Made by a program: the position numbers and the translations under genes | Shown here: in pieces, positions 1 through 44,469 of the stretch | How the letters are laid out: every line of letters starts with the position of its first letter | How positions within the stretch are numbered: position 1 is the first letter of the stretch | The notes under the pieces: model-generated | Databases searched by the model: none | What the model saw: the letters and a program-made list of their open reading frames with translations, nothing else | What the model was told of the DNA's origin: nothing | DNA from: Gammaproteobacteria bacterium | GTDB lineage: Bacteria; Pseudomonadota; Gammaproteobacteria; Xanthomonadales; Rhodanobacteraceae | NCBI GenBank assembly: GCA_004295005.1 | Contig: SHNG01000128.1 | Coordinates: 1 to 44,469 of the forward strand | Direction of reading: 5' to 3' | Length of the DNA: 44,469 nt

Positions 1-256
1 ACGCGGTTTCCGCGGAAGGCCGTGCGCTGGTTGCCACGGGGCGATTGTCGAAATCAACCACCATGATGTCGTTTACGCCCAGACGTCCCTTGTCACGGCC
101 GGAAACGGTAACCGCGACCAAATCGGTCCCCAGGCGCATGGAAAAATTGCTGCTCGTGGCCGGCGTCCAGCCCAGCGCGGCCAGTTCGCGCGCGTTGTCG
201 GCGATGCATTGCGCCTTGCGTTCGAACTCGGCGCGGTCATAGGGCAGGGTGGTGAT
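1..256 (-). CDS. mtnB: Methylthioribulose-1-phosphate dehydratase, N-terminal part (cut by window edge)
   Basis: MtnB dehydrates 5-methylthioribulose-1-phosphate in the cytosolic methionine salvage pathway. Only about the first 85 residues are inside the window. The minus-strand frame reads a [15 protein letters not shown] segment, then [12 protein letters not shown], then DIMVVDFD and RPSAET, the N-terminal blocks of the class II aldolase-like MtnB family. The start is awkward. A strong Shine-Dalgarno (AAAGGAG, 270-264) lies 7 nt before an ATC codon at 256-254, where family alignment would put the start. The nearest in-frame ATG is at 295-293, upstream of that Shine-Dalgarno and without a good site of its own. 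The end given assumes the ATC start; the ATG would make it 295. Family identity is firm, the start is not. Confidence 0.85.
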
Positions 257-621
257 GGCGGGTCTCCTTTCGCTGGAGCGGAAACTATACGGCATGGCCC
301 CGGTGTCCGCCGCTGGTTTGGACAGTACCCGGCCCGCACAAGGGGTGGGTTGCATCATGGTTCCGTGGCTGGCAACCCCGGACTCGCTATTCAGGCGTTG
401 CATAACTTCCAGTCGGAGCTTCCCTGTGTTCACTCAATCCGGATCGCCATGACGGCCACCGCGCAGAATGCGCGGTTCCCGCCCTTGCATGCATAAATGT
501 CATAAGCCACTTGCGCCATGGGTCAAGGAAGAGAGCAAAGTAGCGTGCCGACCACCTGCAAGGTTTCAGAGTTCAAGGACAAACCGACTGAATTTCTTTC
601 GCCATCTGCCTGGGACTTCTC
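257..621. other. Intergenic region between divergent mtnB and the secreted-protein gene
   Basis: About 365 bases separate the two divergent genes and presumably carry both promoters. I found no convincing -35/-10 pair, no riboswitch-like fold and no repeat. The only clear signal is the AAAGGAG ribosome-binding site of mtnB at 270-264. Confidence 0.5.
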
Positions 622-1551
622 ATGACTTCCGACAATCGTGCTTTGTTTTTTGCTTTCGCCACCATGGGTCTGCTGTCCCCGCTTGGCTTGGCTTCGCCTC
701 CGACTGCCGAGGCAGGCCAGCGAAAGGCACGGATTCATATCGAATCCCCACAACGCATGGGCATGACCTGGGGTGTCGGTGCCGAAGTATCCAGGCACAA
801 CAACATTGCCAATGTTTCCTGTCATGGGTCACCGAAAATCGATGGCAAAAGCTGCGATGCCTATGTCGGCGACACGCAATGCTCCCTGGAGCGGCCGGTC
901 CTGTGTATTCGGGTCGATGGCCGCGAGCGCCCGGCTCCAAGCCTGTTCAAGGATGGCGTAGTACCGGATGAGTTCTACGCGGGCTGGGCCGCAGGCCGTG
1001 TCGCCCTTGCTCCTGCAGTGCGTGGTGACCGCTTTGCAACCAGCGCTGATGTTGACGCCTACTGTGCCGATACGTTCGGTTCCGGCTGGCGCGTGGCCGA
1101 GCATCACGATGGCAACAGTGGCAAGGGCGGATGGGGATTTACCGCAAATGGACACATCTCTGGGGATTCGCGATTCTGGGTGAGCATCAATGACCAGAAT
1201 GCAAACTGCTGGGAGGTTGGCCACGGTAGCCAGCTCGAGTATGTTTCGGACAGTGTTGTCGGAACCCGGCCAGCACTGTGGACGGCCCTGAACAAGGCAC
1301 GCCAGCGCGTAAGGATGCCCGCCATCGACCTCTATGCGGAAAACCCGTCATTGACCGAGGTCCTGTTTCGCGCCGACAACCGGACCTGGCTGTTTTTTGC
1401 GAACACGCGGGAGCTGAAGCAGGTCATGCATGCCAAGATGGTGTCGGGCGTGAATGCCATCACCGATGAGCCCGATTCGAGCGGTGGCGTGGGCGGAAGT
1501 TACGTTCTTTGGCAGGATGGGGTCGAGCAATTGCGCATCGGCGGGCATTGA
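622..1551 (+). CDS. Secreted cysteine-containing protein of unknown function
   Basis: I do not recognise a characterised function. The 309-residue product begins with a polar stretch and a hydrophobic core (about residues 7-24) ending in an Ala/Pro-rich region, which suggests a signal peptide and export to periplasm or outside. Six cysteines follow (67, 78, 87, 95, 148, 196), an even number consistent with disulphides. The segments CDAYVGDTQC, PVLCIRVDG, FGSGWRVAEHHDGN and RFWVSINDQNANCW look like conserved blocks of an undescribed exported family; the Gly/Trp/Asn-rich style recalls lectin- or fibrinogen-like extracellular folds, but that is only an impression. It is transcribed alone and ends 16 bp from the convergent flavoprotein gene. 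No strong Shine-Dalgarno precedes the ATG. Confidence 0.75.
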   Translation: MTSDNRALFFAFATMGLLSPLGLASPPTAEAGQRKARIHIESPQRMGMTWGVGAEVSRHNNIANVSCHGSPKIDGKSCDAYVGDTQCSLERPVLCIRVDGRERPAPSLFKDGVVPDEFYAGWAAGRVALAPAVRGDRFATSADVDAYCADTFGSGWRVAEHHDGNSGKGGWGFTANGHISGDSRFWVSINDQNANCWEVGHGSQLEYVSDSVVGTRPALWTALNKARQRVRMPAIDLYAENPSLTEVLFRADNRTWLFFANTRELKQVMHAKMVSGVNAITDEPDSSGGVGGSYVLWQDGVEQLRIGGH

Positions 1552-1567
1552 ATCCCGCCGCTGTCAA

Positions 1568-2176
1568 TCATGATTTTCCAGTGTCGGGTCGGTCACGGGC
1601 CGGCAGCGCATCCTTGAAGGAATCAAAGCCCTTCCATGCCGGAACCGGCGGCGTGTAGTCGGGTCTGGGTGCATATACGGAATGCTCGACCAGTTGCATC
1701 TTGTGGATGTAGCGCGGGCAGTTGGGAAAAATCCGCTCGGCTTCGACATGAACCATGAACACCGCGCCGGGGAAGCCAGCCATCATCGGATCATCCTGGA
1801 CAATGCGCGCCCTGCCGTTGACGCGCAGGCGCTTGGGGATGGAAAAATCCAGAAAGAGCATGGCGATGAGAGGATTGACCAGCACATTTCCCCAGGATCG
1901 GTACATGCCGTTGCCATCGTAGTCCGGGAACACCAGGGTTCGATCGTCGGCCACGCGCACGAAGCCGGGCAAGCCGCCCTTGTACGAGCAATCGGGCTGC
2001 GCCCGGGAGTCGGCGGTGGCGACAAAGAACATCGGACAGGCTTCAATGAACGCGCGATCCTCCGCGGTGAATGCCGTGCGATGGGTCACCTGCTCCAGAC
2101 GATCCGCCAGACGTCGCGTGTCGCGAACATCCTGCAACTGACGCATGCCTTCGTGATAACTGGATTCACTGGCCAT
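1568..2176 (-). CDS. Pyridoxamine 5'-phosphate oxidase-like FMN-binding protein
   Basis: A 202-residue member of the PPOX split-barrel flavoprotein superfamily. Such proteins bind FMN or a related cofactor and reduce or oxidise small molecules; the substrate here is unknown. Visible hallmarks are FIEACPMFFVATADSRAQPD near the N terminus, then PGFVRVADDRTLVFPDYDGN, the helix/loop with GNVLVNPLIAMLFLDF, and the strand RLRVNGRARIV, the typical order of the MSMEG_1061-like subgroup. I chose the ATG at 2176-2174 because GGAGGTG lies just before it; an in-frame ATG at 2191 would lie upstream of that site. It is not PdxH itself, since the usual PdxH C-terminal block is absent. It is convergent with the preceding secreted-protein gene. 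Confidence 0.85.
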   Translation of the reverse strand: MASESSYHEGMRQLQDVRDTRRLADRLEQVTHRTAFTAEDRAFIEACPMFFVATADSRAQPDCSYKGGLPGFVRVADDRTLVFPDYDGNGMYRSWGNVLVNPLIAMLFLDFSIPKRLRVNGRARIVQDDPMMAGFPGAVFMVHVEAERIFPNCPRYIHKMQLVEHSVYAPRPDYTPPVPAWKGFDSFKDALPARDRPDTGKS

Positions 2177-2300
2177 GATCCACCTCCACATCGATACGAG
2201 TGACGGGGTTCTGCGCGGTGCATCCTGCGCTCTCGCCGGCGCTCAATCAATCACGTTGGTGTCATTTTCTTGGTTCTCTGTCTGGACAGATCGCGACTTT

Positions 2301-2684
2301 CTAGCGACCGAACAGGGCAACCAACCTGAGACCGAGCCAAACGGCGGTGATACCGACGATCACGCTGGCGCACGCGTACAAGCTGGCCACGAGGAGTTCA
2401 CCGCGGCGAACAAGCAACATTGCTTCCAGGCCAAATGCGGAAAAGGTCGTGAATCCTCCGAGCACTCCCGTGAACAGGAACAGGCGTGTGCCTGGACCGA
2501 ACAGGCCTTGGCGATCGGCAAGGCCGGCGAGAACTCCAATGACCATGCAACCGAGCACGTTGACTGCAAAGGTGCTCCAGGGAAAACGCTCCTGGGCAGT
2601 GTGGTGCAGGATGAGGCCGCCGAGCAGGTAACGAGCAATCGAGCCCAGGAAACCGCCGATTCCAACCAGCAACAGGTTGTTCAC
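2301..2684 (-). CDS. crcB: Fluoride ion channel CrcB/Fluc
   Basis: CrcB (Fluc) is a small inner-membrane protein that dimerises to form a fluoride-export channel. The 127-residue product has four hydrophobic segments. It carries the family blocks GGFLGSIARYLLG near the N terminus, FAVNVLGCMVIG in the second helix, and TGVLGGFTTFSAFGLE with the Phe/Thr/Ser residues that line the fluoride path. The start is GTG at 2684-2682, overlapping the kmo stop codon in a GTGA arrangement, which suggests translational coupling to kmo. A longer reading from 2855 would only add a non-family Arg-rich extension inside kmo. Sitting at the end of a kynurenine operon is unusual. No fluoride riboswitch is possible immediately upstream, as that DNA is kmo coding sequence. 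Confidence 0.93.
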   Translation of the reverse strand: MNNLLLVGIGGFLGSIARYLLGGLILHHTAQERFPWSTFAVNVLGCMVIGVLAGLADRQGLFGPGTRLFLFTGVLGGFTTFSAFGLEAMLLVRRGELLVASLYACASVIVGITAVWLGLRLVALFGR

Positions 2685-4075
2685 TTCCCAATCAGTCCAA
2701 GGGCGCGCGCGTCGGCGGCTTGCATGTCGACTTCGTCGAGCCGGGACTTGCCTGTAACGAGTTCGCGCAGCAGATTCGTTTGCGCCGCGCCTCGCTCGAA
2801 TGCCTCGCGGTATGGAATGCGGGAAAAGGTAACCATGGCATAGCGTGGTACCCACGCGCCTGGATGCCGGGCGGCGAGGGTGCGGTCGAGTTCGCGCATC
2901 AAGAGGTAATCGGCATCGTCAACGCGGTCGCGCATTTCAATGTAGTTCTCAAGGGCCATTGTGGCGATGGCATCGGTATTGGGCTTGCGCCTGCGCTCGA
3001 ATTCGGCAAACACGTTCGTGTAGTCCGAGGGCGTGGCTTCCAGCAGTTCGGCCAGTTCGACGGCATCTTCAAATCCGGCATTCATGCCTTGGCCGTGGAA
3101 AGGGACAATGGCGTGCGCGGCATCACCGACGAGCAGTGCGCGACCATCGATGTGCCAGCGATCCAGGTACAAGGTGCCAAGCATGCCGGTCGGGTTGCCG
3201 ATGAAATCCTCTTCCAGTTTCGGAATCAGCGCAGAGGCATCGGCGAAATCGCGCTCGAAAAACGCACGTGCCTGCCGAGCATCGCTGATGGAGGCAATAC
3301 TGGGTTCGCCTTCATTGGGCAGGAACAGGGTAACGGTGAAACTGCCGTGCGCGTTGGGCAGGGCAATGCACATGTAGTTGCCGCGTGGCCAGATGTGCAG
3401 GGCATTGGCTTCCATGGCAAAGCGCTCGCCGCGTGCGGCTGCCTCGCGCAGGCCTTCTGGAAGTTGATTCGCGGGAAAATCGGTGAGGGCGGGAATCTCC
3501 AGTTCCTTGTAGCCATGACCCAGGGGTTCGAAGCGTTCGCCAAGGTCCGCCATGCTTGCCATGGCTGCGCGCAGCGCGGAGCCGGCACCGTCGGCGCCAA
3601 TCAGGATCCGTGCGTGGTGGGTTGCTGGAACGTTTTGTCCGTCGCGGAAGGTGAGGATGGATCGTTGCCAGTCCACGCCATCCAGGCGTTGATCGAAAAC
3701 AATGCTCGCGCCGGCGGCTTCCGCAGCATCCAGCAGGGCCATGTTGAGGTCACCGCGATTCACCGACCAGATCACTTCGGAATCATCGCGGCCATAGCGT
3801 TGCAGGTTGGTGCGGCCGCTGAGGTCATGCACCATGCGCCCGCGCATCATCACTGCAATACCCTGCATGCGCTGGTTCAGGCCGGCCATGCGCAAGCCGT
3901 GCCAGCCACGTTCGGCAAGCGCGAGGTTGATGGAGCGTCCGCCGAGGAACCCGTGCTTGCGCGGATCGGGACGGCGCTCGAAAACCCGCACCGAAAAACC
4001 ACGCTGGGCAAGCAGGGTGGCCAGCAGGGATCCCACCAGGCCGGCGCCAATGATGGTGTGAGTGGGTTTTTGCAT
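2681..4075 (-). CDS. kmo: Kynurenine 3-monooxygenase
   Basis: FAD- and NADPH-dependent hydroxylase converting L-kynurenine to 3-hydroxykynurenine. The 464-residue product starts with the dinucleotide-binding motif IIGAGLVGS (residues 8-16), then GGRSINLALAERG, a substrate-binding block of KMO, and WSVNRGDLNMALLDAAE. The second FAD motif GDAAHAIVPFHGQGMNAG is near residues 305-322, and the C terminus has the LTGK-like tail region. I start at ATG 4075, 2 nt after the kynU stop; a GTG at 4081 overlapping the kynU stop is possible and would add two residues. Its own stop overlaps the crcB start by 4 nt. It works with kynU directly upstream, so product and next enzyme are made from one message. 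Confidence 0.95.
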   Translation of the reverse strand: MQKPTHTIIGAGLVGSLLATLLAQRGFSVRVFERRPDPRKHGFLGGRSINLALAERGWHGLRMAGLNQRMQGIAVMMRGRMVHDLSGRTNLQRYGRDDSEVIWSVNRGDLNMALLDAAEAAGASIVFDQRLDGVDWQRSILTFRDGQNVPATHHARILIGADGAGSALRAAMASMADLGERFEPLGHGYKELEIPALTDFPANQLPEGLREAAARGERFAMEANALHIWPRGNYMCIALPNAHGSFTVTLFLPNEGEPSIASISDARQARAFFERDFADASALIPKLEEDFIGNPTGMLGTLYLDRWHIDGRALLVGDAAHAIVPFHGQGMNAGFEDAVELAELLEATPSDYTNVFAEFERRRKPNTDAIATMALENYIEMRDRVDDADYLLMRELDRTLAARHPGAWVPRYAMVTFSRIPYREAFERGAAQTNLLRELVTGKSRLDEVDMQAADARALGLIGK

Positions 4076-4077
4076 GT

Positions 4078-5367
4078 TCACCAGCCTGCATCCCGCCATT
4101 GCGCCACCGACTTGACCAGGCGCAGGCAATCGATGTGACGGTTGTAAAGCGGCGTTGGAGCAGCGCGGATCACATCCGGTTCGCGCCAGTCGACCACGAT
4201 GCCACGGCGCTGCAGGTGCTCGAACAACCTGCGGCCAGACTCACGCGGACCCTTGACGCGCAGCGAAAGCTGGCAGCCTCGCCGTGCGGGATCGGCTGGT
4301 GTAACCACGCTGAGCACATCGGCCACACGCTGCTTGATCAGCCATTCCAGGTATCCGGTGAGTGCGACGGATTTTTCGCGCAGTGATTTGCGACCGGCAC
4401 GGCGGAAGATCTCAAGCGAAATGCGCAAGGGTGCGAGGGCAAGGATGGGTGGATTCGACAACTGCCAGCCATCGGCCCCGGGCGTCGGCTGGAATTGGGG
4501 TCCCATGCGGAATCGGGTGCTCTTGTCATGACCCCACCAGCCGGCAAAGCGTGGCCGTGTGGTGACGGCGTGACGTTCATGCACGAATGCACCGGCCACC
4601 GCACCGGGTCCCGAGTTCAGGTACTTGTAGCTGCACCACACCGCAAAATCGCAGCCGCTGTCATGCAGGTCCAGGGTGAGGTTGCCGACCGCATGGGCGA
4701 GATCGAATCCAACCACGCAGCCCTGCGCGTGGGCGGCGCGGGTAATGGTCGGCAGATCCATCGCCTGGCCGGTCAGGTATTGCACGCCCGGCAGCAGCAC
4801 CAGCGCGATGCGCGCACCGTGCGTTTCGATAGCACGAAGGATTGCAGCCTCGCTCAAGGTTCCATCGGCCTCGTCCGCTTCCAGTTCGATCAAGTCCTGG
4901 TCCGGGTTGAATCCATGAAAACGAATCTGCGCCTCGACTGCGTAGCGATCGGAGGGAAAGGCGCTCTTTTCGATGAGGATTGCGGGACGTTCGGTGGTGG
5001 GGCGATAAAAGCTCACCATCAGCAAGTGCAGGTTGACGCTCAGCGAATTCATCGCCACCACTTCGCCGGGTTGTGCGCCCACCAATTGTGCGAGGTCGTC
5101 ACGCACGAACTCGTGATAATCCATCCACGGCAGCTTGCCGTTGAAATGGCCCTCCACCGCATGGGTTGCCCAATGGTCAAGCTCGTTGGTTACAGCCTGG
5201 CGCGTGGCCCTGGGCAATAGGCCCAGCGAGTTGCCGCAAAAGTAGCCGACATCGTCGCCTTCGTGTTGGGGGATGTGGAATTCACTGCGCAAATCGGCCA
5301 GCGGATCCGCAGCATCGGCTGCCAGCGCCCACTCCTCGCTGGAGCGGTCCAGATGTCGGGCGCTCAT
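4078..5367 (-). CDS. kynU: Kynureninase
   Basis: PLP-dependent hydrolase that cleaves 3-hydroxykynurenine to 3-hydroxyanthranilate plus alanine (or kynurenine to anthranilate). The 429-residue protein is full length for the family. It shows YFCGNSLGLLPR (residues 42-53) near the N terminus, GFDLAHAVGNL with the cofactor-binding Asp222, and SYKYLNSGPG with Lys248 as the expected Schiff-base lysine. FAGWWGHDKSTRF and the C-terminal substrate region IRAAPTPLYN are also present. The ATG overlaps the stop of the upstream small secreted-protein gene in an ATGA junction. It lies in the middle of the minus-strand kynurenine operon. Because kmo is next, 3-hydroxykynurenine is the likely main substrate. 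Confidence 0.97.
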   Translation of the reverse strand: MSARHLDRSSEEWALAADAADPLADLRSEFHIPQHEGDDVGYFCGNSLGLLPRATRQAVTNELDHWATHAVEGHFNGKLPWMDYHEFVRDDLAQLVGAQPGEVVAMNSLSVNLHLLMVSFYRPTTERPAILIEKSAFPSDRYAVEAQIRFHGFNPDQDLIELEADEADGTLSEAAILRAIETHGARIALVLLPGVQYLTGQAMDLPTITRAAHAQGCVVGFDLAHAVGNLTLDLHDSGCDFAVWCSYKYLNSGPGAVAGAFVHERHAVTTRPRFAGWWGHDKSTRFRMGPQFQPTPGADGWQLSNPPILALAPLRISLEIFRRAGRKSLREKSVALTGYLEWLIKQRVADVLSVVTPADPARRGCQLSLRVKGPRESGRRLFEHLQRRGIVVDWREPDVIRAAPTPLYNRHIDCLRLVKSVAQWRDAGW

Positions 5368-5870
5368 CGGACCGAGGCGGAAACCGCCGCGCAGTCACGA
5401 TCGAAATCCGCACTCCAGGCCTTGCTGGTGGCCTTGAGCATCGGTCGCTCACAGCGCACCTTCACGGCGATGTTGCCGATCAGCTTGAACTGGTCCTTGA
5501 TCGAATAGGTGGTCGTTCCGCGGGTGACCGTGTAGTTGTGGGTTCCGGATTCCTTGCTCTCCACTTCGGCGGCGTAGCCGGTCTGGGCCTTGGACAAGAG
5601 CATTTCGTTCTGCATGGCATCCGCATATTCGGAGGGCGCCTTGAGCAGGCGGGTCTTCACCGTTACCCGTGCCGCATCATCGGTTCCCGCGGTGGCAGGG
5701 TCGGCCACGGCGAAGGCAATGGCCTGCGGATTGCCATCGGACTTTTCCATGATCGCGCCCCAGGTTTGCGGAACGCTGAAACGGATGCGACCGTCATTGA
5801 GGTTGAAGTCGGAAGTTTGCGCGCCGGCCTGTGCGCAGGCCAGCAGGAAAATCAGGGGAATCAGCTTCAT
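5364..5870 (-). CDS. Small secreted protein of unknown function inside the kynurenine operon
   Basis: A 168-residue protein with a clear signal peptide (MKLIPLIFLLACAQAGAQ, cleavage probably after AGAQ), so periplasmic or secreted. The mature part begins SDFNLNDGRIRFSVPQTW, a beginning like that of proteins that protect or monitor the cell envelope, but I recognise no named domain. Two cysteines near the C terminus (VRCERPM and DRDCAAV) could form a disulphide. I chose the ATG at 5870 because GGAGTAG precedes it and the signal peptide starts there; a reading from 5897 would bury it. It begins 4 nt after the ACMSD stop and its own stop overlaps the kynU start, so it is built into the operon. 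A role with pathway metabolites is possible but unproven. Confidence 0.8.
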   Translation of the reverse strand: MKLIPLIFLLACAQAGAQTSDFNLNDGRIRFSVPQTWGAIMEKSDGNPQAIAFAVADPATAGTDDAARVTVKTRLLKAPSEYADAMQNEMLLSKAQTGYAAEVESKESGTHNYTVTRGTTTYSIKDQFKLIGNIAVKVRCERPMLKATSKAWSADFDRDCAAVSASVR

Positions 5871-5874
5871 CGGG

Positions 5875-6897
5875 CTACTCCGTGGCTTCCCGCGCAAAGC
5901 GGGTCATGGGAAGGTTGAGCCATTCCAGGGCCGTGCCGTGGAACAGGCGGGCCTGCTCGGCAAGACCCAGGCCCAGCGCGGCAATGCCGCTTCCGGGTTC
6001 CTGCTCGCCGAGCGGGAACGGATAGTCGGTGCCAAGCATCACGGTGTCGACGCCGGCCACCTCCAGCAGGTAGCGCAGTGCGGCATCGTCGTGCACGCAG
6101 GAATCGAAATAGATGCGGCCAAAATACTCGCGGGGATTGCGCGCGTTGTCGGTCGCGACAAGATCCGGTCGCATGCGGAAACCGTGCTCGATGCGGCCAA
6201 TGGAATAGGGGAACGAGCCTCCGCCATGGGCAAGGCAGACGCGCAGCTTGGGCAGGCGTTCGAGCACGCCGCCAAAGATCAGGCAGCAGGCCGCGCGTGA
6301 CTGCTCCGCCGGCATGCCAACCAACCAGGGCAACCAGTACTTGGGCATGGTCTCCTTGCCCATCATGTCCCATGGATGCACGAGGATGGCCGCGCCGAGG
6401 TCGGCAGCGGCCTCGAAAAATGGGAACAGCTCCGGTGCGTCGAGGTTCCAGCCTTCGACATGCGAGCCGATCTGTACCGCGTTGATGCCCAGTTGTTCGA
6501 CGCAGCGCTCCAGTTCCTGGATTGCCAGGGTCGGTGACTGCAAGGGAACCGTGCCGATGCCTGCATAGTTGCGCGGGTAACGGCGGCACACTTCGGCCAT
6601 CTGGTCATTGAGGAAGCGGTGAAGTTCCAGGGCCTGGCTCGGCTTGGCCCAATAGGAAAACATCACCGGCACCGTGGAAACCACCTGCACGTCAACACCA
6701 AACCGGGCGTACTCGGCAATGCGCACTTCCGGATCGAAGGCATTGGCCCAGATCTCGCGGAAGAACTTGCCGTCCTTGTAGATGCGATGGCGGCCTTCGG
6801 TGTTGATGATGATCGGAAAACGATCGTCGCGGTACTTCTCGGCGAGATTCGGCCAGGATTCCGGCAGGATGTGGGCGTGGGTATCGATCTTCAGCAT
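5875..6897 (-). CDS. nbaD: 2-amino-3-carboxymuconate-6-semialdehyde decarboxylase (ACMSD)
   Basis: Zinc-dependent amidohydrolase-fold decarboxylase that converts ACMS to 2-aminomuconate semialdehyde, diverting carbon from spontaneous quinolinate formation and hence from NAD synthesis. The 340-residue product begins MLKIDTHAHILPE, giving the metal ligands His7 and His9. It continues with ILVHPWDMMG (metal His), CLAHGGGSFPYSIGRIEHG, and the catalytic/metal Asp in MLGTDYPFPLGE near the C terminus, the order and length of bacterial ACMSD. It lies between 3-hydroxyanthranilate dioxygenase upstream (54 bp gap) and the small secreted protein downstream (4 bp gap). This enzyme marks the pathway as catabolic rather than purely for NAD. 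Confidence 0.96.
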   Translation of the reverse strand: MLKIDTHAHILPESWPNLAEKYRDDRFPIIINTEGRHRIYKDGKFFREIWANAFDPEVRIAEYARFGVDVQVVSTVPVMFSYWAKPSQALELHRFLNDQMAEVCRRYPRNYAGIGTVPLQSPTLAIQELERCVEQLGINAVQIGSHVEGWNLDAPELFPFFEAAADLGAAILVHPWDMMGKETMPKYWLPWLVGMPAEQSRAACCLIFGGVLERLPKLRVCLAHGGGSFPYSIGRIEHGFRMRPDLVATDNARNPREYFGRIYFDSCVHDDAALRYLLEVAGVDTVMLGTDYPFPLGEQEPGSGIAALGLGLAEQARLFHGTALEWLNLPMTRFAREATE

Positions 6898-6951
6898 GGG
6901 CGCAAGTTTAACCTGCCGTGGGCCTGATCACTGGCCGCAAGCCGGGTTGAT

Positions 6952-7470
6952 TCACGCGTAGCGGGCGGGTGCCGGATTGAGGTGCCCGCAGGCATTGCAG
7001 GTTCGCGCCTCGAGCGAGGCATAGAAGCGGTCGAATACGGCGAGGAAATCCTTCTCGACGTTCTTCAGTTCGAAAAACTCCTCGTAGAGCTTGTGGTTGC
7101 ACAGCTCGCAGTACCACAGCAAACCGTCACGTTCGTGTGGCAGTCGCAGTCGTTCGATGACGAGGCCGATCGAATTCGCCGCGCGCTGCGGCGAGTGCGG
7201 CACCCGTGGCGGCAGGTAAAACATCTCGCCGGCACGGATCGGGATGTCGCGCACCTTTCCGTCTTCCTGGATCTTCAGCACCATTTCGCCTTCGAGCTGG
7301 TGGAAGAACTCCGGCCCTTCTTCCTGGTGATAGTCGGTGCGGGCATTGGGACCGCCGACGATCATGATGATGAAATCACCATCGACGATGCACTTGTTGC
7401 CGACCGGCGGCTTGAGCAGGTGGCGATGCTGGTCTATCCAGTCCTGCAACTTGAAGGCGGGAGAAATCAC
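6952..7470 (-). CDS. nbaC: 3-hydroxyanthranilate 3,4-dioxygenase
   Basis: Non-haem iron extradiol-type cupin that opens the ring of 3-hydroxyanthranilate to give ACMS. The 172-residue product is the single-cupin bacterial form. Iron ligands are visible as His48 and Glu54 in [11 protein letters not shown] and His92 in [20 protein letters not shown] carries the substrate-contacting Arg. The C-terminal CELC (121-124) and CNAC (158-161) pairs form the rubredoxin-like second metal site of bacterial enzymes. It is the first gene of the downstream operon half: upstream lies a 0.76 kb repeat region separating it from the deaminase gene. It feeds ACMSD, encoded next. Confidence 0.97.
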
Positions 7471-8233
7471 GGCAGACTGCTCGGGGATGGGAAGGCTTGC
7501 ATGCTATGCGATGATCGTTGAGGTGTCATCTGCGCATGCCTGGTTGCATTGCCCGGCGCGAGCCCAGGGGGATCGCGCGGACCTGGAAATCGATGCGGCT
7601 TCGTCCTGGTTTCGCGACCGAATTTCCCGTCTCTCGTTTCGGGAAGGGTGGCACGAAGTGCCGGGTTTTTTTCCTTCTCCCGCCGGGAGAAGGTGGCACG
7701 CAGTGCCGGATGGGGGCACTGTTGGCTATGCTCCCTTGCAAGAGCTTTCAGATCGGCCTGCGGCCGCTCCGAGCTACTTTCTATTGCTTGGCCAAGAGAA
7801 AGTTGCCAAAGAGAAGGCCACCCGGGGTTCGCGCATCGCTCGCTAGGCGAGCGATGTTCCCTGCGCGACTGGCCCGCCACGGGCCGGCACGAACTCGGCC
7901 GTTCCTGGCCTCGAACATGCGTGCCTTGCTCCCGTGTCGGACTGCGTTGCTCGGCGCGCACCACGGGAGTTTGCGCGGACCTGGAATTCGGTGCGCCTTC
8001 GTCCTCGTTTCGCGACCTGATTTCCCGTCTCCCGTCTCGGGAGAATGTGGCACGAAGTGCCGCCTTGCCGTTGTCCCTGCGCAGGCAGGGACCCAGCGCC
8101 TTTCCTTTCGTCGGAGCGCTGATGCCGACATGCGCGACAGCGTATTTGTCGAAGCAGAAGCGTTCCGATCGGCCTTTGGCCGATCGGAAGGTTCTTGTGT
8201 TGGCCTTGTGCGGGTGAACTGAGAGGCAGAGTT
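7471..8233. repeat. Hairpin-rich intergenic repeat mosaic
   Basis: A 763-bp gap inside the kynurenine cluster with no credible gene. It holds two diverged direct copies of a roughly 117-bp unit at 7546-7662 and 7944-8061. Both end in the hairpin GGCAC-GAA-GTGCC; a sister GGCAC-GCA-GTGCC is at 7695-7707. Other perfect hairpins are CCTTCTCCC-GCC-GGGAGAAGG (7673-7693), a 10-bp stem with loop TAG (7834-7856), GGCCCG-CCA-CGGGCC (7871-7885), an 8-bp stem at 8073-8092 and a 12-bp stem at 8163-8189. The region around 7780-7830 resembles low-complexity repeat DNA that is often mis-called as protein in xanthomonads. These are REP-like dispersed elements; a T-run after 7662 could act as a plus-strand terminator. 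Confidence 0.75.
8163..8189. repeat. Perfect 12-bp inverted repeat with TTT loop
   Basis: TTCCGATCGGCC, loop TTT, then GGCCGATCGGAA. It lies 45-71 nt downstream of the deaminase gene stop on the minus strand, so it could act as an RNA 3' end stabiliser or attenuator for the upstream operon half. There is no T-run after the stem on either strand, so a classic intrinsic terminator is not supported. A decayed relative is at about 7750-7775. Confidence 0.7.
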
Positions 8234-8653
8234 TCAGGTTTCAGCAATCGCCGCGATGCACTTCAGTTCAATGGCGATTGGTGTGGGCAGTGCAGTGATG
8301 CCGAGTGTGGTTCGGCAGGGCTGCGCTGTCGTGAAGAACTCGGCATAGACACGGTTGTAGGTGGCGAAGTCACGTTGCATGTCGGTGAGGAACACGATGA
8401 CATCGACGAGGTCTTCCCAACGCGCTCCGCTGGCTTCGAGAACGGCACGCACATTGGCAAATACCTGCCGGCATTGGGCTTCGATGTCGTAGGAAACCAG
8501 GTGACCCTGCTCGTCGTGCACGTTGCCCGGGATTGAATTGTCTCCGGGGCGTCGCGGACCCACGCCGGACAGGAACAAGAGGTTGCCGACGCGTCGGGCA
8601 TGCGGATAGGCGCCGACGGCCTTGGGGGCAGTGTCTGTGACGATGCCGTTCAT
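8234..8653 (-). CDS. nbaF: RidA-family 2-aminomuconate deaminase
   Basis: RidA/YjgF-fold deaminase; in this setting the expected reaction is hydrolytic deamination of 2-aminomuconate to 4-oxalocrotonate. The 139-residue product has the family layout: VGAYPHARRVGNLLFLSGVG near the N terminus, QCRQVFANVRAVLEASGARWEDLVDV in the middle, TYNRVYAEFF, and a C-terminal CRTTLGITALP followed by IELKCIAAI. The Arg in CRTTLG corresponds to the conserved RidA active-site Arg. The ATG at 8653 overlaps the stop of the upstream ChaN-like gene (ATGA); an extension to 8746 would lie inside that gene. The aminomuconate role rests on neighbours; generic enamine/imine deaminase (RidA) is the fallback. Confidence 0.9.
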   Translation of the reverse strand: MNGIVTDTAPKAVGAYPHARRVGNLLFLSGVGPRRPGDNSIPGNVHDEQGHLVSYDIEAQCRQVFANVRAVLEASGARWEDLVDVIVFLTDMQRDFATYNRVYAEFFTTAQPCRTTLGITALPTPIAIELKCIAAIAET

Positions 8654-10032
8654 GGCGCAGATCCCGGGACGGTAATTTGTTCCCGATGACTGATGTTGTT
8701 GCTGCGGTCGCGCGAATAGATTTCGTAGCGGCCGGGTCGCAACCATAGGTCGGCTACGGGTTCAGGGTCGCTGCTCTGGCGCACCTTGTCGTCATGACCC
8801 ACCAGGCGCGACTTGAATTCGATGACCAGACGATCTGCGGGAATTGCCGCCTCCGGCTGGCCAAGGGGACGTGCCTCCACCATGCAGGGATATTGCTTGT
8901 CACACATGTGGCCAGTGACCTCGAAGGGTTTGCGTAGGCCGCCGAGGGCAAGCCAGGTAGGGCGTCCCTTTTGCAGGTCCTGTTCCGGAAAGAACACGCT
9001 GACATCGTAAGCATCCTTCTTGAGTGCCCAGGGCTTGTCGTCCTTGTCAATGAAAACGATCGGTTCGCGTGGTGCCAGTTTGGACATCACCGCACGGTAG
9101 TACGGGTGATCGCTGGCGGATTTCTCATGCGAGATCAGCATGGTCTGTTCAATCGTCAGCGGATCGATGTCGGTGATGCGGGCAAAATGTTGCGCCATCG
9201 CCTTGCCATCAAGATATTTTCCGTGCTCCTGGATGTGGGCGTAACCGGCGTTGACGACAAGGCGGGCATCCGGATGATCCTTGAAGACCTGGCGCTTGAG
9301 ATTGCGGGCCTGGTCGGCCTCGCGCGCATCGCCCGTCGAGTCACTGGATTCATAGGCATAGACCCGGTAACCCAACTTGATCGCAGCATTGATCATGTCC
9401 GCATAGACTGGCTCCTCCGTGTAGAAACCGGATGCCGATGTGGTGTACCCGCGCTTGATCAAGTCTTCGATGTCGTCCGGATACAGCGTTTCTGATGCAA
9501 ACGAATCGAAACCTTCCGCGCGCAAACGGGCCAGCATCTGCACGGTGAGGCTTCGGGTTTGCGGATTGCTGTGGTTTTCATTGAAGAACACCGCCTGTCT
9601 CCCCTTGGCAAGCCGCGCGATGGCATCGACAGCAGGCTCGGCATGGTATCCGCCCTCATCCAGTGGCGATGGGGAATCATCGCGAGCCGCCTTCTGCACG
9701 ATGGAAAAACTGGTTCGGGCACCGGGATAGTTGCCAACCCAGGTCTGGTACCAACTCAGGTACTGGTTGAAGATCACGCGGAAGGCAAAATCGTTGCTGT
9801 TGGCGTAGGCATCACGCATGAACAGGTACTGGGCCAGCAACCCGCTGCGACGCTTGGCTTCGGCCATGATGCGCTCGGAGGTGGCAACGGCTTCCTGTTG
9901 CTGATGCACGCTGGCGGTTCCCGTGGGCGCTTCTTCGGCGAACACCGAAATGCTGAGAGTGGCCAGCAGCAACAGTGCCGGCAGTGACGTCTTGAGCGTG
10001 GCTCTGGCCGGAATCGGAGTGGCAATGCGCAT
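8650..10032 (-). CDS. Secreted ChaN/TraB-like (Tiki-superfamily) protein of unknown function
   Basis: A 460-residue protein with an N-terminal signal peptide (hydrophobic stretch about residues 17-31, ending ISVFAEE). Residues about 130-290 resemble the EreA/ChaN/Tiki fold. QAVFFNENHSNPQTRSL supplies the Glu-x-His pair, then FDSFASETLYPDD, YRVYAYESSD, and ARLVVNAGYAHIQEHGKYL with a GYAH motif. Such proteins bind haem or act as metalloproteases or esterases; which applies here is unknown. The C-terminal 100 residues look like a separate beta-rich domain ending in LRPGRYEIYSRDRSNN. It sits between the semialdehyde dehydrogenase and the deaminase, with an ATGA overlap to the latter, so it is co-expressed with the pathway. 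I saw no membrane anchor other than the signal peptide. Confidence 0.75.
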   Translation of the reverse strand: MRIATPIPARATLKTSLPALLLLATLSISVFAEEAPTGTASVHQQQEAVATSERIMAEAKRRSGLLAQYLFMRDAYANSNDFAFRVIFNQYLSWYQTWVGNYPGARTSFSIVQKAARDDSPSPLDEGGYHAEPAVDAIARLAKGRQAVFFNENHSNPQTRSLTVQMLARLRAEGFDSFASETLYPDDIEDLIKRGYTTSASGFYTEEPVYADMINAAIKLGYRVYAYESSDSTGDAREADQARNLKRQVFKDHPDARLVVNAGYAHIQEHGKYLDGKAMAQHFARITDIDPLTIEQTMLISHEKSASDHPYYRAVMSKLAPREPIVFIDKDDKPWALKKDAYDVSVFFPEQDLQKGRPTWLALGGLRKPFEVTGHMCDKQYPCMVEARPLGQPEAAIPADRLVIEFKSRLVGHDDKVRQSSDPEPVADLWLRPGRYEIYSRDRSNNISHREQITVPGSAP

Positions 10033-10078
10033 GATTTTTCCTCCGTGGCACTACGAAAGTGTGCCGTTTGTTGGCAGT

Positions 10079-11536
10079 TCAGCCGCTCTGGATGCAGACA
10101 TTGCGTGCCTCGGTGAAGAAGCGCAGCGCGTCAACGCCACCTTCACGCCCCAGCCCCGAGTTCTTGACGCCACCAAACGGCGTGCGCAGGTCGCGCGACA
10201 GCCAGCAATTGATCCAGACGATGCCGAATTCCAGGCGAGCAGCGAGCCGGTGTGCGCGCTTGAGGTCGCTGGTCCACAGCGATGCGGCCAAGCCGTAGTC
10301 GCTGTGGTTGGCGATGCGAATGGCATCTTCCTCGTCATCGAAGGGAATCAGGCTCACCACCGGGCCGAATATCTCCTGCTGGTTGGTTTGGCAAGCCGGA
10401 TCCAGCCCTTCAATCACGGTCGGTTCGATGAACCAGCCCTCTGCGCAGCGGCCGGGAATGGTCAGCGCATGGCCGCCACAGGCAAGCGTGCCGCCTTCCG
10501 CATGAGCCGTTGCAATGGCGGACATCACCTTGTCGAAATGCGGCTTCGACACCAGCGCGCCTTGCTGAGTGTCCGCATCACGCGGGTCACCCACGCGCAG
10601 CGCCTTGACCGCGGCGAGGTATCGCTCGCGAAATTCCGCATAGATTGATCGTTGCACCAGCAGGCGCGATCCGCACAGGCAGATTTCCCCCTGGTTGGCG
10701 AAGCCCGAGCGCACGATGGTGGCCAGGTTCGCATCGTTGAACTCGAAATCGGCAAACACGATGGCCGGATTCTTGCCACCCATCTCCAGCGACAGCTTCT
10801 TGAACATGGGGGCCGCGCTGCTGGCTATGCTGGCGCCGGTTCGCGTGCTGCCGGTGAATGAAATCGCCTTGACCTTCTCGTGCTCGACGATGGCTTGGCC
10901 CACCGTGGCACCCTCGCCATGCACGATGTTGAGCACGCCAGGTGGAAAGCCTGCGGCGGCACTCAGCTCAGCGAGTCGGGCGGCCGTGCAGGGCGTGATC
11001 TCGGATGGTTTGGCCACCACGGCGTTGCCTGCGGCGAGGGCTGGGGCAACCTTCCAGGTGAACAGGTACAGCGGCAGGTTCCAGGGCGAGATGCAGCCCA
11101 CCACGCCAATGGGCTGGCGCAGGGTGAAGTTGAGCGTCTCGTTCGATGTCAGGTGCGCTTCGCTGGGCCACTGGGTGACGGCCGCGGCAAAGAAGCGCAG
11201 GTTGCTCACCGCGCGCGGGATATCGAGTTCGCGCGCGAGCGCAACGGGCTTGCCGTTGTCCCGCGATTCCAGCTCGGCCAGCGCGTCGAGCTCGGCCTCG
11301 ATGAGATCGGCCAGGCGCATCAGGCAGCGGGCGCGATCCTCGGGTCGGGTGTTTGCCCAGCCAGCGCTGGCGCGGCTCGCCGCCTGCACCGCGATTTCAA
11401 CATCAGTCGCGGTCGAAGCCGGACACTGGGCAAACACCTTGCCGGTGGCCGGTTCGAACACATCCAGATGGCGGTCTTCGCTGGGAGCCTGGGGCCGGCC
11501 ATCGATCCAGTTGTGCAGTTTCAGCATGGGTTCCAT
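10079..11536 (-). CDS. nbaE: 2-aminomuconate 6-semialdehyde dehydrogenase (aldehyde dehydrogenase family)
   Basis: NAD-dependent ALDH oxidising 2-aminomuconate semialdehyde to 2-aminomuconate. The 485-residue protein is full length. The oxyanion Asn153 lies in SPWNLPLYLFTWK and the cofactor loop is in FTGSTRTGASI. The general base Glu251 lies in LEMGGKNPA and the nucleophile Cys286 in NQGEICLCGSR; these are followed by EIFGPVVSLIPF. The C-terminal SRDLRTPFGGVKNSGLGREGG is characteristic of the 2-hydroxymuconic/2-aminomuconic semialdehyde subgroup. It is the first gene of the cluster on the minus strand; the 89 bp upstream to the peptidase gene should hold its promoter. The specific substrate is inferred from family subgroup plus the ACMSD and deaminase nearby. 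Confidence 0.93.
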   Translation of the reverse strand: MEPMLKLHNWIDGRPQAPSEDRHLDVFEPATGKVFAQCPASTATDVEIAVQAASRASAGWANTRPEDRARCLMRLADLIEAELDALAELESRDNGKPVALARELDIPRAVSNLRFFAAAVTQWPSEAHLTSNETLNFTLRQPIGVVGCISPWNLPLYLFTWKVAPALAAGNAVVAKPSEITPCTAARLAELSAAAGFPPGVLNIVHGEGATVGQAIVEHEKVKAISFTGSTRTGASIASSAAPMFKKLSLEMGGKNPAIVFADFEFNDANLATIVRSGFANQGEICLCGSRLLVQRSIYAEFRERYLAAVKALRVGDPRDADTQQGALVSKPHFDKVMSAIATAHAEGGTLACGGHALTIPGRCAEGWFIEPTVIEGLDPACQTNQQEIFGPVVSLIPFDDEEDAIRIANHSDYGLAASLWTSDLKRAHRLAARLEFGIVWINCWLSRDLRTPFGGVKNSGLGREGGVDALRFFTEARNVCIQSG

Positions 11537-11625
11537 GTTGCCAGCTTAGCCGCTTGCATCGCCTTGAGACACCCTGCCAGTGCACCGCACGGCTGGCCCC
11601 CGCATGGGCGGGAGCCAGTCGGTGG

Positions 11626-13782
11626 TCACTGCCCTTGCTGCGTCAGGCCGCGACGCTCGAGCAGGGGCTGCACGTACGGATCGCCACCGCTGAAGTTGCG
11701 GAACAGGACCATTGCATCCTCGGACCCGCCGCGGGAGAGCAGGGTGTTGCGGAAATGGTCGCCGTTCCTGCGGGTGAGACCGCCGTTCTTCTTGAACCAC
11801 TCCACGCTGTCCGCATCCAGCACTTCGCTCCAGATGTAGGAGTAGTAGCCGGCCGAGTAGCCGCCCATGATGTGCGAGAAATAGGTGGTGCGATAGCGCG
11901 GTGGCACCGGGGCGAAATCCACTCCGGCACGCTTGAGTGCGGCAGCCTCGAATTCCAGCACGCCATCCGCCTGTGGCGCCTGCGCGGCGCTGATCTGGTG
12001 CCAGGCCTGATCGAGCAGGGCGGCCCCCAGGTATTCGGTGGTGGCAAAACCCTGGTTGAACTTTTCCGATGCTTTGACCTTGTCCAGCAGGGCCTGCGGC
12101 AGCGCCTCTCCGGTCTTGTAGTGCTTGGCGTAGTTCTTCAGCACTTCCGGCCAGGCAACCCACATCTCGTTGACCTGGGACGGATACTCCACGAAGTCGC
12201 GTGGTACCGAAGTGCCGGAGAAGCGCGGGTACTTCACGTTCGAGAACATGCCGTGCAGGGCGTGGCCAAATTCGTGGAAGGCGGTGTTGACCTCGGAATA
12301 GGTGAGCAGGGTCGGCTCGCCGTCCGCCGGCTTGGGCACGTTCAGGTGATTGGCGATCACGGGCTTGTCGCCAAACAAACCGGACTGCGAAACGTAGGCG
12401 TTGGCCCAGGCTCCGCCGCGCTTGTTGCTGCGCGCGTAGTAATCCACGATGAACAGGGCCAGTGCCGAGCCGTCCTCGTTGAACACTTCGAAGATGCGCG
12501 TATCGGGCAGATACTTCGGCAGGTCCTTGCGCTCCTTGAAGGTCAAGCCGTACAGCTTGTTGGCGGCGAAGAACACACCATTCTCGAGCACGTTGTTCAT
12601 CTCGAAATACGGGCGCAATTGCTGTTCATCGAAGGCGTATTTCTGCTGGCGAACCTTTTCCGTGTAATAGGCCCAGTCGGAAGCATCCACCTTGAAGGTG
12701 CCGCCTTCGGCGTCGATCACCTTCTGGATGTCTGCCGCTTCGGCGCGGGCATTGGCAACGGCCGGTGGAGCCAATTGCCCCATCAGCTTGTTGACCGCCT
12801 CGATGCTGCCTGCGGTCTGGTCTTGCAACACATAGTCGGCGTGGTTCTTGTATCCGAGCAGGGCTGCACGTTCGGCTCGCAGTTTCACCGTCTGCGCCAC
12901 GATGGCGCGATTGTCGTTGTCTCCGCCGTGGCTGCCGCGATTCAGGGAAGCCTTCATGATGCGTTCGCGCAGTTCGCGATTCTTGAGTGAGGCCAGCGAC
13001 GGCTGTCCGCTGGTGTTCATCAGCGCGATCACGAATTTGCCATCGAGCTTGCGCGCCTTGGCCGCTTCCGCAGCCGCCGAAATCGCGTCATCGGTGAGGC
13101 CGTCAAGCTGGCTGCGGTCATCCACCACCACCGCATCGGCGTTGCTCTCCTTGAGCAGGTTCTGGCTGAAACGCGTCGCCAGGGATGCCAGCTCGGCATT
13201 GATGGCCTTGAGGCGTGTCTTGTCGGCGTCCGCAAGGCGTGCGCCTGCGCGCACAAAGTCGGTGTGATAACGCTCGACCAGACGCTTCGACTCCGCATCA
13301 AGCTTTAGGGAATCGCGCTGGTCGAAGATTGCCTTGACTCGCGCATACAGCTTGCCATTGAGCAGGATGGCGTCAGTGTGCGCGGCCAGGCGTGGAGCAA
13401 GCTTGGTTTGCAGCGCCTGGATCGCGTCATTGGTATTGGTGCCCGCTTGGGAAAAGAACACTCGCGATACGCGTTCCAGCAGCTGGCCACTGCGCTCCAT
13501 GGCGACAATGGTGTTTTCGAAACTGGCTGCTTGCGGATTGTTGGCAATGGCCTCGATTTCGGCGCGGTTGTCGGCCATGCCCTTGTCGAAGGCTGGCTCG
13601 TAATCCTCGTTGTGGATCTTGTCGAACTGCGGAAAGTGATAGGGCAGAGGACTGGGCGAGAAGAACGGATTTTCGTTGGCCGCTTTCGCGGTTGTGCCGT
13701 CCGCGCCAGCAAATGCAGACAGGGGCATGGCGAAAACAAGGGCAATGGCCAGGGAGGTGGCCAGGTTCAGGCGAAGAGACAT
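11626..13782 (-). CDS. dcp: Secreted M3-family zinc metallopeptidase (dipeptidyl carboxypeptidase-like)
   Basis: A 718-residue oligopeptidase of family M3 (thimet oligopeptidase/Dcp group). A signal peptide spans the first ~24 residues, ending in PLSAFAGA, so a periplasmic site is likely, as for E. coli Dcp. The zinc site is TAFHEFGHALHGMFS, with His503, Glu504 and His507, and the third ligand Glu follows in the FVEYPSQVNEMW segment. SYIWSEVLDADS near the C terminus is the substrate-binding helix of the family. I use ATG 13782 because the signal peptide begins there; the longer reading to 13902 has no family similarity. It removes dipeptides from peptide C termini. Its substrates here are unknown. 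Confidence 0.94.
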   Translation of the reverse strand: MSLRLNLATSLAIALVFAMPLSAFAGADGTTAKAANENPFFSPSPLPYHFPQFDKIHNEDYEPAFDKGMADNRAEIEAIANNPQAASFENTIVAMERSGQLLERVSRVFFSQAGTNTNDAIQALQTKLAPRLAAHTDAILLNGKLYARVKAIFDQRDSLKLDAESKRLVERYHTDFVRAGARLADADKTRLKAINAELASLATRFSQNLLKESNADAVVVDDRSQLDGLTDDAISAAAEAAKARKLDGKFVIALMNTSGQPSLASLKNRELRERIMKASLNRGSHGGDNDNRAIVAQTVKLRAERAALLGYKNHADYVLQDQTAGSIEAVNKLMGQLAPPAVANARAEAADIQKVIDAEGGTFKVDASDWAYYTEKVRQQKYAFDEQQLRPYFEMNNVLENGVFFAANKLYGLTFKERKDLPKYLPDTRIFEVFNEDGSALALFIVDYYARSNKRGGAWANAYVSQSGLFGDKPVIANHLNVPKPADGEPTLLTYSEVNTAFHEFGHALHGMFSNVKYPRFSGTSVPRDFVEYPSQVNEMWVAWPEVLKNYAKHYKTGEALPQALLDKVKASEKFNQGFATTEYLGAALLDQAWHQISAAQAPQADGVLEFEAAALKRAGVDFAPVPPRYRTTYFSHIMGGYSAGYYSYIWSEVLDADSVEWFKKNGGLTRRNGDHFRNTLLSRGGSEDAMVLFRNFSGGDPYVQPLLERRGLTQQGQ

Positions 13783-14121
13783 GGTTCGAGATTCCGGAGT
13801 ACGGGTAAGGCCGATCTTAGGCCATTCGGCCGCAACGCGACCCATGGCAAAAGTCAGGTTGATGCAACAAGGATAGATTGTTTTCGTTCGTGGTGAGCCC
13901 ATCGTCTGTGCTCAAGGCAGGCTTGTCGAACCATGGATGGAATCAGGGCACTACACACTCTGCCTTCGAATGTCAGGACAGGCCCTTCGGCAATCCCAGG
14001 ACGAGTGGGTCATGATCAGCGTTGCCTTGAGCAATGGACCGCATCCGGCCGGTCGTGACAGGATGCGCCGCCGTGCGCCGCTGGCTGGGGCGGCATAGTG
14101 GCATAAAGGAAGCGGATCGCC
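13783..14121. other. Intergenic region between divergent dcp and rluF
   Basis: 339 bases with presumably both promoters. I see no repeat, no RNA gene and no convincing small gene. The only usable signal is AAAGGA about 14 nt before the rluF start. Confidence 0.5.
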
Positions 14122-14835
14122 ATGCGACTCAACAAGATCATCAGTGAAAGTGGACATTGCTCCCGACGCGAAGCGGATCGCCTGATCGCAGCACGCAAGG
14201 TGACGATCAACGGCGTGGTCGCGCGCATCGGTGAGAGTGTTGCCGAGGGCGACGAGATCCTTGTCGAGGGACGGCCACTGGTGCAGCGCAAGAGCGCGCC
14301 GGGCACTCGCAAGCATGTCTACATTGCGCTCAACAAGCCGGTCGGCATCACCTGCACCACGGAAACCCATGTCAAGGGCAATATCATCGACTTCATTGAC
14401 CATCAGCAACGCATCTTTCCGATCGGTCGCTTGGACAAGGACTCGGAAGGGCTGATCCTGTTGACCAGCAATGGCGATATCGTCAACGAACTGCTGCGCT
14501 CGGAGAACAACCACGAAAAGGAATACCTGGTTGGAGTCAACCAGGCGGTGACCACGGAATTCCTTGCCGGCATGGCGCGTGGCGTGCGCGTGCATGGGCA
14601 GATGACCCAGCCCTGTCGAACGCGCAAGATTGCCCGCTTTGGGTTCAGCATCGTGCTCACCCAGGGCTTGAACCGGCAGATTCGACTGATGGCTGCCGCG
14701 TTCGGCTATCGGGTCAAGCAGTTGCGTAGGGTGCGCATTGTCAACGTCAAGCTGGGTGCCTTGAAGGTGGGCCAGTGGCGAAACCTTTCGGATGCCGAGT
14801 TGCGCGGTTTGCTGCCTGATCGCAGCGAGTGGTGA
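14122..14835 (+). CDS. rluF: 23S rRNA pseudouridine(2604) synthase RluF
   Basis: Isomerises a uridine of 23S rRNA to pseudouridine; the RsuA/RluF-type enzymes act in the cytosol on the ribosome. The 237-residue product has an N-terminal S4 RNA-binding domain (MRLNKIISESGHCSRREADRLI). The catalytic motif is in PIGRLDKDSEGLILL, where the Asp is the nucleophile, followed by NNHEKEYLVGV and the GLNRQIRLMAAAFGYRVKQLRR block that distinguishes RluF from RsuA. It is transcribed alone and its stop codon directly abuts the stop codon of the convergent flavoprotein gene with no spacer. Confidence 0.94.
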   Translation: MRLNKIISESGHCSRREADRLIAARKVTINGVVARIGESVAEGDEILVEGRPLVQRKSAPGTRKHVYIALNKPVGITCTTETHVKGNIIDFIDHQQRIFPIGRLDKDSEGLILLTSNGDIVNELLRSENNHEKEYLVGVNQAVTTEFLAGMARGVRVHGQMTQPCRTRKIARFGFSIVLTQGLNRQIRLMAAAFGYRVKQLRRVRIVNVKLGALKVGQWRNLSDAELRGLLPDRSEW

Positions 14836-16077
14836 TCAGTCACGGTTGACCCGGGCCGCAGCAGCGGCACCGGCAATGAATCCACCAGCCATCGATGCCG
14901 TGAGCAGATAGCCACCGGTTGGGGCTTCCCAGTCGAGCATTTCGCCGGCGCAGAACACGCCAGGCATGGCGCGCAGCATCAGGTTCTCGTCGACTGCGGA
15001 AAGGGCAACGCCGCCTGCGCTGCTGATGGCTTCCTCGATGGGACGCGGGCGCAGCAGGCGCAAGGGCAGGGCCTTGATCGCTTGTGCCAGGCGAGCCGGG
15101 TCATCGAAGACGTCACGCTTCAGGATCTCGTGCAAAAGCGCGGACTTGGCGCCATCGATTCCCGCATGGCGATGCAGATGCTTGGACATGGAATGGCTGC
15201 CGCGAGGCTTGGCAAGATCGCGTTGCAGGCGTGCGTGGTCGCGCAATGGTGCGAGGTCGAGATGAACCTGCACGGTGCCGTCGCGGACGATGGCCTCGCG
15301 CAGTCCGGCTGACAATGCATAGACCAGGCTGCCTTCGATGCCGGTTTCGGTGAGTACGAACTCGCCCTGGCGACGGATGGATGTGCCGGACGGATCGGTC
15401 CAGGTCATCGCCACTGGTTTGATCGGAGCGCCGGCGAAGCGGGATGCGAGATGGCGACTCCAGCCCACGTCGAATCCGCAGTTGGCCGCTTGCAAAGCCG
15501 TCACTTCGATGCCGCGTTCGCGCAGCAGCGGCACCCATGCGGCATTGGATCCGAGCACCGGCCAACTGCCGCCGCCCAGGGCAAGCACGGTCGCTGACGC
15601 GTTGACGAGGCTCTCGCGACCATCGTGGACGAAGCGCAAGTCTCCATTGCCGTTCCAGCCCAACCAATCGTGGTTGACATGAAATTGCACGCCTTCGGTG
15701 CGCAGTCGGCGTACCCAGGCACGCAACAACGGTGCCGCCTTGAGGTCGTGCGGAAACACGCGGCCGGAGCTGCCGACAAAGGTTTCTACACCGAGCCCCG
15801 CGGCCCACGCGCGCATGGCATCGGCATCGAATTGTCTGAGCCAGTCTGCAACCGGTCCCGGATGCGGGCGGAAGCGCGTGATGAACTGTTCGAAGGGTTC
15901 GGAGTGGGTGAGGTTGAGTCCACCCTTGCCGGCAATCAGGAACTTGCGCGCGACCGAACCCATGCGGTCGTAGACAGACACGCGCCTGGCGCCGCTGGCC
16001 AGGGCGGATTCGGCGGCCATCAATCCGGCAGGGCCTGCGCCGATGATGACGATCTGATTGCGATCCGGGGTGGGCAT
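14836..16077 (-). CDS. BaiN/HI0933-type NAD(P)/FAD-dependent oxidoreductase (TIGR03862-like)
   Basis: A 413-residue flavoprotein of the HI0933/YhiN superfamily. The FAD-binding GxGxxG is in IVIIGAGPAGLMAAESAL; next come KFLIAGKGGLNLTHSEP, the hallmark of this family, SSGRVFPHDLKAAPLLRAW, and VLALGGGSWP. The C terminus has SSAGGVALSAVDENLML and the second FAD block PGVFCAGEMLDWEAPTGGYLL. The physiological reaction is unknown; relatives act on bile acid intermediates or unknown substrates. I start at ATG 16077, just before TPDRNQIVIIG; nine extra residues are possible from 16104. It is convergent with rluF and divergent from the rhomboid gene. Confidence 0.9.
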   Translation of the reverse strand: MPTPDRNQIVIIGAGPAGLMAAESALASGARRVSVYDRMGSVARKFLIAGKGGLNLTHSEPFEQFITRFRPHPGPVADWLRQFDADAMRAWAAGLGVETFVGSSGRVFPHDLKAAPLLRAWVRRLRTEGVQFHVNHDWLGWNGNGDLRFVHDGRESLVNASATVLALGGGSWPVLGSNAAWVPLLRERGIEVTALQAANCGFDVGWSRHLASRFAGAPIKPVAMTWTDPSGTSIRRQGEFVLTETGIEGSLVYALSAGLREAIVRDGTVQVHLDLAPLRDHARLQRDLAKPRGSHSMSKHLHRHAGIDGAKSALLHEILKRDVFDDPARLAQAIKALPLRLLRPRPIEEAISSAGGVALSAVDENLMLRAMPGVFCAGEMLDWEAPTGGYLLTASMAGGFIAGAAAAARVNRD

Positions 16078-16181
16078 GGATGCAGTGTCGCATGCCCGCG
16101 TCATCGGTCGGATGCGATACTGCCGGTCCCGGTACGTCGATGGATGTGCCTGTCTCCATTTCCGACGCCACAGGAGCCACC

Positions 16182-16790
16182 TTGAACATCAGTGCGACGC
16201 TCGTCATCATCGCCATCACCTGCGTGGTGTCCTTCATGGCGTTCGGCAACCGCAAGTTGCTCGATGATCTGATCCTGTGGCCGCCTGCGATCAGTCGAGG
16301 CAAGCAGTACTACCGGCTGGTGAGCTACGGCTTCATCCATGCAGACGGCACCCACCTGCTGTTCAACATGTTCACCCTGTACTTCTTCGGGACGTTCAGC
16401 GAGCGCTTCGTCTCCGAGTACATCGGCACGCTTGGCTATGTCGGGTTCTATCTCTCGGCGATCGTGGTCTCGATTCTGCCCACCTATCTGAGGAACGCGC
16501 ACAATCCGGCCTATCGCAGCCTCGGTGCCTCCGGTGCGGTTTCCGCCGTGTTGTTTGCCTTCGTGTTGATGCAGCCGTGGTCGACCATCCTGATCTTCTT
16601 CATTCCCTGTCCGGCCATCGTCTATGCGGTGGTCTACGTCGGCTATTCGATTTACATGGATCGCAAGGGCACCGACAACATCAATCACAGCGCCCACCTG
16701 TGGGGCGCGGCCTACGGCGTGCTGTTCATGCTGGCGATGGAGCCGCGCCTGTTTGGCGTATTCATCTACCAGTTGCTGAGACTCGGGTAA
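16182..16790 (+). CDS. Rhomboid-family intramembrane serine protease
   Basis: A polytopic inner-membrane protein of the rhomboid family, which cleaves single-pass membrane proteins inside the bilayer. It has about six hydrophobic segments. HADGTHLLFNMFTLYFFG carries the HxxxN-type oxyanion residues. The nucleophile is Ser117 in SLGASGAVSAVLF (GxSG motif), and the partner is His172 in NHSAHLWGAAYG, counting from the start used. I prefer the TTG at 16182 because AGGAG lies 5 nt upstream and the protein then starts at its first membrane segment. An in-frame ATG at 16140 would add 14 residues but has a weak ribosome site. It is a stand-alone gene, with divergent and convergent neighbours. Substrates cannot be told from context. 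Confidence 0.9.
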   Translation: MNISATLVIIAITCVVSFMAFGNRKLLDDLILWPPAISRGKQYYRLVSYGFIHADGTHLLFNMFTLYFFGTFSERFVSEYIGTLGYVGFYLSAIVVSILPTYLRNAHNPAYRSLGASGAVSAVLFAFVLMQPWSTILIFFIPCPAIVYAVVYVGYSIYMDRKGTDNINHSAHLWGAAYGVLFMLAMEPRLFGVFIYQLLRLG

Positions 16791-16797
16791 GTCCGAG

Positions 16798-17307
16798 TCA
16801 GGGGCGTGGTTCGTAACCGCTGGCAAAGATGAAATCGGTCGGATCGCGCGGCGCACCGAGCATGATCCAGTCGAAAATCAGGGCCTGCTCGGCAAGCGGA
16901 AGCGGTGGACGCATGCGTGGCATGCGCATGCCCGCACCCGGCGTTTCGCAATTGATTTTCTCGAACAGGACGCTGTCCAGCGGTTGACCGGGAACCACCA
17001 GAAACCGGCCAGGCTGCTCGTTGGATGGTCCATTGACGAGATTGTCCCAGGAAAACTCGGGGTCAAGATCGAGATCACCCGACGGATTTCCGCCATGATC
17101 GACATGGCAATTGGAGCAGCGCGTGTTGAACACACTCTGGATATCGATGGCGTAATTGATGTTCCAGGTGATCGGAATGCTGGCGATGCTGTCGCAGCCG
17201 CTGGCGGCATGTGCTGATGGCATCAGCAGGGCCAATGCCAGCAAGAGAACCGCACACGAGCCCGTCCTTGCACGGCCGCGAGACAACAACGATGCGAGTC
17301 CGCTCAT
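16798..17307 (-). CDS. Secreted mono-haem cytochrome c-like protein (CxxCH)
   Basis: A 169-residue exported protein: a signal peptide (hydrophobic core about residues 18-33, ending PSAHAA) is followed by a single CSNCH haem-attachment motif at residues 64-68. The C-terminal half contains MRMPRMRPPLPLAEQ and IFDWIMLGA, resembling the MP...P.L...E....WI..GA block of cytochrome domains that accompany DUF1501/DUF1800 proteins; a Met there could be the second haem ligand. Its ATG shares one base with the stop of the DUF1501 gene (TGATG), so it is translationally coupled to it. A role in electron transfer for the DUF1800/DUF1501 module is inferred. Confidence 0.8.
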   Translation of the reverse strand: MSGLASLLSRGRARTGSCAVLLLALALLMPSAHAASGCDSIASIPITWNINYAIDIQSVFNTRCSNCHVDHGGNPSGDLDLDPEFSWDNLVNGPSNEQPGRFLVVPGQPLDSVLFEKINCETPGAGMRMPRMRPPLPLAEQALIFDWIMLGAPRDPTDFIFASGYEPRP

Positions 17308-18761
17308 CACGCCATGAAGCCGAGATCGTTGGTCGGGAAGTTCGGCAGGTTCGGGAAGATCGTGTTGAGGTCGGCACTGTTGGTGATGCCCATCCACCGA
17401 GCCAGCGTCGCCGCCATCTGGTCCACGCTGGTGGAAGGAATGAACTGGCCGCGACTGAGGCTGACCGGTCCATCCAGATGCTGATCCGGGAAGGTGCCAT
17501 ACAACTGCCCACCCTGGACCGCGCCTCCGAGCACCATGTTGACCGCGCCCCAGGCGTGATCGGAACCGTTGCCGTTGGTGGAAAGGGTGCGCGCGAACTC
17601 GCTCATGGTGAAGGTGGTCACTTCCGACTGCGCGCCCATTTCGCCAAGGGCAAGCCAGAACGCGCCCAGTGCTTGCGAGACGCGTGTCAGAAGCGCGGCA
17701 TGCCCCGAGTTGCCCGTGCTCATCAGTCCGTCATGCAGATCGAAGCCGCCCAGGCGCACGTAATAGATCTGCCGCGAGTGCTGGATATTGAAATTGGTTG
17801 CACGCGAGAGCTTGATCATGCGCGCAACCATCTTGAGCTGGTTGGACAGGGATTCGTCGGGGAAATTGGTTGCGAAGGTGTCCGCAGCCGCGATGCCGCC
17901 GGTGGCCAGCCCGGAATTGAGCAGGGTGTACAGATCACGCGAGCGTTGCAGGATGTCCCGATACTCGGACTGGTAAGGCGAGGTGTAGGTGGCGTCCAGC
18001 ATCTGTTGCAGGGCAGTCGCCCGTTGGAAGCTGGCTCCGGTGGTGCCCGTGCCGGAATTGTTGGTCACACCGCTGGATGACATCTGGTAGGGGAAGGTCA
18101 ACTCGCCGACCTCGAAGCGGTTGCCGCCGCCGATCGAAATGCAAGGGGACAACAACTGGTTGAGGTTGCCGGTGCGTACCTGATCGGCAACCAGTCCACC
18201 CCAGCCCTGCACGGAATTGGAGGTTCGCGCGATGTGCCAGAGATTTTCCTGGTCGCTGTGCGAGTACAGCTGCGGTGGGCGATTGGCGGTGTTGGCGTAT
18301 TCGGCTTTGGTGATCGGACGGATCAGGGTGCCGATATTGGAAATCAGGGCGAGCTTGCCCTGGTTGTAGAGCGAACGCAGCCCGGGCTGGCTGGGGCCGG
18401 TCCGGTCAACTGTACTTGGGTGCAGCGCGTAGCTGCCACTGGCATCGCTGATCTGGGTAGCGGCAAGGGAACTGCGCGGAATGGCGAGGCCGGACGGGTT
18501 GCTGGTGGCGTTGTATTCGCCGCTGCGTGCGTCCTTGTAGACGTCGTAACGGGTCTGGTCGTAGGGAATCAGCAGATTCCAGGCATCGTTGCCGCCGGCG
18601 AGATAGATGCAGACCAACGCCTTGTAGCCGGGCACGGTGGTTTGCGCCAGTGCGTTGCCGATCAAATTGAGCTGGGGGAACAGACTGGAGGCACTACCCG
18701 CGCAGAGTGCACAGGACAACTGCTTCAGAAACCGCCGGCGTGAATCGGGATGCTTGCTCAT
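17307..18761 (-). CDS. DUF1501 family protein, Tat-exported
   Basis: A 484-residue member of the DUF1501 family, whose fold resembles alkaline phosphatase/sulfatases; the biochemical role is not established. The N terminus carries a twin-arginine signal (SRRRFLKQLSCALCAG), so export in folded form is expected. Family blocks are ALVCIYLAGGNDAWNLLIPYD, QLYSHSDQENLW, YYVRLGGFDLHDGLMSTGNS, TMSEFARTLSTNGNGSDHAW and GGAVQGGQLYGTFP; the Asp/His clusters are candidate metal ligands. It lies 11 bp after the DUF1800 gene, the usual partner, and is coupled to the downstream CxxCH gene. The three are likely one operon. Confidence 0.92.
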   Translation of the reverse strand: MSKHPDSRRRFLKQLSCALCAGSASSLFPQLNLIGNALAQTTVPGYKALVCIYLAGGNDAWNLLIPYDQTRYDVYKDARSGEYNATSNPSGLAIPRSSLAATQISDASGSYALHPSTVDRTGPSQPGLRSLYNQGKLALISNIGTLIRPITKAEYANTANRPPQLYSHSDQENLWHIARTSNSVQGWGGLVADQVRTGNLNQLLSPCISIGGGNRFEVGELTFPYQMSSSGVTNNSGTGTTGASFQRATALQQMLDATYTSPYQSEYRDILQRSRDLYTLLNSGLATGGIAAADTFATNFPDESLSNQLKMVARMIKLSRATNFNIQHSRQIYYVRLGGFDLHDGLMSTGNSGHAALLTRVSQALGAFWLALGEMGAQSEVTTFTMSEFARTLSTNGNGSDHAWGAVNMVLGGAVQGGQLYGTFPDQHLDGPVSLSRGQFIPSTSVDQMAATLARWMGITNSADLNTIFPNLPNFPTNDLGFMA

Positions 18762-18772
18762 GGGTGCTCTCC

Positions 18773-20449
18773 TCAGCGCTGCACGGCGTATTCGGGCGAA
18801 AGCGCCACGAGGTAGATGATCGACAGGGCGCGTTCGTTGGCCGACACGTTGCCATCCATGAAGGTGAGGGCATTGATCAGCGCGGTGCGCGTTGTCGCCG
18901 ACATGCTTCCATAGAGCATGCGCCGGTTGACCTCATCGACCATCGCCGCGTAGTTGCTTCCCAGCGAGGTCAGCGGGGAAAGGTTGAGCAGCGGGCGGGT
19001 GGTCGGCGGATTGGACATTCCGACATAGCTGCTGAAGCTGTAGGTATACAGGCTGTTGCCGGTCAGCGTGATGGTGGTTTCGTTGAGGGTCTGGAACTCC
19101 GGCGAATACAGTCCGGCATCGGCAATTTGGCCCGGCTGCTGGAAGTCGGGTTCGAAGAAGTTGAACACCGACTCCGCACCCAGCGGACGCTGGCCATAGG
19201 TTCCGCTCGGATTGGTCATGCCCATGGGGACGTTGCCATAGACATCCGCAGCCGGCATTTGCGCATCCCAGGCGCGCCACATGGCGGTGAGCTTGAGAAG
19301 GGGCTCGCGTGGCTTGCCGCTGGTGGCGGTTGGCGCACCGCGCGCCTCCGGGTCCATCAACACCTGGCGGACCACGGCACTGATGTCACCGCGCTCACCC
19401 CAACCATTGTCGACGAATTTTTCGGCCACACGCTGGATGTAGGCGGGTGAGGGCGAACTGGACGTGAAGCGCTGGATCAACTGACGCGAGATGAAGGGGG
19501 CAATGTTGGCGTGTGCGAACAACAGGTCGACGCCATCATCCACGTCGGTCGCGCAACTCTGGCCGGCGGGAATGACCGTATCGCCGACCAGGATCTTCTG
19601 GGTGGTGTCATGCTCGGACGCGATGCAGGTCATGCGCAGGTAGGTGTTGGTACCGTTGCTGATCGTGGTGGCGTTGTTGTAGTTGAACCCGGTGAAGACC
19701 TTGGCGTAGTTGGTGACCGTGTTCTGGTTGTAGGTCGGAATCGTCTGGCCGTTGTCCAGCAGCGGGGAGAAATCGAGATTGCGTTCGATCAGGCCGATGG
19801 TGAAGAGCTGCATGATCTCGCGAGCGTAATTCTCGTCCGGCTGGCGCAAGCCATCCGCCGATGCCTTGCGGTTGCGGAAGTGACTGAGATATTTGCCCAT
19901 GGACGGGTTCCAGGTGACCTCGTCCAGCAGCTCGCGGTAGTTGCCAAATGCATTGCGAGCGAGGATGTCCCAGTACTCGCTGACCTGAATCGGCTCACCG
20001 CTGAGGGTGCCGTTGCGGTCGGAGATGACCAGGATCTGGCTGAGTGCGTAGGCAACCCGTTGGCGCAATTGATCGCTGCCGATGGCGGCGGTATGGAACC
20101 AGCGATCAAGCCGCTGGTTGTGGCTGACGCCGGATTCGCCGGCCGCCTCGCGGTTTTCATCAACGAGTTCCATGAATGGCCGCACGGCCGTGTTCGGCTT
20201 GTTGAACTCCTGACGAAACCACTCCGAATAGCCGATGGCACGCAGTCGCGCCACTTCGGCAAGCGTGGGCCCAAAGGTTGCCTGGGTCAGGAAGCGTGCC
20301 GCTTCCGCGTCGCTCTGCGGCAGGTCGGTCGGCGATTCGAAGCCGCTGTCGAAGATGGGTTCGTGCAGCAGGGCATGGGCATTCGGCGCACCGGCCCATA
20401 TCAGGCAGGCCAACAGGCCCGTGCAGATTCTTCGTTTCATGAGCGTCAT
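18773..20449 (-). CDS. DUF1800 family protein, secreted
   Basis: A 558-residue DUF1800 protein, of a family found beside DUF1501 across many bacteria and of unknown function. A signal peptide covers about residues 1-26 (MKRRICTGLLACLIWAGAPN core). The family blocks ARFLTQATFGPT, YALSQILVISD, YWDILARNAFGNYRELLDEVTWNPSMG and DENYAREIMQLFTIG are present, as are the C-terminal RPLGAESVFNFFEPDFQQPG and VNRRMLYGSMS. I start at ATG 20449; an ATG 9 nt later (20440) is equally possible. Cysteines in MTCIASEH and GQSCATDVDDG may form a disulphide. It is the first gene of the DUF1800-DUF1501-CxxCH operon and is divergent from the sensor kinase gene. Confidence 0.92.
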   Translation of the reverse strand: MTLMKRRICTGLLACLIWAGAPNAHALLHEPIFDSGFESPTDLPQSDAEAARFLTQATFGPTLAEVARLRAIGYSEWFRQEFNKPNTAVRPFMELVDENREAAGESGVSHNQRLDRWFHTAAIGSDQLRQRVAYALSQILVISDRNGTLSGEPIQVSEYWDILARNAFGNYRELLDEVTWNPSMGKYLSHFRNRKASADGLRQPDENYAREIMQLFTIGLIERNLDFSPLLDNGQTIPTYNQNTVTNYAKVFTGFNYNNATTISNGTNTYLRMTCIASEHDTTQKILVGDTVIPAGQSCATDVDDGVDLLFAHANIAPFISRQLIQRFTSSSPSPAYIQRVAEKFVDNGWGERGDISAVVRQVLMDPEARGAPTATSGKPREPLLKLTAMWRAWDAQMPAADVYGNVPMGMTNPSGTYGQRPLGAESVFNFFEPDFQQPGQIADAGLYSPEFQTLNETTITLTGNSLYTYSFSSYVGMSNPPTTRPLLNLSPLTSLGSNYAAMVDEVNRRMLYGSMSATTRTALINALTFMDGNVSANERALSIIYLVALSPEYAVQR

Positions 20450-20649
20450 CCCGGCAGAGAAGCGGAGAATAGGCCGAATGTACGGGCAGGGAGCGTGAAG
20501 CCGGTCAAGGGATTGGCAGCACTCGTCCGGGCGGTCATTGCAGCAGACAGGCGGCGTCTGCAAGAGAAACGCAGGGAACGGGTGTCATCATGGACCAGGT
20601 TTTCCCGGAGCTTGTCCGCTGCCCACTCTGGGGCTAGCCTTCCACCATC

Positions 20650-23600
20650 ATGCACGGCGCGCGCATCGATTCCAGGGGATGGCCTGCCATGGCCGCACGG
20701 TGGGTCGGGCGATGGCTGCCGTTTGCACTGATCGCATGGAGCCAGGTATTGCTGGCGGGCAATGTTCCGGGCACGGACAACATCCATTTCCGCACCTTCG
20801 GGCCGGCGCAAGGCATGTCGCATTCCACGGTCCTGGCCATGGCTCAGGACAGCACCGGATTTCTTTGGATCGGCACCCAGGACGGCCTCAATCGCTTCGA
20901 TGGTTCGGAGTTTCGCGTCTACAAGGCCGACCGTGACGACCCTTGGTCCCTTACTCAGAATTATGTCCTGGCTCTGGCCAGCGACAGTGATGGATCGCTT
21001 TGGGTTGGGACCCGCAATTCGGGACTGAACCGTTACGACCCGTTGCTGGACCGATTCGAAAACATCGGTCTGGGTACCACCCACGACGAGGAAAAGGCCA
21101 GCGATCGCATTTCCGCCATGATGCTCGACAAGGACCACCGGCTTTGGGTCGCCAATGCCAGTGGACGCATGCTCTGGCTTGACCGGGCAACCAGCACCTT
21201 GCTGCCCGCTCCGATGGCCATGTCCGATGCACTACGCTCCGTCCGTTGCATGATGCAAAGTCGGGATGGGCGTGTCTGGCTGGGTACGCGAGATGGACTC
21301 TGGCGGGTGGATGCCGATGGCCAGGGATTGCGCGAGATGCGCGCATCTTCTTCCGACTCCCTCAACGTGTTTGCGCTGGCGCAGACCTCCGATGGCCGGA
21401 TCTGGGTGGGAACCGATGCCGATGGTCTGTATGCCATGGACCCGGATGGCATGCAGATCCAGCACTACTCGCGGGGAAGCCCACTGGACGGTACGGTCCT
21501 GCACGATCAGGCGGTGCGCGCCCTGCTTGCGGATGTGGATGGATCCTTGTGGATTGCCGGAGAAAACAGCGGCTTGGCGCGATTGCAACCGGCTTCGGGA
21601 ATCTTTTCCTACTACCAGCACGACCCGTCCCGCGAAACCACCGTTGTCGCCAATCGGCTTTCCATGTTGTTGCATGGGCGGGATGGCTTGCTGTTTGTCG
21701 GGTCGTGGGCCAACGGATTTTCCGTGCACAATCCGAGGACGCGCTCATTCAGCCGCATCGAGAGCGTTCCTGGAAACCCGAAAACCTTGCCGACGCGTCA
21801 GGCTCGCACGGTTTTCGGTGATGCCGATGGAACCCTTTGGGCGGGAATGCTGGAAGGGGGCGGCCTGGTCCATGTGGATCCGGACAAAGGCGTCATTGCC
21901 CGTTTCCGGAACGACCCCGCCCGCGAGGACTCACTCTCGCATGATTTTGTCCAGTATGTGACACGAACCCGGGATGGCAGCCTGTGGGTGGCCACCATCG
22001 GTGGCGGCCTCAACCGCATGCTGCCGGGCAGTGAGGGATTCCAACGCTTTCGCCACGATCCGAAGGACCCGACCAGTCTCGCCGATGACGCGATACTCAC
22101 CTTGTACGAGGATCGCGCCGGGACCCTGTGGGTCGGAACACGCGACCACGGTCTGGATGAGCTGTGCTCCGGCTGTTCGAACTTTGTCCACCATCCCTAC
22201 AGCCCGACCAAGGCAGCCAGTGGTCTGGCGCCGGGCAGCGAAGCGATCTGGGCGATCAGTTCCAACTCCAGCGGCGAGCTCTGGCTGGGTTCGCTGATCG
22301 GTGGACTCGACCGCTACACCCTGGCAACAGGCCAGTTCGAGAATTTTCGTTTCAGTCGCAGCGATCCGGCTTCCATTGGCAGTGATTCCATATCAACCTT
22401 CACCGTGGATTCGCGCGGGGAGCTGTGGATCGGCACCCAGGGTGGAGGACTCAGTCACCTGCTGCCGGGCAATGCCAGGCAACCCCGGTTTGAGACATTC
22501 GGATCGAAGGACGGCCTTGCCACGGAGGCCATCGGGGCAATCCTTGAGGATGCCGATGGCAACCTGTGGATCAGCACGACGGTTGGCATCAGCAAACTCG
22601 ATCGTCAACGCCGGACTTTCACCAATTTCGGGCGGTATGACGGCACCCTGGCAACCGGATACTGGGTCAATGGCGGCAGCAGGCTGCCAGGCGGCCGCAT
22701 GGTGTTTTCCGGGCTCGATGGCATCACCATCTTCAATCCCCGGGACGTAAAGGTGCCGCCGCCGCCCAAGGTGGTCGCAACCCGGTTTCTGTTGCAGAAC
22801 GCTCCGGTTGCATTGCGCTGGAAGGATCCAAGCTCACCCCTCGACAGCAGGATCTGGGAAGGTGGCCTGGTTGACCTGAACTACAACGATGACAATGTGT
22901 CATTCGAATTTGCCGCACTGGATTTCGTCAATCCAGAATCCATCCGTTACAGCTACCTGCTCGACGGCCACGATTCCAACTGGATCGAAACCCCGGCATC
23001 ACGTCGCATTGCAACCTACACCGACCTGCCCGCCGGGTCGTATCGATTGCGCTTGCGAGCGCGTTACGAGGGCAATGGCGAATTCGGTGAGGAAACCGTA
23101 TTGGATGTTCGCGTGCAGCCTTCTCCGTGGAAGTCGCCGCTTGCGGGCCTGGCCTATCTGGCCGCAGCGATCCTAGTTGCCTTGCTGGTGGGGTGGCGCG
23201 TGCGCGCCGGGTGGCGAAGACGCAATCTGGCTGCGCAGGCGATCCGCGAGAGCGAGGAACGCCTGAAGCTGTCGCTTTGGGGCAGTGGCGGCGAACTGTG
23301 GGATGTCGATACCAGGTCTGGGCGCTTGCACCGGGAAAACAAGTTGCCCTCTCTGGCGGTAACGTCGGAACGGGTGGGAGATCTGATCAGCGACTATCAA
23401 CCCTACATCCACCCGGATGACCTGAGCGCGTTCAAATCGGCGGTTCGCGCACACCTCAAAGGAGAGACGCCCGTATTTGAGTCGAGTTACAGGACCCCGG
23501 ATGCCCAGGGGCATTGGACATGGGTGCTCACCCGCGGTCGCGTGGTGGATAGAAATGCGGAGGGTCGCGCGTTGCGCATGGTCGGGACCACGCATGACAT

Positions 23601-24513
23601 CAGTGCCTTGAAGTCCGCCGAAGCTGCGTTGCGGAAACTGAATGACGAGCTGGAGTCGCGCGTTGATCGCCGTACCGCCGACCTGAGCGTGGCAAATCGT
23701 GAACTCAAGGAAACGCTTGATCGCCTGACCCATACCCAGGGCCAACTCGTCGAAGCCGAACGACTGGCTTCGCTGGGAGGACTGGTTGCCGGTGTTGCGC
23801 ACGAAATCAACACGCCCATTGGCATCAGCGTGACCGCGGCTTCGCACCTGGAGGAAGAGGCGACGCGCATTTCAAGACTCACGCAGAGCGGAGAACTGAA
23901 ACGATCGGACCTGCAGCGCTTTGAACAGGCATCATTGGAGAGTTCCAGGCTGATCCTGCGCAACCTGCAGCGTGCCGCGCAACTGGTGCGGAGTTTCAAG
24001 CAGGTAGCCGTTGACCAGACCGACGAGGCACGACGGGTGGTCGACCTTGAGGTTTGCATCAACGAGATACTGGTAACCCTCGGGCCCGCGTTGAAGAGGA
24101 TTCCACATCAGATCACGGTGCATGCGACGGAACCGGTGGTCTGCAACACCGCGCCCGGGGCCCTGTACCAGGTGATTTCGAACCTGGTGATGAACTCGAT
24201 CATTCACGGATTTGCGGATGGTAGGACGGGCGCAATCGATATTCGGGTGTCGCGTGACGATGAACATGCCGTTATCGAATATCGCGACAACGGGGTTGGC
24301 ATGGACGAGCTGACTTGTTCGCGCATGTTTGATCCATTCTTCACCACCCGCCGTGGTTCAGGCGGTTCGGGGCTTGGCATGCACGTTGTCTACAACCTGG
24401 TCACCAAGGCGCTGGGTGGGACCATCGTGGTCGACAGCGCGCCCGGAAAAGGCATCAATCTCTGCATCCGCTTCAAGGCCCCGAAAGTCGTGGGTACCAC
24501 GAAGACCCCGTAA
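20650..24513 (+). CDS. Beta-propeller (two-component regulator propeller)/Y_Y_Y sensor histidine kinase
   Basis: A 1287-residue membrane sensor. After a signal peptide (about residues 14-37) come repeated strand units such as GFLWIGTQDGLNRFD, GSLWVGTRNSGLNRYD and GTLWVGTRDHGLDEL, forming two periplasmic seven-bladed propellers (about 40-720). A Y_Y_Y domain (about 730-815, DNVSFEFAALDFVNP) and one transmembrane helix (about 830-850) follow. Inside the cell there is a PAS/PAC domain (about 868-985), a coiled coil, and the H-box VAHEINTPIG with phospho-acceptor His1051. The ATPase domain has an N box NLVMNSIIHGF, DNGVGMD from Asp1213, DPFFTT, and GGSGLGM from Gly1238. There is no receiver or AraC domain, unlike Bacteroidetes hybrids. 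ATG 20689 is an alternative start with a better ribosome site. It converges on the next gene, its probable partner. Confidence 0.94.
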   Translation: MHGARIDSRGWPAMAARWVGRWLPFALIAWSQVLLAGNVPGTDNIHFRTFGPAQGMSHSTVLAMAQDSTGFLWIGTQDGLNRFDGSEFRVYKADRDDPWSLTQNYVLALASDSDGSLWVGTRNSGLNRYDPLLDRFENIGLGTTHDEEKASDRISAMMLDKDHRLWVANASGRMLWLDRATSTLLPAPMAMSDALRSVRCMMQSRDGRVWLGTRDGLWRVDADGQGLREMRASSSDSLNVFALAQTSDGRIWVGTDADGLYAMDPDGMQIQHYSRGSPLDGTVLHDQAVRALLADVDGSLWIAGENSGLARLQPASGIFSYYQHDPSRETTVVANRLSMLLHGRDGLLFVGSWANGFSVHNPRTRSFSRIESVPGNPKTLPTRQARTVFGDADGTLWAGMLEGGGLVHVDPDKGVIARFRNDPAREDSLSHDFVQYVTRTRDGSLWVATIGGGLNRMLPGSEGFQRFRHDPKDPTSLADDAILTLYEDRAGTLWVGTRDHGLDELCSGCSNFVHHPYSPTKAASGLAPGSEAIWAISSNSSGELWLGSLIGGLDRYTLATGQFENFRFSRSDPASIGSDSISTFTVDSRGELWIGTQGGGLSHLLPGNARQPRFETFGSKDGLATEAIGAILEDADGNLWISTTVGISKLDRQRRTFTNFGRYDGTLATGYWVNGGSRLPGGRMVFSGLDGITIFNPRDVKVPPPPKVVATRFLLQNAPVALRWKDPSSPLDSRIWEGGLVDLNYNDDNVSFEFAALDFVNPESIRYSYLLDGHDSNWIETPASRRIATYTDLPAGSYRLRLRARYEGNGEFGEETVLDVRVQPSPWKSPLAGLAYLAAAILVALLVGWRVRAGWRRRNLAAQAIRESEERLKLSLWGSGGELWDVDTRSGRLHRENKLPSLAVTSERVGDLISDYQPYIHPDDLSAFKSAVRAHLKGETPVFESSYRTPDAQGHWTWVLTRGRVVDRNAEGRALRMVGTTHDISALKSAEAALRKLNDELESRVDRRTADLSVANRELKETLDRLTHTQGQLVEAERLASLGGLVAGVAHEINTPIGISVTAASHLEEEATRISRLTQSGELKRSDLQRFEQASLESSRLILRNLQRAAQLVRSFKQVAVDQTDEARRVVDLEVCINEILVTLGPALKRIPHQITVHATEPVVCNTAPGALYQVISNLVMNSIIHGFADGRTGAIDIRVSRDDEHAVIEYRDNGVGMDELTCSRMFDPFFTTRRGSGGSGLGMHVVYNLVTKALGGTIVVDSAPGKGINLCIRFKAPKVVGTTKTP

Positions 24514-24560
24514 CAGGCAGGCGCGAGACCCTGCACTGACCCGGAAAACCCTGGATTGCC

Positions 24561-26087
24561 TCAGTCGTCCGGCAATTGCTGGCGCAAGGCTCTCAACTGG
24601 CCCCAATTGATCGTCAACAGGTCGACCAGGGCCGGGTCGAACTTGCGCCCGCGTTGTTCTACGACGAACTTGCGGATTGCCTCGTCGCTCCAGGGCTCCT
24701 TGTAGCAACGACGACTGCCCAGGGCATCCACGACATCGGCGAGCGCGGTAATGCGTCCGGCAATTGGAATCTGCTCTCCGGCCAGTGCTCCCGGATAGCC
24801 GCTTCCGTCAAAATTCTCGTGGTGGGTCTGCGCAATCACGGCGGCCAACTGGAAAACCGGACGCCGTGTGCCGGAAAGCAGTCTTGCCCCGAGTTCTGCA
24901 TGGGTGCGCATGATGGCGGCTTCCTCCGGCGTGTGGGGTCCGGGCTTGTTGAGGATGGCATCCGGAATGCCGATCTTGCCGATGTCGTGCAGCGGTGCGG
25001 CCAACTGAAGCATTTCACAGGTGGCTTCATCAAGGCCATGCAATTGACCGAGCATCTGCGCCAGCATGCCGACGCGGCGCACATGGTTGGCGGTTTCCCG
25101 CGAGCGTGACTCGGCGGCGCCGGCAAGCAAGTACACCATGTCCAGTTGGCTGTCGAACAACTCCTGGTTCAGGTGCAGGTTTTCATAGGCGATGGCGACA
25201 TTGCTGCAGAAAACCTGCATGAGGCGGTGCGAATGCTCGTCAAGCTGGTGTGCTTCGCCGACGTACAACAGCGCCTCCGTCTGGTCGCTGTCCATGAAAT
25301 GCAGCACGTAGTGGTCGTCGCGGAAAACGTGCCGCTTCTGGCTGAATGCGTTGTGCAGGGATTGCACCATGTGTGCAGGCAATGCCCCTTCGGCATCGCG
25401 CTTGAGATAGCGCGTGAAATCACCGCTCGCTGCAACCACCTGGAAATGATCCGGCAGCTTTCCGTTCGGATGGGAAATGCGAAAGCAGGCGGCGCCCGCT
25501 TCGACGCCGAGCAACTCGGTGATCTTGCCGAGCACCAGCGAGGCAAATCGCTGAGGCTGGTGATGGGCAAACACCTCGGTGGAAGCCCGGATAACCACCT
25601 CGAGGCCACGGCGACTGGCTTCGATGGTGCGCATGTCGCGGTAAGCGCGCAGTGCCGAGTACATGGTGGTGGAAAGCTTCTGCGCAGTGAGCTCGGTCTT
25701 TTCCTTGTAGTCGTTGATGTCGTAGGCGGCGACAACCTCGTGTTCCGGCGCCTGTCCGGGTTGACCGGTGCGCAGCACGATGCGAACGAACTGGTTCTTG
25801 AGGCGCTCGCGAACGATGCGCACCAGGTCGAGTCCGGCCTGGTCGGTTTCCATCACGACATCGAGCAGCATGACGGCCGTGTCCGCATGTTCGCGCAGCA
25901 AGGCTTCGGCTTCGCTGCTCGAATACGCGCTGATCAATTGCAGGGGACGATCGGCGAATCGGAAGTTGCCGAGGACGAGGCGGGTGACCTGGTGGAACTC
26001 GGGCTCGTCGTCAACGACCAGCACTTTCCAGGGCGGGGTCCCTGCGGACTCCGATACGAATTCCAGGCTGTCGTCGATCAGCCCCAT
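24561..26087 (-). CDS. Response regulator with DUF3369 and HD-GYP domains (putative c-di-GMP phosphodiesterase)
   Basis: A 508-residue cytosolic regulator. The receiver domain (about residues 20-140) has VLVVDDEPEFHQVTR, phospho-acceptor Asp76 in MLLDVVMETDQAGLD, and DYKEKTELT. A DUF3369 sensory domain (about 165-325) follows; the C-terminal domain (about 330-490) is HD-GYP: NHVRRVG, PLHDIGKIGIPD with His367-Asp368, QTHHENFDGSGYP and ALADVVDALGSRRCY. HD-GYP enzymes hydrolyse cyclic di-GMP using a di-iron centre; the metal-binding residues look complete. In the GYP loop it reads DGSGYP, close to the consensus. The gene ends 48 bp from the end of the convergent sensor kinase gene, so pairing is likely. 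The RpfG group of xanthomonads is related but lacks DUF3369. Confidence 0.93.
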   Translation of the reverse strand: MGLIDDSLEFVSESAGTPPWKVLVVDDEPEFHQVTRLVLGNFRFADRPLQLISAYSSSEAEALLREHADTAVMLLDVVMETDQAGLDLVRIVRERLKNQFVRIVLRTGQPGQAPEHEVVAAYDINDYKEKTELTAQKLSTTMYSALRAYRDMRTIEASRRGLEVVIRASTEVFAHHQPQRFASLVLGKITELLGVEAGAACFRISHPNGKLPDHFQVVAASGDFTRYLKRDAEGALPAHMVQSLHNAFSQKRHVFRDDHYVLHFMDSDQTEALLYVGEAHQLDEHSHRLMQVFCSNVAIAYENLHLNQELFDSQLDMVYLLAGAAESRSRETANHVRRVGMLAQMLGQLHGLDEATCEMLQLAAPLHDIGKIGIPDAILNKPGPHTPEEAAIMRTHAELGARLLSGTRRPVFQLAAVIAQTHHENFDGSGYPGALAGEQIPIAGRITALADVVDALGSRRCYKEPWSDEAIRKFVVEQRGRKFDPALVDLLTINWGQLRALRQQLPDD

Positions 26088-26251
26088 GCATCCCCCCGGC
26101 TGCGGTTGCGGCCAGTCTACTCCTGCAACGGGCCATTGCCACCCGCTGCCATTGCCGAGTGGTGGATTCGGGGTCGTGTCACAAAAACTTGCATATCAAG
26201 CAGGCCCAAAGCGGGTTTTCGGGGGTGGCCTGGCGATGCCAATCGGTTGCT

Positions 26252-27409
26252 TCAGGTCTTGCCGTGGAACAATTCCCGCCCGATCAGCATGCGCCGGATC
26301 TCATTTGTGCCGGCTCCGATCTCGTAAAGCTTGGCATCACGCAACAGGCGTCCGGTCGCGTACTCGTTGATGTAGCCATTGCCGCCCAAAGTCTGGATGG
26401 CTTCCAGGGTAACCCGCACTGCGCTTTGCGAGGCGTTGAGCAGGCATGCGGCCGGGTCGATGCGCGAACGCACGTTCTGGTCGAAATCCCTCGCCACCAT
26501 GTAGGCGTAGGCACGCGACGACTGCAGGGCCGTGTACATGTCGGCAATCTTGGCTTGCATGATGCCGAAGGTGCCGATCGGAGCATTGAATTGCTTGCGC
26601 TCCCGCGCATAGGGCAGGGCAATGTCGATGGCAGCCTGCATCAGGCCGATTGGTCCGCCAGACAACACCAGGCGCTCGGTGTCGAGGCCGCTCATGAGTA
26701 CGCGCACACCTTCGTTGACCTGGCCGACAACGTTCTGCGTGGGAATCTCGCAGTTCTCGAACACCAACTCGCAGGTGTTGGATCCGCGCATGCCGAGCTT
26801 GTCGAGCTTTTGCGCCGTGGAAAAACCCTTCATGCCCTTCTCGACGATGAAAGCAGTCATGCAGCGCGATCCGGCCGGCCGCGGCGCGGTGCGCATGTAG
26901 ACCAGCAGGACATCGGCATCCGGCCCGTTGGTGATCCACATCTTGGAGCCGTTGGCGACCCAGACATCGCCCTTCAACTCCGCCTTGCAGGTCATCGAGC
27001 CGACCACGTCCGAACCCGCGCCTGGTTCGCTCATGGCGAGTGCGCCTACCCATTCGCCAGTGCACAGCTTTGGCAGGTACTTGCGACGCTGTTCGTCGCT
27101 GCCGTTGTTGCTCAGGTTCTGCACGCAAAGATTCGAGTGTGCACCGTAGGACAGGCCCACGGAACCGGAAGCACGCGAGATTTCCTCCAGGGCAATCACA
27201 TGGGCGAGATAGCCGAGGCCCGAACCCCCGAATTCCTCGGGTACGGTGATGCCGAGCAGGCCAAGGTCGCCCAGCTTGCGCCACAGGTCCGCGGGGAACT
27301 GGTTGTCGCGGTCAATGAGGTCGGCGCGTGGTGCGATTTCCTTGTCTGCAAAGGTCTGCACGGCTTCGCGAAGCGCGGCGAGGTCGTCATCAAGTTGAAA
27401 TGGCTGCAT
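26252..27409 (-). CDS. liuA: Isovaleryl-CoA dehydrogenase
   Basis: FAD-dependent acyl-CoA dehydrogenase; this subgroup oxidises isovaleryl-CoA to 3-methylcrotonyl-CoA in leucine breakdown. The 385-residue protein shows the family blocks [81 protein letters not shown] and [20 protein letters not shown]. The catalytic Glu of isovaleryl-CoA dehydrogenases is in the [14 protein letters not shown] region, which is present, whereas most other acyl-CoA dehydrogenases place it near the C terminus. It follows leucine dehydrogenase by 64 bp on the same strand. The rest of the liu pathway is not in this window. Confidence 0.93.
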
Positions 27410-27473
27410 GGCGCGGACTCATGGATTGCGGGTTGGCAGAAAGCTGCGTGGCATCACCGTGCGATGCGGAAGC

Positions 27474-28574
27474 TCAACTTCCGCGACGGCCCTGGAAGCT
27501 GGGTGCGGAAACGCCAAGGTGTGGCAGGCGCAGCTTGCCGATCGTGGAAATACGCTCCTCGGCCAGCCGATCGGCGGCCAGGTAGGTCGGAATTCCGTCG
27601 CGCTTGGCAATCTCGAAGATGCGGCTGACGTTGTGGTAGATGGTGCGCATCATGCGCATCGCGCGCTCGCGGTTGTAGCCATCGATCTCCAGGGAAATGT
27701 TCATCACGCCACCGGCATTCACCGCATAGTCCGGAGCGTAGAAGATGCCGCGCCTGGACACCTCATCGCCGATCTGGTTGTTGGCCAACTGGTTGTTGGC
27801 CGCGCCACAGATGACCTTGCACTTGAGCCGCTTCAGGGTTTGCTCGTTGACCGTTCCACCCAGCGCGCACGGGCTGTAGACGTCGGCATCGGTATCGTAG
27901 ATCTCGTCCAGGCCGACGGCGGTGCAGCCGTATTCATCGACGGCGCGCTGCACGAGTTCCTTGTTGATGTCGGTGACATAAACCTTGGCATCGTGCTCGC
28001 GAAGGAGCTTGATGAACTCCATGCCGACGTGGCCGGCACCTTGCACTGCGTAGCGATACTTGCCGACATCCTCGTTGCCGTAGCATGCATGCAGCGTGGC
28101 CAGCAGGCCCTGCATGGCGCCGAACGCGGTGAATGGCGATGGATCACCGGAGCCGCCGTGGACCTGGTGCACGCCAGTGACAAAGGATGTTTCGCGGAAT
28201 ACCCATTCCATGTCGTTGACATCGATACCGACGTCTTCGGCAGTGATGTAACGCCCGTTCAAGGAGTTGACGAACCGGCCAAAGGCGCGGAACAGGGCTT
28301 CGGACTTGTCGCGGGCCGGGTCGCCGATGATGACGGCCTTGCCGCCGCCGAGATTGAGTCCTGCCACCGCATTCTTGTAAGTCATGCCACGCGACAGGCG
28401 CAGTACATCGTCGATCGCCTCCTGCTCGCTCTTGTAGGGCCACATGCGCAGGCCGCCAAGGGAAGGTCCGAGCACGGTGTTGTGGATGGCGATGATGGCC
28501 TTCAGGCCGGCATCCTTGTTGTGGCAGAACACCACTTCTTCATGGCCTGTGGTCGCGAGGGTTTCAAAAATCAT
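27474..28574 (-). CDS. Leucine (branched-chain amino acid) dehydrogenase
   Basis: NAD-dependent oxidative deamination of leucine, valine or isoleucine to the 2-oxo acids. The 366-residue product has GPSLGGLRMWPY in the substrate domain, the catalytic lysines Lys67 (MTYKNA) and Lys79 (LGGGKAVI), ITAEDVGIDVNDM, the Rossmann motif VQGAGHVGMEF, and the ICGAANNQLA and APDYAVNAGGVMNI blocks. Length and motifs fit leucine/valine dehydrogenases rather than phenylalanine dehydrogenase, but substrate preference cannot be fixed by eye. It is first in a two-gene unit with isovaleryl-CoA dehydrogenase, which suggests leucine catabolism. A divergent gene lies 270 bp upstream. Confidence 0.94.
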   Translation of the reverse strand: MIFETLATTGHEEVVFCHNKDAGLKAIIAIHNTVLGPSLGGLRMWPYKSEQEAIDDVLRLSRGMTYKNAVAGLNLGGGKAVIIGDPARDKSEALFRAFGRFVNSLNGRYITAEDVGIDVNDMEWVFRETSFVTGVHQVHGGSGDPSPFTAFGAMQGLLATLHACYGNEDVGKYRYAVQGAGHVGMEFIKLLREHDAKVYVTDINKELVQRAVDEYGCTAVGLDEIYDTDADVYSPCALGGTVNEQTLKRLKCKVICGAANNQLANNQIGDEVSRRGIFYAPDYAVNAGGVMNISLEIDGYNRERAMRMMRTIYHNVSRIFEIAKRDGIPTYLAADRLAEERISTIGKLRLPHLGVSAPSFQGRRGS

Positions 28575-28844
28575 GACGGGCTCCGCAAGGGGAAAGTCGC
28601 CTTGACCATGACGTGTCAGCCAGTGCCTTTACCGACTGGATCGCACGTCCTGGCAGCTTTGTGGGTGGTTGGGAAATTCAGGCTTCGAGGAATTGTTGCC
28701 TGTGGAAAGCGGTGCATAGTTTAAGGCAACGCTGATCAACTGGCGCGCCTGTCATGCCGTGGTCCCGGTTTGCCGGGATTCGAGGGTTTGCAGAACCGGC
28801 TGCGGATCGGCAGGATAGGCTCTTGCCAACCTGGGGAGTAAAGC

Positions 28845-29447
28845 ATGCGTCGAATGTTCGGGATGATGGTGTTGGCCGGAATGCTGGCCATGGGTTGGGT
28901 TCCGCAAGAAGCGTCTGCGGATGCCGGCGCGGAGCAGTCATTGTTCAGTGCCTACCAGACCATGCTCGGTTCGCGGTGTGCCACCGAGACGCTCTCGCGG
29001 GATGAAAAGGGCAGGGAAACACGTACCCATACCGAGTTCGACACGCTTGAGCGTATTCGCGTATCAACCGACCAGGTTTCATTCGTGATCCTTCCGGAAG
29101 GAACGTGGATGCGCTCCGGAGACGGGGACTGGATGCAGCCGCCAATCGACATGAGCGCGATGTTCAAGGCCCTGTTGCCGATGACCATCAACGAGGTCCG
29201 CTCGGGTACGCGCAATATCAAGGACGAGGGTATGAAAACGATCGATGGCGCCACCCTGCGCGCAGTCAGTTATGACCTGAGTACCACCATCATGGGCATC
29301 ACGGTCAATTCGCATGTGACCGCGTACCTCGATGAGGCGGGCAGGATCGTACGCAGCGAAAGCGACGGCGAAGCCAAGGGACGCAAGAGCCACGTGGTGC
29401 AGACAATCCGCTACGACGACTCGATCCGCATCAGCGCACCCAAGTAG
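28845..29447 (+). CDS. Secreted protein of unknown function
   Basis: A 200-residue protein with a signal peptide (MRRMFGMMVLAGMLAMG core, cleavage near EASADA). I recognise no domain. The mature part alternates short beta-like strands (RIRVSTDQVSFVILPEGTW, VSYDLSTTIMGITVNSHVTAY, GRIVRSESDGE) and reads like small periplasmic lipid- or outer-membrane-associated beta proteins of the LolA/LolB type, though that similarity is only an impression. One cysteine is seen after the signal peptide (SRCATETL). GGGGAG directly upstream gives a strong ribosome site for the chosen ATG. It is alone, followed at once by the REP cluster. Confidence 0.75.
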   Translation: MRRMFGMMVLAGMLAMGWVPQEASADAGAEQSLFSAYQTMLGSRCATETLSRDEKGRETRTHTEFDTLERIRVSTDQVSFVILPEGTWMRSGDGDWMQPPIDMSAMFKALLPMTINEVRSGTRNIKDEGMKTIDGATLRAVSYDLSTTIMGITVNSHVTAYLDEAGRIVRSESDGEAKGRKSHVVQTIRYDDSIRISAPK

Positions 29448-29448
29448 A

Positions 29449-29672
29449 CATCCAGCCGGGCAAGCCCGGCACGGCAATCGCCTGCGGGTTTGTGCGTTCC
29501 CCGTAGAGTGGAGCTTGCTCCGCTCGCGTCAACATCGAAGGCAACGACCTGCATCCAGCCGAGCAAGCCCGGCACGGCGATCGCCTGCAGGTTTGCGCGT
29601 TCCCCGTAGAGCGGAGCTTGCTCCGCTCGCGTCAACGCCACAGATGCAGCCGAGCAAGTTCGGCTCTACGAG
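29449..29672. repeat. Tandem REP/BIME cluster (two direct copies plus one inverted)
   Basis: Two direct copies of a unit about 100 bp long begin at 29449 and 29552, period 103. Each carries a GTAG tetranucleotide followed by a hairpin. REP1 is at 29503-29524 with one G-T pair; REP2 is at 29606-29627, perfect AGCGGAGC-TT-GCTCCGCT. REP3 at 29648-29669 is in the opposite orientation (GTAG then AGCCGAAC-TT-GCTCGGCT on the minus strand). The first copy also has the palindrome GCCGGGC-AA-GCCCGGC at 29455-29470. GTAG-headed hairpins in inverted arrangement are the hallmark of RAYT-mobilised REPs. It lies between two convergent genes, where it may also stop transcription. Confidence 0.85.
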
Positions 29673-29676
29673 CTTG

Positions 29677-30300
29677 TCAGCCGCGGTCCAGCGTGCTGCG
29701 CGCCAGCAATCCGCGCGCCAGCATGGCGTATTCGCTGCGGCGCAGGATCAGTCGCCACTGGCTGCCGCCGACCTGGCGCCAAAGCACGGCAGCGCGAATG
29801 CCGGCCAGCAACATGGATCGGATCTGTTCCACGCGCGCCGGATCGGCCAACTGTGCGGGATTCCCGTGCACCATGATGCGTGGACGCAATCTGGACAGCG
29901 TGTGGCTGTACAGCTCGGCCAATCGGGATTGCACGGTGGCGTGGGTGATGCCGAGGTGATCCACCTGGCGCTGGATGGATTCGATTCCCTGGCGCAACTG
30001 TTCGCGCATTTCGGCGCGTGCAGCGAGCTTGCGTTCCAGGCGCATGAGGCCGATCACCAGTCGGGATACCGCGGGTACGCGCTGATTGCCGTCGAGACTT
30101 GAAACCAGTACCTCCATGCCGAGGCGGATTCCGGACAAGCCGCCAAATACTTCCGCGGCGCTGTCGCTGTCTATGCGGAAAACGCTGGCCAGGCTGGATT
30201 CGGCCGCGGCCATGTCGCAGCGGCCATCGCGTGCCAGGCAATGAACCAGTGTGGCAGCCTGGAACACGCCGGAAAGAGCGATCACGCGGGATTCACGCAT
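29677..30300 (-). CDS. hflD: High-frequency lysogenization protein HflD homologue
   Basis: A 207-residue predominantly alpha-helical protein. E. coli HflD binds the phage lambda CII protein; its normal cellular role is unclear. Recognisable blocks are [17 protein letters not shown] near the N terminus, [22 protein letters not shown], the [17 protein letters not shown] helix, and [12 protein letters not shown] with [23 protein letters not shown] near the C terminus. I start at ATG 30300, which overlaps the mnmA stop by 8 nt; a reading to 30402 lies in mnmA. The mnmA-hflD pair is conserved in gammaproteobacteria. Confidence 0.93.
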
Positions 30301-31441
30301 GGCTCGTCTCCATTGTGTGTTGTGCAACCGCCATGTTGGCGTCGATGCGACCGAAGGGCGCGTCACTGGACTCGATGACGCCTCCGCCAAGGCAAATGGC
30401 ACCCTGGTAGAAGACCACAGACTGACCGGGGCTGACTGCCCGCTGCGCCTGATCGAACCGGACGTCTGCTTCGTTGCCGACCAGCCTGACCATGCATGCC
30501 TGCGGTTCCTGGCGGTAGCGGATCATCGCCGTGCAGCGGAATTCCCGGGCAGGCGGCGTGCCGGCAATCCAGTTGATCTGGCCGGCAACCAGCGCATGGG
30601 ACTGCAGCCACTCGCTGGCCTGGCCCTGCACCGCATACACGATGTTTCGGGATACGTCCTTGCCGACCACATACCAGGGCTCGCCATTGGAGTCGCGTCG
30701 CCCGCCGATGCCAAGGCCTCCGCGCTGGCCAAGCGTGAAGTACCAGCATCCCGGGTGCTCGCCGATGCGCTGTCCGTCCGGCGTGTGGATTTCGCCGGCA
30801 CGGGCCGGAATGTAACGACCGAGGAAGTCGCGGATGTCGCGCTCGCCGATGAAACAGATTCCGGTGGAGTCCTTCTTGGCGTGCGTGGGCAAGTCGGCCT
30901 CGAGCGCAATCCGGCGCACCTCGGGCTTGAGCATGCTGCCCAGGGGAAACACGGTTGCCGCCAGTTGTTGCTGGCCGAGCGCGTGCAGGAAGTAGCTCTG
31001 GTCCTTGTTGGAATCCAAGGCGCGCAGCAACAGCCACTGGCCGTCGCGATGCTCGATGCGTGCATAGTGGCCGGTGGCGATGCGTTCGGCGCCCAGCGCG
31101 CGCGCATGATCGAGAAAGGTCTTGAACTTGATTTCGCGATTGCACAGCACGTCAGGGTTGGGCGTACGACCCGCGCGGTACTCGGCAATGAAGTGCTCGA
31201 ACACCTGGTCCCAGTACTCGCGCGCAAAATTTCGCGCGTGGAAGGGAATGCCCAGCTTGGCACAAACGGCAACGGCGTCGCGGCGATCCTCGTCCGCACG
31301 ACAGGGGCCAAAGCGCTCGTCTTCTTCCCAGTTCTGCATGAACATGCCGGCGAGCGGGCCTGATTCGCGCGACAGGAGCAATGCGGCAACCGAGGAATCC
31401 ACGCCTCCGGACACGCCCACCATGGTCAGGCCGCGCTGCAT
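30293..31441 (-). CDS. mnmA: tRNA 2-thiouridine(34) synthase MnmA
   Basis: ATP-dependent thiolase that puts sulfur on U34 of tRNA-Lys, -Glu and -Gln. The 382-residue product has the PP-loop ATP site [15 protein letters not shown] (residues 9-23), MFMQNWEED, and the catalytic Cys pair: Cys100 in [14 protein letters not shown] and Cys196 in [34 protein letters not shown] and the C-terminal beta-barrel block [22 protein letters not shown] are also present. I start at ATG 31441, 5 nt after the Nudix gene stop, since the PP-loop follows immediately. It is in an operon Nudix-mnmA-hflD. Confidence 0.97.
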
Positions 31442-31446
31442 GGCGT

Positions 31447-31956
31447 TCAGATTGCCGGCGTGCCGGGCGCCAACTGGCGAACGCTGTCCAGGGGCAGGCG
31501 ACGACCGTCGATCCATTGGTCGATGCTGTCCAGCACCAGCGGGCTGCGCAGGCGCGCGGCCAAAGACTGGATCTGTTCACGTCCCAGCCACAGCGTGCCG
31601 ATGATGCCCTCGTCCAGCGTCAACAGGGGATCGTGGCGCAGCGGCCTCGCGGCAAAGGTGAAGCGGACAAACTGGCTTCCCGACACGGTGCTGGTCCATT
31701 GCTGGACGCCGATCAGGCAATCCAGTTCGATGTGCCAGCCGGTTTCTTCCAGGGTCTCGCGGATGGCGGCCTGTTGCAGGCTTTCCCCGGGTTCCAGGTG
31801 TCCCGCTGGCTGGTTGATGACGTGTTTGCCGTGGACATTTTCCTCGACCAGAAGAAAGCAGCCATCGCGTGGCACCACGGTGGCAACGGTCACGCGCGGG
31901 CGCCAGACATCGATTTGCGATGAAATCAGCGGTGCGGCGGTCCGGTCAACGTTCAT
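31447..31956 (-). CDS. Nudix hydrolase (NudJ-like phosphatase)
   Basis: Hydrolase of nucleoside diphosphate-linked substrates; the NudJ/YmfB group acts on HMP-PP and nucleoside triphosphates. The 169-residue product has the full Nudix box: [20 protein letters not shown] followed by TGW, matching Gx5Ex7REUxEExGU, with the two metal-binding Glu positions intact. Before the box, [19 protein letters not shown] and HVINQPAGH fit the NudJ subgroup (QPAGHLE). I use ATG 31956; a start at 32007 is possible but would run into the clpS promoter region. It is first in the operon with mnmA and hflD, a conserved linkage. Confidence 0.9.
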
Positions 31957-32007
31957 GGCCGGCAGTTTACAGGAGATCGCCGGAGTTCCCGTGGCAATGA
32001 TTATCAC

Positions 32008-32035
32008 TTGATCGCGGCGCAGCGGAACCTATACT
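32008..32035 (+). promoter_or_regulatory. Predicted sigma70 promoter of clpS(-clpA)
   Basis: TTGATC (32008-32013), 16-bp spacer, TATACT (32030-32035), with transcription expected to start around 32042, 24 nt before the clpS ATG. Both hexamers are close to consensus and it sits in the short divergent interval with the Nudix gene. Confidence 0.6.
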
Positions 32036-32065
32036 GCAAGCAAGTGCAGCATTCCGATCGAGCAC

Positions 32066-32392
32066 ATGTCATCCCAGTCAAACCAGGACAACGAGCACAG
32101 CCACGGCCTTGCGGTCGAGGTGGCGCCGCCCCAGGTAGCCAAGCCGCCGATGTACCAGGTGGTGATCCTCAATGACGACTTCACGCCCATGGATTTTGTC
32201 GTCATCGTGCTGGAGACTTTCTTCACCATGGACCGGGAACGCGCCACGCAGGTCATGTTGCACGTGCATACGCGCGGAAAGGGCGTTTGTGGCGTATATA
32301 CGAGGGAGATTGCGGAAACCAAGGTAACCCAGGTCAACGAATTCTCGAGGACGCACCAACATCCGCTGTTGTGCACCATGGAAAAATCCTGA
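32066..32392 (+). CDS. clpS: ATP-dependent Clp protease adaptor ClpS
   Basis: Adaptor that recognises N-degrons (Leu, Phe, Trp or Tyr at the N terminus) and delivers them to ClpAP. The 108-residue protein has an unstructured N-terminal tail ([16 protein letters not shown]) and the ligand-pocket block [21 protein letters not shown], whose NDDFTPM contacts the N-end residue. The [24 protein letters not shown] block holds the His of the pocket. It is followed 47 bp later by clpA, the classic pair. Aat downstream makes substrates for this adaptor. Confidence 0.97.
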
Positions 32393-32439
32393 GCGGTCCC
32401 ACATATCCGACGCATCAGTCATCCAGAGAGGCTAAACGG

Positions 32440-34725
32440 ATGTTCAGCAAGGATCTCGAACTCACCATCGGCCAGTGCTACAAGCAGGCACGCGAGCAGC
32501 GGCATGAATTCATGACCGTCGAGCACCTGTTGCTTGCCTTGCTTGAAAATCCCTCGGCCACGCAGGTGTTGCGCGCGTGCAGCGCCGACATCGGCAAGCT
32601 GGGACGCGACCTGCGTTCGATCATCGCCGAGACGGTACCGGTGCTTCCTGCCGAAGACGAACGCGACACCCAGCCCACCCTCGGCTTCCAGCGCGTGTTG
32701 CAGCGCGCGGTCTACCATGTGCAGTCCTCAGGCCGCAAGGAAGTGACCGGCGCCAATGTGCTGGTTGCCATTTTCGGCGAAAAGGATTCGCATGCCGTCT
32801 ACTTCCTGAGCCAGCAGGACGTGAACCGGCTGGATGTGGTCAATTTTCTTTCCCATGGAATCGCCAAGCTGGGCGATGAATCTTCGGCTCCCGGTGCGGC
32901 CAGTCCGGAAGGCGCCGCTCGTGAAGGCGAAAGCAGCGAGGAAGGCCGCGGCAATCCGCTGGTCGAATTCGCCAACAATCTCAACGAGCTTGCACGACAG
33001 GGCAAGATCGACCCACTGATCGGTCGCGAGCTGGAGATCGAGCGCACCATCCAGGTGCTGTGCCGCAGGCGCAAGAACAACCCGCTCTACGTCGGCGAGG
33101 CTGGCGTGGGCAAGACCGCGCTGGCCGAAGGACTGGCCAAACGCATCGTCGAAGGACAGGTTCCGGAGGTGCTCAAGGATGCCACCATCTACGCGCTCGA
33201 CCTGGGCGCGCTGGTTGCCGGCACCAAGTATCGCGGCGATTTCGAAAAGCGCCTCAAGTCGGTTATTGCCCAATTGCGCAAGGAGCCGGGTGCGATCCTG
33301 TTCATCGACGAGATCCACACCATCATCGGCGCCGGCTCCGCTTCGGGCGGCACCATGGACGCATCCAACCTGATCAAGCCCATGCTGGCCTCGGGTGAAA
33401 TGCGCTGCATCGGATCAACCACATTCCAGGAATATCGCGGCGTGTTCGAGAAGGACCGCGCGTTGGCACGTCGCTTCCAGAAGATCGACGTGGTCGAGCC
33501 GAGCGTCGCTGACAGCATCGAGATTCTCAAGGGCCTCAAGTCCCGTTTCGAGGAGCACCACAACATCGAGTACACCGGTGATGCGCTGAAGGCGGCCGTC
33601 GACCTGTCGGTCAAGCATATTTCAGATCGTCTGCTGCCGGACAAGGCCATCGACGTGATCGACGAAGCCGGTGCGCGCCAGCGTCTGCTGCCGGCCGACC
33701 AGCGCAACGGCAAGGTGGACGTGGCCGAGATCGAATACATCGTGGCGCGCATGGCGCGCATTCCGCCCAAGCAGGTTTCGGCTTCGGATCGCGACGTGCT
33801 GCGCAACCTCGAACGCAACCTCAAGATGGTCGTGTTCGGCCAGGATTCGGCCATTGAGATCCTGACCAGCGCGATCAAGATGGCGCGCTCGGGATTGGGA
33901 GCCCCCAACAAGCCGATCGGCAATTTCCTGTTTGCCGGACCAACCGGCGTCGGCAAGACCGAGGTCACCCGTCAGCTTGCGCTGCAGCTTGGCGTGGAGC
34001 TGGTGCGTTTCGACATGTCCGAATACATGGAAGCGCATTCCGTTTCACGCCTGATTGGTGCGCCTCCGGGCTACGTCGGTTTCGATCAGGGCGGCCTGCT
34101 TACCGAGCAGATCGTCAAGCATCCGCATTGCGTTTTGCTGCTCGATGAGATCGAGAAAGCCCACCCGGATGTCTACAACGTGCTGTTGCAGATCATGGAT
34201 CGCGGCGTGTTGACGGATACCAATGGTCGTGAGGCCAATTTCCGCAACGTGATCGTGGTGATGACCACCAACGCCGGTGCCCAGGCCGCAGCAAGGCGCA
34301 CGATGGGCTTTGTCGAGCAGAATCACGCTTCGGATGCCATGGAGGTCTTGCGCAAGGCGTTCACTCCGGAGTTCCGCAATCGCCTCGATGCCATCGTGCA
34401 GTTCGGTGCACTGGATTTCGACCACATCCTGCGCGTGGTCGACAAGTTCCTCATCGAGCTGGAGACCCAGTTGCAGGAGAAGCACGTTTCGCTGGACGTG
34501 GATGCGGCGGCACGTCGCTGGTTGGCCGAAAACGGCTTCGATCCGCAGATGGGCGCGCGCCCGATGGCGCGGGTGATCCAGGACAACGTCAAGCGTGCAC
34601 TGGCCGATGAGCTGCTGTTTGGCAAGCTGGCGGAAGGCGGCAAGGTACGCCTGACCGTGCGCGAGGATGCGCTGAAGGTCGAAACCGAAGCCGCGGAGAA
34701 GTTGCCGGTGGTGGTGGAGGAATAG
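32440..34725 (+). CDS. clpA: ATP-dependent Clp protease ATP-binding subunit ClpA
   Basis: AAA+ unfoldase that feeds substrates to ClpP. The 761-residue protein has an N-terminal ClpN domain (MFSKDLELTIGQCYKQAREQ). D1 has Walker A GEAGVGKT at 219-226 and Walker B ILFIDEIHTIIGAG. D2 has Walker A GPTGVGKT at 500-507 and LLLDEIEKAHPDV; the D2 pore loop is PPGYVGFDQGG. The ClpP-docking loop, IGL in E. coli, reads MGF here (RRTMGFVEQNHASDAME). I start at ATG 32440, with GAGAGG upstream; the frame is open further back but overlaps clpS. The C terminus is a normal D2 lid. clpP itself is not in the window. Confidence 0.97.
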   Translation: MFSKDLELTIGQCYKQAREQRHEFMTVEHLLLALLENPSATQVLRACSADIGKLGRDLRSIIAETVPVLPAEDERDTQPTLGFQRVLQRAVYHVQSSGRKEVTGANVLVAIFGEKDSHAVYFLSQQDVNRLDVVNFLSHGIAKLGDESSAPGAASPEGAAREGESSEEGRGNPLVEFANNLNELARQGKIDPLIGRELEIERTIQVLCRRRKNNPLYVGEAGVGKTALAEGLAKRIVEGQVPEVLKDATIYALDLGALVAGTKYRGDFEKRLKSVIAQLRKEPGAILFIDEIHTIIGAGSASGGTMDASNLIKPMLASGEMRCIGSTTFQEYRGVFEKDRALARRFQKIDVVEPSVADSIEILKGLKSRFEEHHNIEYTGDALKAAVDLSVKHISDRLLPDKAIDVIDEAGARQRLLPADQRNGKVDVAEIEYIVARMARIPPKQVSASDRDVLRNLERNLKMVVFGQDSAIEILTSAIKMARSGLGAPNKPIGNFLFAGPTGVGKTEVTRQLALQLGVELVRFDMSEYMEAHSVSRLIGAPPGYVGFDQGGLLTEQIVKHPHCVLLLDEIEKAHPDVYNVLLQIMDRGVLTDTNGREANFRNVIVVMTTNAGAQAAARRTMGFVEQNHASDAMEVLRKAFTPEFRNRLDAIVQFGALDFDHILRVVDKFLIELETQLQEKHVSLDVDAAARRWLAENGFDPQMGARPMARVIQDNVKRALADELLFGKLAEGGKVRLTVREDALKVETEAAEKLPVVVEE

Positions 34726-34763
34726 GCTGGCGCGTGAAGTTGCGTGGCTGACGCGGGGATGCC

Positions 34764-35255
34764 CTATCGGCAATTCTCGCGCAGTCTGCGCTCGATATCG
34801 GCCAACTGCGCGGGCTGGGCTGCGCGTTCTTCGTCGGTCAGTATTTCAGATGACTCGCCGTTCAGGCGTTTCTCGATCGCGGTTTTCGCCTGCTGGAGTT
34901 GCTCGCAATCCTGCCTGCGCAACTCATCCGCCCGGCGCGCATGGGCGTCGCTCGCGGCCGGGTCTTCAGGCGGCATTTCAGCCTTGAGCGATTCTGCATC
35001 GCGCTCCAGCGCGACGCGTGCTCTTGCGCAGTCTTTGGCGGAAATGTCGGTCCGGCAATCGGGCTGCGACGGAGCGGACGCTGCCGGTCGCGTAATCTTG
35101 GGACCGCTGATCAGGGTGGCGCCGGGCGGCGGCGGGGTATCAGTGAAGTGCAGGCCGCCATCGGCATCCTTCCACTTGTAGACGTCGGATGCAGTCGCCG
35201 TTCCGGCGAGCAGGAGCCATGCAAGCAGGACAAGGCGCATTGGCAGAATTGTCAT
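34764..35255 (-). CDS. DUF4124 domain secreted protein
   Basis: A 163-residue protein with a signal peptide ([17 protein letters not shown] core). It begins [21 protein letters not shown], the DUF4124 motif (YKW.D..G..H..D.P) found in exported proteobacterial proteins of unknown function. The rest is a charged, helical region rich in Ala, Arg and Glu, with [28 protein letters not shown] and [12 protein letters not shown], likely coiled coil. Three Cys ([12 protein letters not shown] and RQDC) plus one C-terminal (ENCR) could form disulphides. The ATG at 35255 overlaps the infA stop by 4 nt; ATG 35240 is an alternative. It is unexpected downstream of infA. Confidence 0.88.
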
Positions 35256-35470
35256 TTCATGCGGTAGGTGATGCGACCCTTGGTCAGGTCGTAGGGCGTC
35301 ATCTCGACCTTGACCTTGTCGCCGGTGAGGATGCGGATGTAGTTCTTGCGCATGCGCCCGGAAATGTGGGCAGTGACCACATGCCCATTCTCCAGTTTTA
35401 CCCGGAACATGGTGTTGGGCAGGGTCTCGAGGACCGCGCCTTCCATTTCGATGACATCGTCTTTGGACAT
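35252..35470 (-). CDS. infA: Translation initiation factor IF-1
   Basis: IF-1 binds the ribosomal A site during initiation. The 72-residue product is the usual length and a single OB-fold: [20 protein letters not shown], then [20 protein letters not shown], and [20 protein letters not shown] with KGRITYRMK at the end. I use ATG 35470 (four residues after an in-frame ATG at 35482) because it gives the standard family N terminus. A TAGAAT hexamer on the minus strand at 35519-35514 might be its -10 box, but no -35 is clear. The stop overlaps the DUF4124 start. The infA-aat neighbourhood is conserved with E. coli. Confidence 0.97.
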
Positions 35471-35601
35471 TTTTCCCAGCAACTCGGGCTCGGAGGGGCC
35501 GCGAAGGCGCGGGATTCTACACGATCAGGCGGCCACGCATGTGAATCCGGCCGTCAATGACGCTTCCGTCGTTCACCCGCATTTCGGATTGCGGGAAAGT
35601 T

Positions 35602-36366
35602 TCAGCCTGATGGTTGCGAGTCCGAGCTGCCGTCGCCCCGCCTTGGAATCAGGTCAAGCGGCTTGATTGCATTGAAATGTTCGACCCAGATTCCGCGCCA
35701 TGGCGGGCGTTGCGTGAGATCTGCAACCTCCACACAAAACGCCTTGCGCGGCATCTCGCGGCCACCCAGGCTGCGCAGATGATCGGAGCTGACCTGCGCA
35801 TCGAGCAGCGGGAAGCCCATGCTGGCAAGGCCATGGCAGAGCGCGAGCAGGGCAAGCTTGGAGGCATGGTCGCGCCGGCTGAACATCGATTCGCCAAAGA
35901 ACATCCGGCCGATGGCAACACCGTAGATGCCACCGACCAGTTCGACACCGTCACGGATCTCCAGCGAGTGCGCATGGCCAAGTTCATGCAGGCGGCAGTA
36001 AGCCGAAAACATTTCAGCAGTGATCCAGGTGCCGTTGCCGCAGTGGCGCGGTTGGGCGCAAGCGCGCACGACTTCGGCGAAGTCACCATCGGCATGGATC
36101 GACCATGTGCAGGTCTTGAGCCAGCGTTGCAGGCGGCGCGGAACATGGAGACCGTGCGTGGCCAGCACCATGCGCGGATCCGGTGACCACCACAGGATCG
36201 GTTGTCCAGCGGAATACCAGGGAAAAATGCCTCGCGCATAGGCCGCAAGCAGGCGTGCAGGACGCAGGTCGCCGCCGAAGGCCAGCAGTCCGTCCGGTTG
36301 CCGACATGCACTTTCCACCGGCGGAAAATCAAGGCTGTCCGCGTCCAGTTGGGGCAGACGGATCAT
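35602..36366 (-). CDS. aat: Leucyl/phenylalanyl-tRNA-protein transferase
   Basis: Transfers Leu or Phe from tRNA to proteins with N-terminal Lys or Arg, creating primary N-degrons for ClpS/ClpAP. The 254-residue product has DGLLAFGGDLRPARLLAAYARGIFPW, WWSPDPRMVL, the GNGTWITAEM block, ELGHAHSLEI, and GVAIGRMFFGESMFSRRDHASK with the conserved Phe/Glu-Ser pocket. The C terminus has LLDAQVSSDHLRSLGG. It overlaps the upstream FemAB-like gene by 4 nt (ATGA). clpS and clpA are 1-4 kb away on the other strand: tagging, recognition and unfolding genes are close together. Confidence 0.97.
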   Translation of the reverse strand: MIRLPQLDADSLDFPPVESACRQPDGLLAFGGDLRPARLLAAYARGIFPWYSAGQPILWWSPDPRMVLATHGLHVPRRLQRWLKTCTWSIHADGDFAEVVRACAQPRHCGNGTWITAEMFSAYCRLHELGHAHSLEIRDGVELVGGIYGVAIGRMFFGESMFSRRDHASKLALLALCHGLASMGFPLLDAQVSSDHLRSLGGREMPRKAFCVEVADLTQRPPWRGIWVEHFNAIKPLDLIPRRGDGSSDSQPSG

Positions 36367-37523
36367 GGCATTGCATCCCGGTAGGGATTGTGTGACATGA
36401 GTTCGGCGCGATAGATGCGCAAGGCGCGCGCTTCGCGTTCAAGGGCGTCGGCGATTGCGCCCGAGAAACGGGAATCCAGAATTCGATGGAAGGAACGGGT
36501 GGGCTCCGGTAGAAAGCCGCGGGCAATCTTGTGCTCACCCTGCGCGCCGGGTTCAAAACGCTGCAAGCCATGACGGATGCAATACTCGATGCCCTGGTAG
36601 TAGCAGGCCTCGAAGTGCAGGCCGGGCACATGCTCGCGTGCACCCCAGTAGCGACCGTACAAGGCCTCCGAACTGCGCAGGAAGAACGCGATGGCCACGA
36701 TGGCCCCGGCCTTGCGGCACAGCACGACGACTACCTGGCGCGGCATGTGATGGCCCAGGTGGCGAAAAAAGGCTTCACTCAAGGCCGGATGATTGCCGTG
36801 CATCTCGAAGGTTGCGCGGTAGAGATCATGCAGTGCCCGCCAGTCGGTGGAATCCATCTCGTCGCCGTGGCGCACTTCGCATTGCACGCCGGCGGCGCAC
36901 ACATGGGCGCGCTCCTGGACGATGTTCTTGCGCTTCTTCGGGCGCAACGCATCAAGGAAATCATCGAAGCAGGACCAGCCGCGATTGCGCCAGAAGAATT
37001 GCCAGTCGAAGCGGGGCAGCCAGGCCGAGCCGGCCAACGCGCCCACGTCCGTCTCGTCGACGAAATTCAGGTGAGCCGATGAGAGATGCAAGTCGCGTGC
37101 GGTTTGCTCGATGGCACCGACCAGGGCCTGACGCAAGGCGTGCGCTTCATCGGAATGGCCTGCGAGCAGGCGAGGCCCGCTGACCGGCGAATAGGGCACG
37201 GCAGCGAGCAGCTTTGGGTAGTAATCCAGTCCATGGCGCGCGTAGCTGCTGGCCCAGGCCCAATCAAAGACAAACTCGCCGTGCGAGTTGTCCTTGAGGT
37301 ACAGCGGAGCGGCGGCCAGCAATTTGCCGTTGCGATAGAGTCCAAGCGGGCACGATTGCCAGCCAAGCTCCTTGCGGATGCAGCCATGTTGCTCAAGGCC
37401 ATGCAGGAAGGCATGGGCAAGGAATGGATGGTCGCTGGCAACCAGTGCGTCCCAGCTTGCCGGGTCGATTTCGCCGAAACCACCGTGCAGGCGGGCTTCC
37501 AGGGTTGGCCGATTCAGGTCCAC
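36363..37523 (-). CDS. FemAB-like/GNAT-fold acyltransferase (COG3146, DUF482)
   Basis: A 386-residue protein of the COG3146 family, often called peptidogalycan biosynthesis or FemAB-related; substrate unknown. Recognised blocks are SWDALVASDHPFLAHAFLHGLE near the N terminus, GWQSCPLGLY, the membrane-free KDNSHGEFVFDWAWASSYARHGLDYYPK, PYSPVSGPRLL, AHLNFVDETD, and the C-terminal YWGAREHVPGLHFEACYYQGIEYCI and FEPGAQGEHKIARGFLP. These are highly typical of the family. Its stop overlaps the aat start, so it is co-translated with aat. In E. coli cydDC occupy this position between aat and trxB. A link between a GNAT-like fold and the Leu/Phe transferase is suggestive, since Aat also has a GNAT-like fold. 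Confidence 0.9.
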   Translation of the reverse strand: MDLNRPTLEARLHGGFGEIDPASWDALVASDHPFLAHAFLHGLEQHGCIRKELGWQSCPLGLYRNGKLLAAAPLYLKDNSHGEFVFDWAWASSYARHGLDYYPKLLAAVPYSPVSGPRLLAGHSDEAHALRQALVGAIEQTARDLHLSSAHLNFVDETDVGALAGSAWLPRFDWQFFWRNRGWSCFDDFLDALRPKKRKNIVQERAHVCAAGVQCEVRHGDEMDSTDWRALHDLYRATFEMHGNHPALSEAFFRHLGHHMPRQVVVVLCRKAGAIVAIAFFLRSSEALYGRYWGAREHVPGLHFEACYYQGIEYCIRHGLQRFEPGAQGEHKIARGFLPEPTRSFHRILDSRFSGAIADALEREARALRIYRAELMSHNPYRDAMP

Positions 37524-37595
37524 GATCTGACGCGGGGCATCATCGGATGGATGAATGCTTGGGGCCGCTCGCGCGCCTTCATCGATGACGCAAGC

Positions 37596-38600
<1,005 letters not shown>

Positions 38601-38830
38601 TCAGGGTGTTCCGAGTCGCCGCGTGAAAGGTGCGGGGTCCTGCGTTGCCGCATTCTCCGATTCGTTGATTCCTGCCGGTGCGACAGCGCATCCGCAGCGT
38701 GATCGCCGCATCAGGATGGGGTGCGCGGAGCTGTGAATCAAGCCTCAAGCAGGCTTGGCGTGCCGACAAGTTTCCATCCACGTGCAGTGGCACATTGTCG
38801 CTGCGATCCTTGATCAATCTGGAGATCCTG

Positions 38831-39898
38831 ATGCGCATCGGTATTCCGTCCGAAACCAAGACCCTCGAAGGGCGCGTAGCGTTGGTGCCTGCGGCCTGTG
38901 CCGATCTGGTGCGGCGTGGACATGAGGTTTTCCTGCAGGCTGGTGCTGGCCTGAAAAGCGGATTCAGCGATGACGAATTCGTGCGCAACGGCGTCAAGCT
39001 GGTTGACGGTGCCGAAGCCCTGTATGCCACCGGCGAGCTCATCGTCAAGGTAAAGGAGCCGATTGCCGGCGACCTCAAGCATTTGCGCAAGGATCACCTG
39101 TTGTTCTGCTATCTGCATCTGGCGGCAGAACCGGCTTTGACGCGCAGTCTGCTCGATATCGGCCTGACCGGTGTTGCGTTCGAGTCGGTGGAGGAGATGG
39201 ATGGTTCGCTGCCCTTGCTGGCGCCGATGTCGATCATCGCCGGACGTATCGCCGTGCAAGTGGGCACGCATCTTTTGCATCAGCCACAAGGCGGCAAGGG
39301 CAAGTTGCTCGGCGGCCTTCCTTCGACCGAGCGCGGCAAGGTGGTGGTGCTTGGAGCAGGCGCTGCGGGTGGAAACTCGGCCATGCTTGCAGCGGCCGGC
39401 GGCGCCAATGTGGTGGTGTTCGACAAGCGTCCGGATCGCCTCGCGCAGATGATGGCCTTGGGTACCAATGTCACTGCCCTGTATCCGTACGAGGAGTATG
39501 TTGCGCGCGAACTGCGCAGTGCCGACCTCGTGGTCGGTGCGGTGCTCGTTCCCAGCGCACGCGCTCCGCGCGTGGTTACCGCAGCCATGGTCAAGGACAT
39601 GGAGCCCGGCAGCGTGCTCGCCGATATTTCCATCGACCAGGGTGGCTGTTTCGAGACCTCGCGGCCAACGACCTGGAAGGATCCGACCTACGTGGTCGAC
39701 GGCGTCACCCACTTTGCCGTGACCAACATGCCGGGTGCGGTTCCGCAGACCTCCTCGCAGGCGATTTCAGCGGCAATCCTTCCCTATGTGCAGCGCCTGG
39801 CCAATGGTCCGGGCTGGCGCGACTACGCTCCACTCAAAGGTGGAATCAACGTGGATGCCGGCAAGATCGTGCACGCAGCACTGGAAGGCGTCATTTGA
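38831..39898 (+). CDS. ald: Alanine dehydrogenase
   Basis: NAD-dependent interconversion of L-alanine and pyruvate plus ammonia. The 355-residue protein begins MRIGIPSETKTLEGRVALVP, the usual start of the family, with the substrate Arg in EGRVAL. KVKEP and HLAAEP provide the Lys and His active-site residues; SIIAGRIAVQVG and the Rossmann VVVLGAGAAGGNSAMLAA follow, with DISIDQGGCFETSRPTTW, VTNMPGAVPQTSSQA and GGINVDAGKIVH at the end. I start at ATG 38831, with GGAG upstream; the frame is open to 38678 without family similarity. In E. coli lrp occupies this place between trxB and ftsK; alanine is itself an Lrp effector. Confidence 0.96.
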   Translation: MRIGIPSETKTLEGRVALVPAACADLVRRGHEVFLQAGAGLKSGFSDDEFVRNGVKLVDGAEALYATGELIVKVKEPIAGDLKHLRKDHLLFCYLHLAAEPALTRSLLDIGLTGVAFESVEEMDGSLPLLAPMSIIAGRIAVQVGTHLLHQPQGGKGKLLGGLPSTERGKVVVLGAGAAGGNSAMLAAAGGANVVVFDKRPDRLAQMMALGTNVTALYPYEEYVARELRSADLVVGAVLVPSARAPRVVTAAMVKDMEPGSVLADISIDQGGCFETSRPTTWKDPTYVVDGVTHFAVTNMPGAVPQTSSQAISAAILPYVQRLANGPGWRDYAPLKGGINVDAGKIVHAALEGVI

Positions 39899-39939
39899 AA
39901 ACAATGGCTTGCGCAAGGATTTTAAGGTAACTTCCACGG

Positions 39940-42261
39940 GTGGCGCGCGAACCCAAACCATCCCGACCCGACCCGCTCGACGACAGGCTGCAACGTCGCT
40001 TGCGCGAGGTGGGTTTCCTCCTGCTGCTTCCGCTGGCGGTTTACCTGTTCGTCTGCCTGTGGACTTACAGCCCCGCCGACGGCGGTTGGTCGCATGTGGG
40101 GGCCGAAGACGAGATTCGGAACTTTGGCGGATCCGTCGGCGCTTACATGGCCGACCTGCTGTTTTATTTCTGCGGCGGCCTGGCCTATGCATTTCCGGCC
40201 TTGCTTCTGCTCGTGGGAGCCATTGTCCTCAAGGGTGGCGAAGGCGGTGAACGCTTGCCCATCGAGCCTGCCTTGCGTCTGGTGGGTGGCCTTGCGTTTT
40301 TCGTGGCCGGCTCGGGTCTTGCCCACCTGCATTTCACCGGTCCCACGCAGTTGCCTGCCAAGGCCGGTGGGGTGCTCGGTGCGCTGATCGGCAATTCACT
40401 GATGCAGGGATTCGGCTTTCTCGGTGCTACCTTGTTCCTGCTGGCCCTGTTCCTGGTTGCAATTACCCTGGCGACCGGCTTGTCCTGGTTCAAGCTGATG
40501 GACCTGATCGGGCGCAGTCTGATCAACACGGTCGCCTGGTTGCGTGAACGTTTCCGCCATGCCGAGGACTGGAGTGCGGCACGTCAAGCGCGCGTCGAGC
40601 GCGAGGTGGTGCGCAAGGTCGATACCATCAAGCAGTCCAAGCGTGAGCCACTCAAGATCGAACCGACCCTGGCTCCAATCGGCAAGAGCGAGCGTGCCCG
40701 ACGCGAAACCCAGATCCCGCTGTTTGTCGGGTCCTCGACCGAAGGCGAGGTGCCGCCACTGGCTTTGCTGGATGAGCCCAAGCAACAGGTCTCCGGATAT
40801 TCGCAGGAAGCGCTGGATGCGTTGTCGCGCCAGGTCGAATTCAAGCTCAAGGATTTTCGCATCGAGGCGCAGGTGGTCAGCGCGCATCCGGGGCCGGTGA
40901 TTACGCGATTTGAAATGCAGCCTGCGCCCGGCATCAAGGGCAGCCAGATTTCCAGCCTGGACAAGGACATTGCGCGCGGACTTTCGGTGATCAGTGTGCG
41001 CGTGGTCGATGTGATTCCCGGCAAGTCAGTGATTGGCCTGGAAATCCCCAACGTCAACCGCGAGATCGTCTATCTCTCCGAGATCCTGCGCTCCGACAAA
41101 TACGACCAGACAAAATCGCCATTGGCCTTGGCCCTGGGCAAGGACATCGGCGGTGCGCCGGTGGTGGTTGACCTGGCCAAGATGCCGCATTTGCTGGTGG
41201 CGGGCACCACCGGCTCGGGCAAATCGGTTGCGCTCAATGCCATGGTGCTGAGCCTTTTGTACAAGGCCAACGCGACCGACGTGCGCATGATCATGATCGA
41301 TCCAAAGATGCTGGAACTCTCGGTATACGAGGGCATCCCGCATCTGCTGGCGCCGGTGGTCACCGACATGAAGGAAGCCGCCAACGCGCTGCGCTGGTGT
41401 GTCGCCGAGATGGAACGCCGCTACAAGTTGATGGCGGCCGTGGGTGTGCGCAATCTGGCCGGATTCAACAAGAAGGTCCGCGACGAGGAAGCCAAGGGCC
41501 AGCCACTGCTGGATCCGCTGTTCCGACCGGATGCCTCGCAGCCCTCGATGAAGGCCGAACCGCTGAAGACCCTGCCGTACATCGTGGTCATCATTGATGA
41601 ATTTGCCGACATGATGATGATTGTCGGCAAGAAGGTCGAGGAATTGATTGCGCGTTTGGCACAAAAGGCGCGCGCCGCAGGCGTGCACTTGATCCTGGCC
41701 ACGCAACGGCCTTCGGTGGATGTCATCACCGGATTGATCAAGGCCAACATCCCCACGCGCATTGCATTCCAGGTGTCCAGCAAGATCGATTCACGCACCA
41801 TCCTCGACCAGTCCGGCGCGGAAACCCTGCTTGGGCATGGTGACATGCTCTACCTGCCACCCGGCACCGCAACCCCCGAACGCGTGCACGGCGCGTTTGT
41901 CGACGATCACGAGGTGCACAAGGTGGTCGAATGGCTGCGCGCGCAAGGCAAGCCGGATTACATCGATGGCGTGCTGGAAGAAGTGCAGACCATGTCCGAC
42001 GGCAAGATCATCAGCGAGACTGGATTGCCGCAGGACGCGGAAGACAGTGAGGGTGGCGAAGACGCCGCGCTGTACGACAAGGCCGTGCGCATCGTCACCG
42101 AAACCAGGCGCGCCTCGATCTCCGGCGTGCAACGGCATTTGCGCATCGGCTACAACCGCGCCGCGCGCCTGATCGAGCAGATGGAACGCGATGGTGTGGT
42201 CAGCGGCCCCGAGCACAACGGCAATCGCACCGTCATCGCACCGCCACCGCCGCGCGACTAA
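39940..42261 (+). CDS. ftsK: DNA translocase FtsK
   Basis: Septum-located translocase that moves chromosome ends apart at division. The 773-residue product starts with GTG at 39940. It has about four N-terminal membrane helices (residues 24-180), a short charged linker (about 200-290; E. coli's is far longer) and the RecA-like motor. The motor has Walker A GTTGSGKS at 422-429, [18 protein letters not shown], Walker B with Asp553-Glu554 in [12 protein letters not shown], and [20 protein letters not shown]. The C-terminal winged-helix gamma domain ([31 protein letters not shown]) should read KOPS-like sites. In E. coli lolA follows ftsK; here a transposase and its repeats do. Confidence 0.97.
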
Positions 42262-42277
42262 ACCAACCATCTGCATC

Positions 42278-42473
42278 TCCCATCTCGGGACATCCACAAT
42301 CTCGCTGGTTTCCTGCACATCGACACGGTGTTTTCCTACAGACACTGCGACGTAATCTCGGCAATCTGTCGGCGATCCCATCTCGGGACATCCACAATCT
42401 CGCTGGTTTCCTGCACACCGACGCGACGTTTTCCTACAGACACTGCGACGTAATCTCGGCAATCTGTCGGCAT
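42278..42473. repeat. Two tandem 98-bp direct repeats running into the RAYT start codon
   Basis: Copies at 42278-42375 and 42376-42473 are nearly identical (four substitutions around the middle and a change at the end). Each begins TCCCATCTCGGGACATCC and ends in CAATCTGTCGGC. The transposase ATG occupies the last two bases of copy 2 plus one more. Both contain the core CGGGACATCCACAAT that recurs in inverted orientation downstream of the transposase. There is a possible short hairpin TCCC-ATCTC-GGGA at each copy's start. Confidence 0.9.
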
Positions 42474-43464
42474 GACAACCGCCCGCAGCCAACTGGTCGA
42501 TGCCGAAGCGCCCGGCTTCTATCACTGCATCTCTCGCTGTGTGCGCCGCGCCTTTCTGTGCGGAACCGATCCTTACAGCGGGGTGTCTTACGAGCACCGG
42601 CGCGGCTGGGTCGAGGCGCGCCTGCTCGAACTGGCGGACATCTTTGCCCTAGGCGTGTATGCCTATGCGGTGATGACCAACCATGTGCATGTGGTGCTGC
42701 GCATCGACCCCACCGCTGTGTTTGCCTGGTCGGATGACGAAGTCGCTGAACGCTGGGTACGTCTGTTTCCAGCCATCGTGAACGGTGAGCGTGATGACGC
42801 GGCGTGCCGAATAAAGGCCCAAGGCATACAAGGCAACCCGGATCGCCTGGCCACCTGCCGTGAACGGCTGGGCAGCCTCGGCTGGTTCATGAAATCCCTG
42901 AGCGAACCCATTGCGCGACGGGCCAACCGGGAAGATGCCTGCACTGGACGCTTCTGGGAAGGTCGCTACAAATGCCAGGCGCTGCTGGACGAGGCCGCCG
43001 TTCTGAGCTGCATGAGCTATGTGGACCTGAACCCGATCCGCGCCGGCGTGGCCAAGACCCTGGAAACTTCGGAACACACCAGCGCGCTCAAACGCATCGA
43101 AACCTTGCGAGCAACGCCGGGCATGGCAAAGCGCCCGCTGGCAGCGATCAATGTCGTACCTGACCGTGATGTCCTGCCCATCTCCACGCAAGCGTATCTG
43201 GAACTGATCGACTGGACGGCACGGCTCGTTCGCGAAGGCAAACGCGGAAGCATCGATACCGCTGAACCCGGAATTCTGGGAAAGCTGGGATTGAGCGAAC
43301 GCCAATGGCACGAACAGATGTTGGGTACCGAGAAGCGCTATTGGCGCGCCATCGGCAGTGCTCAAGCCCTGATCGAGAAGGCCGCTGCCATCGGCCAAAC
43401 CTGGCTCAAGGGCATTGGCAATGCCCAGCGGTTTCCAGGGGCGCGTATCAAGTGCGTGGCGTGA
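42472..43464 (+). CDS. REP-associated tyrosine transposase (RAYT, Y1_Tnp/IS200-like)
   Basis: HUH single-strand DNA transposase of the TnpA_REP group, which recognises REP hairpins and cuts DNA with a tyrosine nucleophile. The 330-residue product starts with FYHCISRCVRRAFLCG, has the metal-binding HVH at residues 71-73 in YAVMTNHVHVVLRI, and RFWEGRYKCQALLDEAAV. The likely nucleophile is Tyr183 in SCMSYVDLNPIRAGV. A C-terminal region (200-330) is longer than in the minimal IS200 family and is seen in other RAYTs. All expected residues are intact, so it may be active. The ATG directly abuts the upstream 98-bp repeat; no Shine-Dalgarno is clear. Inverted 25-bp repeats lie downstream. Confidence 0.93.
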   Translation: MTTARSQLVDAEAPGFYHCISRCVRRAFLCGTDPYSGVSYEHRRGWVEARLLELADIFALGVYAYAVMTNHVHVVLRIDPTAVFAWSDDEVAERWVRLFPAIVNGERDDAACRIKAQGIQGNPDRLATCRERLGSLGWFMKSLSEPIARRANREDACTGRFWEGRYKCQALLDEAAVLSCMSYVDLNPIRAGVAKTLETSEHTSALKRIETLRATPGMAKRPLAAINVVPDRDVLPISTQAYLELIDWTARLVREGKRGSIDTAEPGILGKLGLSERQWHEQMLGTEKRYWRAIGSAQALIEKAAAIGQTWLKGIGNAQRFPGARIKCVA

Positions 43465-43564
43465 TGGAAAGTTTCCGCGGGCTCAACAGCCAACACCACC
43501 GGCCAGTTTGACCAACCCTCTCATGGCAACCATGATGGTTTCAAATTGGTTGGAGTCCAAAGTA

Positions 43565-43807
43565 TTGCCCACGACCTTGACGCTGAAAAACATCCCAGAC
43601 GAGCTGTATGAGCGGCTCAAGAGCGCGGCTGAATTGAACCGCCGCAGCCTCAACAGCGAGGCAATTGTCTGCCTTGAAAGTGGGCTGCGAATTGTGGATG
43701 TCCCGGATTCCGCGAATTGTGGATGTCCCGGATTCCGCGAATTGTGGATGTCCCGGATTCCGCGGATTCCGTCCCGGATTCCGCTCTGCGGATTGCGCTC
43801 GGATTGA
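43565..43807 (+). pseudogene. Truncated ribbon-helix-helix (FitA/VapB-like) antitoxin, C terminus replaced by repeats
   Basis: The segment LTLKNIPDELYERLKSAAEL, followed by NRRSLNSEAIVCLESGL, is a normal FitA/VapB-type ribbon-helix-helix antitoxin DNA-binding domain. The usual toxin-binding C terminus, an Arg-rich helix ending in an acidic tail, is missing. From about 43687 the frame runs into three 25-bp repeats and reads RIVDVPDSANCGCPGF, meaningless repeat-derived protein. No toxin gene follows. I use TTG 43565 with GGAG upstream, matching the usual start; an ATG at 43523 would add 14 residues. The gene is probably dead or makes an orphan repressor. Confidence 0.75.
43687..43782. repeat. 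Three perfect 25-bp repeats plus two partial copies, inverted to the ftsK-side repeats
   Basis: GCGAATTGTGGATGTCCCGG followed by ATTCC repeats exactly at 43687-43711, 43712-43736 and 43737-43761. Partials GCGGATTCC (43762-43770) and GTCCCGGATTCC (43771-43782) follow. The reverse complement contains CGGGACATCCACAAT, the core of the 98-bp repeats before the transposase. The period of 25 is not a multiple of 3, so each copy shifts the antitoxin reading frame. There are no spacers, so it is not a CRISPR. Confidence 0.92.
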
Positions 43808-43900
43808 GCCTGGACAAGCGTAGGATATGTCTCGCCGGGATCCCGGACTTCGCGGGTGGGGCGCCGGCCCCGGTAGTCCTTCGAAACGGGGAGAACGAGC

Positions 43901-44469
43901 ATGTGGTCCAGAATCGCACTAGCCATTAGCTGTTTCGTCGCACTGCCGGCCGTGGCTGGGTCGGTGACGCTGCCGTGGACGTTCCAGCCGGACACCCCGG
44001 CGGTTGCGTCGCAGGTCAACGACAACTTCGGTGCCGTCGCCACTGGCGTCAATGGCAACGCCGCCGATATCGCGGCGCTGCAAACCCAGCTTGCGGCATT
44101 GCAAAACACCGTTGCCGCGCAAGGCACCACCATCACAGCGCTGCAAGGCAACGTGATGACGCTGCAAGGTACGGTCGCTGCCCAAGGCACCACCATCACA
44201 GCGCTGCAAGGCGACGTGATGACGCTGCAGGGTACGGTCGCTGCCCAAGGCACCACCATCACAGCGCTGCAAGGCAACGTGATGACGCTGCAGGGTACGG
44301 TCGCGGCGCAAGGCAACACCATCACGACGCTGCAAGGCGACGTCACGACCCTGACGTCGCAACTCAACGCCGTCACCGCGAACCCGGTACTCGAACTCGG
44401 CAACTACGTCAGCCTGCAGATGCTTTCCGATCCGCAGAGCGGCAACAGCTACCCGACCGCTGTGTTCGA
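43901..44469 (+). CDS. Secreted coiled-coil repeat protein, N-terminal part (cut by window edge)
   Basis: At least 189 residues; the 3' end is outside the window. A signal peptide (MWSRIALAISCFVALPAVAG) is followed by PAVASQVNDNFGAV, a block seen at the start of exported proteins with fibre-like repeats. Then a 21-residue heptad-like repeat of LQGTVAAQGTTITALQGNVM type occurs about four times (roughly residues 67-147). The text then reads VLELGNYVSLQML, beginning a different domain. The repeats predict a trimeric or dimeric coiled coil, as in adhesin or tail-fibre stalks. GGGGAG precedes the ATG. The function cannot be stated without the C terminus; its place beyond the repeat array argues for an accessory gene. 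Confidence 0.8.
   Translation, partial: MWSRIALAISCFVALPAVAGSVTLPWTFQPDTPAVASQVNDNFGAVATGVNGNAADIAALQTQLAALQNTVAAQGTTITALQGNVMTLQGTVAAQGTTITALQGDVMTLQGTVAAQGTTITALQGNVMTLQGTVAAQGNTITTLQGDVTTLTSQLNAVTANPVLELGNYVSLQMLSDPQSGNSYPTAVF
44099..44341. repeat. 63-bp tandem repeat in the coiled-coil gene
   Basis: About 3.9 copies with period 63, for example the block CAAGGCACCACCATCACAGC starts at 44120, 44183 and 44246, and a variant at 44309. The copies are almost identical in sequence, differing mainly AAC/GAC and CAA/CAG, which points to recent expansion. Since 63 is a multiple of 3, copy changes keep the reading frame. Confidence 0.9.

Follow-up and report, generated by a model that had tools for sequence, protein, structure and literature searches.

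Opposed Repeat Arrays Beside a RAYT-Like Y1 Transposase Gene as Tandem Duplications Across the Ends of a Putative Mobile Unit

Introduction

Why should a gene for a RAYT-like transposase lie between two repeat arrays that share one core and face each other? The question is raised by the window, i.e., the whole stretch of 44,469 nucleotides of a Rhodanobacteraceae genome (contig SHNG01000128.1 of assembly GCA_004295005.1) that was analysed here. A preliminary description had reported two 98-bp repeats left of the gene and three 25-bp repeats right of it, with one 15-base core in opposed orientation, and had proposed either a self-contained mobile unit or a gene that multiplies its flanks. How enzymes of the TnpA_REP type multiply short repeats is described as poorly understood in the consulted part of PMC8266576. 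The names TIRtron and TIRYT (TIR-associated tyrosine transposase) are used as in the cited sections of Di Nocera et al., 2013 (PMC3733652).

Materials and Methods

The first set of relatives comes from a scan of named genomes and holds the best 80 of 98 confirmed relatives, drawn by similarity to the window protein. Upstream flanks were taken only where the match starts at residue 5 or earlier (65/80) and downstream flanks only where it reaches residue 300 (68/80). A class-wide draw of gammaproteobacterial genomes and the genomes of the window genus were also used; four genus genomes are already in the first set, so the genus genomes are not independent of the named set. Duplicate loci (two left-end and four right-end) were removed for the de-duplicated end counts, namely left cores, junction 8-mers, and -35-like boxes, and repeated loci were removed for the target-duplication and logo analyses. 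Some duplicate loci remain in the positional 8-mer profile, the class-wide 7-mer test, and the tag-pair, folding, innermost-core, and shuffled -35-box counts. For the -87 spacing and core-orientation counts, the gene start of L041, L046, L057, and L058 was placed at the upstream fragment. The junction test takes the 8-mer that spans each position around the core and looks for a second occurrence up to 150 nt farther outward.

Results

Layout of the window locus

Both kinds of repeats were found where the preliminary description had placed them. Left of the gene, two direct repeats stand at a spacing of 98 nt (42278-42373 and 42376-42471). The first unit (42278..42375, plus strand) is 96% identical to 42376-42471 over 96 nt and consists of a 9-nt tag TCCCATCTC (42278-42286), a core from 42287 on, and a copy of the left end up to 42373; its last two nt (42374-42375, GA) are unaccounted for by duplication. 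The second unit (42376..42471, plus strand) carries the same 9-nt tag (42376-42384), the core from 42385, and the gene leader. The two plus-strand copies of the terminal core GGGACATCCACAAT occupy 42287..42300 and 42385..42398, the latter being the innermost left core. It starts at -87 of the start codon, a position shared by L037-L041, L044, L045, L117, and L118. The leader between core and start codon (window 42385-42471, and the left ends of L037-L045) contains TTTCCTACAGACA or a near variant in most Dokdonella-group copies.

The transposase gene (42472..43464, plus strand) is followed by the right-end segment of the unit (43465..43690, plus strand), in which a FitA-like antitoxin domain (ribbon-helix-helix) is encoded at 43574-43681. 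The antitoxin looks truncated since its reading frame enters the right array. This array (43691..43761, minus strand) holds three cores at 43691-43704, 43716-43729, and 43741-43754, and the 15-mer core is found three times on the minus strand, at 43691-43705, 43716-43730, and 43741-43755. Its period of 25 is made up of 15 nt of element and a 10-nt tag CGCGGAATCC. Truncated units continue outward at 43762..43782 (minus strand), the first being the tag GGAATCC with only GGGAC and the second the same tag with only GC. The right cores of the window copy are GGGACATCC, and those of L037-L046 are mostly GGGACAC. Farther right, 43901-44467 encodes the beginning of a protein that the contig end cuts off; it has about four coiled-coil-like repeats of 21 residues (63 nt in the DNA).

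The 15-mer CGGGACATCCACAAT has exactly five occurrences in the window, two forward and three reverse. Allowing up to 3 mismatches raises the window count to 6 vs a shuffle mean of 1.37, and 6 was attained in 1 of 100 shuffles. In the genome of origin (3.47 Mb, 87% complete) the exact 15-mer is present only at the window locus, and GGGACATCCACAAT with up to 2 mismatches gives 33 matches, which include clusters upstream of the transposase copies on contigs C38 and C32 and an array on contig C2. The C38 copy is the sole other intact transposase copy in this genome (74% identical); the C32 copy is severed by a contig end. On C2 (L119, 1280-1460), GGGACACCC units tagged with AGAATCC form an array, and no transposase was found on that contig; arrays can therefore exist apart from the gene.

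The transposase

The window protein (330 aa) has an HUH motif, a catalytic Tyr, and an Asn four residues on (H71, H73, Y183, and N187). In an alignment of 41 sequences H73, Y183, and N187 are invariant and H71 is conserved in at least 90%. By fold search its structure resembles Escherichia coli TnpA_REP (4ER8) with an additional insert and C-terminal part, the additional helices lying in the intervals 80-133 and 204-319; a sequence search against solved structures gave no relevant match. The protein missed the curated family cut-offs of Pfam Y1_Tnp (17.6 of 23 bits) and NCBIfam REP_Tyr_transpos (34.2 of 80 bits), and at E up to 0.01 these families matched 29/41 and 41/41 of the relatives, respectively. 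By motifs and fold the gene product, first described as a RAYT transposase, is a RAYT-like Y1 protein.

Its length is close to the ~325 aa given for subclass 2.3 in Table 1 of PMC6006769, and the YVDLNP motif of that entry is found at 183-188. The HuH motif, of the general NHxH type, is NHVH in the window protein and NHYH in the same table, NHYH being the majority form in our alignment. The window transposase fits subclass 2.3 of Quentin et al. (2018) as described there, by length, YVDLNP motif, core-domain insertion, and C-terminal extension; several copies per genome and a gammaproteobacterial bias are also shared in the consulted part of PMC6006769.

In the class-wide draw the protein was found at E up to 1e-40 in 49/369 gammaproteobacterial genomes, the genome of origin counted, and 13 plasmid or chromid records carry it. 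One record with a copy (L231, NZ_AP026896.1; 4.94 Mb) is listed as a plasmid of Aeromonas caviae but is probably a chromosome. In the window genus some match is present in 9/10 genomes and a full-length copy in 5/10 (G005 has split frames only). No match was found among 50,697 phage records.

The core marks the ends of a unit

The relatives have a degenerate core, GGACAYCCA, and the ends of the unit read GGACAYCCA(Y)NAT, facing inward. Within 800 bp of the gene in the first set (65 upstream and 68 downstream flanks; best 80 of 98), GGGACA[CT]CC is directed at the gene in 29 upstream and 30 downstream occurrences and away from it in 0 and 1, with about 0.5 expected per class from shuffled sequence. 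A core is present 50-160 nt before the start in 86 of the 101 distinct left flanks vs 11/101 in the opposite-strand control, and in the first set it falls at 79-88 nt before the start in 35/56. On the right side 43/69 flanks have a core (11/69 on the other strand), and in 36 of these 43 the nearest one starts 181-293 nt after the protein match ends. The search found none at 15/101 left and 26/69 right flanks. Confinement of the core to one locus, named in the preliminary description as a refuting result, applies to the exact 15-mer only and not to the degenerate core.

Copies within one genome resemble each other as far as the core, and beyond it the similarity is lost, at the left end in the pairs L069/L114, L064/L114, L068/L086, L095/L101, L050/L087, and L050/L056 and at the right end in L067/L105, L069/L114, and L050/L087. 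The left and right logos (80 left and 54 right ends) agree, with an A-rich stretch at -7 to -3 followed by GGACA[CT]CCA[CT]NAT. Agreement at +10..16 is 0.50 between the left and right end of one element vs 0.35 between different elements (the highest of 300 shuffles reached 0.43). As judged from these comparisons, the core in the relatives forms the terminal inverted repeats that bound a mobile unit, and is not a dispersed REP. The head-on orientation is usual in the family and not special to the window locus.

Two other features were looked for at the ends. A hairpin at the core was rejected, as windows from -15 to +30 fold no better than shuffled or flank sequence: the mean folding z is -0.07 at left and -0.19 at right cores, like the flanks (88 left and 59 right windows, a few of them duplicates). 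The preliminary description was correct that the core is not of the GTAG-hairpin type seen at 29.5 kb; the GTAG-type hairpin repeats CGTAGAGYGGAGCTTGCTCCGCTCGCG at 29480-29640 are apparently a separate canonical REP family with no visible tie to the transposase. A target-site duplication of the whole unit was also rejected, the words common to the left and right outer flanks being no longer (1.76) than those of shuffled pairs (1.91; 41 pairs). Directly downstream of the core, a -35-like TTGA[CA] box is found at 38/86 distinct left ends (first and class-wide sets together); with duplicate loci kept, 39/88 left ends have it vs a shuffled mean of 2.35. Since the core adjoins this box at left ends, core binding might also control the gene.

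Arrays are tag-anchored tandem duplications

Outside each core lies a tag of 6-10 nt that is constant across the successive units of one locus and different between loci: CATCTC and GGAATCC in the window, AACCTC at C38, and GAGAGCATT, GAGAAGC, or GCGATCC elsewhere. After each tag comes a prefix of the element, the length of which varies. Read from the sequences, the left and right arrays are one phenomenon, tandem duplications whose outer edge hardly varies (about 9 nt outside the core) and whose inner edge is ragged. The 98-bp and 25-bp repeats are not two families; they are a longer and a shorter tandem duplication over one type of junction.

In the junction test, 8-mer recurrence peaks at the junction of tag and core and drops to near background within ~5 nt outward. 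The junction 8-mer is repeated at 23/56 left and 15/41 right ends of the first set (best 80 of 98; background 4.6 and 4.1%) and at 4/29 left and 4/13 right ends of the class-wide draw (background 1.1 and 5.4%). Arrays are thus present at only part of the ends, and the first set is richer in them than the class-wide draw. In a looser 7-mer test of the first set the own tag recurs at 36/56 left ends (permuted mean 11.3, highest 23) and 26/43 right ends (permuted mean 9.9, highest 18), against a high background in which a control 7-mer at -40 recurs in 19/56 left and 12/43 right. In the class-wide draw the same 7-mer test gave 7/20 vs a permuted mean of 5.1 and a maximum of 11, indistinguishable from permuted tags.

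We also read the duplications pair by pair, in 102 adjacent tag pairs from 50 end regions. A tandem duplication accounts for 50 of the pairs in full and for 13 to within 4 nt, and a simple duplication does not account for the other 39. In 27 of 35 resolved events (perfect, with at most 3 nt ambiguity) the outer edge lies 8-11 nt from the core (range 6-15; the search demanded a match of 5 nt or more outside and 2 nt or more inside the core, so that edges nearer than 5 nt are invisible). The inner edge lies at 1-5 nt in 25/35 (range -1 to 27). The duplication is longer in the 98-nt repeat of the window, which is 87 nt of element plus 2 unexplained nt plus the 9-nt tag; in a repeat of 106 nt at L183; and in L041, where a spacing of 212 with the same 10-nt tag and 2 unexplained nt extends 38 codons into the gene. 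At the innermost core, perfect duplications are found at 11/87 left and 13/57 right ends vs 1.7 and 2.4% at other flank positions.

Partial gene copies in the genus were counted by hand from rows of at least 45% identity, with adjoining colinear pieces merged, full-length and split full-length copies set aside, and the copy at the end of contig C32 excluded; 21 of 24 include the first or last residues and 3 are internal. Arrays are present in 5/5 genus genomes that have the gene in full length, intact or split, and in 0/5 of those that do not.

Two further clusters were noted. L049 (Thioalkalivibrio sulfidiphilus ALJ17) has, upstream of position 1510, sixteen GGGACAYCC cores; their tags mostly end in TACTTT, variable stretches separate them, and the whole looks almost CRISPR-like. 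None of the L049 core pairs is explained by a simple duplication. In genome G008 (contig C1, 597334-600369), fifteen GGGACACCCA copies in one orientation are found within ~3 kb, adjoined by a C-terminal transposase fragment (residues 190-321).

A second transposase group has the same footprint

A second group in the window genus (L140, L147, L148, L149, and L244-L273) carries GGGGTCAG cores whose tags are duplicated likewise. Judging from motifs and length, this group is like subclass 2.1. Of the 33 loci counted, three (L140, L147, and L148) were chosen after their tags had been seen, and the remaining 30 belong to the best among 39 matches. In these loci GGGGTCAG[AG] faces the gene at 19 left and 15 right ends, and faces away from it at one left and one right end. 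The junction 8-mer recurs at 9/32 ends. Perfect duplications make up 11 of the 22 tag pairs, and their outer edges lie at 5-12 nt (mode 9). The same footprint in a second group suggests a general rule rather than a local oddity. The core of this group fits the GGGGWSAS motif of TIRYT genes in the consulted part of Di Nocera et al., 2013 (PMC3733652).

Array change and empty sites

Two strains filed as Pseudoalteromonas shioyasakiensis have the element at the same place after isocitrate dehydrogenase (88.7% identity over 89% of the region). Strain A316 has 2 left cores and strain SDCH90 has 6, with 2 right cores in both; the SDCH90 left array includes an exact 110-nt match at a spacing of 121. 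An orthologous insertion with 2 vs 6 left cores indicates that the arrays change. In Pseudoalteromonas sp. CF6-2, isocitrate dehydrogenase and acetolactate synthase are present and the element is absent between them. We regard this as only a near-empty site because a few tens of AT-rich junction bases are unaccounted for.

An exact empty site was not obtained at the insertions compared. For the window insertion, ftsK is present in all 9 other genus genomes, and the sequence that follows differs from the window in the 8 inspected (L124 was left out). The gene after ftsK in several of them is presumably lolA-like, by its protein motifs. The right flank of the window has no match in the ~1.5 kb beyond ftsK in the genus genomes, and as the window contig ends at the insertion flank the comparison yields nothing precise. 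For L212 no match was found outside the source genome in 18 genomes of its genus, and the Vibrio and Aeromonas records gave no empty site. For the chromid locus L228 the upstream genes are present in two strains (HL-AS1 and CuT4-3), but different genes come next; L237 and L238 gave no clean pair.

Discussion

The finding of opposed arrays beside this gene is real and more general than first noted, and the data favour both of the original alternatives, the self-contained mobile unit and the gene that multiplies its flanks. We infer that the transposase is the maker of the arrays because the geometry is shared and recurs in the second group, and because arrays occur together with the gene. The nearly fixed outer edge, ragged inner edge, independence of tag sequence, action at both ends on opposite strands, and Y1 enzyme together suggest cleavage, extension, and religation. 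What we consider the best explanation, and rate as evenly balanced between right and wrong, is that the window holds a copy of a small mobile unit whose Y1 transposase would cleave ~9 nt outside the core, after which 3' extension and religation would produce the duplication.

The Y1 transposase would recognise the core as single-stranded DNA and cleave that strand ~9 nt 5' of the core. The enzyme tyrosine would remain bonded to the 5' end of the tag and a 3' OH would be freed on the host side. A polymerase would extend this 3' OH by n nt, copying the tag and the element start again, and the enzyme would rejoin the new 3' end to the tyrosine-linked tag, so that each round would add one extra tag and n nt of element. 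A short n would give arrays of 10-25 nt, n of about 90 the 98-bp repeat of the window, and n of several hundred the gene fragments anchored at one end. The right array would be the same event on the other strand, hence arrays that face each other. For TnpA_REP, the consulted part of PMC8266576 documents that the tyrosine-linked 5' end is passed on to an added oligonucleotide bearing a 3' OH.

A staggered double nick, in which the enzyme (as a dimer, or acting on the strands in turn) nicks one strand ~9 nt outside the core and the other slightly inside it, followed by fill-in of the 5' overhangs and joining, seems rather unlikely to us. Such nicks have analogies in CRISPR repeat duplication and paired-nick repair. 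The many inner edges at 1-5 nt are as expected of a second nick near the core; however, those that reach ~90-200 nt in the window, L183, and L041 are long for one stagger, and known Y1 enzymes act on single-stranded DNA according to the consulted part of PMC6006769.

Passive slippage or unequal recombination would make the first duplication an accident and the transposase a bystander, the repeats themselves driving later copy changes. Existing repeats can change copy number without an enzyme, and a three-core block at L239 was duplicated whole (the 110-nt match at spacing 121). We judge this account unlikely, since loci with unrelated tags have a common outer edge relative to the core, duplications are rare at other positions of the same flanks, and the effect recurs in a second group with an unrelated core.

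It is quite improbable that the extra promoter-side cores are selected regulatory sites, kept for binding the transposase or a host factor and so tuning expression. The frequent -35-like boxes behind left cores agree with such a role, yet right ends also have arrays and boxes are found at only 6/59 of them (shuffled mean 1.75). Many units are cut to a few core nt and can hardly bind, and selection would account for retention of the arrays, not for the geometry of their formation. That the core moves through the genome alone as REPs do, the arrays being landing sites, is highly improbable: the C2 array without a gene on its contig and the GGGACACCCA counts per genus genome (11, 25, 13, 7, and 34 in element-bearing vs 4, 4, 2, 3, and 1 in other genomes; 0-7 for the reversed pattern) speak for it, but by hand reading 19 of 22 genus array pairs lie within ~3.3 kb of a gene or gene fragment, the other 3 being the C2 array, and the core has no hairpin.

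Among known systems, the TIRtron is similar in that its RAYT-like gene lies between terminal inverted repeats that are not REPs. Some of these TIRs are set at a comparable distance from the gene, and many occur as dimers or clusters (PMC3733652, consulted part). The shared motif in the majority of cases described there is GGGGWSAS, whereas the window family has GGACAYCCA; GGGGTCAG beside window-family genes was counted 3, 0, 2, and 1 times by side and strand vs ~1.1 in shuffled sequence (first set, best 80 of 98). The 26 TIRtron examples listed in the cited part of PMC6006769 belong to subclasses 2.1, 2.2, and 2.5 and none to 2.3; for subclass 2.3 the same source gives no REP-like sequence by automatic or manual search, whereas terminal inverted cores and arrays are found here. 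The tag plus truncated core with a fixed outer edge is not among the TIRtron features described in the cited sections of PMC3733652. REPtrons with RAYT genes share the Y1 fold (4ER8), a gene flanked by inverted copies of its signal, and clustering beside the gene; they differ in that the window core lacks a hairpin and is not of the GT[AG]G REP type. They are also said not to transpose as a unit (PMC6006769, consulted part), whereas the window-type unit appears to move whole.

The unit shares Y1 HUH chemistry and fold with the IS200/IS605 elements (IS608, ISDra2), and cleavage outside a subterminal signal is plausible here. No target duplication was seen in our family, and IS200/IS605 elements are not known to make one either. 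Their ends are subterminal hairpins with guide tetranucleotides in the consulted part of PMC6006769, in contrast to the inverted, unfolded ends and locus-variable tag found here. Published titles and abstract openings on RAYT, TIRYT, TnpA_REP, and duplication, in a search that covered neither preprints nor most subscription papers, mentioned no such arrays, and among the matches listed no paper containing the core 10-mers was about the element by its title. Within the literature examined, in part, the window family is a new variant of the TIRtron/TIRYT kind, in a subclass not reported to have terminal repeats and with a footprint undescribed there.

More broadly, we tentatively propose, with slightly less than even confidence, that Y1 transposases whose terminal repeats form no hairpin are duplication writers in two or more groups that differ in their core; fixed-distance cleavage, limited extension, and religation would add units of tag plus prefix at their own ends. 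The footprint predicts a cut 8-10 nt outside a short non-hairpin core and, as product, a tandem unit of tag and element prefix. A subclass reported to lack repeats gains a terminal signal, and the end-anchored gene fragments would be explained as the long tail of the same duplication process. If true, duplication writing would be a route to small dispersed repeats and truncated gene copies, and its footprint may serve as a way to recognise recent activity of these elements in genomes.
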